Source: Ignavibacteria bacterium (GTDB lineage: Bacteria; Bacteroidota; Ignavibacteria; Kapaibacteriales; Kapaibacteriaceae). From it: a stretch of DNA of 49,282 bases. The notes under the pieces are model-generated. The model searched no databases. It had not been told where the DNA came from and saw only the letters and a program-made list of their open reading frames with translations. Numbering within the stretch: position 1 is the first letter of the stretch; each line of letters begins with the position of its first letter. Of this stretch, positions 1-49,282 are shown piece by piece. A program made the position numbers and the translations under genes. The stretch spans positions 1-49,282 of the forward strand of contig JABMNI010000065.1 of the NCBI GenBank assembly GCA_013204605.1. Reading direction: 5' to 3'.

Positions 1-48
1 AATGCCAATGCCAATGCCAATGCCAATGCCAATGTCAATGTCAATGTC
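1..48. repeat. Hexanucleotide tandem repeat (AATGCC)5(AATGTC)3
   Basis: The window opens with five direct copies of AATGCC followed by three of AATGTC. It lies downstream of the mgtE stop codon and may extend beyond the window edge. Related AATGNN units in the opposite orientation occur on the other side of mgtE. No coding role is seen. Confidence 0.9.
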
Positions 49-65
49 CAATAAATAATGGGCAA

Positions 66-102
66 ACGCTACCCGCAACGCTACCCGCTCGCGCAACGAG
101 CG
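66..102 (-). repeat. GC-rich direct repeat and hairpin downstream of mgtE
   Basis: ACGCTACCCGC occurs twice (66-76 and 78-88). It is followed by an inverted repeat CGCTCG/CGAGCG (86-91 and 97-102) with a 5-base loop. The hairpin lies just past the mgtE stop codon in the direction of transcription and could slow or end transcription, but no T-run follows it, so a classic intrinsic terminator is not supported. Confidence 0.4.
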
Positions 103-113
103 ACCCGCGCAGC

Positions 114-1490
114 TTATAGAATGACGCCGGAAAGCAGCAACGACGCAATCGTAAAATAAATCAAGGTTCCGGTTACGTCGGAGAAGGTTGCTACGAAGGG
201 GGCTGAGGAGGCCGCGGGATCGAAGCCTAGACGTTTCATGAGGAGGGGGAGCATGGAGCCGGCGATGGTGCCGGCAACTACGATGAAGACGAGGGAGATG
301 AAGACTACGGTGGCTACGAGCCAGGTGGCAGGGGAGAAGGAGCCGTCGAGTTGGGCCCACACGACGATGCGAATGATGCCAAGGATGCCGAGCATTAGAC
401 CTAAAAGAATTCCAACAATTACTTCTCGACGCATGATTTTCCACCAGTCAAACAGGGTGACTTCACCTAAGGCAAGTGCACGGACGATGAGCGTGGCTGA
501 TTGCGAACCGGAGTTACCGCCATTGCTAATAATCATGGGAAGCAGAATTGCAAGAATTACCGCCTTATCAATCATGTCTTCGAAATAGGTCAGAGATGCG
601 GCGGTAATTATTCCGCCAAAGAACAACACAATTAGCCAGGTAGCTCGAGTGCGGACGAGTTCTAAAATTGGGGTGTCTATATAAGCCCCCTCCAAAACTT
701 CGACGGCACCAAACATCTGCATTTCTTCGGTGGCTTGTTCTTCTGCTACGTCGAGGACGTCATCGAGGGTGACGATGCCGAGTAGTTTGTTGTCGGCGTC
801 TACAACGGGGAGCGCAAAACGGTCTAATTTTCTGAAGGCTTGGACGGCGGTTTCTTGATCGGCGGTGGCTACTAATGACTCGGCTTTGTAGTCCATCAAA
901 TCGGAAATGACGGCGTCGGAATTGGCGAGTAAAATTTCTCGAATGTGGATGTCATCGATGAGGGTGCCGTGCTCGGTTACGTACACGTAGTTCAGCGTTT
1001 CGGAATCTTTGCCGTACTGACGAATATGCTGAAGAGCTTGCTGAATGTTCCAGTGTTTTTTTACTACGACGTAATCCGGCGTCATGAGACGTCCGATGGA
1101 ATCTTCCGGCCAGTTAAGCAGACCCAACGCAACGGAACGTTCCTCGGCATTCAAAGATGAGATTAACTCGGCAACAAAATTTGCCGGAAGGTCTTCGAAC
1201 AACTGCGTACGGTCATCGGGCGACATGTCATTCAGCAGCGCCGAAACATTCTCGCGCGCCATGTCATGCAACAGTCCTTGCTGTGTGTCGAAGTCGCAAT
1301 ATGAAAATGTGTCCGAAGCCAACTCCACAGGCAACAACCCAAACACAATCACCCGGCTCTCTTCGCGCAGGTCCGAAACCAACTCGGCTAGATCCACCGC
1401 ACTCCACTCAGCAAACACCTCCTTGATTGTAGAGAAGTCTCTCCCCGCAATCAACTCCTCAATTTCAGGTGCTATGAGTTTGCCGTACAT
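114..1490 (-). CDS. mgtE: MgtE-type magnesium transporter
   Basis: A 458-residue inner-membrane magnesium channel/transporter of the normal MgtE length. Residues 1 to about 130 form the helical MgtE N-domain. Two CBS domains follow (about 135-255), which in this family sense cytosolic magnesium and gate the pore. The C-terminal 180 residues hold about five membrane helices with the family hallmarks SNGGNSGSQSATL in the pore region and a late APFVATFSDVTG segment carrying the conserved Asp. The ATG start gives the expected N-domain. It appears to be a single-gene unit, separated from the upstream exporter operon by about 200 bases of repeats, and a promoter-like element sits four bases before its ATG. 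No odd residues were noticed. Identification is secure. Confidence 0.96.
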   Translation of the reverse strand: MYGKLIAPEIEELIAGRDFSTIKEVFAEWSAVDLAELVSDLREESRVIVFGLLPVELASDTFSYCDFDTQQGLLHDMARENVSALLNDMSPDDRTQLFEDLPANFVAELISSLNAEERSVALGLLNWPEDSIGRLMTPDYVVVKKHWNIQQALQHIRQYGKDSETLNYVYVTEHGTLIDDIHIREILLANSDAVISDLMDYKAESLVATADQETAVQAFRKLDRFALPVVDADNKLLGIVTLDDVLDVAEEQATEEMQMFGAVEVLEGAYIDTPILELVRTRATWLIVLFFGGIITAASLTYFEDMIDKAVILAILLPMIISNGGNSGSQSATLIVRALALGEVTLFDWWKIMRREVIVGILLGLMLGILGIIRIVVWAQLDGSFSPATWLVATVVFISLVFIVVAGTIAGSMLPLLMKRLGFDPAASSAPFVATFSDVTGTLIYFTIASLLLSGVIL

Positions 1491-1494
1491 TGTT

Positions 1495-1502
1495 CGAAAT
1501 TA
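1495..1502 (-). promoter_or_regulatory. Putative -7 element of mgtE (TAATTTCG)
   Basis: Read on the minus strand, TAATTTCG is followed by four bases and then the mgtE ATG. It is a near match to the Bacteroidota core TAnnTTTG. The spacing would put the transcription start at or next to the A of the ATG, that is, a leaderless mRNA. No clear -33 element is visible. Confidence 0.3.
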
Positions 1503-1522
1503 CGCCTTTGTCAATTAGAAAT

Positions 1523-1690
1523 TGGCATTCTCACATTTACACATTTGCTTTGCGGACTGTGCTTTCTCAGGGATAACTCGGGCGACGCATGCGTCGCCCT
1601 TACTCGCGGATGGGTGCTGTGAATTGTTTCATTGGCATTTTCACATTTGTATTTGGCATTGTCATTCTCACATTTACACATTTGCACATT
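1523..1690. repeat. AATGNN-rich intergenic repeats between mgtE and the exporter operon
   Basis: A block reading CATTCTCACATTTACACATT appears twice, near 1529 and near 1665, with further GGCATT and CACATT units between. On the minus strand these are AATGTG, AATGAC and AATGCC units, related to the AATGCC array at the start of the window but inverted. The stretch contains no plausible gene; short open frames here consist only of the repeats. Confidence 0.7.
1580..1599. repeat. Perfect 20-base palindrome between two transcription units
   Basis: GGGCGACGCA is followed directly by its exact reverse complement. It lies between the end of the exporter operon and mgtE. It has no loop and no adjacent T-run, so it is not a typical intrinsic terminator. 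It could be an attenuating or RNA-stability hairpin, a protein-binding dyad, or a copy of a dispersed palindromic repeat. Confidence 0.8.
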
Positions 1691-1694
1691 AGAT

Positions 1695-2939
1695 CTACTC
1701 GTGCCGCAGCGCTTCTATCGGATCCAACCCCGCTGCTTTGTAGGCTGGGTACAGACCAAACCCGATGCCGATCATGGTACACACTACCACGCTAAACACA
1801 ACAGCAAACCATGGAATTTCGAACTGCAGATTGGGCATACTTTGCTGCAAGTAATATGAGACCAGCCAGGTGGTGCCAATGCCGCCTATAACTCCCGTTA
1901 AGCCCCCTAACTGGCATAGCGTGACACTTTCAACGAGGAATTGACGGACTATCCATTTGCGTTTGGCGCCGAGGGCTTTGCGGACGCCGATCTCGCGGGT
2001 GCGTTCTTGCACGCTAACGAGCATCATGTTCATTATGCCAATACCGGCGGCGGCCAGTGCACCTATTCCACTAATCCATGCCACAGCTAAAATTGCAACG
2101 CTGAGGTTTGCAAACTGTCCACCAATCGCTTCGTTGCCATCGAGCTCGAAGTTGTTTTCGTCCCACGGTTTGCACTCGCGTATGAGACGCATTGCGCCAA
2201 TTGCTTCGTCCATGGTAGCGGGCTGCGCTTCCTTTGCAATGGACTTCACAGAAATGTCCACGCTGGCATCCCACCACGGAGTGTAGTATTTCACATACAC
2301 AGAAATCGGAACGAGTACGCGATTGTCTTGACTCTGTCCGAGCACTCCGCCCTTGGGTTCTAGTTCGCCAACAATAGTGAACTCTTGATTCTTTATTGTA
2401 ATGCTGCGGCCGAGTGACTTTCCGTCGCTGAAAAGTGATTTCACCACGTCGGTGCCCACTAACGCAACGTTTGAAATTAACGCTACATCTTGCTCGGTAA
2501 CGGGCCTACCATCGCGTAGCATTGGAGCGTTCACAAGAAAATACATCTCGTCGATTCCAATGAGCGACACATCGGGATTCGTACTTTCTAAACCAGATTT
2601 AATTGTAAAGCCAGGACTGGTGTTGCTAACGGAAATTAAATTCGTTAGCGTCATTCGCTCTTTGAATTCGTTGGCCTGTTCCAACGAAATGTTCGGACGC
2701 TTTCTATACTTGCGCCAACTATTTCCAAACTGTATAGTAGGGGTGCGCTGAATTAAAAACGAGTTCTCGCCAAGATCGGCCAACTGCCCAGTCAACGCAT
2801 TTTGCAGCGTGCCTGTAATTCCTGTGCTGGCAATAATTGCGAACACGCCAATGCCGATACTCAACAACGTGAGCGACGATCGCATTTTCTGCGAACGAAC
2901 AGCATCTAACGCAATCCAAATACTTTCGGAAACATTCAT
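1695..2939 (-). CDS. MacB-like ABC transporter permease (second of two)
   Basis: A 414-residue inner-membrane permease of the MacB/FtsX family. One membrane helix near residues 20-40 is followed by a large MacB-type periplasmic domain (about 45-270) and three C-terminal helices (the FtsX domain). The conserved stretch VQERTREIGVRKALGAK sits in the cytosolic loop after the second helix, and the tail reads GLYPAYKAAGLDPIEALRHE, typical of the family. Its ATG overlaps the stop of the upstream permease by one base (TAATG), so the two are probably translationally coupled. With the upstream ATPase, adaptor and TolC-like protein it should form a tripartite exporter that moves substrates such as peptides, siderophores or drugs from the periplasm out of the cell. 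The substrate cannot be told from sequence. Confidence 0.9.
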   Translation of the reverse strand: MNVSESIWIALDAVRSQKMRSSLTLLSIGIGVFAIIASTGITGTLQNALTGQLADLGENSFLIQRTPTIQFGNSWRKYRKRPNISLEQANEFKERMTLTNLISVSNTSPGFTIKSGLESTNPDVSLIGIDEMYFLVNAPMLRDGRPVTEQDVALISNVALVGTDVVKSLFSDGKSLGRSITIKNQEFTIVGELEPKGGVLGQSQDNRVLVPISVYVKYYTPWWDASVDISVKSIAKEAQPATMDEAIGAMRLIRECKPWDENNFELDGNEAIGGQFANLSVAILAVAWISGIGALAAAGIGIMNMMLVSVQERTREIGVRKALGAKRKWIVRQFLVESVTLCQLGGLTGVIGGIGTTWLVSYYLQQSMPNLQFEIPWFAVVFSVVVCTMIGIGFGLYPAYKAAGLDPIEALRHE

Positions 2940-4198
2940 TACTCGTACCTCAACGCTTCAACCGGCGCCAAACGCGACGCCTTGAATGCCGGCAACAGTC
3001 CCGCCAACAGCCCCACAGCAACGCTTACCGCAATGGCTATGAGTAGCAAATCAATTTGGATTAGGGGGCTTACCACACTTAAAAATTCGAGATCAAAACC
3101 AGCGCGCGCGGTCCAATAAATTCCCGCAATGAGTCCTTGCGAAATAGGGAAGGCAATAAATGCACCTGTCAAACACAACAACGCAGATTCAATCAAGAAT
3201 TGCGATAGGATAGAAAAACGTTTTGCGCCGATGGCTTTTCGAATTCCAATTTCTCGCGTGCGTTCGGTAACGGAAACGTACATGATGTTCATGATGCCTA
3301 TGGACCCAACAATGAACGCAAGGATGGTTAGACCAATTCCCACCGTCCAAATTCCGATGCGAATATTTCTTACTTGATCATCGAATGCTTCGGTTTCGTT
3401 TATACTAAAATCTTCTTCTTCGGTTGGATGCACATTTCTAATCTGACGCATGTGTCCAATAGCTTCGTCTCGTACTATGTCGAGCAGCTTAACGCTCCCG
3501 GCTTTAATTCCAATTGAAAAACTTCTGTCAAAAAAACCAAATGCACTACGAAATGCAAACAACGGAATGAACGCCTGATTGTCGATAAAATCCATAAACA
3601 GGAATCCACGTTTTTCTACAACTCCAATTATCCTAAATGGAATACCGTGAATTTTTATTTGTTTGTCCAATGCATCGCCGTCAGGAAAAATAGCTTTTGC
3701 AATTCCGTATCCAATTACAACTACATTGTCGGCCTGTCGCTGCTCAACCTCATTGAAATATCTACCAAATTCCGTCACACCCGCTGGCGTAAACGCATAC
3801 TCAAACGTAGTCCCATAAATACCGCAACGAATACTCTTATTCCCGTACGATACACTTCCGCCCCACTGACGCGCAAGGGGAATGGCCAACTCCGACGTTT
3901 CCATTCTTGCTACCAAGGCCTGCGCCTGCTCGAGCGTGATGTCTTTACGCGTTTCGGTTTTGCGCCAATTTCCGCCCCCTGACCAATTCCATTTATCAAC
4001 ATAAATCATGTCCTTGCCGATAATCGAAATTGTCTCGTCCCAAATCGCATCCAGCCCGTTAATCGTCCAACCCATAACCACAACCAGCACCACACCAACT
4101 ACCACGCCCGACGTAGTTAAAACGGAGCGCAGCAAATTTGTTCGGAGTGCATTAGTAGCAATCCTAAATGATTCACCTATTTCGGACCACTTAATCAT
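2939..4198 (-). CDS. MacB-like ABC transporter permease (first of two)
   Basis: A 419-residue permease with the same layout as its downstream neighbour: N-terminal helix (about 22-42), MacB periplasmic core, then three helices with VTERTREIGIRKAIGAKR between the second and third segments and a tail ending in RLAPVEALRYE. The two permeases are clearly homologous but well diverged, so a heterodimer around one ATPase dimer is a reasonable inference; a homodimer of each is the alternative. In E. coli MacB the permease and ATPase are fused, whereas here they are separate genes. It starts six bases after the ATPase stop. Confidence 0.9.
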   Translation of the reverse strand: MIKWSEIGESFRIATNALRTNLLRSVLTTSGVVVGVVLVVVMGWTINGLDAIWDETISIIGKDMIYVDKWNWSGGGNWRKTETRKDITLEQAQALVARMETSELAIPLARQWGGSVSYGNKSIRCGIYGTTFEYAFTPAGVTEFGRYFNEVEQRQADNVVVIGYGIAKAIFPDGDALDKQIKIHGIPFRIIGVVEKRGFLFMDFIDNQAFIPLFAFRSAFGFFDRSFSIGIKAGSVKLLDIVRDEAIGHMRQIRNVHPTEEEDFSINETEAFDDQVRNIRIGIWTVGIGLTILAFIVGSIGIMNIMYVSVTERTREIGIRKAIGAKRFSILSQFLIESALLCLTGAFIAFPISQGLIAGIYWTARAGFDLEFLSVVSPLIQIDLLLIAIAVSVAVGLLAGLLPAFKASRLAPVEALRYE

Positions 4199-4204
4199 TC
4201 AGTT

Positions 4205-4918
4205 TTAGGTAAGGGGCTTTGTGTTTGCTTCGTCAGATTCTATGAGTCCGTCTCTCATGCGAACAATTCGATGCGCATGACGTGCAATGTCTTCCTCGTG
4301 CGTTACAAGAATTACGGTGTTCCCGGCACGCCACAATTCGTTAAACAAATTCATAATGTCTTGTCCCGTTTTCGAATCTAAATTACCTGTTGGCTCATCG
4401 GCAAGAATAATAGATGGGTTGGTTACCAATGCGCGAGCAATGGCAACGCGCTGACGCTGTCCACCGGAAAGTTCGTTTGGTTTATGGTCCATTCTGTCAT
4501 CCAACCCAACGTGCGTCAACGATTGCTCTGCCATCTCAATTCGTTTCGCCTTGGCAATTCCAGCGTACACTAACGGTAGTTCCACGTTTTGCAATGCCGT
4601 GGCGCGAGGCAATAAGTTGAACGTTTGAAATACAAATCCGATTTCCCGATTTCTAATTTCCGCAAGCTCGTCATCGTTCAAATCACTTACGTTTTCACCG
4701 TTGAACAGGTAAGTGCCCGATGAAGGAGTATCTAAACATCCCAACATATTCATCAACGTAGATTTTCCGGAACCCGACGGACCCATCAGTGCAATGTATT
4801 CGTTAGCACCAATGGTTAGCGAAACATCTCTCAACGCGTGAACTTGTTCATCACCCATTTCATACACCTTTGCGATGTGTGAAATGGAAATGATGGGTTG
4901 CTGATCTGGTTGCGTCAC
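4205..4918 (-). CDS. MacB/LolD-type ABC transporter ATPase
   Basis: A 237-residue ATP-binding subunit. Visible motifs are Walker [10 protein letters not shown] (about 45-53), the signature [15 protein letters not shown] (about 144-158), Walker B IILADEP with the catalytic Glu (about 164-170), the D-loop GNLDS and the switch His in LVTHEED. These place it in the MacB/LolD/FtsE subfamily, which powers FtsX-type permeases by mechanotransmission. Its ATG overlaps the end of the adaptor gene by four bases (ATGA). It presumably energises the two permeases directly downstream. Confidence 0.95.
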
Positions 4919-6219
4919 TGGGTCTGCCTCATTTTTTCAAAACGGGCTTTCCTTGTCGCCGCATCTTCTACCTTGATCTTCGAACCAGGCTTGAGTAGTT
5001 TACTTACGGCTTGGTAGGGAGACATAACAATGGTCTCATCTTTTTTCAGACCGCTCATAATTTCAATGTAGCCTTGATCACTAATGCCAGTTTCGACAGC
5101 TCGCGGGGTCACTGAATCGCCCCTTACAACCCAAACCTTGCTGCCGGGCTTAGCAGATTTCTTTTTGTTTACTGCATCTGCCTTTGTCTCTACATCGTCA
5201 TCTTGTCCCTCACCCTGCCCAGGCGAATCAGTGCGTTGCATTGTAACGGACTGGATGGGAACGGAAAGCACATTTGATTTGGTTTCGGTTTCGATATCCA
5301 CGCTCACGCTCATGCCCGGACGCATGCGAGCATCCTTGTCTACCATTCGAATGCGCACTTGAAAGTTTACAACTTCTTCTTGCGAACCTTGACCACTAAC
5401 CTTCGGACTGTGACTAATCTCATACACTACGCCACGAAAAACTTTCGATTGCAATGCGTCAACTTTAATGCGGGCGGTATCGCCAACGCTAATCATGGCA
5501 ACATCATTTTCATCAACGTCTACCCAGGCGTTCATCGTATTCAAATCTGAAATCCGCATTATCTCCGTACCCTGCATTTGAGCTGTACCCACAACTTTTT
5601 CGCCACGTTCAACGGCGAGGTACGTAACAACTCCATTCATCGGGCTGCTTATTGTTGAGCGGCTAGCCGATGCTTCCGTCTGACGCAATGCACCCACTGA
5701 ACGCGCATAATCTGCCTGCGCTTGCGCATATCTGCCTGCGGCTGTTTGGTACGAGGCACGTGCGCGGTCGAGCTCTTCCTTCGATGCGTAATCTTTTTTA
5801 TGAAGCTCACCAACACGTTTGAAATCTAAGTCGGCTCTATCCAGTTCTGCCTTTGCAATTGATATCGTCATACGTGTAGCATCTGCAGCGGCCTTTGTTT
5901 GCGTCAGTTGCGTTTCCATAATGTCCGGCTGAATCTTCACTAACAGATCACCCCTTTTCACCGTATCGCCATCGCGTGCGCCGAGAAACATAATCTCGCC
6001 ACTAGCTTCCGATGAAATTTTGACCATCAACTCCGGTTGCAGTTTTCCAATAGCACTCACGGTTTGAATAATGGTGCGCTCCGAAACGCTTTCAACGCTG
6101 ACCAAGATGGGTCCATCACGACGCGACGACATCAAAAACACCACTGCAGCTACAACGGCTAATCCAATTATTACTAATGCGATTACAAGAGCCTTTTTCG
6201 ATTTTTTTCTTTTTGCCAT
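4915..6219 (-). CDS. Periplasmic adaptor (MacA/HlyD-like membrane fusion protein)
   Basis: A 434-residue adaptor that links the inner-membrane permeases to the outer-membrane channel. It has a Lys-rich N-terminus, a single membrane anchor (about 9-30), a split barrel-sandwich (lipoyl-like) domain (about 60-90 and 200-230), a helical hairpin rich in Ala, Asp and Lys (about 95-190), a beta-barrel domain, and a membrane-proximal domain near the C-terminus. A low-complexity acidic insert near residue 340 ([11 protein letters not shown]) is not typical of E. coli MacA. Three bases separate it from the upstream TolC-like gene and it overlaps the downstream ATPase gene by four bases, consistent with one operon. 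Confidence 0.93.
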
Positions 6220-6221
6220 AA

Positions 6222-7568
6222 TTATCGCTCTTTAAAATTCCCGGTTGTGAATTCAACAAAAGTTCTCGCATCTAAATATGCGTAAACCGCCGTCACTCGA
6301 TTTATTCGTGCGGTAATAAGTTGATTGTTTACTTGCTGTACATCAATCAAGTTTGCGCTACCAACATCGAACCTAGCCTGCATAGCATCGAAACTCCGTG
6401 TGGCAGCACTTAGTGCTCGCTGAGTAATATCAATCCCTTTCTCCGCTAGCCCAAGTTGCAAATACGCGTTCCGAATGCTCTGTGTGATTTGCTGCTCGAG
6501 TCGTTCAAGATCTATCTGACGCTGCGTTCTTGTTAGCGTAGCATTCTCAATGCGCATGTTGGTTTGGAACTGATCGAATAGGGGAATTCTGAAACCAATT
6601 CCAACGTACCACTGACCCTGATTGTCAAAGTCTCCAATAACAAAGTTCCTCCATGTGTATCCACTGGTTGCGTTTACAGTTGGCAGATATCCAGCGCGAG
6701 CCGTTGTTATGGAAGCCTCGGCTGCAACAGTTCTAAACCTAGCAGCCTCGATATCCGGTCTCATTCCAATGGAAGTTTGAATAGCCTTCACCTCGGGACC
6801 AATCGCATTTCGAAATTCAATTACATCTTCAGTAGCAATGGTGGAACGCACCGAGGTCTCATCAACGTCGATCATTTCCGATGGATCTGCACCCATGTTC
6901 ACGAGCAATTTCACCTTGGCATTTTCTAAATCATTCTCAGCCTGAAGCACCGACACTTCTTGATTTGCAACCTCAGTTTCTTGCGAGAGGACCTGCGTAA
7001 TGGGGGAGCGCCCATTGTCGTAAAGTGCTTGCACACGGGTCAGCGTGACCTTACTGAGCGACAAGTTTTCGCTACGAGCTCTAACTATTTGCTGCAATCG
7101 CAACACCTCGATGTACTGACGCGTGATGTTGTACTGAACAGACAAGCGCTGAAACGCAATGTCTTGTTGTATTGCATCCACCGTGCTCTTTGCATTGTCA
7201 TACTGCGCTTCGCGTTGAAATCCATTGAACAACGTCCAGTTTAACGAACCATTCAAACCATACGTATTCGGTAACGGCTTACCAACAATTGGAACACCGT
7301 TCACAATCGAAAACTGTTCGCGCAAATTTGTTAACTGGCGTGAGTAGTTACCGTTTATATCGGCCGATGGCAAATAGGCTCCAAAAGCCTGTGTTAACTG
7401 TGCCGCCGCTGCACGAGAGCTTGCGTGAGTTTGTCGAATATCGAAATTCTTTAAAAGACCAATTCGCAAACAGTCTTCAAGAGTATACTTTTTCACAATG
7501 CCGGCTTGTTGCGCAAAACAGGCATTGCCGAATAGCAAGGTTACGAGTATTATGAAAAGGGGCTTCAT
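6222..7568 (-). CDS. TolC-family outer-membrane efflux protein
   Basis: A 448-residue outer-membrane channel subunit. A cleavable signal peptide (about 1-20, ending CFAQ) precedes two OEP repeats, each a long coiled-coil pair with beta segments. Recognisable family segments are the early YTLEDCLRIGL, the mid-protein GMRPDIEAARF and the late SANLIDVQQVNNQL. It is the first gene of the exporter operon and so supplies the exit duct for the adaptor and permeases downstream. A promoter-like element lies 18 bases upstream, overlapping the stop of the preceding gene, so the exporter may be transcribed on its own. Confidence 0.93.
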   Translation of the reverse strand: MKPLFIILVTLLFGNACFAQQAGIVKKYTLEDCLRIGLLKNFDIRQTHASSRAAAAQLTQAFGAYLPSADINGNYSRQLTNLREQFSIVNGVPIVGKPLPNTYGLNGSLNWTLFNGFQREAQYDNAKSTVDAIQQDIAFQRLSVQYNITRQYIEVLRLQQIVRARSENLSLSKVTLTRVQALYDNGRSPITQVLSQETEVANQEVSVLQAENDLENAKVKLLVNMGADPSEMIDVDETSVRSTIATEDVIEFRNAIGPEVKAIQTSIGMRPDIEAARFRTVAAEASITTARAGYLPTVNATSGYTWRNFVIGDFDNQGQWYVGIGFRIPLFDQFQTNMRIENATLTRTQRQIDLERLEQQITQSIRNAYLQLGLAEKGIDITQRALSAATRSFDAMQARFDVGSANLIDVQQVNNQLITARINRVTAVYAYLDARTFVEFTTGNFKER

Positions 7569-7586
7569 GGTTCGAGTATATTTTCC

Positions 7587-7594
7587 GAAAATTA
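7587..7594 (-). promoter_or_regulatory. Putative -7 element of the exporter operon (TAATTTTC)
   Basis: On the minus strand CCGTAATTTTCGG lies about 18 bases before the ATG of the TolC-like gene. TAATTTTC matches seven of the eight positions of TAnnTTTG, counting the two free ones. The same CGTAATTT core precedes mgtE and several other genes in the window. No convincing -33 box was seen. Confidence 0.3.
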
Positions 7595-8479
7595 CGGTAG
7601 TGTCCTATTAGATTTCGTGCTCCGAATTTCTTCTAAATGAAAATTCGTGCTTATCAAATGAGTTCCTTTTTGTGCAACATCAGCGCCGAACAAAAACTCA
7701 AGCTTGACTTCAGCAGTAGCAAACAAATGAAAGGGAACGTGTCGAACCCTGTCGAAAGAGTATTTACCATACGCGTTTATCACGGCGCGAGTTGTGAGGG
7801 GGCTTCCCCCAGCATCAACGGGCACAACGGCTGTTCCAAGAGCGTTCTGCGTGTATTGGAGTTGAGCGTACCTGCCATTTAAAGTGTCGACATTATCAAT
7901 CACTCGCCATAAGTTCATCACGGAAACTGCCGGAGCCGGAAACCCATTTTCTACAACTGAAAACGTGTCCTGTGTTATCCAACTTTGGTTTTGCCGTCCG
8001 CATGACTCGCCTAACGAGGCAAACAGAATTGGTGCAAAGACTCCCCCCGGACTTGGCGATACGCGTTGCTCTAAAGTTTGAGCGGCTATTCTCTTTCCGA
8101 GTGAATCTATTGTTATAGAAATCGTTCTACCAAGCCACGGATGCGTGATTCGCTCGGTGGTGTCTCCATTGGCAAATTGCTTTTCACTCACGTATATCAG
8201 AGTAGTTTTCAAGACATAGTTACCAGATGAAGTTACCGAATCGCAAACAACTCTAATCCGCTCGACACGCTTTTTTATTAAAGGCTGCGCACCAAAAATT
8301 AAAACACTGTCTGCCGTTTCAATTCTGTATGTCAGCGTGTCTTGCGCGAAAAATACGTAGCGAAAACAAAGAGTGTCTTTTCCCAAGGGCGGAGTCTTGG
8401 ATCCAGGCTGCACCTGAATCTGACCATAACACGCGGCATAGAGCAGCGGCAACACGATAGCTGTTACTAAAAGTTTCAT
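7592..8479 (-). CDS. Secreted protein of unknown function, related to its upstream neighbour
   Basis: A 295-residue protein with an N-terminal signal peptide (about 1-19, hydrophobic core followed by CYGQ). The rest is predicted to be mostly beta strands with no catalytic motif I can name. Its layout resembles the adjacent upstream gene product: an early Thr-Tyr-Arg strand, a mid segment with an Asp/Ser-Leu-Gly turn (ITIDSLGKRI), a Trp-containing strand (NQSWITQDT) and a late RYAQLQY strand. I infer the two are diverged paralogues. It overlaps the upstream gene by four bases (ATGA), so they are likely co-translated. Export to the periplasm or outer membrane is likely; the function is unknown. 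Confidence 0.8.
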   Translation of the reverse strand: MKLLVTAIVLPLLYAACYGQIQVQPGSKTPPLGKDTLCFRYVFFAQDTLTYRIETADSVLIFGAQPLIKKRVERIRVVCDSVTSSGNYVLKTTLIYVSEKQFANGDTTERITHPWLGRTISITIDSLGKRIAAQTLEQRVSPSPGGVFAPILFASLGESCGRQNQSWITQDTFSVVENGFPAPAVSVMNLWRVIDNVDTLNGRYAQLQYTQNALGTAVVPVDAGGSPLTTRAVINAYGKYSFDRVRHVPFHLFATAEVKLEFLFGADVAQKGTHLISTNFHLEEIRSTKSNRTLP

Positions 8480-9318
8480 TTGATGGGTGAGTTCACTCGC
8501 ACTACTTGGCTTCGTAAACGAGATGAAACGGGAATAGTAACATTGGGATTTGTGAAATGCACTTGCGAATCCGTTTGCGTATCCACATACATCGTAACAG
8601 GTGCGCCCGTTATTTTGTCGTGAAAGGCGCGACCATCAATTTTCCCAACTCCGTCAAAGCGAGCCACAAAGCCCGTTCCCGAAATATCACCAGTAAGCGA
8701 ATATGATGTGGATTCGAAATCGATTACCCAACATGTAATTCCTAGCGTGTCGGAAACCGAGAACAGCGTGTATTTAATGGAAACTTTATTGACAACGGGT
8801 CCGAAGTTTAGCAACGTAGTGTCGGTATGTTCCACGAGCCAGGAATCACCCAGATTTACATCGTGCCGTGGGAAGGGAGTGAATATCCAATCGAGCAAGC
8901 GGTAAGATTCTAAAACCTTGTTCAACTCATCGAGAGTGGAATCGGGGTACAACGCCTCGGTGCGAATAATGGTGCCATCGGGGGTGAGGGTCAGATTGAA
9001 TCCGATATTCTGGAGCGCATTCAAACTGAACGACGGAGTGTTGGGCGCGCGACGCACCTTGGTAGAATCTATCCTAAACTCCAGCGTAGAGCGGTTTAGC
9101 ACAACATCTTTTACCGTGATGTGAAGCAACATGTCCAGCATCACGTTCACAGAATTCTCCTGACCGGAATTTGCGGCCAACTGATGAGAATTGTTTTGTA
9201 TCGAATAATTATACTGCGTTGATGTAGGCATTTGGTATAGCAAACGTATCCCATCTTGTCCATAAGCAGTGGAAGACAAAACAAGGGCGAGTATGGTTAC
9301 CAGACGAATATTTGTCAT
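8476..9318 (-). CDS. Secreted beta-rich protein of unknown function (DUF6263-like)
   Basis: I use the internal ATG at 9318 because it begins a clean signal peptide (MTNIRLVTILALVLSSTAYGQ). The open frame runs 16 codons further upstream to a GTG, but that part would overlap the end of typA and put charged residues before the signal. The mature 260 residues are beta-rich, with a LTLTPDGTI turn and a GDSWLVEHTDTT strand, a pattern reminiscent of DUF6263-type proteins; this match is from memory and is weak. It lies between typA and its probable paralogue and is probably co-transcribed with both. Function unknown. Confidence 0.8.
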   Translation of the reverse strand: MTNIRLVTILALVLSSTAYGQDGIRLLYQMPTSTQYNYSIQNNSHQLAANSGQENSVNVMLDMLLHITVKDVVLNRSTLEFRIDSTKVRRAPNTPSFSLNALQNIGFNLTLTPDGTIIRTEALYPDSTLDELNKVLESYRLLDWIFTPFPRHDVNLGDSWLVEHTDTTLLNFGPVVNKVSIKYTLFSVSDTLGITCWVIDFESTSYSLTGDISGTGFVARFDGVGKIDGRAFHDKITGAPVTMYVDTQTDSQVHFTNPNVTIPVSSRLRSQVVRVNSPIK

Positions 9319-9334
9319 ACATCGAACGGGTGGA

Positions 9335-11170
9335 CTATGCTGATGCGGCTTCTCTCTTTTTTGCACGCTGACGTGCAGTAGTGTCGAGAATTTTTTTGCG
9401 TAAACGGGCTGACTCAGGTGTTATTTCCAAGAGCTCATCATCTTCCAAAAATTCGATTCGTTGTTCTAACGAAAGATTTCTTGGCATTTCAAGGCGAACA
9501 ATTCCTTCTGATCCGCTACTGCGCATGTTTGTAAGGTGTTTTGTTCTACAAGCGTTTACACTCAAATCATCTTCGCGAGCATTTTCACCAACAATCATTC
9601 CTTCGTAAATCTGATCGCCGGGTGCCACGAATAACGTACCACGTTCTTGTACCATTTCCAACGCGTACGCTGTTGCAACGCCAGATTCCATAGATACCAG
9701 AGCGCCGCGCGCACGACCACTAATGGTTCCTTTGAACGGCACATACGAATCGAACGTGTGGTGAATGATTCCTTCGCCACGAGTTGATGACAGGAATTCC
9801 GTGCGGAAACCAATTAGCCCCCTAGCCGGAACCAAAAACTCACATCGAACATTATCTAAGCCCGGCGTCATTGCCGTCATTTCTCCTCTACGGCGTCCGA
9901 GGATTTCAATTACCGTACCAACGTGAGCTTCAGTAACATCCACTGTTACGTGCTCAATTGGTTCCAGCAAGGCACCGGTTTCGGTGCGTCTGAACAGAAC
10001 TTCCGGACGCGAAGCAGCGAATTCAAATCCTTCGCGGCGCATTGTTTCAATTAGGATGGCCAACTGCAATTCACCACGACCTGAAACTTTAAAAACATCG
10101 GGCGAATCAGTGTCTTCAATTCGCAACGAAACGTTGTGACGCAGTTCGCGGTACAAACGCTCGCGCAGTTTTGGAGTGGTAACAAATTTTCCTTCGCGAC
10201 CGGCAAGGGGCGAAGTGTTTACCATGAAATACATGGCAATTGTTGGCTCTTCAATATTCACGTAAACAAGTGGTTCGGTACGATTTACATCCGCGATAGT
10301 CTCGCCTATGTACACGTTCTCGAAACCAGACAACGCAATAATGTCACCGGCAGAAGCTTCTGTTGCATCTACGCGCAAATTGGCGCTAAACACATACATC
10401 TTAGTAATGCGAGCGTTTTCACGCACACCATCGGGCTTCATTACCGCTACATTATCGCCAACCTTAACACTGCCTTGAACAATGCGTCCAACGGCTATAC
10501 GGCCTACATAGTCACTCCAGTCGAGCGCAGAAATAACCATTGCAAATGGAGCATCGGCATCAACCTTAGGTGGGGGAATAGTTTCAATAATTGCTTCAAA
10601 CAAAACATCTAGTGTCTCATTTGTTGCTTCTAAAGTTTTTCTAGCAATTCCCATTTTCGCAATTGCATAGATTACGGGGAAGTCTAACTGCTCGTAGGTT
10701 GCACCAAGGTTTATGAACAACTCCATAACCTCGTCCAACACTTCTGGAGCACGGGCATCGCTGCGGTCAATTTTATTGATAACAACAATGGGAATCAATC
10801 CCATTTCGAGAGCTTTACGGAGAACGAATCGGGTTTGTGGTAGTGGACCCTCGGCGGCGTCAACGAGTAACAACACTCCGTCAACCATCGAGAGTACGCG
10901 TTCAACTTCGCCACCAAAGTCGGAGTGACCTGGAGTATCAACGATATTGATTTTTGTACCATGCCAATCTACGGCAGCGTTCTTAGCCATAATGGTAATT
11001 CCGCGTTCTCTTTCAAGATCGTTCGAATCCATTAATCGGTCTGCGAAAACTTGGTTTTCTCTGAAGGTACCGCTCTGCTTTAGCATGTGATCCACAAGGG
11101 TGGTTTTACCATGGTCAACGTGAGCAATAATGGCAATATTTCGTATCTCTGTGCGAGGTGTTAATGTCAT
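9335..11170 (-). CDS. typA: Ribosome-associated GTPase TypA/BipA
   Basis: A 611-residue translational GTPase related to EF-G that acts on the ribosome, in 50S assembly and stress adaptation. The G-domain shows G1 AHVDHGKT, G3 [15 protein letters not shown]4 NKIDR and G5 in the following 60 residues. After this come domain II, the domain III/V-like folds and the BipA-specific C-terminus with [18 protein letters not shown]. The ATG at 11170 places [13 protein letters not shown] at residue 10, as in other BipA proteins. An upstream TTG would add 11 hydrophobic residues of no known role. A good promoter-like element lies about 30 bases upstream. Two secreted-protein genes follow it closely. Confidence 0.96.
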
Positions 11171-11200
11171 GGGTATAGGGAAGTAAATCTTGAACAGCCA

Positions 11201-11208
11201 CAAAAATA
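11201..11208 (-). promoter_or_regulatory. Putative -7 element of typA (TATTTTTG)
   Basis: TATTTTTG on the minus strand fully fits TAnnTTTG and lies 30 bases before the chosen typA ATG, which implies a leader of about 25 bases. It is embedded in CGTATTTTTGTGG, which is identical over 13 bases to the sequence just upstream of recR. Confidence 0.45.
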
Positions 11209-11277
11209 CGAATACCTGTCGTAAGTTAACGTGTTACAAGCATTTAGACCTCTTGTTCACATCTCGAAAGTGACGCT

Positions 11278-11904
11278 ATGACCAAGCCGATTTTTCTGAT
11301 TTTGAGTGTTGTTATTGCTGTTTTTATAGTTTTTGGATGCAGCACAACCGAGTACCTATCGGGTTCCTGGGCCAATTTGGCATATAAGGAAAAGCCCCTT
11401 ACCAAGATTGTTATTCTGGCCACCGGGCCTGGAACAGCGGGGCTGCAGGATGAATTGGAGCGCGTTGTTGCCAAGGAGATGAAGGGCAATGGGGTTGATG
11501 CAACAGCTGCCTCGGAAGTGTTTGGTAAACTAAAAAATGTTTGGGGTTCGGATGGAGCTTTGGACGTAAAACTTGTTGGTGATCAGATGTTGGAAAAACT
11601 TATTGCAAACCACGTGAATGGTGTGATGGTTGTAACTGTAAAGTCTGCCGGCGACGAAGGGCACCACGTGCAAGAACCCGAAATGTATCAACCACGAACG
11701 TTTTATAATGGTTGGTTGAAATTCTAGCATGCCGATTCGGGATCGTACATAGAGGTTGGTATGTTTGATTCTAGAAACGATAGAATTGTTTGGTCGGCGC
11801 AGACTACTGAGTTTCGCAATGGCGAATTGCAAAATCAAGCGAGCAATTTTGCTAGAGTATTAGTAAAGCAGATTATTCGAGACAGTATAGTAAATCAGAA
11901 ATAA
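11278..11904 (+). pseudogene. Lipoprotein gene interrupted by an in-frame TAG
   Basis: The first frame encodes 149 residues, with a lipoprotein signal (hydrophobic stretch ending VFGC at about residue 21). At 11725 a TAG stop interrupts it. The same frame then continues without another stop for 58 codons to a TAA at 11902, reading YIEVGMFDSRNDRIVWSAQT and then a helical, Lys/Arg-rich end. This second part looks like the normal C-terminal half of a lipoprotein of this general kind (ligand-variable 'EVxxFDxxxxxIVWSA' strand pair), so I read it as one gene split by a nonsense mutation. TAG is an ordinary stop elsewhere here (ubiE, pspA), so recoding is unlikely. A sequencing error (for example TAC to TAG) is an equal alternative. 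The 3' end overlaps the convergent gene by 10 bases. Confidence 0.7.
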
Positions 11905-12407
11905 TTCGACTCATCACGCCACTGTGTGATTTTCCATATATCGGTCGACTTGGTTCTTTGCAATCGGAGATTTACTCGGCCTTGAGCGCGAATAACATCG
12001 GTAGGTGTGAGTGTGATGGTGAGATTGAACCCGCGTGAAATAGCTTGGGTTAGTGAGTCACCCTCGGCAACAATCACATCGTTCCAAACTAAGTCCAGTT
12101 GTTGCGAAGCGTTGAACAGACCGAACGTCCCCAACATGTCTTCGTCTCTTCCCCAAGTAACGTCGACGCTTTTATCGTAGTTGCGATACACAAAGGCAAA
12201 TTGACGGTCCAAGAGTTTGCCGTACGTAAGTGTATCTTTAAAAACATACGCAAACCTGAAATTCTGAAAGACCCCTTCAACTGTTCGTTGGTCTCCAATT
12301 ACCGGGGCGCTGCCATCATCTTTGCCCAATGCTGGAGCAAATGGATTAGTGCAACCACTGGTGAGAATCACCACAAATACCGTCAGGATGGTTGCAAGGA
12401 ATTTCAT
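11895..12407 (-). CDS. Lipoprotein of unknown function
   Basis: A 170-residue protein with a clear lipoprotein signal: MKF, a hydrophobic run, then the lipobox LTSGC with Cys at about 19. The mature part has alternating strands and ends in DIWKITQWRDESNYF. That ending, with a W-rich strand and TDIWKI, resembles the SnoaL/NTF2-like type of small lipoprotein, but I cannot assign a family. It is the last gene of a minus-strand run that starts at recR and includes another lipoprotein of similar character (12756-13370), so the two may be distant relatives. Its 3' end overlaps the interrupted lipoprotein gene on the other strand. Confidence 0.8.
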   Translation of the reverse strand: MKFLATILTVFVVILTSGCTNPFAPALGKDDGSAPVIGDQRTVEGVFQNFRFAYVFKDTLTYGKLLDRQFAFVYRNYDKSVDVTWGRDEDMLGTFGLFNASQQLDLVWNDVIVAEGDSLTQAISRGFNLTITLTPTDVIRAQGRVNLRLQRTKSTDIWKITQWRDESNYF

Positions 12408-12414
12408 TTAGTGA

Positions 12415-12711
12415 TCAATGAAATATAAACAGCCCTACTCCAAGAATGAAGTTCGTGCCGCCAGCCCAGCCCAGAATTGCACCAAGGATTGGTCCGTTTG
12501 CACTAGTACCTAATGCACCCATTAATGCGCCGGAAAGCCCGGTTAGTATTCCGCCAACAATGGGGTTCCATCCCATGATAGGCACAAGTGCGTGCATAGC
12601 ATAGGCCACGCTTAGCGCAAAGGCGATGCCAATTAGTCGGGTTACTATTGTGTCCTGGACTCCATGACTTTCTTCTTGATGGTGCTCGGAAGCATGTGCG
12701 TCTGTATGCAT
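12415..12711 (-). CDS. Small His-rich, Gly-rich membrane protein of unknown function
   Basis: About 98 residues from the ATG at 12711. The open frame extends 26 codons further upstream, but that would overlap the preceding lipoprotein gene and adds no recognisable sequence. The N-terminus is hydrophilic and His-rich (HTDAHASEHHQEESHG). Two to three membrane helices follow, the later ones dominated by Gly and Ala (GGILTGLSGALMGALG), a composition that favours tight helix packing. Function is unknown. The His-rich leader could bind metal, but nothing else supports this. Confidence 0.6.
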   Translation of the reverse strand: MHTDAHASEHHQEESHGVQDTIVTRLIGIAFALSVAYAMHALVPIMGWNPIVGGILTGLSGALMGALGTSANGPILGAILGWAGGTNFILGVGLFIFH

Positions 12712-12755
12712 AACGTAATGTTGGTTAGTGAATTCAGTTGTAAACCACGAAAATA

Positions 12756-13370
12756 CTAATTTGTTAGTTGGGCCTTTAGTTGCGACCATGTATTCTCTAC
12801 GCTATCAGACTGACGCTTGGCATCGCTCCAACCCGACACACTCCACTGTCCGCTGTTTTCGGGAGTTATTGTAAACACCGCGGTACCGTTTAGTGTTTCA
12901 GAAACGTTCGACAAACCATGGGCAACGATAAACGTATAATCTGTAACGTACACAGTTGAGTCGGGGCTAGCAAACGCAATGTTGGTGTTCGAAAACACAA
13001 GTGACGGTCGTTGTTCCAGCGCAAGCCGCGCAATCATCGACAAAAACGCCTGACGTTCCTTTTGCACCGTCCACGAACTAAAGAGCGATTGATACCTAGC
13101 GCGCGCTTCTGCCGACGGTTGAAACGTAAACTCATATTTACTACGTGTGGTTTGGTCAGCCAAACAAAGTATAAAGTTCTCAGTATTTTTTTCTTCAACG
13201 GCATTTCTAAAATTCTCCAGAACTATCGCAGGCGAGGTAGGGGGCTGATAGGTTCCTCTACTCCCTGTTGGATCTTCCGGCGTTCGAGTTGCGCAACTGG
13301 TAACCAGAATAACGCAGAAAAGCACAACTAATATTCTAGCGCTATTAAATATGTTGAAGTATGCACTCAT
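12756..13370 (-). CDS. Lipoprotein of unknown function (NTF2/SnoaL-like tail)
   Basis: A 204-residue lipoprotein. The start at 13370 is preferred over an upstream one because its ATG overlaps the stop of the methyltransferase gene (ATGA). The signal has a hydrophobic core and a lipobox VTSC with Cys near residue 26. Past a Pro/Thr-rich linker, the segment ENFRNAVEEKNTENFILCLAD looks like the first helices of an NTF2-like fold, and the ending GQWSVSGWSDAK is the strand pair often seen in such proteins. Its layout parallels the lipoprotein at 11895-12407. Ligand unknown. Confidence 0.75.
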   Translation of the reverse strand: MSAYFNIFNSARILVVLFCVILVTSCATRTPEDPTGSRGTYQPPTSPAIVLENFRNAVEEKNTENFILCLADQTTRSKYEFTFQPSAEARARYQSLFSSWTVQKERQAFLSMIARLALEQRPSLVFSNTNIAFASPDSTVYVTDYTFIVAHGLSNVSETLNGTAVFTITPENSGQWSVSGWSDAKRQSDSVENTWSQLKAQLTN

Positions 13371-14110
13371 TGTTTTTTCTTTGCCACAACAATGCATCGC
13401 GGCGAAGTCTCTTTCACAAATGGCTCGGCGTTGTATCCACCAAGTACCGACAGAATTTCAAAACCGCATTGCTGCACCATTGCAACCAACTCATCGCGCG
13501 TGTATAACCACACGCGTTCGTGGAATTCTTGTTCGAATGAGCAGGGGTTGTTAACCGTTATTTTTTTCTCGACAAAGTTTCCGTTGATAGATCGCTCTTC
13601 GATTATTGTTACGCCTTCAATGAACGACATCGACTCTGGAACCAACGAGTTGCGAACCAAATGTTCATTCAAAAAATCTAACAAAAACAAACCACCAGGT
13701 TTCAGGTGATTGCTCACGGTTTGGATGACCTTGGCGTTCTCTTCGTTCGAATCGAAGTATCCAAAACTTGTAAAGAAATTTACTATCGCATCGAAGTTGT
13801 TTTCTGGGTACGGACCTCGCATGTCGCCAACAACGTAATCAACGTTCGGGTGCGCAAACATTTCCGTCGCTCGGTTTATTAAGTGAGTCGAAGCATCAAG
13901 TCCGGTAACAGTAAACCCGCATTCGGCGAGCGCCAACGAGTGGCGTCCAAACCCGCAACACAAATCCAGAATCTTCGATCCTTCCTGAAGTCCAGAAAGC
14001 CCCTTAACAATTTGAACAGCGTTTTCGGCTTCGGCGGTGGTGCGATGTTTGTAAAGTTTGACGTACCACGGAGATTCAAACCAGGAATCGTACCAAGTGT
14101 TGGGCGTCAT
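13367..14110 (-). CDS. Class I SAM-dependent methyltransferase
   Basis: A 247-residue soluble protein with the Rossmann-type SAM fold. Motif I is ILDLCCGFGRHSLALA (about 46-61), motif II is the acidic end of the next strand TGLDAS (about 69-74), and VDYVVGDMRGPYP (about 89-101) marks the adenine-binding turn. It belongs to the broad Methyltransf_25/Methyltransf_11 group, so the substrate cannot be predicted. It overlaps recR upstream and a lipoprotein gene downstream by four bases each, so it is part of the recR-led operon. Confidence 0.88.
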   Translation of the reverse strand: MTPNTWYDSWFESPWYVKLYKHRTTAEAENAVQIVKGLSGLQEGSKILDLCCGFGRHSLALAECGFTVTGLDASTHLINRATEMFAHPNVDYVVGDMRGPYPENNFDAIVNFFTSFGYFDSNEENAKVIQTVSNHLKPGGLFLLDFLNEHLVRNSLVPESMSFIEGVTIIEERSINGNFVEKKITVNNPCSFEQEFHERVWLYTRDELVAMVQQCGFEILSVLGGYNAEPFVKETSPRCIVVAKKKQ

Positions 14111-14700
14111 ACCGGCGTTCGACCTTCCAGCGCGCGTGCTAACGTTGCATCATCTGCGAACTCCAAATCGGAACCCATGGGAACGCCCCTTGCAATACGA
14201 CTAATTTTTATGTTCAGCGGACCCACCATTTTTGCAATGTACTGTGTGGTTACTTCGCCCTCGACCGTGGGGTTCAACGCTAAGATCAACTCCGTTACTT
14301 CTGAGTTCAGACGCGCAACTAATTCCTGTACTCGGATGTCGGCGGGTCCTATTCCATCTACGGGGCTAAGTGCTCCGTGTAAAATGTGGTAGCGTCCGGA
14401 AAAATCTCCCGTGCGCTCAACAGCCATTGCATCGGACGGTTGCTCCACAACGCAAATAACGTAGGGGTTCCGTTTTGTGCTACTGCAAATGCCGCAAACA
14501 TCTTTGTCGGTGAAGGTGTGGCACTGCTCGCACTCGCGCACGTTCTCGCGCATGAAACGCATGGCCGCGGCAAACTTCTCGACCTCTTCTATAGGTCTGC
14601 GCAGCAGGTGAAACGTCAAACGTCGGGCAGTTTTTTTGCCAATGGTTGGTAGTGTTGAGAACAGTTCCACAACTTGTTCAATAGAGTCCGAAGGTAACAT
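14107..14700 (-). CDS. recR: Recombination mediator RecR
   Basis: A 197-residue RecR, the usual length when started at the ATG at 14700. The longer open frame adds 37 residues that no RecR carries. Visible features are the helix-hairpin-helix region with LPTIGKKTARRLTFHLL (about 15-31), a four-Cys zinc finger (CEQCHTF...CGIC, about 56-71) and a Toprim domain beginning ICVVEQPSDAMAVER with GALSPVDGIGP. With RecO and RecF it loads RecA onto SSB-coated DNA during gap repair. A promoter-like sequence ends four bases before the ATG, supporting this start and suggesting a leaderless message. It leads a run of co-directional small genes. Confidence 0.96.
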   Translation of the reverse strand: MLPSDSIEQVVELFSTLPTIGKKTARRLTFHLLRRPIEEVEKFAAAMRFMRENVRECEQCHTFTDKDVCGICSSTKRNPYVICVVEQPSDAMAVERTGDFSGRYHILHGALSPVDGIGPADIRVQELVARLNSEVTELILALNPTVEGEVTTQYIAKMVGPLNIKISRIARGVPMGSDLEFADDATLARALEGRTPV

Positions 14701-14704
14701 CCCA

Positions 14705-14712
14705 CAAAAATA
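14705..14712 (-). promoter_or_regulatory. Putative -7 element of recR (TATTTTTG)
   Basis: A full match to TAnnTTTG on the minus strand, four bases before the recR ATG, inside a 13-base string identical to that upstream of typA. A TTTG lies 23 bases further upstream, slightly beyond the usual 19-21 base spacing. Transcription would begin about at the ATG. Confidence 0.42.
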
Positions 14713-14829
14713 CGGCTTAGGAATTGAGTTCGGTTCAAACGTCGGACCTCCGTAAATTGTGCAACAACCGCGAGCGTCAATCGTTGAAGGGCGTCGCATT
14801 ACACGCAACAACTGAACTAAGAGGAAACC

Positions 14830-15516
14830 ATGGGAATATTTTCACGAATTGCCGACATCTTCAAGGCCAATGTCAACGAAACGTTGGATAAGGCTGAAGA
14901 TCCAGAGAAAATGCTGAAACAGATGGTAATTGAAATTGAAGAATCGGTGAATAAAACAACAATGGCTGTGGGTAATGCTATTGCTAATGAAAAGGGGCTA
15001 GAGAGAAAAATCGCTAAAGAGCAGCAGATGAGTGCTGATTGGCATCAGAAAGCCACTCAGGCTTTGCAGGCGAATCGGGATGATTTGGCCAAAGCGGCGC
15101 TGGAGAAAAAAGCAGCCAGCGACAGAAACTCAACCGATTTGGCTCCCATTTACGAACAAGCCAAAGCAACGTCGGTAAAAATGCGTGAGCAACTCGATGT
15201 TCTGAAACGAAAGTTAGATGAGGTTCGCTCACGGCAAAGCACCCTGGTTGCACGTTCGCAGGCGGCTAAGGCGCAAAAGCAGATTGCACAATCATTCTCT
15301 GGTGTGGGTTCGGATGCGTTTTCGAAGTTCGACAAGTATGAAGGTAAGATTGAGAAATTAGAGTCGGAGGCGATTGCGTTTGAACAGCTTGCAGGTGAAT
15401 CAACTTCGTTGGATCATGAACTGAAGCAATTGTCGACCGGTGCCCAAGTTGATGCCGAGTTACTAGCACTCAAAAAATCCATGGGTTTGTTACCTCCGGC
15501 TGAGTTGACAGATTAG
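14830..15516 (+). CDS. pspA: PspA/IM30-family membrane-maintenance protein
   Basis: A 228-residue, almost wholly helical protein of the PspA/Vipp1 family, which oligomerises on the inner face of the cytoplasmic membrane and protects it under stress. The N-terminal amphipathic segment MGIFSRIADIFKANVNETLDKAEDPEKML is the family hallmark. Coiled coil covers about 25-185, with many Lys, Glu and Gln, and a short C-terminal helix follows. A good ribosome-binding site (AAGAGGAAA) lies just before the ATG. No pspF, pspB or pspC is next to it. The YbjN-like gene downstream is co-directional and possibly co-transcribed. Confidence 0.93.
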   Translation: MGIFSRIADIFKANVNETLDKAEDPEKMLKQMVIEIEESVNKTTMAVGNAIANEKGLERKIAKEQQMSADWHQKATQALQANRDDLAKAALEKKAASDRNSTDLAPIYEQAKATSVKMREQLDVLKRKLDEVRSRQSTLVARSQAAKAQKQIAQSFSGVGSDAFSKFDKYEGKIEKLESEAIAFEQLAGESTSLDHELKQLSTGAQVDAELLALKKSMGLLPPAELTD

Positions 15517-15551
15517 TAGTACGTTTCCCACCACGATTTAGAAAAATTAAC

Positions 15552-15983
15552 ATGCAAACAGCTGATTCGACATTCGATACAACCTTGCAGCACGTAAGAA
15601 AAGTGCTGAATGGAAAATTCCAAAACGTTGTGGATTTTAACGACGGGTCATTTGCCATACCTCACGGTTCTTCCAGCGTTTCTGTGGTTGTGCGTGCGTA
15701 CACGGAAACCGAAACGATGATTGAACTTATGGCTCAGGTTGTTAACGGAGCTAGTTTGAACGAAGAGCTTTTGCGATGGTTGCTCCGGAAAAACGTTGAG
15801 TTGCATTTAGGTGCGTTTGGGTTGTTGTTCGACGATACTATAGTGTTTACGTACGCGCTGACGGGTGGAAGTATCAGTCCATCGGAACTTGAAGCCGCTG
15901 TGACTTCTGTTGCCGTAATTGCAGATCATTACGACGATGAAATTGTTGCGATGTCGGGCGGACTACGCGCGGTTGATTTGTGA
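15552..15983 (+). CDS. YbjN-like (type III chaperone-fold) protein
   Basis: A 143-residue acidic cytosolic protein. The order of strands and helices (a long helix, FNDGSFAIPHGSSSVSVVVRAY strand pair, the LNEELLRWLLRKNVELHLGAFGLLFDDTIVFTYALTG core, then a long C-terminal helix) fits the YbjN / CesT-like chaperone fold. No catalytic residues are expected in this fold. It lies 35 bases after pspA, so a shared envelope-stress role is possible but unproven. I am fairly sure of the fold and unsure of the function. Confidence 0.72.
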   Translation: MQTADSTFDTTLQHVRKVLNGKFQNVVDFNDGSFAIPHGSSSVSVVVRAYTETETMIELMAQVVNGASLNEELLRWLLRKNVELHLGAFGLLFDDTIVFTYALTGGSISPSELEAAVTSVAVIADHYDDEIVAMSGGLRAVDL

Positions 15984-16042
15984 CTTTGACTTAATACTCG
16001 GGCGTAGATTAAACCATCAGGTGAACCCGTTTGCAGAACGCC

Positions 16043-17968
16043 TTATTCTGGCGTGGACACCGTTATCCAAATGCTTCGATTGAGAAAGCGTCCTTGCGGC
16101 GTTACGTCGGATAACTTTGTCTCCTTGGTGCCAACGGAGACCTTGAATTTGTTCCCGCTCAACGACCGGATGTACTGTTCCGTGTTTGCCGCGCGCAGTT
16201 CCGACAATTTTTTATTGCGTTCTTCAGATCCTAAAATGTCGGCGCTACCAAGAATAGAAATGGTAGATCCCGTCGGCAGTCTTTCAACCAACTGACTAAG
16301 CAAATCTTTTACAACTGGTGAAAGGTCGCCACTATTGTACTCAAACCGAAGGCACGCTTCAAAGCCCGAAGCTTTCAACGCAATAGTCCTGCGCGGAAGT
16401 TTTGAAAGGTCGATCAGCGTATCGAGTTCGGCTACGGCACCGTCGGAACTGGCTTGCACTTTTACCGACACTTCAGGCTGACTCGTAGTAAGCGGCAAAG
16501 CAAATTCCACGTTTGCGCGTGGAGAATTCTGCGAGAAAACTGTATCGGTGCTGCCAATTTTCACGTGAATCTTCGACGAAATATTTCTCTGCGGATCGCC
16601 ACCCATAAGTCGGGCAAGTACATACATTGATCCGCGTAATTCGGCAAAGTATTCAGTGTTCACCCAACGTTGCAGTGGTGCGTTCTGCACCTGAATGTCT
16701 ACGCGTCGGTTCTCGGCGCGACCACCGGCAAATTCTGAATTCGACGGAATTTTTGGCGCTACACCGGCCGAAGTAGAAATTCGCGACTCTGCAATTCCTA
16801 ACCGCACCAACGCAGACTTTACAGATTCAACCCTTGCCGAAGCCACTGCTACGTTTTCGGTTTCGCCCTGATTGCTACTTGCACCAATCAGTTGAATTGT
16901 TGCATTGGGATTTTCATTTACAATGGTTGCAATACGTGGCAACAACCATGCATGAGCTTCAACAGGATTGGCACTCAGCTTCGATCCATCGTGCGTTAAT
17001 CGATACGAGGCCGGAATTGCAGCCGAGGCACTATCAAAAAACACAGCGTTAACAATTGGTACCGTTGCAAGTAACACATTACCCGTTACAACCTGACCCG
17101 AAAATTGCGATGTTTCAATTGCTAGTCGAAGTGGCGCAAAGGCAATCGGTGTGGGTACATCAGGTGGGGGAGGCGGAGCCTCAATTTGAGGAACAGAAGT
17201 TTTTCCAACGGAGAATCGCAGGCCAACTTCGGCGCGAATTCCAAACAACTTCCAAGGTGAATCAATTACAAGGTTGTTGAAAAAATAATCAGCACTTACC
17301 TGCGCAGTGAATGACGTTTTATCAGATAATGGGAACAGTGTTTCAGCCCCAACCGTTCCACCTATCAACATCGAACTTCTGGTGGTAAAGGCTTGGTCTT
17401 GAATTGTTCGTTCCTGAAACCGGTCACTACCCACTATAAACGTTGCATCTGCAGGTGAGACAATCGATTCGCTCTGCACAAATCTGCTAGTTATTGGGAG
17501 TGCAATTCTGGGTCCCACAACGAGCCCCAAAGCCCGTTTCTCAAAAGTTCCAATCAGTGGAATGCGCACATCCGCTTGAATTTCCAAAAACGAAAGCTGG
17601 GTTTGTAGTTGTAATTCGGTGGAAACGGGCTGTTCGGAGCCTGTTAGTGGGTCGCGAGCAGGGTAGAGGTTGGCGGTGGTGAATGTGCCACCACGTCCGG
17701 CGTAGGAAGCTGAAAAACCCAACCCCAGGGCCGTGGAGAGTGGCAGGTCCAGCCCAAGTTGCGCAACAAATCCTATCCCACTTCCGGATGTGTGTTGTCC
17801 GCAGTTTAGGATGTCGGCATTACCTGTTACATCTGCTGAATGCGCTGAATACACAGGTCCGGCTTGCAACCTTAAGCCGAGCTGCTCCGTGTAAACTTGC
17901 GAGTGGAGATTTATAGTGAGAAGCAGTAGCGTGGCGAACAAAAGGGAGGCGGTACTTTTCGATGTCAT
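16043..17968 (-). CDS. Outer-membrane beta-barrel protein with two OmpA-like domains
   Basis: A 641-residue outer-membrane protein. A signal peptide (about 1-23) is followed by a beta-barrel region (about 28-255) of the porin-like type common in Bacteroidota. A Pro-rich linker (about 260-275) follows, then an OmpA-like peptidoglycan-binding domain (about 300-430, ending with GRAENRRVDIQVQ). A further region with beta strands leads to a second OmpA-like domain (about 538-641, LRFEYNSGDLS, later FLNRSIWITV). Two such domains on one chain are unusual; most OmpA proteins have one. It probably ties the outer membrane to the cell wall. It is the most downstream of a minus-strand run that includes DUF5683, RidA and an FtsB-like gene. 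Confidence 0.85.
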   Translation of the reverse strand: MTSKSTASLLFATLLLLTINLHSQVYTEQLGLRLQAGPVYSAHSADVTGNADILNCGQHTSGSGIGFVAQLGLDLPLSTALGLGFSASYAGRGGTFTTANLYPARDPLTGSEQPVSTELQLQTQLSFLEIQADVRIPLIGTFEKRALGLVVGPRIALPITSRFVQSESIVSPADATFIVGSDRFQERTIQDQAFTTRSSMLIGGTVGAETLFPLSDKTSFTAQVSADYFFNNLVIDSPWKLFGIRAEVGLRFSVGKTSVPQIEAPPPPPDVPTPIAFAPLRLAIETSQFSGQVVTGNVLLATVPIVNAVFFDSASAAIPASYRLTHDGSKLSANPVEAHAWLLPRIATIVNENPNATIQLIGASSNQGETENVAVASARVESVKSALVRLGIAESRISTSAGVAPKIPSNSEFAGGRAENRRVDIQVQNAPLQRWVNTEYFAELRGSMYVLARLMGGDPQRNISSKIHVKIGSTDTVFSQNSPRANVEFALPLTTSQPEVSVKVQASSDGAVAELDTLIDLSKLPRRTIALKASGFEACLRFEYNSGDLSPVVKDLLSQLVERLPTGSTISILGSADILGSEERNKKLSELRAANTEQYIRSLSGNKFKVSVGTKETKLSDVTPQGRFLNRSIWITVSTPE

Positions 17969-17996
17969 AGGGAGTGTTTAGGTGTGATGTGCAAAT

Positions 17997-18581
17997 CTAC
18001 CAACGATACGCCAAGTTCAGGGCAAGGACGCTTGATTTGGATGGACCCATGCCCAAGGAAAGATCGTCGGAAACATCAAAGTCGAACAAATGCGCACCTA
18101 CGTAAGAGTCTACGGCGGCCAGCGCGTACGCGGCCAGAAAAACTACGCCCGACACGTCACGATTGTCACGATACGTTTCACGTTGAGATTTTAGGAGTTG
18201 GATGGTGGCAGCGTTTTGACCCGTTGCCACGGCATTGTCAACCTGAGTTGAGAGAGAGTTGAAATTGGAGTTGTTCGTAAAAAACAAATACGCTGTAAAC
18301 ACACAGGTTCCCGTGAAAATTGGAATCTTCCAATACTGTTCGTTGTAGAATTGTCCGAGGCCTGGAAAAGCGAGTGAATACAAAACCGCCGTTGTTGGAT
18401 TTTTGCTAGGCTGATGAGCAAGAGCTGTAGAAATTGAAGGGGGAGGGGTTGAGTCGACAAATGTCTGCGGGGAATTATCTGATGCGATTGCTGTGTTGCT
18501 AAGTGACGTGCCTTGCATCAAAAAAAATACGAGCGTTAACACAACCACTTGCAGCGAAAATGCGCGAGTAAGTTTAGACAC
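17997..18581 (-). CDS. DUF5683-type membrane protein
   Basis: A 194-residue protein with a GTG start that overlaps the ridA stop by eight bases. A signal-like hydrophobic N-terminus (about 10-30) is followed by a Ser/Thr/Pro-rich stretch, then AVLYSLAFPGLGQFYNEQYWKIPIF with helices on either side. That block (PGLGQ-YN-YWK) is the signature of DUF5683, a family of short membrane proteins common in Bacteroidota with unknown function. The tail ends in a long helix and a short Arg-Trp end. It sits next to cell-envelope genes, so an envelope role is plausible. Confidence 0.82.
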   Translation of the reverse strand: MSKLTRAFSLQVVVLTLVFFLMQGTSLSNTAIASDNSPQTFVDSTPPPSISTALAHQPSKNPTTAVLYSLAFPGLGQFYNEQYWKIPIFTGTCVFTAYLFFTNNSNFNSLSTQVDNAVATGQNAATIQLLKSQRETYRDNRDVSGVVFLAAYALAAVDSYVGAHLFDFDVSDDLSLGMGPSKSSVLALNLAYRW

Positions 18582-18951
18582 AGGCTACAACTTCGATTTC
18601 TACTAATGCGCCTTTTGGAAGGGCCGATACCTCCACAGCGCTGCGTGCCGGAAGGTGCGATGCAAAGTGTAGAGCGTATACCGAGTTCATCTGCGCGAAG
18701 TCAGCCATGGAGGTCAAAAAGACCGTTGTTTTCACCACATTCTGAAGTGTAAGTTGCTTCGACTGCAGGATGGTTTTGATGTTGACAAAAATCTGCTCAG
18801 TTTGCTCTTCAACATTCGATCCTATCAGAACGCCATCGGGAGTGAGTGCAATTTGACCGCTCAGAAACATAAACGTGCCTCCCGCAGCAACGGCGTGGGA
18901 GTATGGTCCGATGGCCTGAGGGGCACCTTCAGATATAATTGGTTCGATCAT
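18574..18951 (-). CDS. ridA: RidA-family enamine/imine deaminase
   Basis: A 125-residue protein of the RidA (YjgF/YER057c/UK114) family, which in characterised members hydrolyses reactive enamine/imine intermediates made by PLP enzymes and so prevents damage to transaminases. Family marks are the early QAIGPYSHAV, the SGQIAL strand, the long central helix, and the C-terminal ARSAVEVSALPKGALVEIEVVA, in which the Arg is the conserved substrate-binding residue. It overlaps the FtsB-like gene by four bases (ATGA) and the DUF5683 gene by eight. Confidence 0.95.
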   Translation of the reverse strand: MIEPIISEGAPQAIGPYSHAVAAGGTFMFLSGQIALTPDGVLIGSNVEEQTEQIFVNIKTILQSKQLTLQNVVKTTVFLTSMADFAQMNSVYALHFASHLPARSAVEVSALPKGALVEIEVVACV

Positions 18952-19268
18952 TCTATAGTGTCGCGTTTGATAATAAAAACTTCCTCATTTGCACGCACAT
19001 ACCCATAACGTTCGCGGGCAAGTCTTTCAATTTCAGTTGAATCAGTTTGGAGATTTGAGATTACTCCGCGCAATGAATCTTCAACCTGTCTCATCTCATT
19101 GAATTTCGTTTCCAAGTTTGCCTGTTCAGATTGAAGGCTGACGCGTTGTAAGAGTCCGTGGTCGGAAAACAATACAAAGGCTGCAACAATTGTGATAAGC
19201 ATACCAATGATGATGGCGCGCTTCCGCGTCATAGTCATTTTTTGATCCTTTACTTCAGCTAGTTTCAT
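18948..19268 (-). CDS. FtsB/DivIC-family septum formation initiator
   Basis: A 106-residue single-pass membrane protein: short basic cytoplasmic N-terminus, a membrane helix (about 17-37), then a periplasmic coiled coil (about 40-85) ending in the family motif IERLARERYGYVRANEEVFII. Proteins of this group bridge FtsL and FtsQ/DivIB in the divisome. The start at 19268 gives a normal length; an internal ATG ten codons later is also possible. It overlaps ridA by four bases. Confidence 0.88.
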   Translation of the reverse strand: MKLAEVKDQKMTMTRKRAIIIGMLITIVAAFVLFSDHGLLQRVSLQSEQANLETKFNEMRQVEDSLRGVISNLQTDSTEIERLARERYGYVRANEEVFIIKRDTIE

Positions 19269-19275
19269 TGACCGT

Positions 19276-20511
19276 CTATCTATTGAAAATCATGCGAATA
19301 GGAGCTCCGGTTTTTGGCAATATTATTAGACCCAAAACACCGGTTGAAGTTGGAGACAATGGCAGAGCAAAATCAGCAACGGAGACTACATTGTTCTCAA
19401 TAATTTTTCGACCTAAAATGTCAACAACTACTACCACGCCCTCACCTTGCGTGGCTGTGTGAACAACGAGATTATTGTTCTCTACTCGAAGCGATGCTAC
19501 CCCCGCTTTTTCTTCGCTCACTGAAGTGAAATCATCCAAGTTGTATACGTAAACACCGGCCGAATCCGCAATTGTAGAGGGGATGTAATAGGCTACGGCC
19601 CATCCGCCATCCATTACACAATTCAACGTGGTGTTAGGCGCAGCCTTTCCAGGGAGCGGGTAGGCGGTTTCAATCCACACTGAATCATTCGCCTCAAGAC
19701 GGTACATCTGGAATTGTTCATCTTGAATTGCAAACGCAATTAATCTGCGACCGTCACCTGCAACTTCCGCAATTGGCAACACGGCCATATCGGTCCATGC
19801 TCCGTGATCTTCCCACATGTTTTTGGAAACAGAAAATGTCATTACGCCCTTCACAGTTCCAACGTAAGCCTTACCCTCAATAAGTTCCAGAACCAATACA
19901 GCCGGGTTAGGCATGGCCGTTGGGGGGATTCCATTCATGGCATCTTGCCATTCTGCACCGGAATTTGTTGACACTTTCAGTAAGCCCCCTTGCAGAAGTA
20001 CCATCATGAATTCATCGGTGATAATCAGCTGCTTGATCTTGGTAAATTGATCTGTAGAAACTGAAATTTTCGTGGTTGCATCGCCCCGCTTGTAAATTAC
20101 CGGGCTATCTGTACCAATGTAGTAGTCGTTCTTGTATGAGGTTACGCACGTGGCCATCTTGCCTTCGGAAGGTATGGTATCGAATGGCGTCCAAACCGTT
20201 CCACTCTGGGTGTAATATCCTATAAAGGGGGCTGTGGGGTCGGGTTGTGCTACTGTTATGGTGACTGTGTTAAGCACTTCCGTAATGCCACGAATGCTGC
20301 CGGGCAAGGTTAACACAGTGTCCCATAAAATACCATGATTATATGACGACAACGTGCTATTCGAGAAGAGGTACAGAGTGTTGGAAGTTCGGGCAACCTT
20401 GGTGGTAGGTCCGGTGTTGTGGGGGAATGTGAACTCCCATGGACGCTGGCATACAGCATTGGCACACGCAATAACAAGAACTAGCAAAACTGAGGTGCAA
20501 AACTTACGCAT
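19276..20511 (-). CDS. Secreted protein with a T9SS-like C-terminal domain (propeller-like)
   Basis: Started at the ATG at 20511, which opens a signal peptide (MRKFCTSVLLVLVIACANAVCQ); the open frame extends 11 codons further upstream without a signal-like sequence. The 411-residue protein is beta-rich, with repeated short segments of sensor/propeller type (for example KWTDM-like and SPVIYKRGD strands), but I cannot count blades. The last 75 residues (SLRVENNNLVVHT...VVDILGRKIIENN...) have the three-strand layout and internal DILGR typical of type IX secretion sorting domains. It is probably exported by T9SS to the cell surface. It shares the region with a second such gene. Confidence 0.75.
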   Translation of the reverse strand: MRKFCTSVLLVLVIACANAVCQRPWEFTFPHNTGPTTKVARTSNTLYLFSNSTLSSYNHGILWDTVLTLPGSIRGITEVLNTVTITVAQPDPTAPFIGYYTQSGTVWTPFDTIPSEGKMATCVTSYKNDYYIGTDSPVIYKRGDATTKISVSTDQFTKIKQLIITDEFMMVLLQGGLLKVSTNSGAEWQDAMNGIPPTAMPNPAVLVLELIEGKAYVGTVKGVMTFSVSKNMWEDHGAWTDMAVLPIAEVAGDGRRLIAFAIQDEQFQMYRLEANDSVWIETAYPLPGKAAPNTTLNCVMDGGWAVAYYIPSTIADSAGVYVYNLDDFTSVSEEKAGVASLRVENNNLVVHTATQGEGVVVVVDILGRKIIENNVVSVADFALPLSPTSTGVLGLIILPKTGAPIRMIFNR

Positions 20512-20578
20512 AATTATCTCTGAAGTGTTTTCGGAACTAGGCAATCTACAACGTTAATTCGACTACGAAAAGTCGATG

Positions 20579-21826
20579 TTAGCGTTGTATTGTTACAGGC
20601 ACCGCGTAAGTAGTGCTGCTCGTCTTTGCCAACAAGAAGTATTGTCCGCACGGCAATACACTAACATCCAGATTAGCGCTGCCATCAAAGCGCTGCGTAA
20701 GCCAGGTCATCCCCAATGCATCTGAAATTGTTACGTGAACGTTTTGCAATTCGGTGGTGCGTATCGATAAAGCATCGGCAACCGGATTTGGCCAAATTGA
20801 AACCTGCACGGGAGCCAATTGTACATCATCCACCCCAACGGCTACTGCATGTTGGGCTTCATAGATACCGCGTGTAGTTTCGTCGTTGCCACGATGGTAC
20901 ACAAAAAGCCGATCGTTGATAACTGCAATTGAACGTCTTTGCACGGAATTGAACGTTGGAAGTCCGAATGAACTTACAAGCTGCCAAGATTCCTGCCAGC
21001 TCTGTCTGGAGCACACAGACTGTGAACCGTCCAATGTTGAAAACACACCGAATAGGACGCTACCATACGAGATTAAGGAGTTCGGACTTTCCGTAATCTG
21101 CGCGTATTGCACAAGTCCGGTCGACTCAACAACCCATGAGCGCGATTGCACATCAAACCAACACGTTCCTCTAAGTCCACCAGCCCATATTTTCCCAGCA
21201 TTCGATTCAACGCAATTAAGATTTCCAATTTCGGCTGGCGATGGAGAAGGGTTCCACTTAATCCCACGATCCGATGACCAAACTGTTTGTTCCGTGCCAA
21301 CGGCAATCCAGATACCTTGCGCCATAGCTACATCATTTATCGACCCAACTGAATTTGGCAGCCGAGATTCCTTCCACGTTATACCCTGATCATCGCTGAC
21401 ATTGATGGTTCGACCAGTGGAAATTGCTACCAACCGCGAATCGTCTAAAATCACATCAACAATTTTTGTCATTGGTTCGATGGCAAATGCCGAAGCCGTA
21501 CGCCACGTTGCCCCATCATCAGCAGATCTTAAAACTACTGTAGCGCCACTTTCATTATTGGGTGCCAACGCTATCATAGTTCCGTTCGAAGTTTCAGAGA
21601 TGGATTGCGCGCCTCTAGGAAACTGACTTGTGATGTCGTTCCATGAGTACCCGAGGTCAGTTGAACGAAACACATTGGTCTCGTTGTAGTGAAATAGTAC
21701 CGAGCCCTTGGCATACAATTTTGCCTCGGAACCGAGGTCGCGATTGTTTAACCTATCCCATTGTCCACACATTAAATTAAGTGTGGAAAACGTGATCAAG
21801 AGTAGTATTGTAGAGAGCTGCTGCAT
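20579..21826 (-). CDS. Secreted YCF48/BNR-type beta-propeller protein with T9SS-like tail
   Basis: A 415-residue protein with a signal peptide (about 1-21). At least five repeats follow with the Asp-box/BNR pattern (RSTDLGYSWNDI, RSADDGATWRTA, NVSDDQGITWKE, WSSDRGIKWNP), as in YCF48-like and sialidase-type propellers. After about residue 335 comes a T9SS-type sorting domain beginning VSIWPNPVADALSI, with ISDALGMTW inside and PVTIQR at the end. Export to the surface by the Por system is likely. Function unknown. It is followed by another T9SS-tailed gene (19276-20511) with no sequence similarity that I can see beyond the tail. Confidence 0.85.
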   Translation of the reverse strand: MQQLSTILLLITFSTLNLMCGQWDRLNNRDLGSEAKLYAKGSVLFHYNETNVFRSTDLGYSWNDITSQFPRGAQSISETSNGTMIALAPNNESGATVVLRSADDGATWRTASAFAIEPMTKIVDVILDDSRLVAISTGRTINVSDDQGITWKESRLPNSVGSINDVAMAQGIWIAVGTEQTVWSSDRGIKWNPSPSPAEIGNLNCVESNAGKIWAGGLRGTCWFDVQSRSWVVESTGLVQYAQITESPNSLISYGSVLFGVFSTLDGSQSVCSRQSWQESWQLVSSFGLPTFNSVQRRSIAVINDRLFVYHRGNDETTRGIYEAQHAVAVGVDDVQLAPVQVSIWPNPVADALSIRTTELQNVHVTISDALGMTWLTQRFDGSANLDVSVLPCGQYFLLAKTSSTTYAVPVTIQR

Positions 21827-21919
21827 GTTTGTACGTAAATATACGCACTTATTTATGGATTGTCAATTAAAATTATGCACTAACTGTTAAGTGCAATAAA
21901 CAAAGTTAGTTAAAACTAT

Positions 21920-21937
21920 ACACTTTATGCAAAGTGT
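21920..21937 (-). terminator. AT-rich hairpin downstream of gcvP
   Basis: ACACTTT, a 4-base loop and AAAGTGT form a 7-bp stem in the 150-base gap after the gcvP stop. On the minus strand it is followed by a T-rich stretch (ATAGTTTTAACT). A second weak dyad, GCACT/AGTGC, lies near 21873-21890. A weak terminator is plausible; the stem is AT-rich. The rest of this gap shows nothing else. Confidence 0.3.
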
Positions 21938-21977
21938 CAAGCACATTGTACATTATTCAATAATCAAGCCAAAAATA

Positions 21978-24863
21978 TCAAACATCGGCGTAGGCTTCTA
22001 CCGGTGGGCAAGTACACACAAGTACACGGTCACCATACGCGTTATCCACACGGCCAACGCTCGGCCAAAACTTACGTTCCTTAACCCACGGCGCCGGGAA
22101 GGCAGCCTGTTGCCGCGTGTATGGATGGTTCCATTCGTCAGCCGAGACAACGAACATTGTATGTGGGGCGTTCTTCAGCGGGTTATCCTTAGGGTCCATT
22201 TCGCCGCTACAAACAGCCTCTAATTCTTCATGAATGCGCAGCATAGCATCGCAAAAACGGTCTAGTTCAGCCTTGTTTTCACTTTCGGTAGGTTCAATCA
22301 TCATGGTCCCCGCAACTGGGAACGACACCGTAGGCGCGTGAAAACCGTAATCCATCAACCTCTTAGCAATATCTTCAACTTCAATTCCGCCACGCTGTTT
22401 GAACTCGCGCATATCCACAATCATCTCATGCGCACAACGCCCTTCCGAGCCTGTATACAAAATCCGGAAAGCCCCTTCCAATCGACTTTTAATATAATTG
22501 GCGTTCAGAATTGCCTGTTTTGTTGAGTTCACCAAGCCCTCTGTGCCCATCATTCTGATGTAGGCCCAGCTGATCAAAAGTATCGATGCCGAGCTCCATG
22601 GCGCTGCACTTACGGCATAACTACGGTCGTAGCCAAATTGATTTTTTAGACTGTCATCTTTTAGGAATACGTGGCCGGGTAGGTAGGGGGCTAGGTGTGA
22701 CGTAACACAGATTGGACCCATTCCAGGGCCGCCGCCGCCATGTGGAATGCAAAATGTTTTGTGCAGGTTTAAGTGGCAAACGTCGGCTCCAATTATCCGC
22801 GGACTTGTTAACCCAACCTGTGCATTCATGTTTGCACCGTCCATATACACCAAACCACCATGTTGATGGATGATGGAACAGATTTCCTTTATAGGTTCTT
22901 CGAAAACTCCGTGAGTTGAAGGATACGTTACCATCAAGGCTGATAAGATTTCTGAGTTCGCTTCGGCCTTTGCCCTAAGGTCATCTACGTCGATGTGCCC
23001 CTGGGCATCGCTTTTTACCACCACAACCTTCATACCCGTCATAACCGCCGAAGCGGGATTAGTGCCATGTGCACTAGCGGGAATGAGCACAACATTTCGA
23101 TTGCCGCCACCATTTGCCTGATGATAGCGGTGTATGGCCAACAGCCCGGCATATTCACCCTGCGCACCGGCGTTTGGCTGCAGCGAACAGGCATCAAAGC
23201 CCGTTATCTCACATAAAAATCGATCTAGTTCCGCGAATACAACTTGATAACCTTGCGTCTGACTCAACGGGGCAAATGGATGAATTTCATTGAATGCCGG
23301 CCACGTAACGGGCATCATTTCGGCAGTCGCATTCAACTTCATTGTGCACGAACCCAACGGAATCATGGAGTGCACAAGGGAAAGATCTTTGTTTTCAAGT
23401 CGCTTCATGTAGCGCAGTAGTTCGTGCTCGCTTCGGTTAGTGTTGAACACGGGGTGCGTTAGGTACGAGGACATTCTTCTAAGTGTTAATGGAAAACCTG
23501 ATTTGGCTGAACTGATCAAACCCGTGATTTCAGGAATTTCGGCGCCGCTGTTTTTGGCAAAAATCGATAGAATGTCTAGCACATCTTGAGGCGTAGTTGT
23601 TTCATCAAGCGAGATTCCCACATGATCTCCAGTCACGAAGTACCGGAAGTTGATTGCTTTCGGTTCGGCAATAGCCTTGATTTGGGCGGCGTTGCACGTA
23701 ACTTGAATAGTATCGAACCAAGTGTTGTTTTCCGTGGTGAATCCAAGCATTGCCAACCCATCAACCAACGCCGATGTAAGCGTAGTAACACGTTCCGCTA
23801 AGCCCCTTAACCCACTTGGACCGTGGTATACGGCGTACATAGCGGCCACATTTGCAAGTAGTGCCTGCGCAGTACAAATATTCGAGGTGGCTTTATCGCG
23901 ACGGATATGCTGCTCGCGAGTTTGCAAGGCCATCCGATATGCAACGTTTCCGTGCACATCGGTGCTAACGCCGATTATTCTGCCGGGAATTAGACGCTTA
24001 AACTGTTCCCTGGTAGCCAGAAACGCAGCATGGGGTCCGCCGTACCCAAGGGGCACTCCAAACCGCTGCGACGAGCCAATGGCTACGTCGGCACCAAACT
24101 CTCCCGGGGGCACCAACACTGTCAACGCCAGCAGGTCTGTACCCACAGTAACCAGCGCGCCCACATCATGAGCTGCTTGGCAAAACGCGGCATAGTCATG
24201 TACAGAACCGTCTCCGGCCGGGTACTGCAAATAGGCTCCAAAATACTCGTTGGTGAACGTGAAACTGTCCCAATTACCCACTTCAATGTTTATGTTAAGG
24301 GGCTCAGCACGCGTCATAAGAACATCCAGAGTTTGTGGATGCACATTTTTGTTCACGAACATTTTTGTGGCTGTTTTTACTTCTGCGCTGCGCGCAGCAA
24401 ACATCAGGTGCATGGCTTCGGCAGCAGCTGTGGCCTCGTCGAGCAATGATGCACCGGCAATTTCCATCTTGGTCAGGTCGATTATCATCGACTGGTAATT
24501 GAGTAAACTCTCAAGGCGTCCTTGAGCAATCTCGGCCTGATATGGCGTGTACTGGGTGTACCAACCTGGATTTTCAACTATGTTTCGCAAAATCACGGGC
24601 GGGGTGATGGTGTTGTAGTATCCCATGCCGATGTAGGTTTTGCCAACTATGTTCATTGCTGCAAGGCGTTTGGCTTCGGCAAGTAACTCCGCCTCGGTTA
24701 GAGCTTCCGGAAGATCTAAATCTTCTGTGAGCCTAATTCCAGCAGGCACGGTCTCGGCGATGAGCGAATCCATACTAGGTGCGCCAACAACACGGAGCAT
24801 AAGATCAATGTCCTGCTCACTTAAACTATTGTGACGAGGCTCGAATTTATCTTTATACAGCAT
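21978..24863 (-). CDS. gcvP: Glycine dehydrogenase (decarboxylating), P-protein
   Basis: A 961-residue single-chain P-protein of the glycine cleavage system, which decarboxylates glycine and passes the aminomethyl group to the lipoyl H-protein. It has the full-length homodimeric form (two homologous halves), not the split alpha/beta form. The N-half contains [19 protein letters not shown]. The C-half holds the PLP-lysine motif [21 protein letters not shown] and SLIHSM-like [17 protein letters not shown]. The ATG at 24863 matches family length better than a TTG seven codons upstream. No gcvT or gcvH is adjacent, so they must lie elsewhere. A promoter-like element stands about 55 bases upstream. 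I looked for a glycine riboswitch in the leader and saw none. Confidence 0.97.
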
Positions 24864-24918
24864 AGGGGGTGGGATTATTAACAAAGAAACGCCCGTGCCC
24901 GGTAAACGGACAAGAGCG

Positions 24919-24926
24919 CAAAATTA
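24919..24926 (-). promoter_or_regulatory. Putative -7 element of gcvP (TAATTTTG)
   Basis: A complete match to TAnnTTTG on the minus strand, with TTG 16 bases upstream of it. This gives a leader of roughly 50 bases. The leader holds no recognisable riboswitch fold. Confidence 0.4.
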
Positions 24927-24954
24927 ACAGTGTTACGTGAAACAATCGAATAAT

Positions 24955-25296
24955 TTAATCATGATCCTCATGATCTTCGTCACGATACTTGCAGCAGTCA
25001 GGAAGCTTGCTGTACGCTTTGTTGTCGGCCTTTAGGTCTTCAACATCATAGCCTGCGCTTAACACGGCAGTAGAAATTGATTTTTTGTTTGTTTTCTCAT
25101 CGTCGAAAACCACAGTAAATTTTTTCGTCTTTTTATCCCAGTCAGCGCTGCTAACGCCTTCAACCTGCTCAGCGGCCTTAACAATGCGTTTTTTGCAAGA
25201 TCCGCAATTGCCAGAAACCTTCATAGTCAGCGTTTGCTCGGCTGCAATCATGGTTAACGGCATCAAAAGTGCCGCTAAAATCAAGATAATTTTCAT
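24955..25296 (-). CDS. Secreted heavy-metal-associated (HMA) domain protein
   Basis: A 113-residue protein with a signal peptide (about 1-18) and a single HMA ferredoxin-like domain (about 21-88). The metal-binding loop reads VSGNCGSCKKRI, a GxCxxC motif as in MerP, CopZ and P-type ATPase N-terminal domains. The C-terminal tail (CCKYRDEDHEDHD) is rich in Cys, His and acidic residues and could bind further metal. It probably carries copper, zinc or a similar cation in the periplasm, but its partner is not in the window. It lies just upstream of gcvP on the same strand, 91 bases apart, with no evident shared role. Confidence 0.85.
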   Translation of the reverse strand: MKIILILAALLMPLTMIAAEQTLTMKVSGNCGSCKKRIVKAAEQVEGVSSADWDKKTKKFTVVFDDEKTNKKSISTAVLSAGYDVEDLKADNKAYSKLPDCCKYRDEDHEDHD

Positions 25297-25417
25297 GTAT
25301 TACTCCAGTTAGTGTGATGTATTGCTTGAGTGTCTAATCAGCAGTGTTGTTACGACGCATTTCCACCGATTTCATTTCAACTTGAAGGTAAAAGGCAGTA
25401 AGGTAGACGGATAGCCA

Positions 25418-25425
25418 TATTTTTG
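25418..25425 (+). promoter_or_regulatory. Putative -7 element of fumC (TATTTTTG)
   Basis: TATTTTTG on the plus strand fits TAnnTTTG and lies 35 bases before the fumC ATG, which also has an AAGGA ribosome-binding site. No -33 box at the expected distance was seen. Confidence 0.38.
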
Positions 25426-25460
25426 TAATTCAACGACAGTAATTTTCTAGACAAGGAACC

Positions 25461-26849
25461 ATGAATACGAGAATTGAAAGCGACACAATGGGAGAAATTC
25501 CTGTTCCCGCCACGGCATATTACGGCGCACAAACTGCCAGATCATTAATCCACTTTGAAATTGGCATCGAAACCATGCCGGCGGAAGTGATTACCGCCAT
25601 GGCCATTCTGAAAAAAGCCGCTGCGCTGGTTAATAGTGATCTTGGCGTTCTAGACAAATCAAAATGCGATTTGATATGTGCTGCCGCCGACGAAGTTATA
25701 GCCGGTTCGCTTGCAAAGCATTTTCCGTTGAGCGTCTGGCAAACTGGATCGGGCACGCAGACAAATATGAATGTGAACGAAGTAATTGCTAATAGAGCTA
25801 TCGAGATGGCAGGGGGCCAACTGGGTTCGAAAACACCAATACATCCTAACGACGATGTAAATAAATCGCAATCATCAAACGATACATTTCCTACGGCCAT
25901 GCACATAGCCGCAGGAATCGCAGCTACATCAAAATTGATTCCTTCAGTGCGCGACCTCCGAAATACACTTCATGTAAAGGCAGTGGAATTTGCTGGAATT
26001 ATTAAGAGTGGTAGAACCCATTTAATGGATGCCACGCCAATAACGTTGGGTCAGGAGTTTTCTGGTTACGTACAACAACTCGACAACAACATTGAGAGAA
26101 TTGAACAATCGCTAAAAGGCATTTACGAATTAGCACTGGGCGGAACGGCAGTGGGAACCGGGTTGAATACACATCCTGAGTTTGCGGTTCGCAGCGCCGC
26201 AAAGATTGCCGAGTTAACGGGTCTGCCGTTTGTTACGGCACCAAATAAGTTCGAGGCGCTTGCGGCGCACGATGCGTTGGTGTTTATGCATGGAGCTTTG
26301 AAGACCTTGGCAGGATCGTTGATGAAAATTGCAAACGACATTCGTTGGATGGCTTCGGGTCCGCGGTGCGGTCTGGGTGAACTTTCCATTCCCGAAAACG
26401 AACCAGGGTCGTCCATCATGCCGGGTAAAGTGAATCCAACACAGAGTGAGGCCATGACGATGGTTGCAGCGCAAGTAATGGGAAATGATGTAGCAGTAAA
26501 TGTTGGTGGAGCATCAGGCAATTTTGAGTTGAATGTTTTCAAACCTGTCATGATTTACAACGTGTTGCAAAGCATGCGTTTAATTACAGACTCATGTAAA
26601 ATGTTCAATGTTCATTGCGCATCGGGAATTGTTCCAATACTTGAAAAATTAGATTACTACAATCATAATTCGTTGATGTTGGTTACGGCACTAAACACGC
26701 ACATAGGTTATGATAAGGCGGCCCAGATAGCAAAGAATGCGCATAAGAAGGGGATCACACTAAAAGAATCTGCGTTGGAATTAGCGTTCTTAACTGCCGA
26801 AGAGTTTGACCAATGGGTGCGACCGGAAAATATGTTGGGTCCGGCGTAA
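25461..26849 (+). CDS. fumC: Fumarate hydratase class II
   Basis: A 462-residue class II fumarase that interconverts fumarate and malate in the TCA cycle, with no iron-sulfur cluster. It carries the superfamily signature [16 protein letters not shown] (about 316-331) and the substrate-site segments [19 protein letters not shown] (about 97-115) and [21 protein letters not shown] (about 184-204). Closely related aspartate ammonia-lyases share these, but length and overall pattern point to FumC. The start is supported by an AAGGA ribosome-binding site. murB starts six bases after its stop, so the two are probably co-transcribed despite unrelated jobs. Confidence 0.96.
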
Positions 26850-26855
26850 CTAATT

Positions 26856-27869
26856 ATGAAAATTGAGCACAACATATCTGCTGCCGCACTAACCACCTTT
26901 GGTGTTGAAGGCATGTTTGCGAATTACATTGAAGTTTCAACCATTCACGAACTAGTTGAAGCGCTTATTCATGTACAAGAAACACACAGCCCCCTACATA
27001 TTCTGGGTGGGGGGAGTAATGTGGTTGTGCCTGAAATGCTAGGCGGTTTTGTTATCCATGTTGGAGTGATGGGTATGGAGGTAGTTGTAGAAACTGAAAC
27101 GCACGTTGTGGTAAAGGTTGGTGGTGGTGAGAATTGGCATGAGTTTGTGCAGAGCTGTGTAGACAGAGGAAGGTCGGGATTGGAGAATCTTGCATTTATT
27201 CCGGGTACAGTTGGGGCTGCGCCCATTCAGAATATTGGTGCGTATGGGGTGGAACAAGACGCGTGTTTTGTGGAGTTGGAGGCGATTGATAGAGTAACGC
27301 AACAATTGCGAATATTTAACAATGCTGATTGCAATTTTGGGTATCGTCACAGTGCATTTAAGCACGAACTGAAGGACAAATTTGTAATTACGAGCGTTAC
27401 GTATAGGCTGCAAAAAAATGGACAAGTGAACTTTGATTACAAGGATGTTCGCGCCGAGTTGTTGGCAGAAAACATTGCGGAGCCCACTGTTTTGGATGTG
27501 TTCAACGCGGTGGTGAATGTTAGAAAAAATAAGTTACCTAGCCCTAGTGTGGTTGGTAACTCAGGAAGTTTTTTCAAGAATCCCGTTGTATCTTTTGAGG
27601 TGCATAAGCAGTTGTTACGTACGTATCCTGAAATGGTGTGGTTCGAACAGGCCGGCGGTGCTAAGCTTGCTGCGGCGTGGTTGATAGATAGGTGTGGGTG
27701 GAAGGGGTATGATAATGGGAAAGTTGGAGTGCACACAAAACAAGCGCTAGTAATAGTGAGGACGGGTAAGGCTACGCAGAGGGACGTGCTTGCGTTGGCC
27801 GGCGAAATTCAGCAGAGTGTGCTGGGTAAATTTGGGGTAAGCCTGGAGCGAGAAGTTAACGTTTGGTGA
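26856..27869 (+). CDS. murB: UDP-N-acetylenolpyruvoylglucosamine reductase
   Basis: A 337-residue FAD enzyme making UDP-N-acetylmuramate with NADPH, an early step in peptidoglycan synthesis. The length and the extra middle region place it with the E. coli-type (class I) MurB. Motifs seen are LGGGSN near residue 50, IPGTVGAAPIQNIGAYG (FAD site, about 114-130), GNSGSFFKNP with the catalytic Ser (about 228-237) and the late Glu in VSLEREVNVW. The 3' end overlaps the convergent ABC transporter gene by 14 bases. Confidence 0.96.
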   Translation: MKIEHNISAAALTTFGVEGMFANYIEVSTIHELVEALIHVQETHSPLHILGGGSNVVVPEMLGGFVIHVGVMGMEVVVETETHVVVKVGGGENWHEFVQSCVDRGRSGLENLAFIPGTVGAAPIQNIGAYGVEQDACFVELEAIDRVTQQLRIFNNADCNFGYRHSAFKHELKDKFVITSVTYRLQKNGQVNFDYKDVRAELLAENIAEPTVLDVFNAVVNVRKNKLPSPSVVGNSGSFFKNPVVSFEVHKQLLRTYPEMVWFEQAGGAKLAAAWLIDRCGWKGYDNGKVGVHTKQALVIVRTGKATQRDVLALAGEIQQSVLGKFGVSLEREVNVW

Positions 27870-30800
27870 TCGATACCACTCTACCCGCTGACAGCTCAAT
27901 TGTAGTGTCGGCATCTGCCACAGTTTCTTTTCGATGCGCAATTACCAGTACAGTTAAATCTGCAAATTCTTGACGAATTGTGCGTTGAATTAGAACATCA
28001 GTTTCATGATCCACCGAGGCGGTGGCTTCGTCCATCACTATGATCTTTGCACGCGTAAGTATTGCTCGCGCCATGCACAGTAGTTGACGCTGACCTTGAG
28101 AAAAATTCCCGCCATTCTCGGAAACATGCGAACTCAATTTCATTGGCAACAATTCTATAAGTGTTGATAGCTGCACCCTACGCAAAGCGTTCCATACTTC
28201 AAGATCTATGCATTCGTTAAACCGATCAAGGTTGGAACGAATAGTACCAATAAACAACGTTGGGTCTTGCGGAATTATCGCAATCCCTTTCCGAAGTCGT
28301 TCCAGTGGCACATTTGTAATGTCCACACCATCAACTAAAATTTCACCTGCCTCCGCTTCAACAAATCGAAACAGAGATTGGAATAACGTGCTCTTGCCTG
28401 AGCCGGTTCTACCTGTTATGCCAACCTTTGTGCCGGCTGCAACGGAAAACGTAATGTCGTGCAATACTCTAGGCAAGTGGGCTGCGTAACGAACACAAAG
28501 CCCCCTAACATCAATAGCGCCGTGGGTAGGCCATGCATCGTTGACGGTTAACGTGTTCGAACCAATCGTTGAATTTTCGGGCGTAAGATCGGCGTATCTT
28601 TTTAGTCGTTCTACGGATGTCATTCTCGACTCGACCTCACTAAATGCGCGCACGGTCCAATTCAAGTTCATCCAAAAACTCAACGCGTATGTAAGCACAA
28701 TACCCGCGGTGCCCGTAGAAAGCGAACCCTCGCGCGCTAACATTACCACCCCTATGCTAGTTGCCAGCGCAATAAATCCGCTAACAATGGGAACCCGAAT
28801 AGAAAACCAACGGTTCAAAAGAATGCTTCTCCAAAACGCCTGCTGATGATTTGCGAGGTTCGTATAAAACGTATTCATGAAGAACTGTTCTTTGCCGAAG
28901 CCGTGAATAACATCGAGGCCGCTTACGAGTTCTTTGAAGTGTGCGTAGCGAGGAGATCTGGCAATGCTCTCAAGACGCTTTGCTTCGCGAGCCGAGCTGC
29001 GGTAGTCGTGCTGGAGTTTGTAGTACACAAACAATACAGGCACAAGAACCAGCAAAATGATGGGCAGAATTGCCACTATGAGAATTAACGAAGCAACAGT
29101 TTGAGCCAGGGACTTAAACGACTGTTCGAAGTTCCAAGAAAGGTGATCGTCTACCCCTTCCATGTCACGCGAAAAACGGTTGAGTACTCTACCCATCGGC
29201 GTTGAATCAAAAAAACGAAGCGTGCTATGCAGCACTCCGTTTAGTGCCGACTCATGAATTATTTGCCCAGCCTTGGCGCTTCGGTAAAGCCAGATAAGCC
29301 GTTCGCCCAACCAACCTGTAAGCACAAGCGTACCAAGAATTCCATACACTAAAACCGCCATGAGCGGGGTGGCCGACTCTTGATTCTCGGACCAATAGCC
29401 CATCCACATTGTTTGCAATATTGGCAGGACTGTAATTGCAATTGCAGAGGCAAGAAGCGAGAATAAAATTATTGGACCATACACTTTGTGAAGTCCAATC
29501 ATTGCTTTGATATACTCTACGTACACCTTGAATTGCACCGCTCCAACTTCGCGGTCTTCGTCGTCGGTAATTCGCGATGATTCATGCGCCACCTCCTGCG
29601 GCACTGTATGACTCACCGTTTCCAAGTGAACAACGTATTGTGCATCCGGTTGCGAAATTTGATCGTGCTGATGTTGGAATACTGATTTTGGAATAAGATG
29701 TTTAACATCGGCGTACGAACCCTCCGCCAAAACGTTCCCATCTTGCAAGACAATCACCTTGTCGAACAATTCCAAGTTGGTGAGTCGGTGCGTTACAACT
29801 ACCCGCGTGATATTCTTCCACACACCAAACAACAATCGTTCTGTGAGCATCGTTTCGGTATCGGTATCAACTGCCGAAAGGGGATCGTCAAGAAACACAA
29901 TTCCCGGCTGATGAAATACCGCACGCGCAAGAGAGACACGTTGTTTTTGTCCACCGGATAAATTCACGCCACGCTCACCGATTTCCGTTTGCAGTCCGAA
30001 AGGCATCTGCTCGAGGTCTTCCTCTAACGCACAGACGTACAGAATTTCAGAGATGTTTGGACCCTTTTCGAGCGCCTCTCCAAAGGAAATATTTTCCGAC
30101 ATTGTAGAGTTAAGGATGAACGCTTCTTGCGGCACGTACGCCGACCTAATACGCTGATCCGATTCCACATTCGAATACGTTATACTTCCCGCCGTCAGCT
30201 CATGCATACCCGCAATACATCGCAATAGGGTACTCTTTCCCGACCCAACCTGTCCAATAATTGCCACGCTCATCCCCGGCGCAATAGATAGCTCCGCAAC
30301 ATTCACCGCAATATTTACGGCTGCTGGATACTGCAATTTCAATCCTGAAACACCAGCGCCTATTGGCTGTAGGGGGCTTGACAGAGCGCGAGAATCTTGT
30401 TTGCGCACCGATGCGCTAAAGTACTTGTGCAAACGCGTAGTAGCTACGCGTGCGTGCTGGAGGTTTGCTAACAAATGTGAGATGAGTCCGAACGGTTCTT
30501 CTAACATTGCAAACAATGCAATGCAGGCAAAGATGAGCGGGGCCTGCAAAGTTCCACCCATCAAAACGAATGACGAAAATCCGACGAACGCCACAATAGT
30601 AGTGGTGGAAACAAACAACATTGTGGAGATTGCATCTGTCTTTACAATTTTAACCTTGGTAGCGATTTCTAATTTTCTGACAGATTCAACCTCCCGTTGT
30701 ACGCTACTCTCCCAGGCGTGGAATTTGATAACTCTGATGCCATGAAGAATCTGACTCATCAGCGTTACTCGTTCATCACGAAGTTCCATGATGTGGTGAT

Positions 30801-31512
30801 CGAGTTTACGATATCTCTTTGAAACTAAAATGGTGAGCGGGGACAAGAGTAGTAGTGCTCCATAGGCTGCAAGTGCTGCCCAGCCCAGAAACCAACACAG
30901 CATTAACAGAATCAAAATCGTTTCGAAAATCGTATTGAAGAATTCCGGAACGAAAAAACCTGATTCGGCAATCGCATCTGTATCGCTTGAAAGGTGATTC
31001 ACCATATCACCGGTGTTCATTGAAGCTCGTGAAGAATGTCGCAACGTTAGCGCGTGATTAACTACCCGACGGTTAATTCCATTCACAATAATGCCAAACG
31101 TCTTCAGCGCATTGAAATAGAAATGTTGCTGAATTATCGCACCGATCATGCCAATTGCGCCCAGTGTGACAGCTGCAAGCATTAGTTGCCAAGGAAAATT
31201 TGCCAACGTAGCATCGGGCAACTGATTTAACACAGCATGTAGCAACAACGGTGTACACATAGCTATCAACAGTCTGACAGCCGTGATTCCCAAAACCAAA
31301 CGCGCCGGACGTCCAACAGCAAAGAACGCTTGTAGAACAAAGGCGTAAAATTTATCTGTTGGAATCTCTGAAAATTTTTCCGATGCCCCGCGCGGATTCA
31401 ACTCTGTTGGTACTTCAACCCGATCATCATCTGTTAGCGGACGCACCCTACCCGTGCGAATCAACGGAGTCACATAGGCAAATAATGCGGATTTGAAGAA
31501 CTTGAGGAACAT
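27856..31512 (-). CDS. Single-chain ABCC/MRP-type ABC transporter
   Basis: About 1218 residues from ATG 31512; a GTG 15 bases upstream is also possible. It is a full transporter in one chain, TMD1-NBD1-TMD2-NBD2, like eukaryotic MRP/CFTR proteins and unlike usual bacterial half-transporters. NBD1: Walker A IGQVGSGKST (about 425), signature LSGGQKQRVSLARA, and FLDDPLSAVD, where the catalytic Glu is replaced by Asp. NBD2: Walker A ITGRTGSGKST (about 1040), the altered signature NFSQGQRQLLCMARA, and VMDEATASVD with an intact Glu. This asymmetry (one degenerate and one active ATP site) and the ATIRSNLDRF-type segment GTIRSNLDRF are hallmarks of ABCC. The N-terminal PLTDDDRVEVP resembles the eukaryotic L0 linker. 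It probably exports lipophilic or anionic compounds. Its 3' end overlaps murB. Confidence 0.9.
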   Translation of the reverse strand: MFLKFFKSALFAYVTPLIRTGRVRPLTDDDRVEVPTELNPRGASEKFSEIPTDKFYAFVLQAFFAVGRPARLVLGITAVRLLIAMCTPLLLHAVLNQLPDATLANFPWQLMLAAVTLGAIGMIGAIIQQHFYFNALKTFGIIVNGINRRVVNHALTLRHSSRASMNTGDMVNHLSSDTDAIAESGFFVPEFFNTIFETILILLMLCWFLGWAALAAYGALLLLSPLTILVSKRYRKLDHHIMELRDERVTLMSQILHGIRVIKFHAWESSVQREVESVRKLEIATKVKIVKTDAISTMLFVSTTTIVAFVGFSSFVLMGGTLQAPLIFACIALFAMLEEPFGLISHLLANLQHARVATTRLHKYFSASVRKQDSRALSSPLQPIGAGVSGLKLQYPAAVNIAVNVAELSIAPGMSVAIIGQVGSGKSTLLRCIAGMHELTAGSITYSNVESDQRIRSAYVPQEAFILNSTMSENISFGEALEKGPNISEILYVCALEEDLEQMPFGLQTEIGERGVNLSGGQKQRVSLARAVFHQPGIVFLDDPLSAVDTDTETMLTERLLFGVWKNITRVVVTHRLTNLELFDKVIVLQDGNVLAEGSYADVKHLIPKSVFQHQHDQISQPDAQYVVHLETVSHTVPQEVAHESSRITDDEDREVGAVQFKVYVEYIKAMIGLHKVYGPIILFSLLASAIAITVLPILQTMWMGYWSENQESATPLMAVLVYGILGTLVLTGWLGERLIWLYRSAKAGQIIHESALNGVLHSTLRFFDSTPMGRVLNRFSRDMEGVDDHLSWNFEQSFKSLAQTVASLILIVAILPIILLVLVPVLFVYYKLQHDYRSSAREAKRLESIARSPRYAHFKELVSGLDVIHGFGKEQFFMNTFYTNLANHQQAFWRSILLNRWFSIRVPIVSGFIALATSIGVVMLAREGSLSTGTAGIVLTYALSFWMNLNWTVRAFSEVESRMTSVERLKRYADLTPENSTIGSNTLTVNDAWPTHGAIDVRGLCVRYAAHLPRVLHDITFSVAAGTKVGITGRTGSGKSTLFQSLFRFVEAEAGEILVDGVDITNVPLERLRKGIAIIPQDPTLFIGTIRSNLDRFNECIDLEVWNALRRVQLSTLIELLPMKLSSHVSENGGNFSQGQRQLLCMARAILTRAKIIVMDEATASVDHETDVLIQRTIRQEFADLTVLVIAHRKETVADADTTIELSAGRVVSITKR

Positions 31513-31544
31513 AAAATGGGCATACACAGAAGAAAATTCCGTGC

Positions 31545-32072
31545 CTAAAGTCCCGGAATGTCGCTCACAGTTTCTACAACGCAGAGTAACTCGAATGTTT
31601 GTTGACTAACAAACCCCTGAGTTTTCATGTTGAAGAGCAACTCAAGCAATGCGTTGTAAAAACCATCCACATTCACCAGATAAATGGGAAGGCTATGCAA
31701 ACCAAGTTGCAGCCAGGTGAGTGCTTCGAAGAGCTCGTCCATCGTACCTAGACCGCCGGGCAGCGCAATCAGTGCGTCAGACTCATCAATCATGAGCGTC
31801 TTCCTAGCGTGCATACTAGAAACCTCAATAAGCTCAGTGCATTCAATTAATGCGACTTCTTTTTTATGAAGAAAAGTTGGGATGATTCCCACAACATTCC
31901 CACCGTTCGCTAACACTGCACGGGCCACCATTCCCATGAGTCCTGCAGAGCCCCCTCCGTAAACTAACCTGATATTGTTTGCCGCTAATAGCTCGCCGAG
32001 GCGCGTGGCTTCGCGGATAATTGATTGTGACGTTCCTGCGGATGAGCCGCAATACACGCAGGCAGATTTCAT
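31545..32072 (-). CDS. LOG-family nucleotide phosphoribohydrolase (first paralogue, 175 aa)
   Basis: A 175-residue TIGR00730/LOG-family protein. The Rossmann-like fold carries YGGGSAGLMG (about 39-48) and the active-site motif PGGLGTMDELFEALTWLQLG (about 104-123). Characterised relatives release cytokinin bases from riboside monophosphates or remove bases from pyrimidine/purine monophosphates. It overlaps its upstream paralogue by four bases (ATGA), so they are made together. A bacterial housekeeping nucleotide-salvage role is more likely than hormone synthesis. Confidence 0.88.
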   Translation of the reverse strand: MKSACVYCGSSAGTSQSIIREATRLGELLAANNIRLVYGGGSAGLMGMVARAVLANGGNVVGIIPTFLHKKEVALIECTELIEVSSMHARKTLMIDESDALIALPGGLGTMDELFEALTWLQLGLHSLPIYLVNVDGFYNALLELLFNMKTQGFVSQQTFELLCVVETVSDIPGL

Positions 32073-32818
32073 TTTGGAATGAACAATTGTTGTTTCAAAC
32101 CAAATCGCTTCACAACGTTTTTACGTAGATAATCACAAGCCTCTTCAATTGAGTCTGTTATTAAAAACCTATGTGGATCCTCCGGAGAAATCGTGCCTTC
32201 GTCAACCATACTATCGGCCATCGCCTTCATTTTTGAGTAGTATTCTTTTCCCAATACCACCACTGGGAAATTCATGATTTTCCCGGTCTGCATAAGCGTA
32301 ACGGCTTCGAATAATTCATCCAAAGTTCCAAAACCACCGGGCATAACAACAAATCCCATGGAGTATTTCACCAACATTACTTTTCGCACAAAGAAATGTT
32401 CGAACTCGATCATTACATCTAAATACGGATTTGGTAGTTGCTCGAAAGGTAGCGCAACGTTGCAGCCAATGCTGGTTGCGCCTACAGATTTCGCACCTTT
32501 ATTGGCAGCCTCCATAATGCCCGGACCGCCGCCGGTCATCACCGTAAACCCCATATCGCCTAAGGCAGCACCCATTTCAGTTGCCAACTTGTAGTATTTG
32601 TGGTCATCACTGAAACGGGCTGAACCAAAAACGGTAATGCATGGTCCTACGAAATGTAAAACTCTAAATCCTCTTATGAACTCCATCACAACCCTAACCA
32701 CGAATTTAAATTCACGGAATCTACTATGAGGTCCTTCAAGGAACTTTCTGTCGGAAGTGTCGCCGGTTTCTTCGCTATAGCTTTTTTTTGGCTCCGGCAA
32801 TTTCTCTATTTCATACAT
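32069..32818 (-). CDS. LOG-family nucleotide phosphoribohydrolase (second paralogue, 249 aa)
   Basis: A 249-residue LOG-family protein of the longer type: the core (about 60-230) is preceded by about 55 residues of charged sequence. It has GGGPGIMEAANKGA (about 100-113), then VMPGGFGTLDELFEAVTLMQTGK (about 165-187), with the catalytic Arg/Glu motif preserved. The core aligns with the product of the next gene but is clearly diverged, so the pair is an old duplication or two separate subfamilies brought together. Nucleotide-monophosphate base release is the expected activity. Confidence 0.88.
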   Translation of the reverse strand: MYEIEKLPEPKKSYSEETGDTSDRKFLEGPHSRFREFKFVVRVVMEFIRGFRVLHFVGPCITVFGSARFSDDHKYYKLATEMGAALGDMGFTVMTGGGPGIMEAANKGAKSVGATSIGCNVALPFEQLPNPYLDVMIEFEHFFVRKVMLVKYSMGFVVMPGGFGTLDELFEAVTLMQTGKIMNFPVVVLGKEYYSKMKAMADSMVDEGTISPEDPHRFLITDSIEEACDYLRKNVVKRFGLKQQLFIPK

Positions 32819-32861
32819 ACAATCGGTCGCTAACTTTCAAAAATTATTAATGTCAATTCGG

Positions 32862-33080
32862 TTATAGGCTCATTTCTGTCAAGTAACCAAAAATGAAAGG
32901 TATGGCTGCCAGGCTAACTAAACACAATATGATTCTTGTCATATATCTGGACTGCATAATGGCCTTTTCTTCATCAGTCAAATGTGCGTCTGACGCTCGC
33001 ACCCTACCTAGCAACCTAAAATTTATCCATGCAAACCAAATGAATCCCATCGTAACTATTGCTACTAGTATATGTGCCAT
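32862..33080 (-). CDS. Small two-helix membrane protein
   Basis: A 72-residue protein with an N-terminal helix (about 3-24), a charged loop (about 25-48: RVRASDAHLTDEEKAIMQSR) and a second helix (about 50-66). The family is not recognised. It lies between the large secreted beta-propeller gene and the LOG pair, seven bases after the former's stop. The clean ATG, two good helices and tight packing support a real gene. Confidence 0.6.
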   Translation of the reverse strand: MAHILVAIVTMGFIWFAWINFRLLGRVRASDAHLTDEEKAIMQSRYMTRIILCLVSLAAIPFIFGYLTEMSL

Positions 33081-33087
33081 TTATATA

Positions 33088-36000
33088 TTACCGCACTACT
33101 GCAACAGTTGCTGAATGTAATACCGTGCCGTTACTGGTGGCTACCACAGTATATGTTCCTGCCCCGTGAAGTGAACCATCCCAGCGGAGTGCAATGTCTT
33201 GACCCGAAACTTGTGTTCCTTTGTACAAGGTAGTAACTGGCCGACCTAACATATCTGCTACAGTTAACTCAATACGTCGGTCATAATTCACAGCGGCTAC
33301 ACCAATCAACGTACTGCCTACTGTGGGATTTGGAGCAACGGTAATATTGGCAGAAGTATATTTCTGTTCGTCTATCCCGGTAACAGGAGGAGCAACATAG
33401 TAGAACCCGGCTATCTTATAAATATTCCCACCAAAGTCGCCAATCCAAAAGTTTCTATCGGCACGGTCATACTCAACTGCACGTGCATTGATTAATCCAC
33501 TGGGTCCGTTCAACGCCAACCGTCCGGTTTCTTTCGACAAATCATTCTTGTCGATTGTAATCAAGTAACACTCCGTAAGTGATCCACCTGCAGTAGGGAA
33601 GAATGTGCAAGTTTGAAACAACGTATTGTTATCATCATACGCTAAGCACCGCGGACCATAATTGTATTTGTACGGGTTGGGTGCCTCAGAAACGAGTGAA
33701 CCGTCTAAATTCATTACATACATCTTTTGCAATCCATCGCGTTCGCCCAATACCAACTTGCCATCTACAAACTCAATACCCGTGGCATAGTTGCGAGCCT
33801 GAGAAGTCATCACTTTAACAAGGTTCCCATTGGTATCAACTGCAATCACTACAGCGCCAACAGCCGTACTGCCATTTAACCTATGCAGATACAACGTTCC
33901 TGTCGATCTGTCCATCGTGATATCTGTGAACAACGAATCACCAACCGAAGCTGGCATATCCACTACCTTCAAAACGCGAAGAGTTGTAGCATCGATTTTA
34001 TAAATTTTACGCTCGTAAAAGCTGGTACTCCATAGTCCATTTGCACCGTCCCACGCCAGACCATACGGCACCCAATTGACTGCAGTTTTTTGCGTTATGC
34101 CACCCTTATCCAGAATGAAAATGCTAAACGAATTACTTACCTCAGATTGCTCCGGTTTGGTTTGCGATGTTATTCTAATGCGGCCGTTAACAGTTGGCCA
34201 GTTTACTACCTTCCACTGCAACGCCGAGCCAACAACATCTGTCGCAATCACATCCCACTTTTGACCATTGTTCACGCTGTATTCAACCGTAACCGGCGCC
34301 GTAAATCCACTCCACGAAATGGTGGTGTGCAGTGAACCGTAATAAATGTCGCCACCGTGCGGTGAAGTGATAACGGGTGACGATGGCAAGGTTGTTATTA
34401 AGGGGGCTTCCCAGCCGCTACGACCGTGGGTAACCACCCGAATATATCCAAAGTTTGTGTTCAACTTCATACTCATTACAGGGCTACGGGGAAGCCCCTT
34501 TCCATAAGGAAGCCAATTTTTACCACCGTCATAGGTTGCAAAAACTCCAGCATCGGTAGCAATGAATATTATGTTGTCGTCGGCTGGGTGAACCTCAATA
34601 TCATTCACGGGAATATCGGGCATTCCGTTCCACAACGAAGTCCAGGTCTTACCCACGTCGGTAGTTTTCCAAAGGTTGTGCGATCCATATGTGGAATACG
34701 AAACCCAAGCCACACTGCTGTTTGAGTGGGAACACTCGATATCAGAAATGTAGTTATTTGAAAGTTCTGTCCTTGCAAGTTTTTTCCATTCGAAACCTAA
34801 ATCCTCCGACACCATGAGTTCGCCGGAGTTCGAGCCGGCCCAAACAACTTCGGAGTTAGCTGGGGAGGCCTTTATGGCCGAAACACTATTTGTAAAAAGT
34901 GGTGACGCGAAATCCCAAAAGTCGCCCCCATCAAATGATCTCCAAACTCTGCGTCGGCCATGGTATAGCATTTGATCATCCTCCGGACTTATTGTTAATG
35001 GGGCGGCCCACAATGCAGACTCATTTTGATCAATACCACTCATGATAAACTGAAATTGATTCTTCGCATAATTTATACGAAACATCCTACCGTTTGGCTG
35101 ATTACCGTACACAATTTTCGGATTCTTCTGATTCACTACCGTTACCATACCATCTCCACCAGCAATGGTATCCCATTCAATTCCGCGCAGACTTCCTAGG
35201 GTTCCATTATCCTGCGTACCGCCATAACTTTTATCACGATCAGTTGGGTCGGTATCAAACGAGTAGAATTGAGTAATCGCGAGTCCATTATTACGCAATG
35301 CCCATTTTTCACCAAAGTCAGTCGATGTTACTACTCCGCCATCGTTTCCGGCGAATACCGTTTTAGGAGTATGAGGATAGAATGCAAGACAGTGTTGATC
35401 TACGTGGACAAGGTTGGCGCCGTTGCCGTCGTTATATCCGGCAGTGGTATTTGTCCATTGTCCACCGCCATTTGTTGTACGCCAAATATCAATACCGGCA
35501 ACAAAACAAACATTTTCATCAGTTGGACTCACTGTTACGTAATTATCATAGAAAGCTTGGCTTCCTGAAGCGTCGCACGAGCCCGCAAAAAAACATCCAC
35601 CAGTTGCATCGTTAAATGTGGGTGTCCACAATGCACCGTGATTTACAGATTTATAAATCACCGCAAGGTTGTTAACACTAGCAAGGGCATACAAGACATT
35701 TGGATTGGTAGCACTTTGTTGTACTGAAATTCTGCCAAGAGTTCCCACTATTCCATTTATGGTATTAGCCCAAGTAGCTCCGCCATCAGATGTGCGCCAA
35801 ATTCCTGTTCCCGGCTCACTCACAAACCACTCATCCACATCTTCAGGGTTGATCGTCATGTCGTACATCTGGCCTGCTCGCATTTGCGTCCACGTTGCAC
35901 CTCTGTCTAGGCTCTTATACACACCACCGTTACTATTCATGCACGATGCCATTAATAAGTCGCGATTCTTAGGGTGCGCATAAATCCGTGAAAACGAACC

Positions 36001-36555
36001 TACCTGTGTTAGTTCAAGTACATCCCAAGTTTCACCATCATCTGTTGAACGCAATAACCCAGCACCTAAATAGGTGTTTGCATTCTGAACTTGTTCTCCT
36101 GTTCCGGCATAAATAATGGAAGGATCAGTGGGGTCGAAGCACAACGCTCCATGCGAAATCGCATTAGCAAAATCTGATTTAGGTACCCAATTCAATCCGA
36201 GATCAGTAGACTTCCATATGCCGCCCGCAGCAGTTGCTATGTAAACTACACCTGGCAAGGTTGGGTGGAACAAAATTGCTTTTACTCTACCCGCCGTCGA
36301 CTTCGGTCCAACCAATGTCCACGTTGGGGCTTCGGCCAGCACAGATTCAGCTGTCTTTCGGTTTTCCATTCTGCGCACAGCATCGATAGCCTTGCTCCTA
36401 ACGTTAGGCTCCAACACCACGCCTTTCGGAGTTCTGCGACTATTGAAGTCATCAAATCGCTTTTGAATGGACTCGTGTTCCATTTCCGGTGTTAACTGTG
36501 CTATCAAACTCGTGCAGCACACAAGTGTGCAAACAAATGTCACAAATGTTTTCAT
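33088..36555 (-). CDS. Large secreted VPS10/BNR beta-propeller protein with T9SS-type tail
   Basis: About 1155 residues from the ATG at 36555, which opens the signal peptide MKTFVTFVCTLVCCTSLIAQ; 16 further codons upstream are not signal-like. The first about 720 residues form many sortilin/BNR repeats (KSTDLGLNW, RSTDDGETW, KSLDRGATW, RTSDGGATW, KSVNHGALW, STDFGEKWA and others), one or two propellers. An Ig-like segment follows (ITSPHGGDIYYGSLHTTISWSG), then a second propeller-like region (about 830-1060). The end, ITVAPNPTVGSTLIGVA...ADMLGRPV...GTYTVVATSNG, is a type IX sorting domain. It is probably attached to or released from the cell surface; function unknown. Confidence 0.9.
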   Translation of the reverse strand: MKTFVTFVCTLVCCTSLIAQLTPEMEHESIQKRFDDFNSRRTPKGVVLEPNVRSKAIDAVRRMENRKTAESVLAEAPTWTLVGPKSTAGRVKAILFHPTLPGVVYIATAAGGIWKSTDLGLNWVPKSDFANAISHGALCFDPTDPSIIYAGTGEQVQNANTYLGAGLLRSTDDGETWDVLELTQVGSFSRIYAHPKNRDLLMASCMNSNGGVYKSLDRGATWTQMRAGQMYDMTINPEDVDEWFVSEPGTGIWRTSDGGATWANTINGIVGTLGRISVQQSATNPNVLYALASVNNLAVIYKSVNHGALWTPTFNDATGGCFFAGSCDASGSQAFYDNYVTVSPTDENVCFVAGIDIWRTTNGGGQWTNTTAGYNDGNGANLVHVDQHCLAFYPHTPKTVFAGNDGGVVTSTDFGEKWALRNNGLAITQFYSFDTDPTDRDKSYGGTQDNGTLGSLRGIEWDTIAGGDGMVTVVNQKNPKIVYGNQPNGRMFRINYAKNQFQFIMSGIDQNESALWAAPLTISPEDDQMLYHGRRRVWRSFDGGDFWDFASPLFTNSVSAIKASPANSEVVWAGSNSGELMVSEDLGFEWKKLARTELSNNYISDIECSHSNSSVAWVSYSTYGSHNLWKTTDVGKTWTSLWNGMPDIPVNDIEVHPADDNIIFIATDAGVFATYDGGKNWLPYGKGLPRSPVMSMKLNTNFGYIRVVTHGRSGWEAPLITTLPSSPVITSPHGGDIYYGSLHTTISWSGFTAPVTVEYSVNNGQKWDVIATDVVGSALQWKVVNWPTVNGRIRITSQTKPEQSEVSNSFSIFILDKGGITQKTAVNWVPYGLAWDGANGLWSTSFYERKIYKIDATTLRVLKVVDMPASVGDSLFTDITMDRSTGTLYLHRLNGSTAVGAVVIAVDTNGNLVKVMTSQARNYATGIEFVDGKLVLGERDGLQKMYVMNLDGSLVSEAPNPYKYNYGPRCLAYDDNNTLFQTCTFFPTAGGSLTECYLITIDKNDLSKETGRLALNGPSGLINARAVEYDRADRNFWIGDFGGNIYKIAGFYYVAPPVTGIDEQKYTSANITVAPNPTVGSTLIGVAAVNYDRRIELTVADMLGRPVTTLYKGTQVSGQDIALRWDGSLHGAGTYTVVATSNGTVLHSATVAVVR

Positions 36556-36610
36556 ATCCCAAATCTCAAGTAAGAACAAATAATTAACTCTGCCGAACAC
36601 CAAATCACCA

Positions 36611-36617
36611 CAAATTA
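36611..36617 (-). promoter_or_regulatory. Putative promoter element of the large propeller gene (TAATTTG)
   Basis: CCGTAATTTGTGG on the minus strand, about 55 bases before the ATG, resembles the CGTA(A/T)TTTTGTGG strings upstream of typA and recR. It is one base short of TAnnTTTG, so confidence is low. Confidence 0.22.
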
Positions 36618-36669
36618 CGGCTAACTAGCTGATTATTATGACCATTACTGTCACTAACTCGCTGAACGC

Positions 36670-36677
36670 TAGTTTTG
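36670..36677 (+). promoter_or_regulatory. Putative -7 element of ubiE (TAGTTTTG)
   Basis: A full match to TAnnTTTG that ends eight bases before the second in-frame ATG of ubiE (36686). If used, transcription starts after the first ATG (36638), so the shorter protein is the one made. This helps decide the start. Confidence 0.4.
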
Positions 36678-36685
36678 TAGTACTT

Positions 36686-37375
36686 ATGAGTGAAGAAATC
36701 CATGCTATGTTCACAGACATAGCCCCCAGATATGATGTTACAAATTCCGTACTCTCTTTAGGAGTTCATCACATTTGGCGCAGTATTACGGTAAAGGAAA
36801 GTGGCGCCATTGCTGGGTCGAGCGTGCTAGACTGCGCCACCGGAACCGGCGATCTGGCCATTAGTTTCGCCCAAAAAGTAGGTCCAACAGGAAGAGTGGT
36901 GGGCACAGATTTCAACGCCGAAATGTTGTCTACCGCACCCGATAAGGCTTTTAAAAAGGGGTTTTCCGTTGCGTTCGAGTTGGCCGACGTGATGAAGTTG
37001 CCATACAGCAATGCTGAATTTGATATTTCCAGTATTGCCTTTGGCATTAGAAACGTAGATGACAAAGCACTGGCAATCTCAGAATTAGCACGTGTAGTGA
37101 AACCTGGTGGGAAGGTTGTGATATTGGAGTTCGGACAGCCCAATGGATTGCTTGGGGCATCGTACAGACTTTTTAGCAGAAAAGTTATCCCGTTAGTGGG
37201 AGGACTGTTAACCGGAAACCGCCGAGCGTATGAGTATCTCCCAGAAACTGCGGCTTCGTTTCCATGCCGCGAGGACTTTCTTGATTTGATGCGCTCGACT
37301 GGTCAGTTTTCATTGGTTAAATATCGAGAGCTGACAGGCGGAATTGCCTTCCTGTATATTGGAACGGTAGCGTAG
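36686..37375 (+). CDS. ubiE: Demethylmenaquinone methyltransferase UbiE/MenG
   Basis: A 229-residue SAM enzyme that methylates demethylmenaquinol, the last step of menaquinone synthesis. Motifs seen are APRYDVTNSVLSLGVHHIWR near the N-terminus, the SAM loop VLDCATGTGDLA, the acidic VVGTDFNAEML and the family marker SIAFGIRNVDD, followed by KPGGKVVILEFGQPNG. I chose the ATG at 36686 over the one at 36638 because family members begin about eight residues before the first motif and because a promoter-like element lies between the two ATGs. The alternative start adds 16 residues. menA follows after two bases, so the two quinone genes form an operon. Confidence 0.95.
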   Translation: MSEEIHAMFTDIAPRYDVTNSVLSLGVHHIWRSITVKESGAIAGSSVLDCATGTGDLAISFAQKVGPTGRVVGTDFNAEMLSTAPDKAFKKGFSVAFELADVMKLPYSNAEFDISSIAFGIRNVDDKALAISELARVVKPGGKVVILEFGQPNGLLGASYRLFSRKVIPLVGGLLTGNRRAYEYLPETAASFPCREDFLDLMRSTGQFSLVKYRELTGGIAFLYIGTVA

Positions 37376-37377
37376 TA

Positions 37378-38256
37378 ATGTCAATTTGGATTCAAGCCGT
37401 CCGACCCAAAACCCTAGTTGCTAGCATAGCGCCCGTACTTGTGGGAACTGCCTACGTGTGGAACAGGGGAACCATCGATTGGTTCTACGTTCCCTTTACG
37501 GTTGTGTGTGCCGTGCTCATTCAAGTGGCATCGAATTTTATTAATGAACTCGAAGATTTTAATCGTGGCGCCGACAAGCTCAGGGTGGGTCCGCAGCGCG
37601 CTGTTAGTGCGGGTCTGATTAAGCCCCTTTCAATGAAACGGGCTTCGTGGGGCGTGATACTCGTTGCATTTGTGTTGGGCATGCCGCTGGTACTTAAAGC
37701 GGGAGTGGTGGTGCTGGCTATTGGCGTGGGGTGTTTGTTGATGTCGTGGTTGTATACCGGCGGACCTTACCCGCTGGCGTATCACGGACTGGGCGAGGTG
37801 GCAGCGTTTGTTTTTTTTGGCGTGGTAGCGGTTGGTGGAACTGTGTATGTGCATGAACAGACAATTGCGTGGGAGCAGTTTTATCTTGCCATTCCATCCG
37901 GTTTGATGGCCGCGAATATCTTAGCTGTCAATAACATTCGAGACGTGTACACCGATGCGGCTAGTAATAAGCACACCATTGCTGTTCGTTTGGGTCCGCA
38001 CAATGCAAAGTTCGGCTACGCGATTAGCATGATAGGTGCCGTGTTTGCCTGCCCGCTGTTGTTTTCGGCGGGGTATGGCGCGTGGATGTACCTGCCGCTC
38101 ATTGCACTTCCGTTAGCGGTTATGCAGGTTGTTCTAATTTTTAAACGCAACGGAAAAGAACTCAATGCCGTGTTGGCTTCAACAGCGGCGGTGTACGTTG
38201 AACTGAGTTTTTTAATTGTGCTGGCGTTTGTAGCCGCGGGCGTTAGCGGGCGATAA
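37378..38256 (+). CDS. menA: 1,4-dihydroxy-2-naphthoate polyprenyltransferase
   Basis: A 292-residue integral membrane prenyltransferase of the UbiA superfamily with about nine helices. It attaches the isoprenoid chain to dihydroxynaphthoate, giving demethylmenaquinone, the substrate of UbiE. The first Asp-rich motif is NFINELEDFNRGAD (about 62-75) and the second is NNIRDVYTDAASNKHT (about 183-198); both bind Mg-diphosphate. The start IQAVRPKTL is typical of MenA. Its side-chain donor could come from the polyprenyl synthase encoded at 43862-44824. The 3' end overlaps the convergent DUF6438 gene by 14 bases. Confidence 0.95.
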   Translation: MSIWIQAVRPKTLVASIAPVLVGTAYVWNRGTIDWFYVPFTVVCAVLIQVASNFINELEDFNRGADKLRVGPQRAVSAGLIKPLSMKRASWGVILVAFVLGMPLVLKAGVVVLAIGVGCLLMSWLYTGGPYPLAYHGLGEVAAFVFFGVVAVGGTVYVHEQTIAWEQFYLAIPSGLMAANILAVNNIRDVYTDAASNKHTIAVRLGPHNAKFGYAISMIGAVFACPLLFSAGYGAWMYLPLIALPLAVMQVVLIFKRNGKELNAVLASTAAVYVELSFLIVLAFVAAGVSGR

Positions 38257-38710
38257 GTGATTTGTTGTCGAGCGTTGAGCTCATCAACAATTCCAGTAGT
38301 TTTTTCACTTGGGCTGGCGTTCCAATTTTCCATTGTATGGTGTTGCGCTTAGTTCCGTTTTGAATTGAGATTACGGTTAAGGGGGCATCGGGGACGTTAT
38401 CGATGAATTCTTTTTGGAATGTGTCGAGTCCGTTATTCTTCACCTGCTCAACCAACGCGCAAAGATCTTCGGTTGAAATGGTACCGTCGAACGTTCCTTC
38501 GTGTTCTACGTTTTTAACGCCTTCAAACACAACCTTACCATCGCCATAAATTGTACCGGTAAACACCGGACACTGTCCAAAGCACGCGCCCTTGGTTATG
38601 GTAATAGAGTAGTTATCCTTGGTAAGCCCCTTAACGCAACTATCTGCGCAAGAACAGCCAATTGTAGTAATTGTAAAAAGCGAAACGATGGCGAGTGTTA
38701 ATATGTTCAT
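38243..38710 (-). CDS. DUF6438-type lipoprotein
   Basis: Started at the ATG at 38710: MNILTLAIVSLFTITTIGC gives a good lipoprotein signal with the Cys at about 19, whereas the open frame continuing 34 codons upstream does not. The mature part has the pattern ITKGACFGQCPVFTGTIYGDGKVVFEGVKNV, characteristic of DUF6438, with a CxxxC pair that may form a disulfide. It ends in helices. A promoter-like element lies three bases before the ATG. Its stop codon lies inside the end of menA. Function unknown. Confidence 0.82.
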   Translation of the reverse strand: MNILTLAIVSLFTITTIGCSCADSCVKGLTKDNYSITITKGACFGQCPVFTGTIYGDGKVVFEGVKNVEHEGTFDGTISTEDLCALVEQVKNNGLDTFQKEFIDNVPDAPLTVISIQNGTKRNTIQWKIGTPAQVKKLLELLMSSTLDNKSLIAR

Positions 38711-38713
38711 TCT

Positions 38714-38721
38714 GTAAATTA
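38714..38721 (-). promoter_or_regulatory. Putative -7 element of the DUF6438 lipoprotein gene (TAATTTAC)
   Basis: CGTAATTTACAG on the minus strand stops three bases before the ATG, the same arrangement as upstream of mgtE and recR. A second copy of the CGTAATTTT core lies about 30 bases further upstream and could belong to this gene as well. Confidence 0.28.
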
Positions 38722-38767
38722 CGTATCTGAGAATTGTTTCACTTAAAATTACGCAACATTTATTTTT

Positions 38768-39289
38768 ATGACCAGAGCCGATATAGCAAAAAAAGTATTC
38801 GACGTTTCGCATTTAACGGGCGAGTTTACACTGCGAAGTGGGATAACCAGCACGCAGTATTTCGACAAATATCAGTTTGAATCCGACCCGCTTTTACTGG
38901 CGGGTGTGGTTGATATGATGGCGGATTTATTGCCCGATGAAACGGAGTTTTTGGCCGGTTTGGAGATGGGTGGAATTGCTATTGCCACTGCACTGTCACT
39001 ACGAACGGGGATTCCAGCCGTGTTTGTACGGAAGGAAGCCAAGAAGTACGGCACGTGTAAGCTGGCGGAGGGACCCGATGTTGCAGGTAAAAAAATTGTG
39101 ATAATCGAGGACGTAATTACCAGCGGAGGTCAGGTGATTTTGAGTGCTGCCGATTTGAAAAGTTTTGGGGCAGATATTCTTACTACCGTTTGTGTGATTG
39201 ACCGTGAGCAAGGTGGGAAACAAAAAATGGAAGCCGCCGGACTTTCGATGAAATCGGTGTTTACAATGACGGAGTTGTTAGCAGTATGA
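38768..39289 (+). CDS. pyrE: Orotate phosphoribosyltransferase
   Basis: A 173-residue type I phosphoribosyltransferase that makes OMP from orotate and PRPP in pyrimidine synthesis. It shows the N-terminal GEFTLRSGITSTQYFDKY (orotate site), the catalytic loop RKEAKKYGTCKLAEG and the PRPP-binding motif KKIVIIEDVITSGGQVI. It is shorter than the E. coli enzyme (213) but normal for the compact type found in many bacteria. The exonuclease III gene overlaps it by four bases (ATGA). Confidence 0.94.
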   Translation: MTRADIAKKVFDVSHLTGEFTLRSGITSTQYFDKYQFESDPLLLAGVVDMMADLLPDETEFLAGLEMGGIAIATALSLRTGIPAVFVRKEAKKYGTCKLAEGPDVAGKKIVIIEDVITSGGQVILSAADLKSFGADILTTVCVIDREQGGKQKMEAAGLSMKSVFTMTELLAV

Positions 39290-40056
39290 AAATATTCTCG
39301 TTCAATGTGAATGGCATTCGAGCCATAATGAAGAAGGATTTTTTGGAGTGGATTGCCGAAGCAAAGCCGGATGTGGTGTGTTTGCAGGAAACCAAGGCCG
39401 ATGTGGACCAAATCCCCGATGAGCTAAAAAACCTAAAGGGGTATCATACTTTTTGGCATTCGTGTTCTCGCAAAAAAGGGTATTCTGGAGTTGGGGTTTT
39501 AACGAAGATTAAGCCCGACAATGTAAACGATAAAATTGGAGTTGAAGAAATCGATGAAGAGGGAAGGATCCTTGAAATCGATTATGGGTCGTTCATTTTA
39601 TACGGCGTGTATTTTCCGAACGGCTCTTCCGGAAATGTTCGGGTGCCATACAAACTGAAATTTTACGACGCATTGTTTGAACGTTGCGAAAAGCAGCGAG
39701 CCGAAGGACGTCAAATTGTGGTGTGTGGAGATTACAACATTGCACATCATGAGATGGACCTAGCTAGACCCAAAGAAAACTCAAAGACAACTGGATTCCT
39801 CCCCGAGGAGCGAGTAAAATTGGACTGGCTCGTGGAAAAAGGATGGCTTGATACCTTCAGAGAATTCCATCCCGATGAACCAGACCAGTATTCGTACTGG
39901 GACTACTTTACAAAAGGCCGCGAGAGAAATGTTGGTTGGCGGATCGACTACCATTGGATAACCAAGGAATTGCGTCCGGCATTAAAGAATGCCTGGATTT
40001 CAAACGACGTAATGGGCAGTGACCACTGCCCCGTGGGAATTGTTCTTAACCCGTAA
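39286..40056 (+). CDS. xth: Exodeoxyribonuclease III / AP endonuclease
   Basis: A 256-residue endonuclease/exonuclease/phosphatase-fold enzyme of base-excision repair: AP endonuclease and 3'-phosphodiesterase. The metal and catalytic residues are in place: FNVNGIRA (Asn), LQETKAD (Glu), VVCGDYNIAHHEMDL (Asp and Asn), YSYWDY, and the terminal SDHCPVGIVL (Asp, His). It is a translational neighbour of pyrE through an ATGA overlap, with no functional reason evident. Its stop lies four bases from the convergent gene's stop. Confidence 0.96.
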   Translation: MKIFSFNVNGIRAIMKKDFLEWIAEAKPDVVCLQETKADVDQIPDELKNLKGYHTFWHSCSRKKGYSGVGVLTKIKPDNVNDKIGVEEIDEEGRILEIDYGSFILYGVYFPNGSSGNVRVPYKLKFYDALFERCEKQRAEGRQIVVCGDYNIAHHEMDLARPKENSKTTGFLPEERVKLDWLVEKGWLDTFREFHPDEPDQYSYWDYFTKGRERNVGWRIDYHWITKELRPALKNAWISNDVMGSDHCPVGIVLNP

Positions 40057-40059
40057 GAA

Positions 40060-40755
40060 CTAATCGAAAACGGAGTCAGGAATAGCAATATTGATATCGT
40101 AGTTGTGGTATACGATCTCTACAAACGCCTTAGTGCGGTCTTTCCTACTTTTTCCGGGCGTTTCTTTCTTCGTTTCAAAGTCACCCGTCATGGTTTTTGG
40201 AATATCGAACTTTGCAATGTCTAGCGCTAGTTTAACGTACGAGGGCAAACAAAACACCGCAGCTTTTGCGTCATCATACACAAGTTCCGCAACAATGGTG
40301 CCGCCAGTCTTGGCCGTTGAAATTACTTTGATAGGTAACATGCGTACCGTATCGATAAGCACGGTAGCCACGGCAATTTGAGACTTCTCGGATACGGGGA
40401 GGATCTTTATTCTACGCAGCGTTCTTCCTGCAAAGTCTTCGTACCCAGCATCGACGGTCACAATGGGCTCGCTTAACAAACGCACAAAACTCATGTCGGC
40501 GCCCTGCTTAGGAATTAGCGCAAACCCCGGCGATTCTATGTGCGATTTATCTGGAGCCTTAAACCAAATATTTGCATTTGCACGTGGTGCCGTCAAAAAC
40601 GGAATATCAACCGTGATTATCATCGATGCCGAATACGATGAAGCCCCCTTCATTTTCATTTTTAGCTGTTCAAGCAGAACCGAAGCATCAGAGGCGCATA
40701 GGTCGTTTGAAACAAGTAGTACTATAGCCCAAACAGAAAATCGAAGGATGCTCAC
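40060..40755 (-). CDS. LolA-like periplasmic protein
   Basis: A 231-residue protein with a GTG start that overlaps the permease stop (GTGA), a signal peptide (about 1-21, ending LCAS) and a mature part with the long antiparallel strand pattern of the LolA/outer-membrane lipoprotein-sorting fold: a starting helix LLEQLKMKMKGASSYSASMIITV, then ANIWFKAPDKSHIES, and a late MLPIKVISTAKT. No fatty-acid or metal site is evident. It lies last in the dprA operon, directly after an ABC ATPase and ABC-2 permease, so it may help an export process. Confidence in the fold is moderate. Confidence 0.72.
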   Translation of the reverse strand: MSILRFSVWAIVLLVSNDLCASDASVLLEQLKMKMKGASSYSASMIITVDIPFLTAPRANANIWFKAPDKSHIESPGFALIPKQGADMSFVRLLSEPIVTVDAGYEDFAGRTLRRIKILPVSEKSQIAVATVLIDTVRMLPIKVISTAKTGGTIVAELVYDDAKAAVFCLPSYVKLALDIAKFDIPKTMTGDFETKKETPGKSRKDRTKAFVEIVYHNYDINIAIPDSVFD

Positions 40756-41588
40756 GTAAGTATATCTTTCTTGTTCATAATGTACAGCGTTGCCGTGAAC
40801 AACACAGCAATGTGACCTAGTAATATCAAAGCGTTTTTAACTACAAACTGAGTATCAACTGGATTGTCAAAAAAGTAACGTCCAGCATTCATGTTGGTAG
40901 TAAAGAAGTATTGGCGCACTACTTCGAACAATGGAATATCGATTGCACTAATAATGTTCATCACGATAATGATAGCCATGGTGGTCATAATCGGCCCAAT
41001 GGCATTCTCAACAAGCGCTGAGAAGAAAAACGCGATTGTAGTAATGGTGCCCATGGATAGTACAGCAAATCCATACGCCAAGAAAAATCTCCATAGTGCA
41101 TCATTCTGAGCAATAATGGTAATCTCAGATCTAATCACAACAACCTCGCCAACCCCCAGTACCAGTGTTCCAAGGCCTAAACTCAACACTGCCAAAAAGA
41201 GTACAAGGAGTGCTGAACAAATTTGAGCGGTAATGAATTTTGCCACAACAATCTTAGTGCGACTAACGGGCTTCGTAAACAGTAGCCTATACGTGCCTGC
41301 CGTAGCTTCGCCCGCTAAAATGTCACCGGCTACTAGGGTCACCAACAGTGGAATGTGTACCAGCAATGATCCCAGTATTATATATGCCACCGTGTACCCA
41401 TTCATCAGGTTACCGGTGAACGTAAAAACTTGTTGTAATGATTGCGTGGCAAACCCAAGGTAGGAATTGCCTTCCGCCTTCATCGCAAAAATAATGATCG
41501 GAATGAGCACCCCAATGGCAATAAAACCTATGTAGGTTCTCCATTTGGAAAAGACGCGAATCAACTCAGTTTGTAGAACGGTAAGCAC
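40752..41588 (-). CDS. ABC-2 type transporter permease
   Basis: A 278-residue membrane protein with six predicted helices, of the ABC-2/NosY-like type: a short helix (about 18-36), then LVTLVAGDILAGEATAGTYRLLFTKPVSRTKIVVAKF (the coupling region and family hallmark, about 81-117) and further helices. The start is a GTG sharing one base with the ATPase stop (TAGTG), so the two are coupled. It should form the channel with the ATPase; the substrate is unknown, possibly a lipid, an envelope component or a bacteriocin-type peptide. Confidence 0.88.
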   Translation of the reverse strand: MLTVLQTELIRVFSKWRTYIGFIAIGVLIPIIIFAMKAEGNSYLGFATQSLQQVFTFTGNLMNGYTVAYIILGSLLVHIPLLVTLVAGDILAGEATAGTYRLLFTKPVSRTKIVVAKFITAQICSALLVLFLAVLSLGLGTLVLGVGEVVVIRSEITIIAQNDALWRFFLAYGFAVLSMGTITTIAFFFSALVENAIGPIMTTMAIIIVMNIISAIDIPLFEVVRQYFFTTNMNAGRYFFDNPVDTQFVVKNALILLGHIAVLFTATLYIMNKKDILT

Positions 41589-42502
41589 TACTTAGTTCCT
41601 TGTGTTATGGAAATGAAGTAGTCTTCTAAAGATCGTACCGGAATCACAGCCTCAACGCTTACCTCGTTTTGTACTAATAGTTGCGTTACTGCCGAAGTCT
41701 CACTTCTCGACAACTTGAGAAAAACGGAGTTTTCGTCGATTGATGTCAGTCTATCCGCAAAGGCGCTTGACGAAATGACCGACGCAGCTTTTTCCGCACT
41801 ATCAACTTCGAACGTCACTCTCAACTTTCCCTCGCTGATTAGTTCACGCACTGAACCTTCTACCATGGCGGTTCCCTTGTTGATGATAACCATCTTACTG
41901 GCAGTCAGCTCAACCTCAGGAAGGATATGCGAGGATAGAAAGATCGTTTTCTTGTGATCAGCCGAAAGTTCCAGAATCAGGTTTCGTAAATCTACCATAC
42001 CCTGAGGATCAAGCCCAGTTGAGGGTTCATCAAGGATAATCAAATCCGGATTGTGTATAAGCGCTTGCGCAATTCCTAAACGTTGTTTCATTCCGTGTGA
42101 AAACGTCTTTACCTTACTCTTCGCCCTATCTTCAAGTCCCACAATTGCCAACGTGCGCATGAGCTTTGCCTTCGACACATTCGTGCCACTCAACATGCCA
42201 AGAATTTGAAGATTTCGCTCCGCAGATAAATAATTGTAGAAATCTGGACGCTCTACTATAGCGCCAATTCTCGACAGAATGTGTTGTCTGTTTTGGGAAA
42301 GGGGCTTCCCAAATATGCGCACAGTTCCGGAAGTGGGTTTAATCAACGTCAACAAAATTCGGATAGTAGTGCTCTTGCCCGCGCCATTGGGTCCGAGAAA
42401 ACCGTACACATCACCTCGCTCAACAGTAAAGCTGAGCCCCTTCACAGCATGAACATCCCCATAAATTTTATGCAAGTCTTCAACTTCGATTATGGGTTCC
42501 AT
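41588..42502 (-). CDS. ABC transporter ATPase (CcmA/NodI-like)
   Basis: A 304-residue ATPase of the ABC-2 partner family. Walker A is GPNGAGKST (about 38-46), the signature is FSHGMKQRLGIAQALIHNP (about 135-153), Walker B is LIILDEPSTGLDP (about 155-167), and the switch His is in FLSSHILPEVE. The C-terminal 90 residues form the usual extra domain of this subfamily (LRVTFEVDSAEKAASVI, then VSVEAVIPVRSLEDYFISIT). It pairs with the overlapping permease. It starts six bases after murD, in the same operon as dprA, fni and the prenyl synthase. Confidence 0.94.
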   Translation of the reverse strand: MEPIIEVEDLHKIYGDVHAVKGLSFTVERGDVYGFLGPNGAGKSTTIRILLTLIKPTSGTVRIFGKPLSQNRQHILSRIGAIVERPDFYNYLSAERNLQILGMLSGTNVSKAKLMRTLAIVGLEDRAKSKVKTFSHGMKQRLGIAQALIHNPDLIILDEPSTGLDPQGMVDLRNLILELSADHKKTIFLSSHILPEVELTASKMVIINKGTAMVEGSVRELISEGKLRVTFEVDSAEKAASVISSSAFADRLTSIDENSVFLKLSRSETSAVTQLLVQNEVSVEAVIPVRSLEDYFISITQGTK

Positions 42503-42508
42503 ACTGAC

Positions 42509-43837
42509 TTATTTAAGCTCGTTTACTAACGTTTTAAAGTCTCTGCCGCGCTCTTCAAAATCCGTGTACATGTCGAAGCTTTTGCACGCCGGACTGAACA
42601 ACACCACATCTTCAGGATCGGCCAGTTCCGATGCCATCCGCACGGCATCGGCCATTGTTAAGGCCTTAACGCAACGCTTCTGTGTACACCAGTGGTTGAA
42701 GATCGGTTCGGTGTCCTCGCCAATGCACACAATAGCGTGAACATTCGTGGCAACAAGGTCATCCAGCACAGAGTAATCATTGTTGTCGCCCCTTCCGCCC
42801 GCAATCCAAACTAGCGGTCGGTCAAAGCTCGACAATGCATACCAAGCGGCATTGATGTTCGTTGCTTTGGAATCGTTTACATATTTCACTGTTCGCAGGA
42901 CGCGAACTGTTTCTAGCCGATGCTCCACACCACTAAAGGAAGTGAGTGAGTCGCGAATACTTGCATTTCCAACCTCAAAGGCTCGAGCTGCAAGGGTGGA
43001 TGCCATGGAGTTATACATGTTGTGTACTCCAGGCAAGCCAAGCTTCTTAATAGGCATATAAAAATCCTCTTTGTGCTGCATCGCCCTGATAACTAATTCA
43101 TCCCCCCGGATGAATGCTCCATTAACTTCTTTTTGAACGCTAATAAAAGCCACGTTACTTCGAGCTGCCAATGCTCCGCTTGCTACATTCGAATCATCAG
43201 CATTCAAAATTACAACATCATTTGCTGTTTGATTCGCGAAGATTTTCCACTTAGTATGCACATAGTGTTCATATGTCTCATGGTACGAAAGATGGTCCGG
43301 TGTAATATTTAATATCACGGCAACATGGGGCGCAAAATTCACCGTCGTATCCAATTGATATGAACTGACTTCGGCTACAACAATTACATCGTTATCTAGG
43401 TTGCCAACGAGCGATGTGACTGTTGTTCCGATGTTTCCCGCAGACACTGCTTTTTTTCCGGCCTGTTGTAAAATGTATGTAGTCAGCGCCGTGGTTGTGG
43501 TTTTTCCGTTGGTACCCGTGATGGCGATGAACGGATTCTTCAACTGACGCCAACCGAATTCTAGTTCACCAATAATTTCAATGCCATTCTCAACTGCGTG
43601 TTTCCGAATTCTATTTGAAGGGGGCACCCCAGGCGAAACAATAATGATATCCACATCATTCGGAATGTTGTACGTATCACTTCGAAGTTCTACACCTATC
43701 TCACGCAACACTTCTGCCTGCGAGCCTAATGCGTCGGCAGTTCTATCATCTACAACCACAACCTCATCATACAGTGTTGTTGCCAATTTCGCCGCCGAAA
43801 TTCCGCTCTTGCCTGCACCGGCAACCAATGCCTTCAT
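42509..43837 (-). CDS. murD: UDP-N-acetylmuramoylalanine--D-glutamate ligase
   Basis: A 442-residue Mur ligase that adds D-glutamate in the cytoplasm during peptidoglycan precursor synthesis. The N-terminal Rossmann-like domain starts KALVAGAGKSGISAAKLA. The central ATP site is AITGTNGKTTTTALTTYIL (about 105-123), with ILNITPDHLSYH as the Mg/phosphate region and YVNDSKATNINAAWYAL in the C-terminal domain. No other mur cluster genes (mraY, ftsW, murG) are next to it, so it is outside the usual dcw cluster. Embedding in a dprA/isoprenoid operon is unusual. Confidence 0.96.
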   Translation of the reverse strand: MKALVAGAGKSGISAAKLATTLYDEVVVVDDRTADALGSQAEVLREIGVELRSDTYNIPNDVDIIIVSPGVPPSNRIRKHAVENGIEIIGELEFGWRQLKNPFIAITGTNGKTTTTALTTYILQQAGKKAVSAGNIGTTVTSLVGNLDNDVIVVAEVSSYQLDTTVNFAPHVAVILNITPDHLSYHETYEHYVHTKWKIFANQTANDVVILNADDSNVASGALAARSNVAFISVQKEVNGAFIRGDELVIRAMQHKEDFYMPIKKLGLPGVHNMYNSMASTLAARAFEVGNASIRDSLTSFSGVEHRLETVRVLRTVKYVNDSKATNINAAWYALSSFDRPLVWIAGGRGDNNDYSVLDDLVATNVHAIVCIGEDTEPIFNHWCTQKRCVKALTMADAVRMASELADPEDVVLFSPACKSFDMYTDFEERGRDFKTLVNELK

Positions 43838-43861
43838 GTTAGATGGTTCTCGTTATCATTG

Positions 43862-44824
43862 TTAAATGGTTCTCGTAATTAAAGTCTCGGCCAGCTCGCG
43901 TAGCAACCTACTACCTTGGTTAGAAGGGAGAACATCAAGTTGCAAATACGCCGTCTGCGTATGGTTGCGAACAATTTGCTGGGCCTCGTCCAGTATTCCA
44001 TTTGTGTGGAGTAGTTGAATCATTTCCGGTACATCGTCCGACCCAAGACCGTTATCGTCAAAAAATGACTTCACAAGCTGATTATCCGCAAGTCTGCGTT
44101 TCGCCTCCAGCATCATCCAGGTGCGTTTTCCTTCTTCAATATCGCCACCCAGTTTCTTTCCAAAGTCTGGTGCGCCAATCAAGTCCAGCACATCATCTTG
44201 CACCTGAAATGCAATTCCAACTGACCTACCAAACAACGTAAGCGCATTGAGTTCAGCAGCACTTCCATTGCCCAACATTCCTCCAATTGCACATGCAGTT
44301 TCGAGAAGTCGAGCGGTTTTCTTTTCGATCATGTTGAAATATTGGGTAACACTAACGTCGGGCTGGATTGCCAACTCCATGTCGAGCGCCTGACCCTCGC
44401 ACACCTCGATAAGCCCCTTACCAAGCTCCTTTATCACTGCCAACGGATCCGTTGAAATGTGACAGCACGAGTGGAGTTCAGTGATGGCGATTCCCATCAT
44501 TACATCGCCGGAAAGAATGGCAACGTTCTCGGACCACTTCATGTGTACCGTGGGGCGTCCGCGGCGGATAGGGGAGCTGTCCATTATGTCGTCGTGGATG
44601 AGCGTGAAGCCGTGGAGCAATTCCACCGCCACGGCGGCCGGAAGTACATCCTGCGGATCACCTCCGACGGCTTGGCACGACAGACCCACCATGATGCCGC
44701 GCACACGTTTACCGCCACCTTCAAAAAGGTAGCTCACGGGATGGTACAAACTTGCCGGGGCACCGTACGGTTGCAGTGCCGTAGAAATAGCCTGATTAAT
44801 CTGATTTGCGTAAGCTGTTAGCAA
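43862..44824 (-). CDS. Polyprenyl diphosphate synthase
   Basis: A 320-residue trans-prenyltransferase that extends allylic diphosphates with isopentenyl diphosphate. The first Asp-rich motif is LIHDDIMDSSPIRRGRPTVH (about 75-94) and the second is QVQDDVLDLIG (about 197-207), preceded by GGGKRVRG. No ATG is well placed; the TTG at 44824 gives normal family length and overlaps fni by 29 bases. Chain length (geranylgeranyl, heptaprenyl or octaprenyl) cannot be told safely from sequence. A menaquinone side chain for MenA is a natural guess. It lies directly after fni, which supplies the starter isomer. Confidence 0.93.
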   Translation of the reverse strand: MLTAYANQINQAISTALQPYGAPASLYHPVSYLFEGGGKRVRGIMVGLSCQAVGGDPQDVLPAAVAVELLHGFTLIHDDIMDSSPIRRGRPTVHMKWSENVAILSGDVMMGIAITELHSCCHISTDPLAVIKELGKGLIEVCEGQALDMELAIQPDVSVTQYFNMIEKKTARLLETACAIGGMLGNGSAAELNALTLFGRSVGIAFQVQDDVLDLIGAPDFGKKLGGDIEEGKRTWMMLEAKRRLADNQLVKSFFDDNGLGSDDVPEMIQLLHTNGILDEAQQIVRNHTQTAYLQLDVLPSNQGSRLLRELAETLITRTI

Positions 44825-45842
44825 GTGCCTCCAATGTTGCCGATCCGGTGAGGAACATCCAGCGTCGGATGTCTAAATCCCACTTCAATAAAATTTGCTC
44901 AACTGCGGCCACGCCGCCATCAACACTACCATTCACGCTGCCATCTATATACGCTTTAAGAAAGGGGCGAGCCGCACCGGCAATGTTAGCGCCAAGTGCA
45001 ATTGCTTTTGCTGCATCGGTGCCTGAGCGTACGCCACCCGAAGCAATAAGTGTTGGCACAACGCCGCGGCATTCAAGTAGACAGTCTGTGGTACGAATTC
45101 CAGTATCCCAAAACTCCATTAAAGAAGTCTGGCCGTCTTGCCTCAAAATTTCAACGCCGGCCCACGAGGTACCACCGGCACCTGCCACGTCAATAATTGT
45201 AACGCCAGTTTGTGCGAGTCGGTGCGCAACCGCGCCCGAGATTCCAGCGCCAACTTCTTTTACAATTATCGGAACAGGGAGTTGATGTACTAGGAATTCA
45301 ATTCCCGACAGCACACCTTTAAACCGAGGTTCACCTTCGGGCTGAAGTAGTTCTTGTAACGGGTTAACATGCACGGCCAACGCATTTGCCTTGGTGAAAT
45401 CAAGTGCCGTCAGACAGTTTTCTAACAGACTACCGCTCACGTTCCATTCCGCTACTTGAGCGCCGCCAAGGTTTGCAATAATGGGAATAGTGGGCGCGGC
45501 CGACCTAGCAGCCGAATAGGTGCTCCTCAGCTCAGGTTTTTCAATTCCCGCCCGAACGGAACCTAATCCAAATGCAACTCCCACCAGCTCACACGCCTCA
45601 GCCAGACCTGCATTTATCTGTTCGGCATTTGGATAGCCCCCTGTCATTCCCGTAATAATTAATGGCGAAGCCAGACGGTGTCCGAGGAACATTGCCGACG
45701 GATCCACCTCCTGAAAGTCCATTTCGGGCAGCGCATCATACTTGAACATGTAATCTTCAAAACCGGCGGTGCGGTTCTTAAAATTCACATCTTGTTCAGT
45801 CACAAGTTGTACGTGTTCTTCTTTTCTTGAGGTAATGCCCAT
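44796..45842 (-). CDS. fni: Type 2 isopentenyl-diphosphate delta-isomerase
   Basis: A 348-residue FMN- and NADPH-dependent isomerase of IPP and DMAPP. The ATG at 45842 begins MGITSRKEEHVQL, matching the family start. The longer open frame adds 39 Arg-rich residues that run into dprA. Motifs seen are ITGMTGG (FMN), NPLQELLQPEGEPRFKG, VKEVGAGISG, and IASGGVRSGTDAAKAIALGA near the C-terminus. It sits upstream of and overlaps the polyprenyl synthase gene, so the two isoprenoid steps are co-expressed. Confidence 0.95.
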   Translation of the reverse strand: MGITSRKEEHVQLVTEQDVNFKNRTAGFEDYMFKYDALPEMDFQEVDPSAMFLGHRLASPLIITGMTGGYPNAEQINAGLAEACELVGVAFGLGSVRAGIEKPELRSTYSAARSAAPTIPIIANLGGAQVAEWNVSGSLLENCLTALDFTKANALAVHVNPLQELLQPEGEPRFKGVLSGIEFLVHQLPVPIIVKEVGAGISGAVAHRLAQTGVTIIDVAGAGGTSWAGVEILRQDGQTSLMEFWDTGIRTTDCLLECRGVVPTLIASGGVRSGTDAAKAIALGANIAGAARPFLKAYIDGSVNGSVDGGVAAVEQILLKWDLDIRRWMFLTGSATLEALANSLRKSD

Positions 45843-45862
45843 TGCCACAATATTACGGCGTG

Positions 45863-46897
45863 TTATCGGACTGATTCGAATCGTTTTCCGGGAAGCTGTT
45901 TTACGGCGCCGCTGAACTCGAACTGTAACAACTTGCCGAGCGCTTCTGAAACACTGCACACCCAGTATTCCGCCAATTCATCGAGCGAGAAATTTGCACC
46001 GTTCTGTGGCCAATTAATCAACTTGTCTTCGGCAACCTTACTCGGCGGCATTTCAGTGTCTAAATCCAACGATGCGTAAATATCTTCAGCTCCCTGCAGG
46101 AGTTCTGCCAAGCCCCTTTTAATCAAATTATTTGTGCCGGCACTCCGCACGGAAAGGATGGGTCCAGGCAACGCATACAACGGCTTGCCCTGCTTGATCG
46201 CGAAATCTGCCGTAATTAGCGCGCCGCCCTTTACGTTGCTTTCCACCACTACCACCGCATCGCTCAGACCACTTATAATTCTGTTGCGCGCCGGAAAATT
46301 TGGTGGAATAGCCGCCAGCATCGGCGCATATTCCGTCACCACGCAGCCACCAATCTTCAACAACCGTTCAATCATTTTTTGTGCCGCCAGTGGCGTCACC
46401 CGCTTCAGACCACTCGCAATCACGGCCACCGTACATCCGCCACTTTGCACACAGGTCTCATGCGCAATTATATCAATCCCATTTGCCAACCCACTCACAA
46501 TCACAATTCCTTTGTTCACCCATTCACGCACCAGCATTTCCGTTGCGGGCTTCCCGTACTGAATGGTACACCTTCTGGTACCCACCACCGCCACAGAGGG
46601 TAGGGCAGAATGTGGTAGCGGTCCCACATGGTATAAAATTGGAGGGGGCTGATCCAGTATTCTCAATCGTTCAGGATAAGCGGCATCCCAATACGTAGTA
46701 CACTGAAAACCATCGCGCTCCAATCCAACCACCAGTTCCGTTGCAACCTGCAACGCATCAAATTCAATCACGCCAATTCGTTGCACAGCATCGGTATAAC
46801 CAGCGCTGCCATTCACTGCCTTAATAAACTCAGAAGCGCACAACTTGCTCATCCGGTGAAACGCAATAATCTCGGGTAGGGTCCATGGTATTGTCAT
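45863..46897 (-). CDS. dprA: DNA-processing protein DprA
   Basis: A 344-residue DprA, which protects incoming single-stranded DNA during natural transformation and loads RecA on it. The Rossmann-like core shows VAVVGTRRCTIQYG, VSGLANGIDIIAHE, FPARNRIISGLSDAVVVVE and GGALITADFAIKQGKPLYALPG. A C-terminal winged-helix-type segment of about 60 residues follows (LDELAEYWVCSVSEALGKLLQFEFSGAVKQLPG). The ATG at 46897 gives a start close to other DprA proteins; 14 further upstream codons are less likely. It is first in a long operon with isoprenoid, murein and ABC genes. It makes natural competence possible but is present in many non-competent species too. Confidence 0.95.
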   Translation of the reverse strand: MTIPWTLPEIIAFHRMSKLCASEFIKAVNGSAGYTDAVQRIGVIEFDALQVATELVVGLERDGFQCTTYWDAAYPERLRILDQPPPILYHVGPLPHSALPSVAVVGTRRCTIQYGKPATEMLVREWVNKGIVIVSGLANGIDIIAHETCVQSGGCTVAVIASGLKRVTPLAAQKMIERLLKIGGCVVTEYAPMLAAIPPNFPARNRIISGLSDAVVVVESNVKGGALITADFAIKQGKPLYALPGPILSVRSAGTNNLIKRGLAELLQGAEDIYASLDLDTEMPPSKVAEDKLINWPQNGANFSLDELAEYWVCSVSEALGKLLQFEFSGAVKQLPGKRFESVR

Positions 46898-46999
46898 GTA
46901 TACCCAGTGTGCGGTAACAGTAAAACTGTGACACAACAAACCGATAAATTTTCAAGTTTCCATTAACTGTTGCTTCCAGCGTCAAATCAAACAATCACT

Positions 47000-47005
47000 T
47001 ATAAT
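47000..47005 (+). promoter_or_regulatory. Possible -10 of the protease gene (TATAAT)
   Basis: TATAAT on the plus strand about 80 bases before the protease ATG, in the 190-base gap shared with the divergent dprA promoter. No -35 at 16-18 bases was found, so this is only a candidate. Nothing else was recognised in the gap. Confidence 0.25.
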
Positions 47006-47087
47006 TAAGAACAATGTAACCAATGCCAAAGTTGCATGTTGTAGTCTCCGGCGTCCTGTGTACAACTTTTGCGAAAAGGAGATGGTA

Positions 47088-49282
47088 ATGAATAATTTAG
47101 CCAATATGTTTGTCATCGAGAGTCATCGAGAGTCATCGAGAGTCATCTCTCGAAGTTTGTGGATCACCTTTGGGTTTATAATCTGGACATCAACTGTTTG
47201 GATTAACGAAGCAAACGCCCAACCTTGGCGAGCAGAGCCGAGCATGCAAACAGGGCAATTACCAACAGCGCCGCTGAACACCGAGAATGTTCGGGTTTGG
47301 CAAAGGGTCGCCGAAGCTGATGATGGATCTGCTGAACAAAAAATTCCGCAATATCACAGGGCGGGGCAGCAATGGGGCTTGTATGCAGCAAGGATTCCGA
47401 TGGCATGGGAAATAACGATGGGAAGTAGTGACGTTCGTGTATTACTCCAAGATCAATGGTGGGGCCCTTCGAGTAACGGAACAATCATTCCGTATGGGAT
47501 AACAACTGGAATTGGATTAAATCCTTCCAACGGTGAAACGGGTAGCGGCAGAGGGGATCTTGTAATGAAAATTCGACAAAAGCAATCAGATGGTTCGTTT
47601 GCGATTCTCGACGACGCATTGCAAAACAGCGGCCCTAATGGAAACATTCTGGTTTTCGAAAAGTTCGACGCATCTACTCAAACATGGGTGCAGGAACTCG
47701 GCGCTGCAACTGGAACTGAATATTCTTTAAGGCTGTCAAATTATGGGCATGGTGTACAATGCCTTTCAATCATGGCCTCAGCTCTAAATGCAAAAGGGAT
47801 GATAGGTGTCGCTCCGGGATGTTCTTATATGTTGGGAGACGGTGACCTAAAAGCCCCCTTGCTTTATGATTTTGACCCGACGGTAATAGGGATGCAAACT
47901 GCGCATGTGGTGAGCAGCCAAACGAGTCTGGACTGGGGACACCAGCTAAAACAGTCTAGTTATATAGCTGTTGGCGCTGGAAACTTAATCGGCGCCAGTC
48001 ATTTCCAGTATTACGATGGCTTGTCGAATGAGACGATATATAAGGGCTGTATCCCTGTTGAAAAAAGGGTGGATGTTGGGGCTTGGTTAGATACCAGATC
48101 GATAAAAGCTGGCGTGTGGAACGATGGAATCTTGATTCGAGATAATTCAAATGTCGGAATCACGAAAGAGTGTACAACCTTCGATCGTCGTCGCATAGAT
48201 CTAGCTAAAACCAACCTATCATCACCTTACTATTATTGGCATCAACAGAAGTATCCGCCCGCCACATTAGAGACACCGTCCAATATACAGTACAAAACCT
48301 CTGGCACGTGTGGTACGAATGGTGATATTGCCGATGGTTGTTACCGTATGCTGGGGCTTCCACTTGGATTTCCTGGAACTGAACATGTGGATGTTTTTAA
48401 ATATGTTGACGTTGTTGTTCCGAGCAGTATACTATGTGAAGGGAGCGGTGAATTGTACAAACAGCATGAAACCGCTCAATCTTATGTAATCCCCTTTCTC
48501 AATGGCATCATTGCACTAATGAGATCGGTAGATATAACGGGTGGCGTAAACGTTACGTCGGAATTATATCCATACACTTATGGTACAGCATGTAATGAAG
48601 AGTTTATGGCCGCGCGTCCGATATACACAAATTCCAAACTTCAAACAACCAATAAGACAGTTACCAGGTGTGAGCTACATCGTAGAGGAAGAGACATAAT
48701 CACATTTACCGCAAGGAAAGTACCAAATAAAGACTACAAATACACCGTACAGGAGGGAGATCCCATGCGAAGATCGTGGGTGTATAACAATGGATATGGT
48801 TTAGTAGATGCGTATCGATGTGTAGCAAATTCCATCCCGGCAAAAGGCAAGAATATCTATGGTAACAACGACCAGTTAGACTTTGCAAACGGCACAGAGA
48901 TAGGTGGTAAGAAATACTTGCATTTGGGGGCATGGGGCAGATTTGATAATGCCTATGACAACAATAGCCTGTTGTTCGATACGCCAGCTTATGGTTTTGT
49001 CCCAGAGGGCTTTGGTGCAGAAGTTAGTTGTGGTAAGACTGTCATTGGGTCCAGTGTATACACCGTAGGTACGGGCAATGTGGCTTGCATTGATGGTATT
49101 GTAGAATCTTATACTGGTGGTTCAATAAAGACTGTTGCAAACACGAACGGCCGAATCCTTTTCAGCGGATACTTTAAAAGTACAGGTGTTATTGAGGGCA
49201 ATTTGAGCCTAGGTGACGTGGTGATAAGAACCGGCAAAATTAAACTGGTGCCAAGCACTGGGATGGAGTGTCGAATCTGTAC
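47088..49282 (+). CDS. Divergent Cys-rich subtilisin-like (S8) protease, 3' end outside window
   Basis: An open frame of 731 codons runs from the ATG at 47088 to the window edge with no stop. A good ribosome-binding site (AAGGAGATGG) stands just before the ATG. A signal peptide is visible at about residues 23-45, cleaved near ANAQ. QWGLYAARIPMAWEITMGSSDVRVLLQD matches the start of S8 domains, giving catalytic Asp122. His221 lies in NYGHGVQCLSIMASA, the oxyanion Asn299 in VGAGN, and Ser465 in AQSYVIPFLNGIIALM, spaced as in SxxxPxxxG. The usual HGTHVAG and GTS motifs are degenerate. At least 13 Cys follow residue 220, so disulfides are likely. The end is beta-rich and its function is unknown. 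Residues 10-22 are encoded by a tandem repeat. Confidence 0.85.
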   Translation, partial: MNNLANMFVIESHRESSRVISRSLWITFGFIIWTSTVWINEANAQPWRAEPSMQTGQLPTAPLNTENVRVWQRVAEADDGSAEQKIPQYHRAGQQWGLYAARIPMAWEITMGSSDVRVLLQDQWWGPSSNGTIIPYGITTGIGLNPSNGETGSGRGDLVMKIRQKQSDGSFAILDDALQNSGPNGNILVFEKFDASTQTWVQELGAATGTEYSLRLSNYGHGVQCLSIMASALNAKGMIGVAPGCSYMLGDGDLKAPLLYDFDPTVIGMQTAHVVSSQTSLDWGHQLKQSSYIAVGAGNLIGASHFQYYDGLSNETIYKGCIPVEKRVDVGAWLDTRSIKAGVWNDGILIRDNSNVGITKECTTFDRRRIDLAKTNLSSPYYYWHQQKYPPATLETPSNIQYKTSGTCGTNGDIADGCYRMLGLPLGFPGTEHVDVFKYVDVVVPSSILCEGSGELYKQHETAQSYVIPFLNGIIALMRSVDITGGVNVTSELYPYTYGTACNEEFMAARPIYTNSKLQTTNKTVTRCELHRRGRDIITFTARKVPNKDYKYTVQEGDPMRRSWVYNNGYGLVDAYRCVANSIPAKGKNIYGNNDQLDFANGTEIGGKKYLHLGAWGRFDNAYDNNSLLFDTPAYGFVPEGFGAEVSCGKTVIGSSVYTVGTGNVACIDGIVESYTGGSIKTVANTNGRILFSGYFKSTGVIEGNLSLGDVVIRTGKIKLVPSTGMECRIC
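47112..47153 (+). repeat. 10-bp tandem repeat (GTCATCGAGA, 3.6 copies) and hairpin in the protease 5' end
   Basis: GTCATCGAGA occurs three times at 47112, 47122 and 47132, plus a partial copy at 47142. The last part folds into a 7-bp stem, TCGAGAG-TCAT-CTCTCGA (47136-47153). The unit is not a multiple of three and lies between the ATG and the signal peptide, so copy-number changes would shift the frame of the protease. Confidence 0.85.

Follow-up and report, generated by a model that had tools for sequence, protein, structure and literature searches.

A divergent subtilase gene behind a repeat-bearing leader

The window, that is, the whole stretch of 49,282 nucleotides that was analysed, ends in a forward-strand gene whose ATG at 47,088 is preceded by a good ribosome-binding site and opens a single frame up to the end of the contig (C62). 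The 3' end of the gene is missing because the contig stops at position 49,282. The features of the locus are listed below; residue counts refer to a 28-row family alignment described in the next section.

47059..47090, + strand: shared leader with promoter-like TGTACAACTTTTGC, ribosome-binding site AGGAGATG and ATG (genome-wide pattern search, DNA alignment of four loci)
47088..49280, + strand: ORF of a divergent S8 peptidase, 731 aa, intact, 3' end cut by the contig end
47088..47219, + strand: signal peptide, its n-region long, repetitive and rich in Arg; cut predicted from the sequence between ANA and Q45
47112..47147, + strand: 10-bp tandem repeat GTCATCGAGA, 3.6 copies, spanning codons 9-20, with the reading frame dependent on the number of copies (simulation)
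47358..48827, + strand: S8 catalytic domain with lineage-specific insertions (family alignment, models, fold comparison)
47451..47453, + strand: Asp122 codon, triad (Asp in 26/28 rows, Glu in 2/28)
47748..47750, + strand: His221 codon, triad (His in 28/28)
47820..47822, + strand: Cys245, a Cys position widespread in the family (20/28)
47982..47984, + strand: Asn299 codon, oxyanion hole, GAGN context (Asn in 24/28; Thr in the closest paralog)
48171..48173, + strand: Cys362, the other widespread Cys position (20/28)
48480..48482, + strand: Ser465 codon, nucleophile, motif AQSYVIP (Ser in 28/28)
48828..49280, + strand: beginning of a beta-rich C-terminal region (DSSP of models, alignment with paralog P0002, in which the region runs on for about 900 aa)

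The window protein is a member of a divergent S8 clade

A first-pass annotation, made from the sequence alone, had described a divergent subtilisin-like protease in which Asp122, His221, Asn299 and Ser465 could be placed. The ORF, coordinates and residues are as it described them, and the family alignment agrees. Searched alone, the protein matched no Pfam model even at E 10 and no NCBIfam model, and a PDB sequence search returned nothing useful. The S8 profile search that the annotation had proposed thus failed for the single protein and succeeded through a paralog profile and through relatives. The absent Pfam match is a limit of sensitivity and not the loss of a defining residue.

The family alignment comprised 28 catalytic regions from the same genome and from class relatives, with five canonical subtilases included. 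The window protein carries the Asp-His-Ser triad in S8 order together with the oxyanion-hole Asn. Its closest paralog, P0002 on contig C35 (1665 aa, counted from the first start), shares 51% identity with it. An alignment of three paralogs from this genome keeps D122, H221 and S465 without exception, a similarity well beyond chance. With the three-paralog profile, relatives were detected in 30 of the 149 genomes searched, the host genome included, from family to class level; they include a MAG labelled 'Candidatus Kapaibacterium sp.' and another labelled 'Bacteroidetes bacterium'. No relative was detected in the viral contigs searched, and no paper joining Kapabacteria and subtilisin turned up in the literature collection that was searched.

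Because the alignment includes canonical subtilases, three tests were run without canonical queries. Against the PDB, the three-paralog profile retrieved subtilases only, with mirolase as the best match (1.1e-5) and AK.1 at 2.7e-4. In a profile-profile comparison, the window protein and its C35 paralog matched the canonical subtilase group at E 1.6e-6. When the canonical rows were left out of the modelling (pTM 0.81, mean pLDDT 66), the predicted structure superimposed on mirolase with Z 19.2 over 251 aligned residues (rmsd 3.7). The model built with the canonical rows gave Z 20.9 against solved subtilases over 263 residues (rmsd 3.2). Mean pLDDT of the predicted models was 62-66, the large insertions being of low confidence. 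The structure prediction suggested in the first pass therefore recovered a subtilase fold, at Z 19-21 to solved subtilases. As judged from alignment, profiles and predicted models together, the gene product is a very divergent but real subtilisin-type peptidase of family S8.

The annotation had also observed that the family strings HGTHVAG and GTSMAAPH are largely replaced, and HGVQCLS and AQS indeed stand in their place. It had gone on to suggest a new S8 subfamily, a proposal that holds for a divergent clade and no further: most relatives score to PF00082 (21 of the 28 rows), and within the class the Ser motif grades from GTSASAP through GNSRSVP to the AQSYVIP of the window protein. Since the motifs grade in this way from the canonical GTSxAxP, the alignment describes, instead of a new fold, a divergent clade of S8 within the Kapabacteria lineage, in which the triad is kept and the surrounding motifs drift. 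The clade illustrates how much a subtilase can change while its triad stays in place, past the reach of the Pfam model.

The tally of at least 13 Cys after residue 220 was likewise right: there are 14 (residues 225, 245, 321, 362, 408, 418, 450, 502, 528, 578, 648, 667, 728 and 731), all past that point. Beyond C245 and C362, most are confined to the protein's own lineage. With no more than these two positions widespread, the proposal of a new, disulfide-rich subfamily was dropped.

A shared leader with frameshifting repeats

The first-pass account lacked the 10-bp tandem repeat that occupies 47112-47147, within the first 20 codons. The leader pattern TGTANAACTTTNNCNNNNAGGAGNTGNNAATG, allowing up to three mismatches, occurs at only four places in the 2.69-Mb genome, and the reversed control gave none. 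The four loci are unlinked: the window gene, P0002 on C35, and one place each on contigs C71 and C68. Since C71 ends and C38 begins in the same 10-bp repeat, C71 and C38, which carries the paralog P0003, are probably the halves of a single locus that an assembly gap has split. The four leaders align over about 120 nt, even though no S8 match was seen in the protein at C68. At that locus (L103:4473-7005) the leader stands ahead of the gene for an exported protein of 787 aa, which has an HEVAH motif and a sorting domain that scores below threshold; by sequence it is a putative M6-like metalloprotease.

The leader repeats have units of 10 or 7 bp, every one of which leaves a remainder of one when divided by three. 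In a whole-genome search, the 10-mer tandem pattern was confined to the leader loci and the 7-mer to C35. The general repeat background was surveyed in about 411 kb of DNA from the same genome, where the other 7-, 8- or 10-bp tracts inspected fall between genes or immediately after a stop codon. Among 22 other genomes of the family, none of them of the same genus, nothing comparable to the leader was found except one match with three mismatches, and relatives of the protein in other genomes have no such repeat at their gene starts.

Other repeats were also recorded. The heptamers ATTCGTA, AATTCGC and CAGTTAG form intergenic tandem tracts at other places in the genome (L083:4205-4236, L083:15550-15588, L088:1-58 and L097:12166-12253), and some of these tracts are at contig ends. 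A hexamer repeat (AATGCC, 8.5 copies) occupies window positions 1-52, at the very start of the contig.

Paralogs, partner genes and export

The second paralog, P0003, is a full-length protein of 1737 aa, 39% identical to the window protein over a part. It ends in a Por_Secre_tail type IX secretion system (T9SS) sorting domain (27.7 bits against a cut-off of 27); the same domain is present in two relatives (L059 and L060), and a search of P0002 gave no match to it. The first-pass remark that a sorting domain could not be seen in the truncated gene is thus borne out, the contig stopping short and the full-length paralog carrying one. The host genome encodes type IX machinery, with SprA_N above its cut-off and a PorU-like match below its own. 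As the full-length paralog has a sorting domain, we infer type IX export for the window protein, whose own C-terminus lies beyond the window.

A gene of about 600 codons lies directly downstream of both P0002 and P0003 on the same strand (L004:631-2412 and L005:60-1946), and in C35 it overlaps the S8 paralog by 4 nt. Matches of the C38 partner to BNR are weak and fall below the cut-off; the C35 partner matched no family and shows only distant similarity to the C38 partner. The C-terminus of the window gene, which the first-pass annotation had expected in an adjacent contig, was sought with the C-terminal part of P0002. This query retrieved only P0002 and a 146-aa S8 C-terminal fragment on C3 (within the region L022:4113-7387, at a contig end), and the rest of the window gene was not found in this assembly. 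The fragment lies between two partner-gene copies, one of them truncated, and is possibly the continuation of the window gene's locus or a recombination relic.

Translation of the window gene is very probably phase-variable

Simulated changes in copy number indicate that the window gene is ON at present and that only multiples of three units keep its frame. The gene thus combines a tandem repeat in the 5' coding region, a unit that is not a multiple of three and a copy number that sets the frame, as slipped-strand switching calls for. C35 is OFF and would be restored by the loss of one unit or the gain of two; C68 is OFF and would be restored by the gain of one or the loss of two. Both OFF genes keep long frames apart from that of the repeat (1665 and 787 codons), which suggests recent or reversible silencing.

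In the mechanism that we propose, a Sec signal peptide would take the peptidase across the inner membrane, and the type IX system would carry it across the outer membrane to the cell surface or beyond. With the 10-bp repeat just after the start codon, only one copy number in three would leave the downstream codons in frame, and slipped-strand mispairing that adds or removes a unit would turn the protein on or off. Together with the three other unlinked genes that bear the same leader, the window gene would form a small group whose exported products, S8 proteins in at least three cases, switch independently. Translation of the window gene is very probably phase-variable on this reading, although we infer the switching itself from one assembly, and a draft assembly can misstate how many copies a repeat has. 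Some product could come from internal starts that lie downstream of the repeat, and the tracts of the window gene (36 nt) and C68 (31 nt) are short, so modest switching rates are expected.

Taken as a whole, the window gene likely encodes an S8 serine peptidase (clan SB) that is exported by the T9SS and whose translation is phase-variable through the repeat. More tentatively, and somewhat short of an even chance, the leader may be a portable 5' cassette (promoter, ribosome-binding site, start and a frameshifting repeat in the signal-peptide n-region) that in a single genome of the Kapabacteria lineage has been placed before several genes for exported proteins, among them S8 proteases and an unrelated protease-like protein, giving an independently switching, type IX-exported repertoire of surface proteases.

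Two readings dispense with switching. The protein could be a constitutively secreted S8 peptidase and the leader repeat a neutral remnant or merely a positively charged n-region: the window gene is in frame, its tract has just 3.6 copies, relatives lack repeats, and the Arg-rich repeat peptide ESHRESSRV would be tolerable in an n-region. Against this, frameshifting units of two lengths are kept at four unlinked leaders, two loci are out of frame with ORFs otherwise intact, and neutrality leaves the restriction of the repeats to the leader unexplained, so that we regard constitutive secretion as quite unlikely. Decay could also account for the out-of-frame genes, which together with the truncated C3 fragments would then be pseudogenes of a family whose leader spread by recent duplication. 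The 146-aa fragment and truncated partner gene on C3 and the lost oxyanion Asn of the C35 paralog fit such a history; the C35 and C68 ORFs, intact apart from the repeat frame, speak against it and make it improbable to our minds.

A further alternative leaves the switch in place and concerns catalysis, which is not certain because a propeptide-sized region is missing and the nearest paralog has lost the oxyanion Asn. Most relatives have about 165-220 aa between signal peptide and core, whereas the window protein, like a few others with a short stretch, has fewer (about 46 aa), and the C35 paralog has Thr where the window protein keeps Asn. Both points, and the replacement of GTS by AQS and of HGTHVAG by HGVQCLS, would suit a binding protein of S8 fold that has lost catalysis and is governed by the same switch; a binding protein with a retained triad was one option of the first-pass annotation. 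However, the window protein retains all four catalytic residues, and in a clade whose other positions are highly variable His and Ser never change and Asp hardly does. A dead binding protein is therefore unlikely, and proteolytic activity, which the residues favour, is probable.

Repeat slippage as a means of phase variation is best known in pathogens adapted to their hosts; the familiar route in Bacteroidota is DNA inversion. If true, the switching of several exported proteases by repeats that shift the frame would extend the mechanism to a poorly studied lineage and would predict population-level variation in secreted proteolysis.

Comparison with known systems

Members of peptidase family S8 (PF00082), such as mirolase of Tannerella forsythia and fervidolysin, share with the window protein the fold, the order Asp-His-(Asn)-Ser and the family-conserved residues. 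Mirolase, its best sequence match, is also among its best structure matches. The window protein differs in scoring below PF00082 detection, in its largely replaced His and Ser motifs, in its large insertions and lineage-specific Cys, and in the missing propeptide-sized region.

A literature search found no direct precedent for a repeat-switched type IX cargo, a negative result of little weight. Tandem heptamers are known from Beggiatoaceae, Cyanobacteria and some Bacteroidetes (PMC4679880) and resemble, as 7-bp units, those in the C35 leader and elsewhere in this genome; they are intergenic and have no reading-frame effect, unlike the leader repeats. Two precedents come from Neisseria meningitidis. 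There, slipped-strand mispairing within a coding tract makes expression of nalP, the gene of a surface subtilase, phase-variable (PMC5472700); the window gene likewise would encode a surface subtilase with a coding-tract repeat, its switching here read from sequence. NalP is an autotransporter with a poly-C tract, whereas the window gene belongs to a type IX cargo family whose 10- and 7-bp units follow the start codon. In autA and autB, AAGC repeats lie immediately after the start codon (PMC5472700), as the repeat does here, although the units differ and the products are autotransporters unrelated to the window protein. By analogy, the arrangement at the window gene is that of the known contingency loci nalP and autA/autB.
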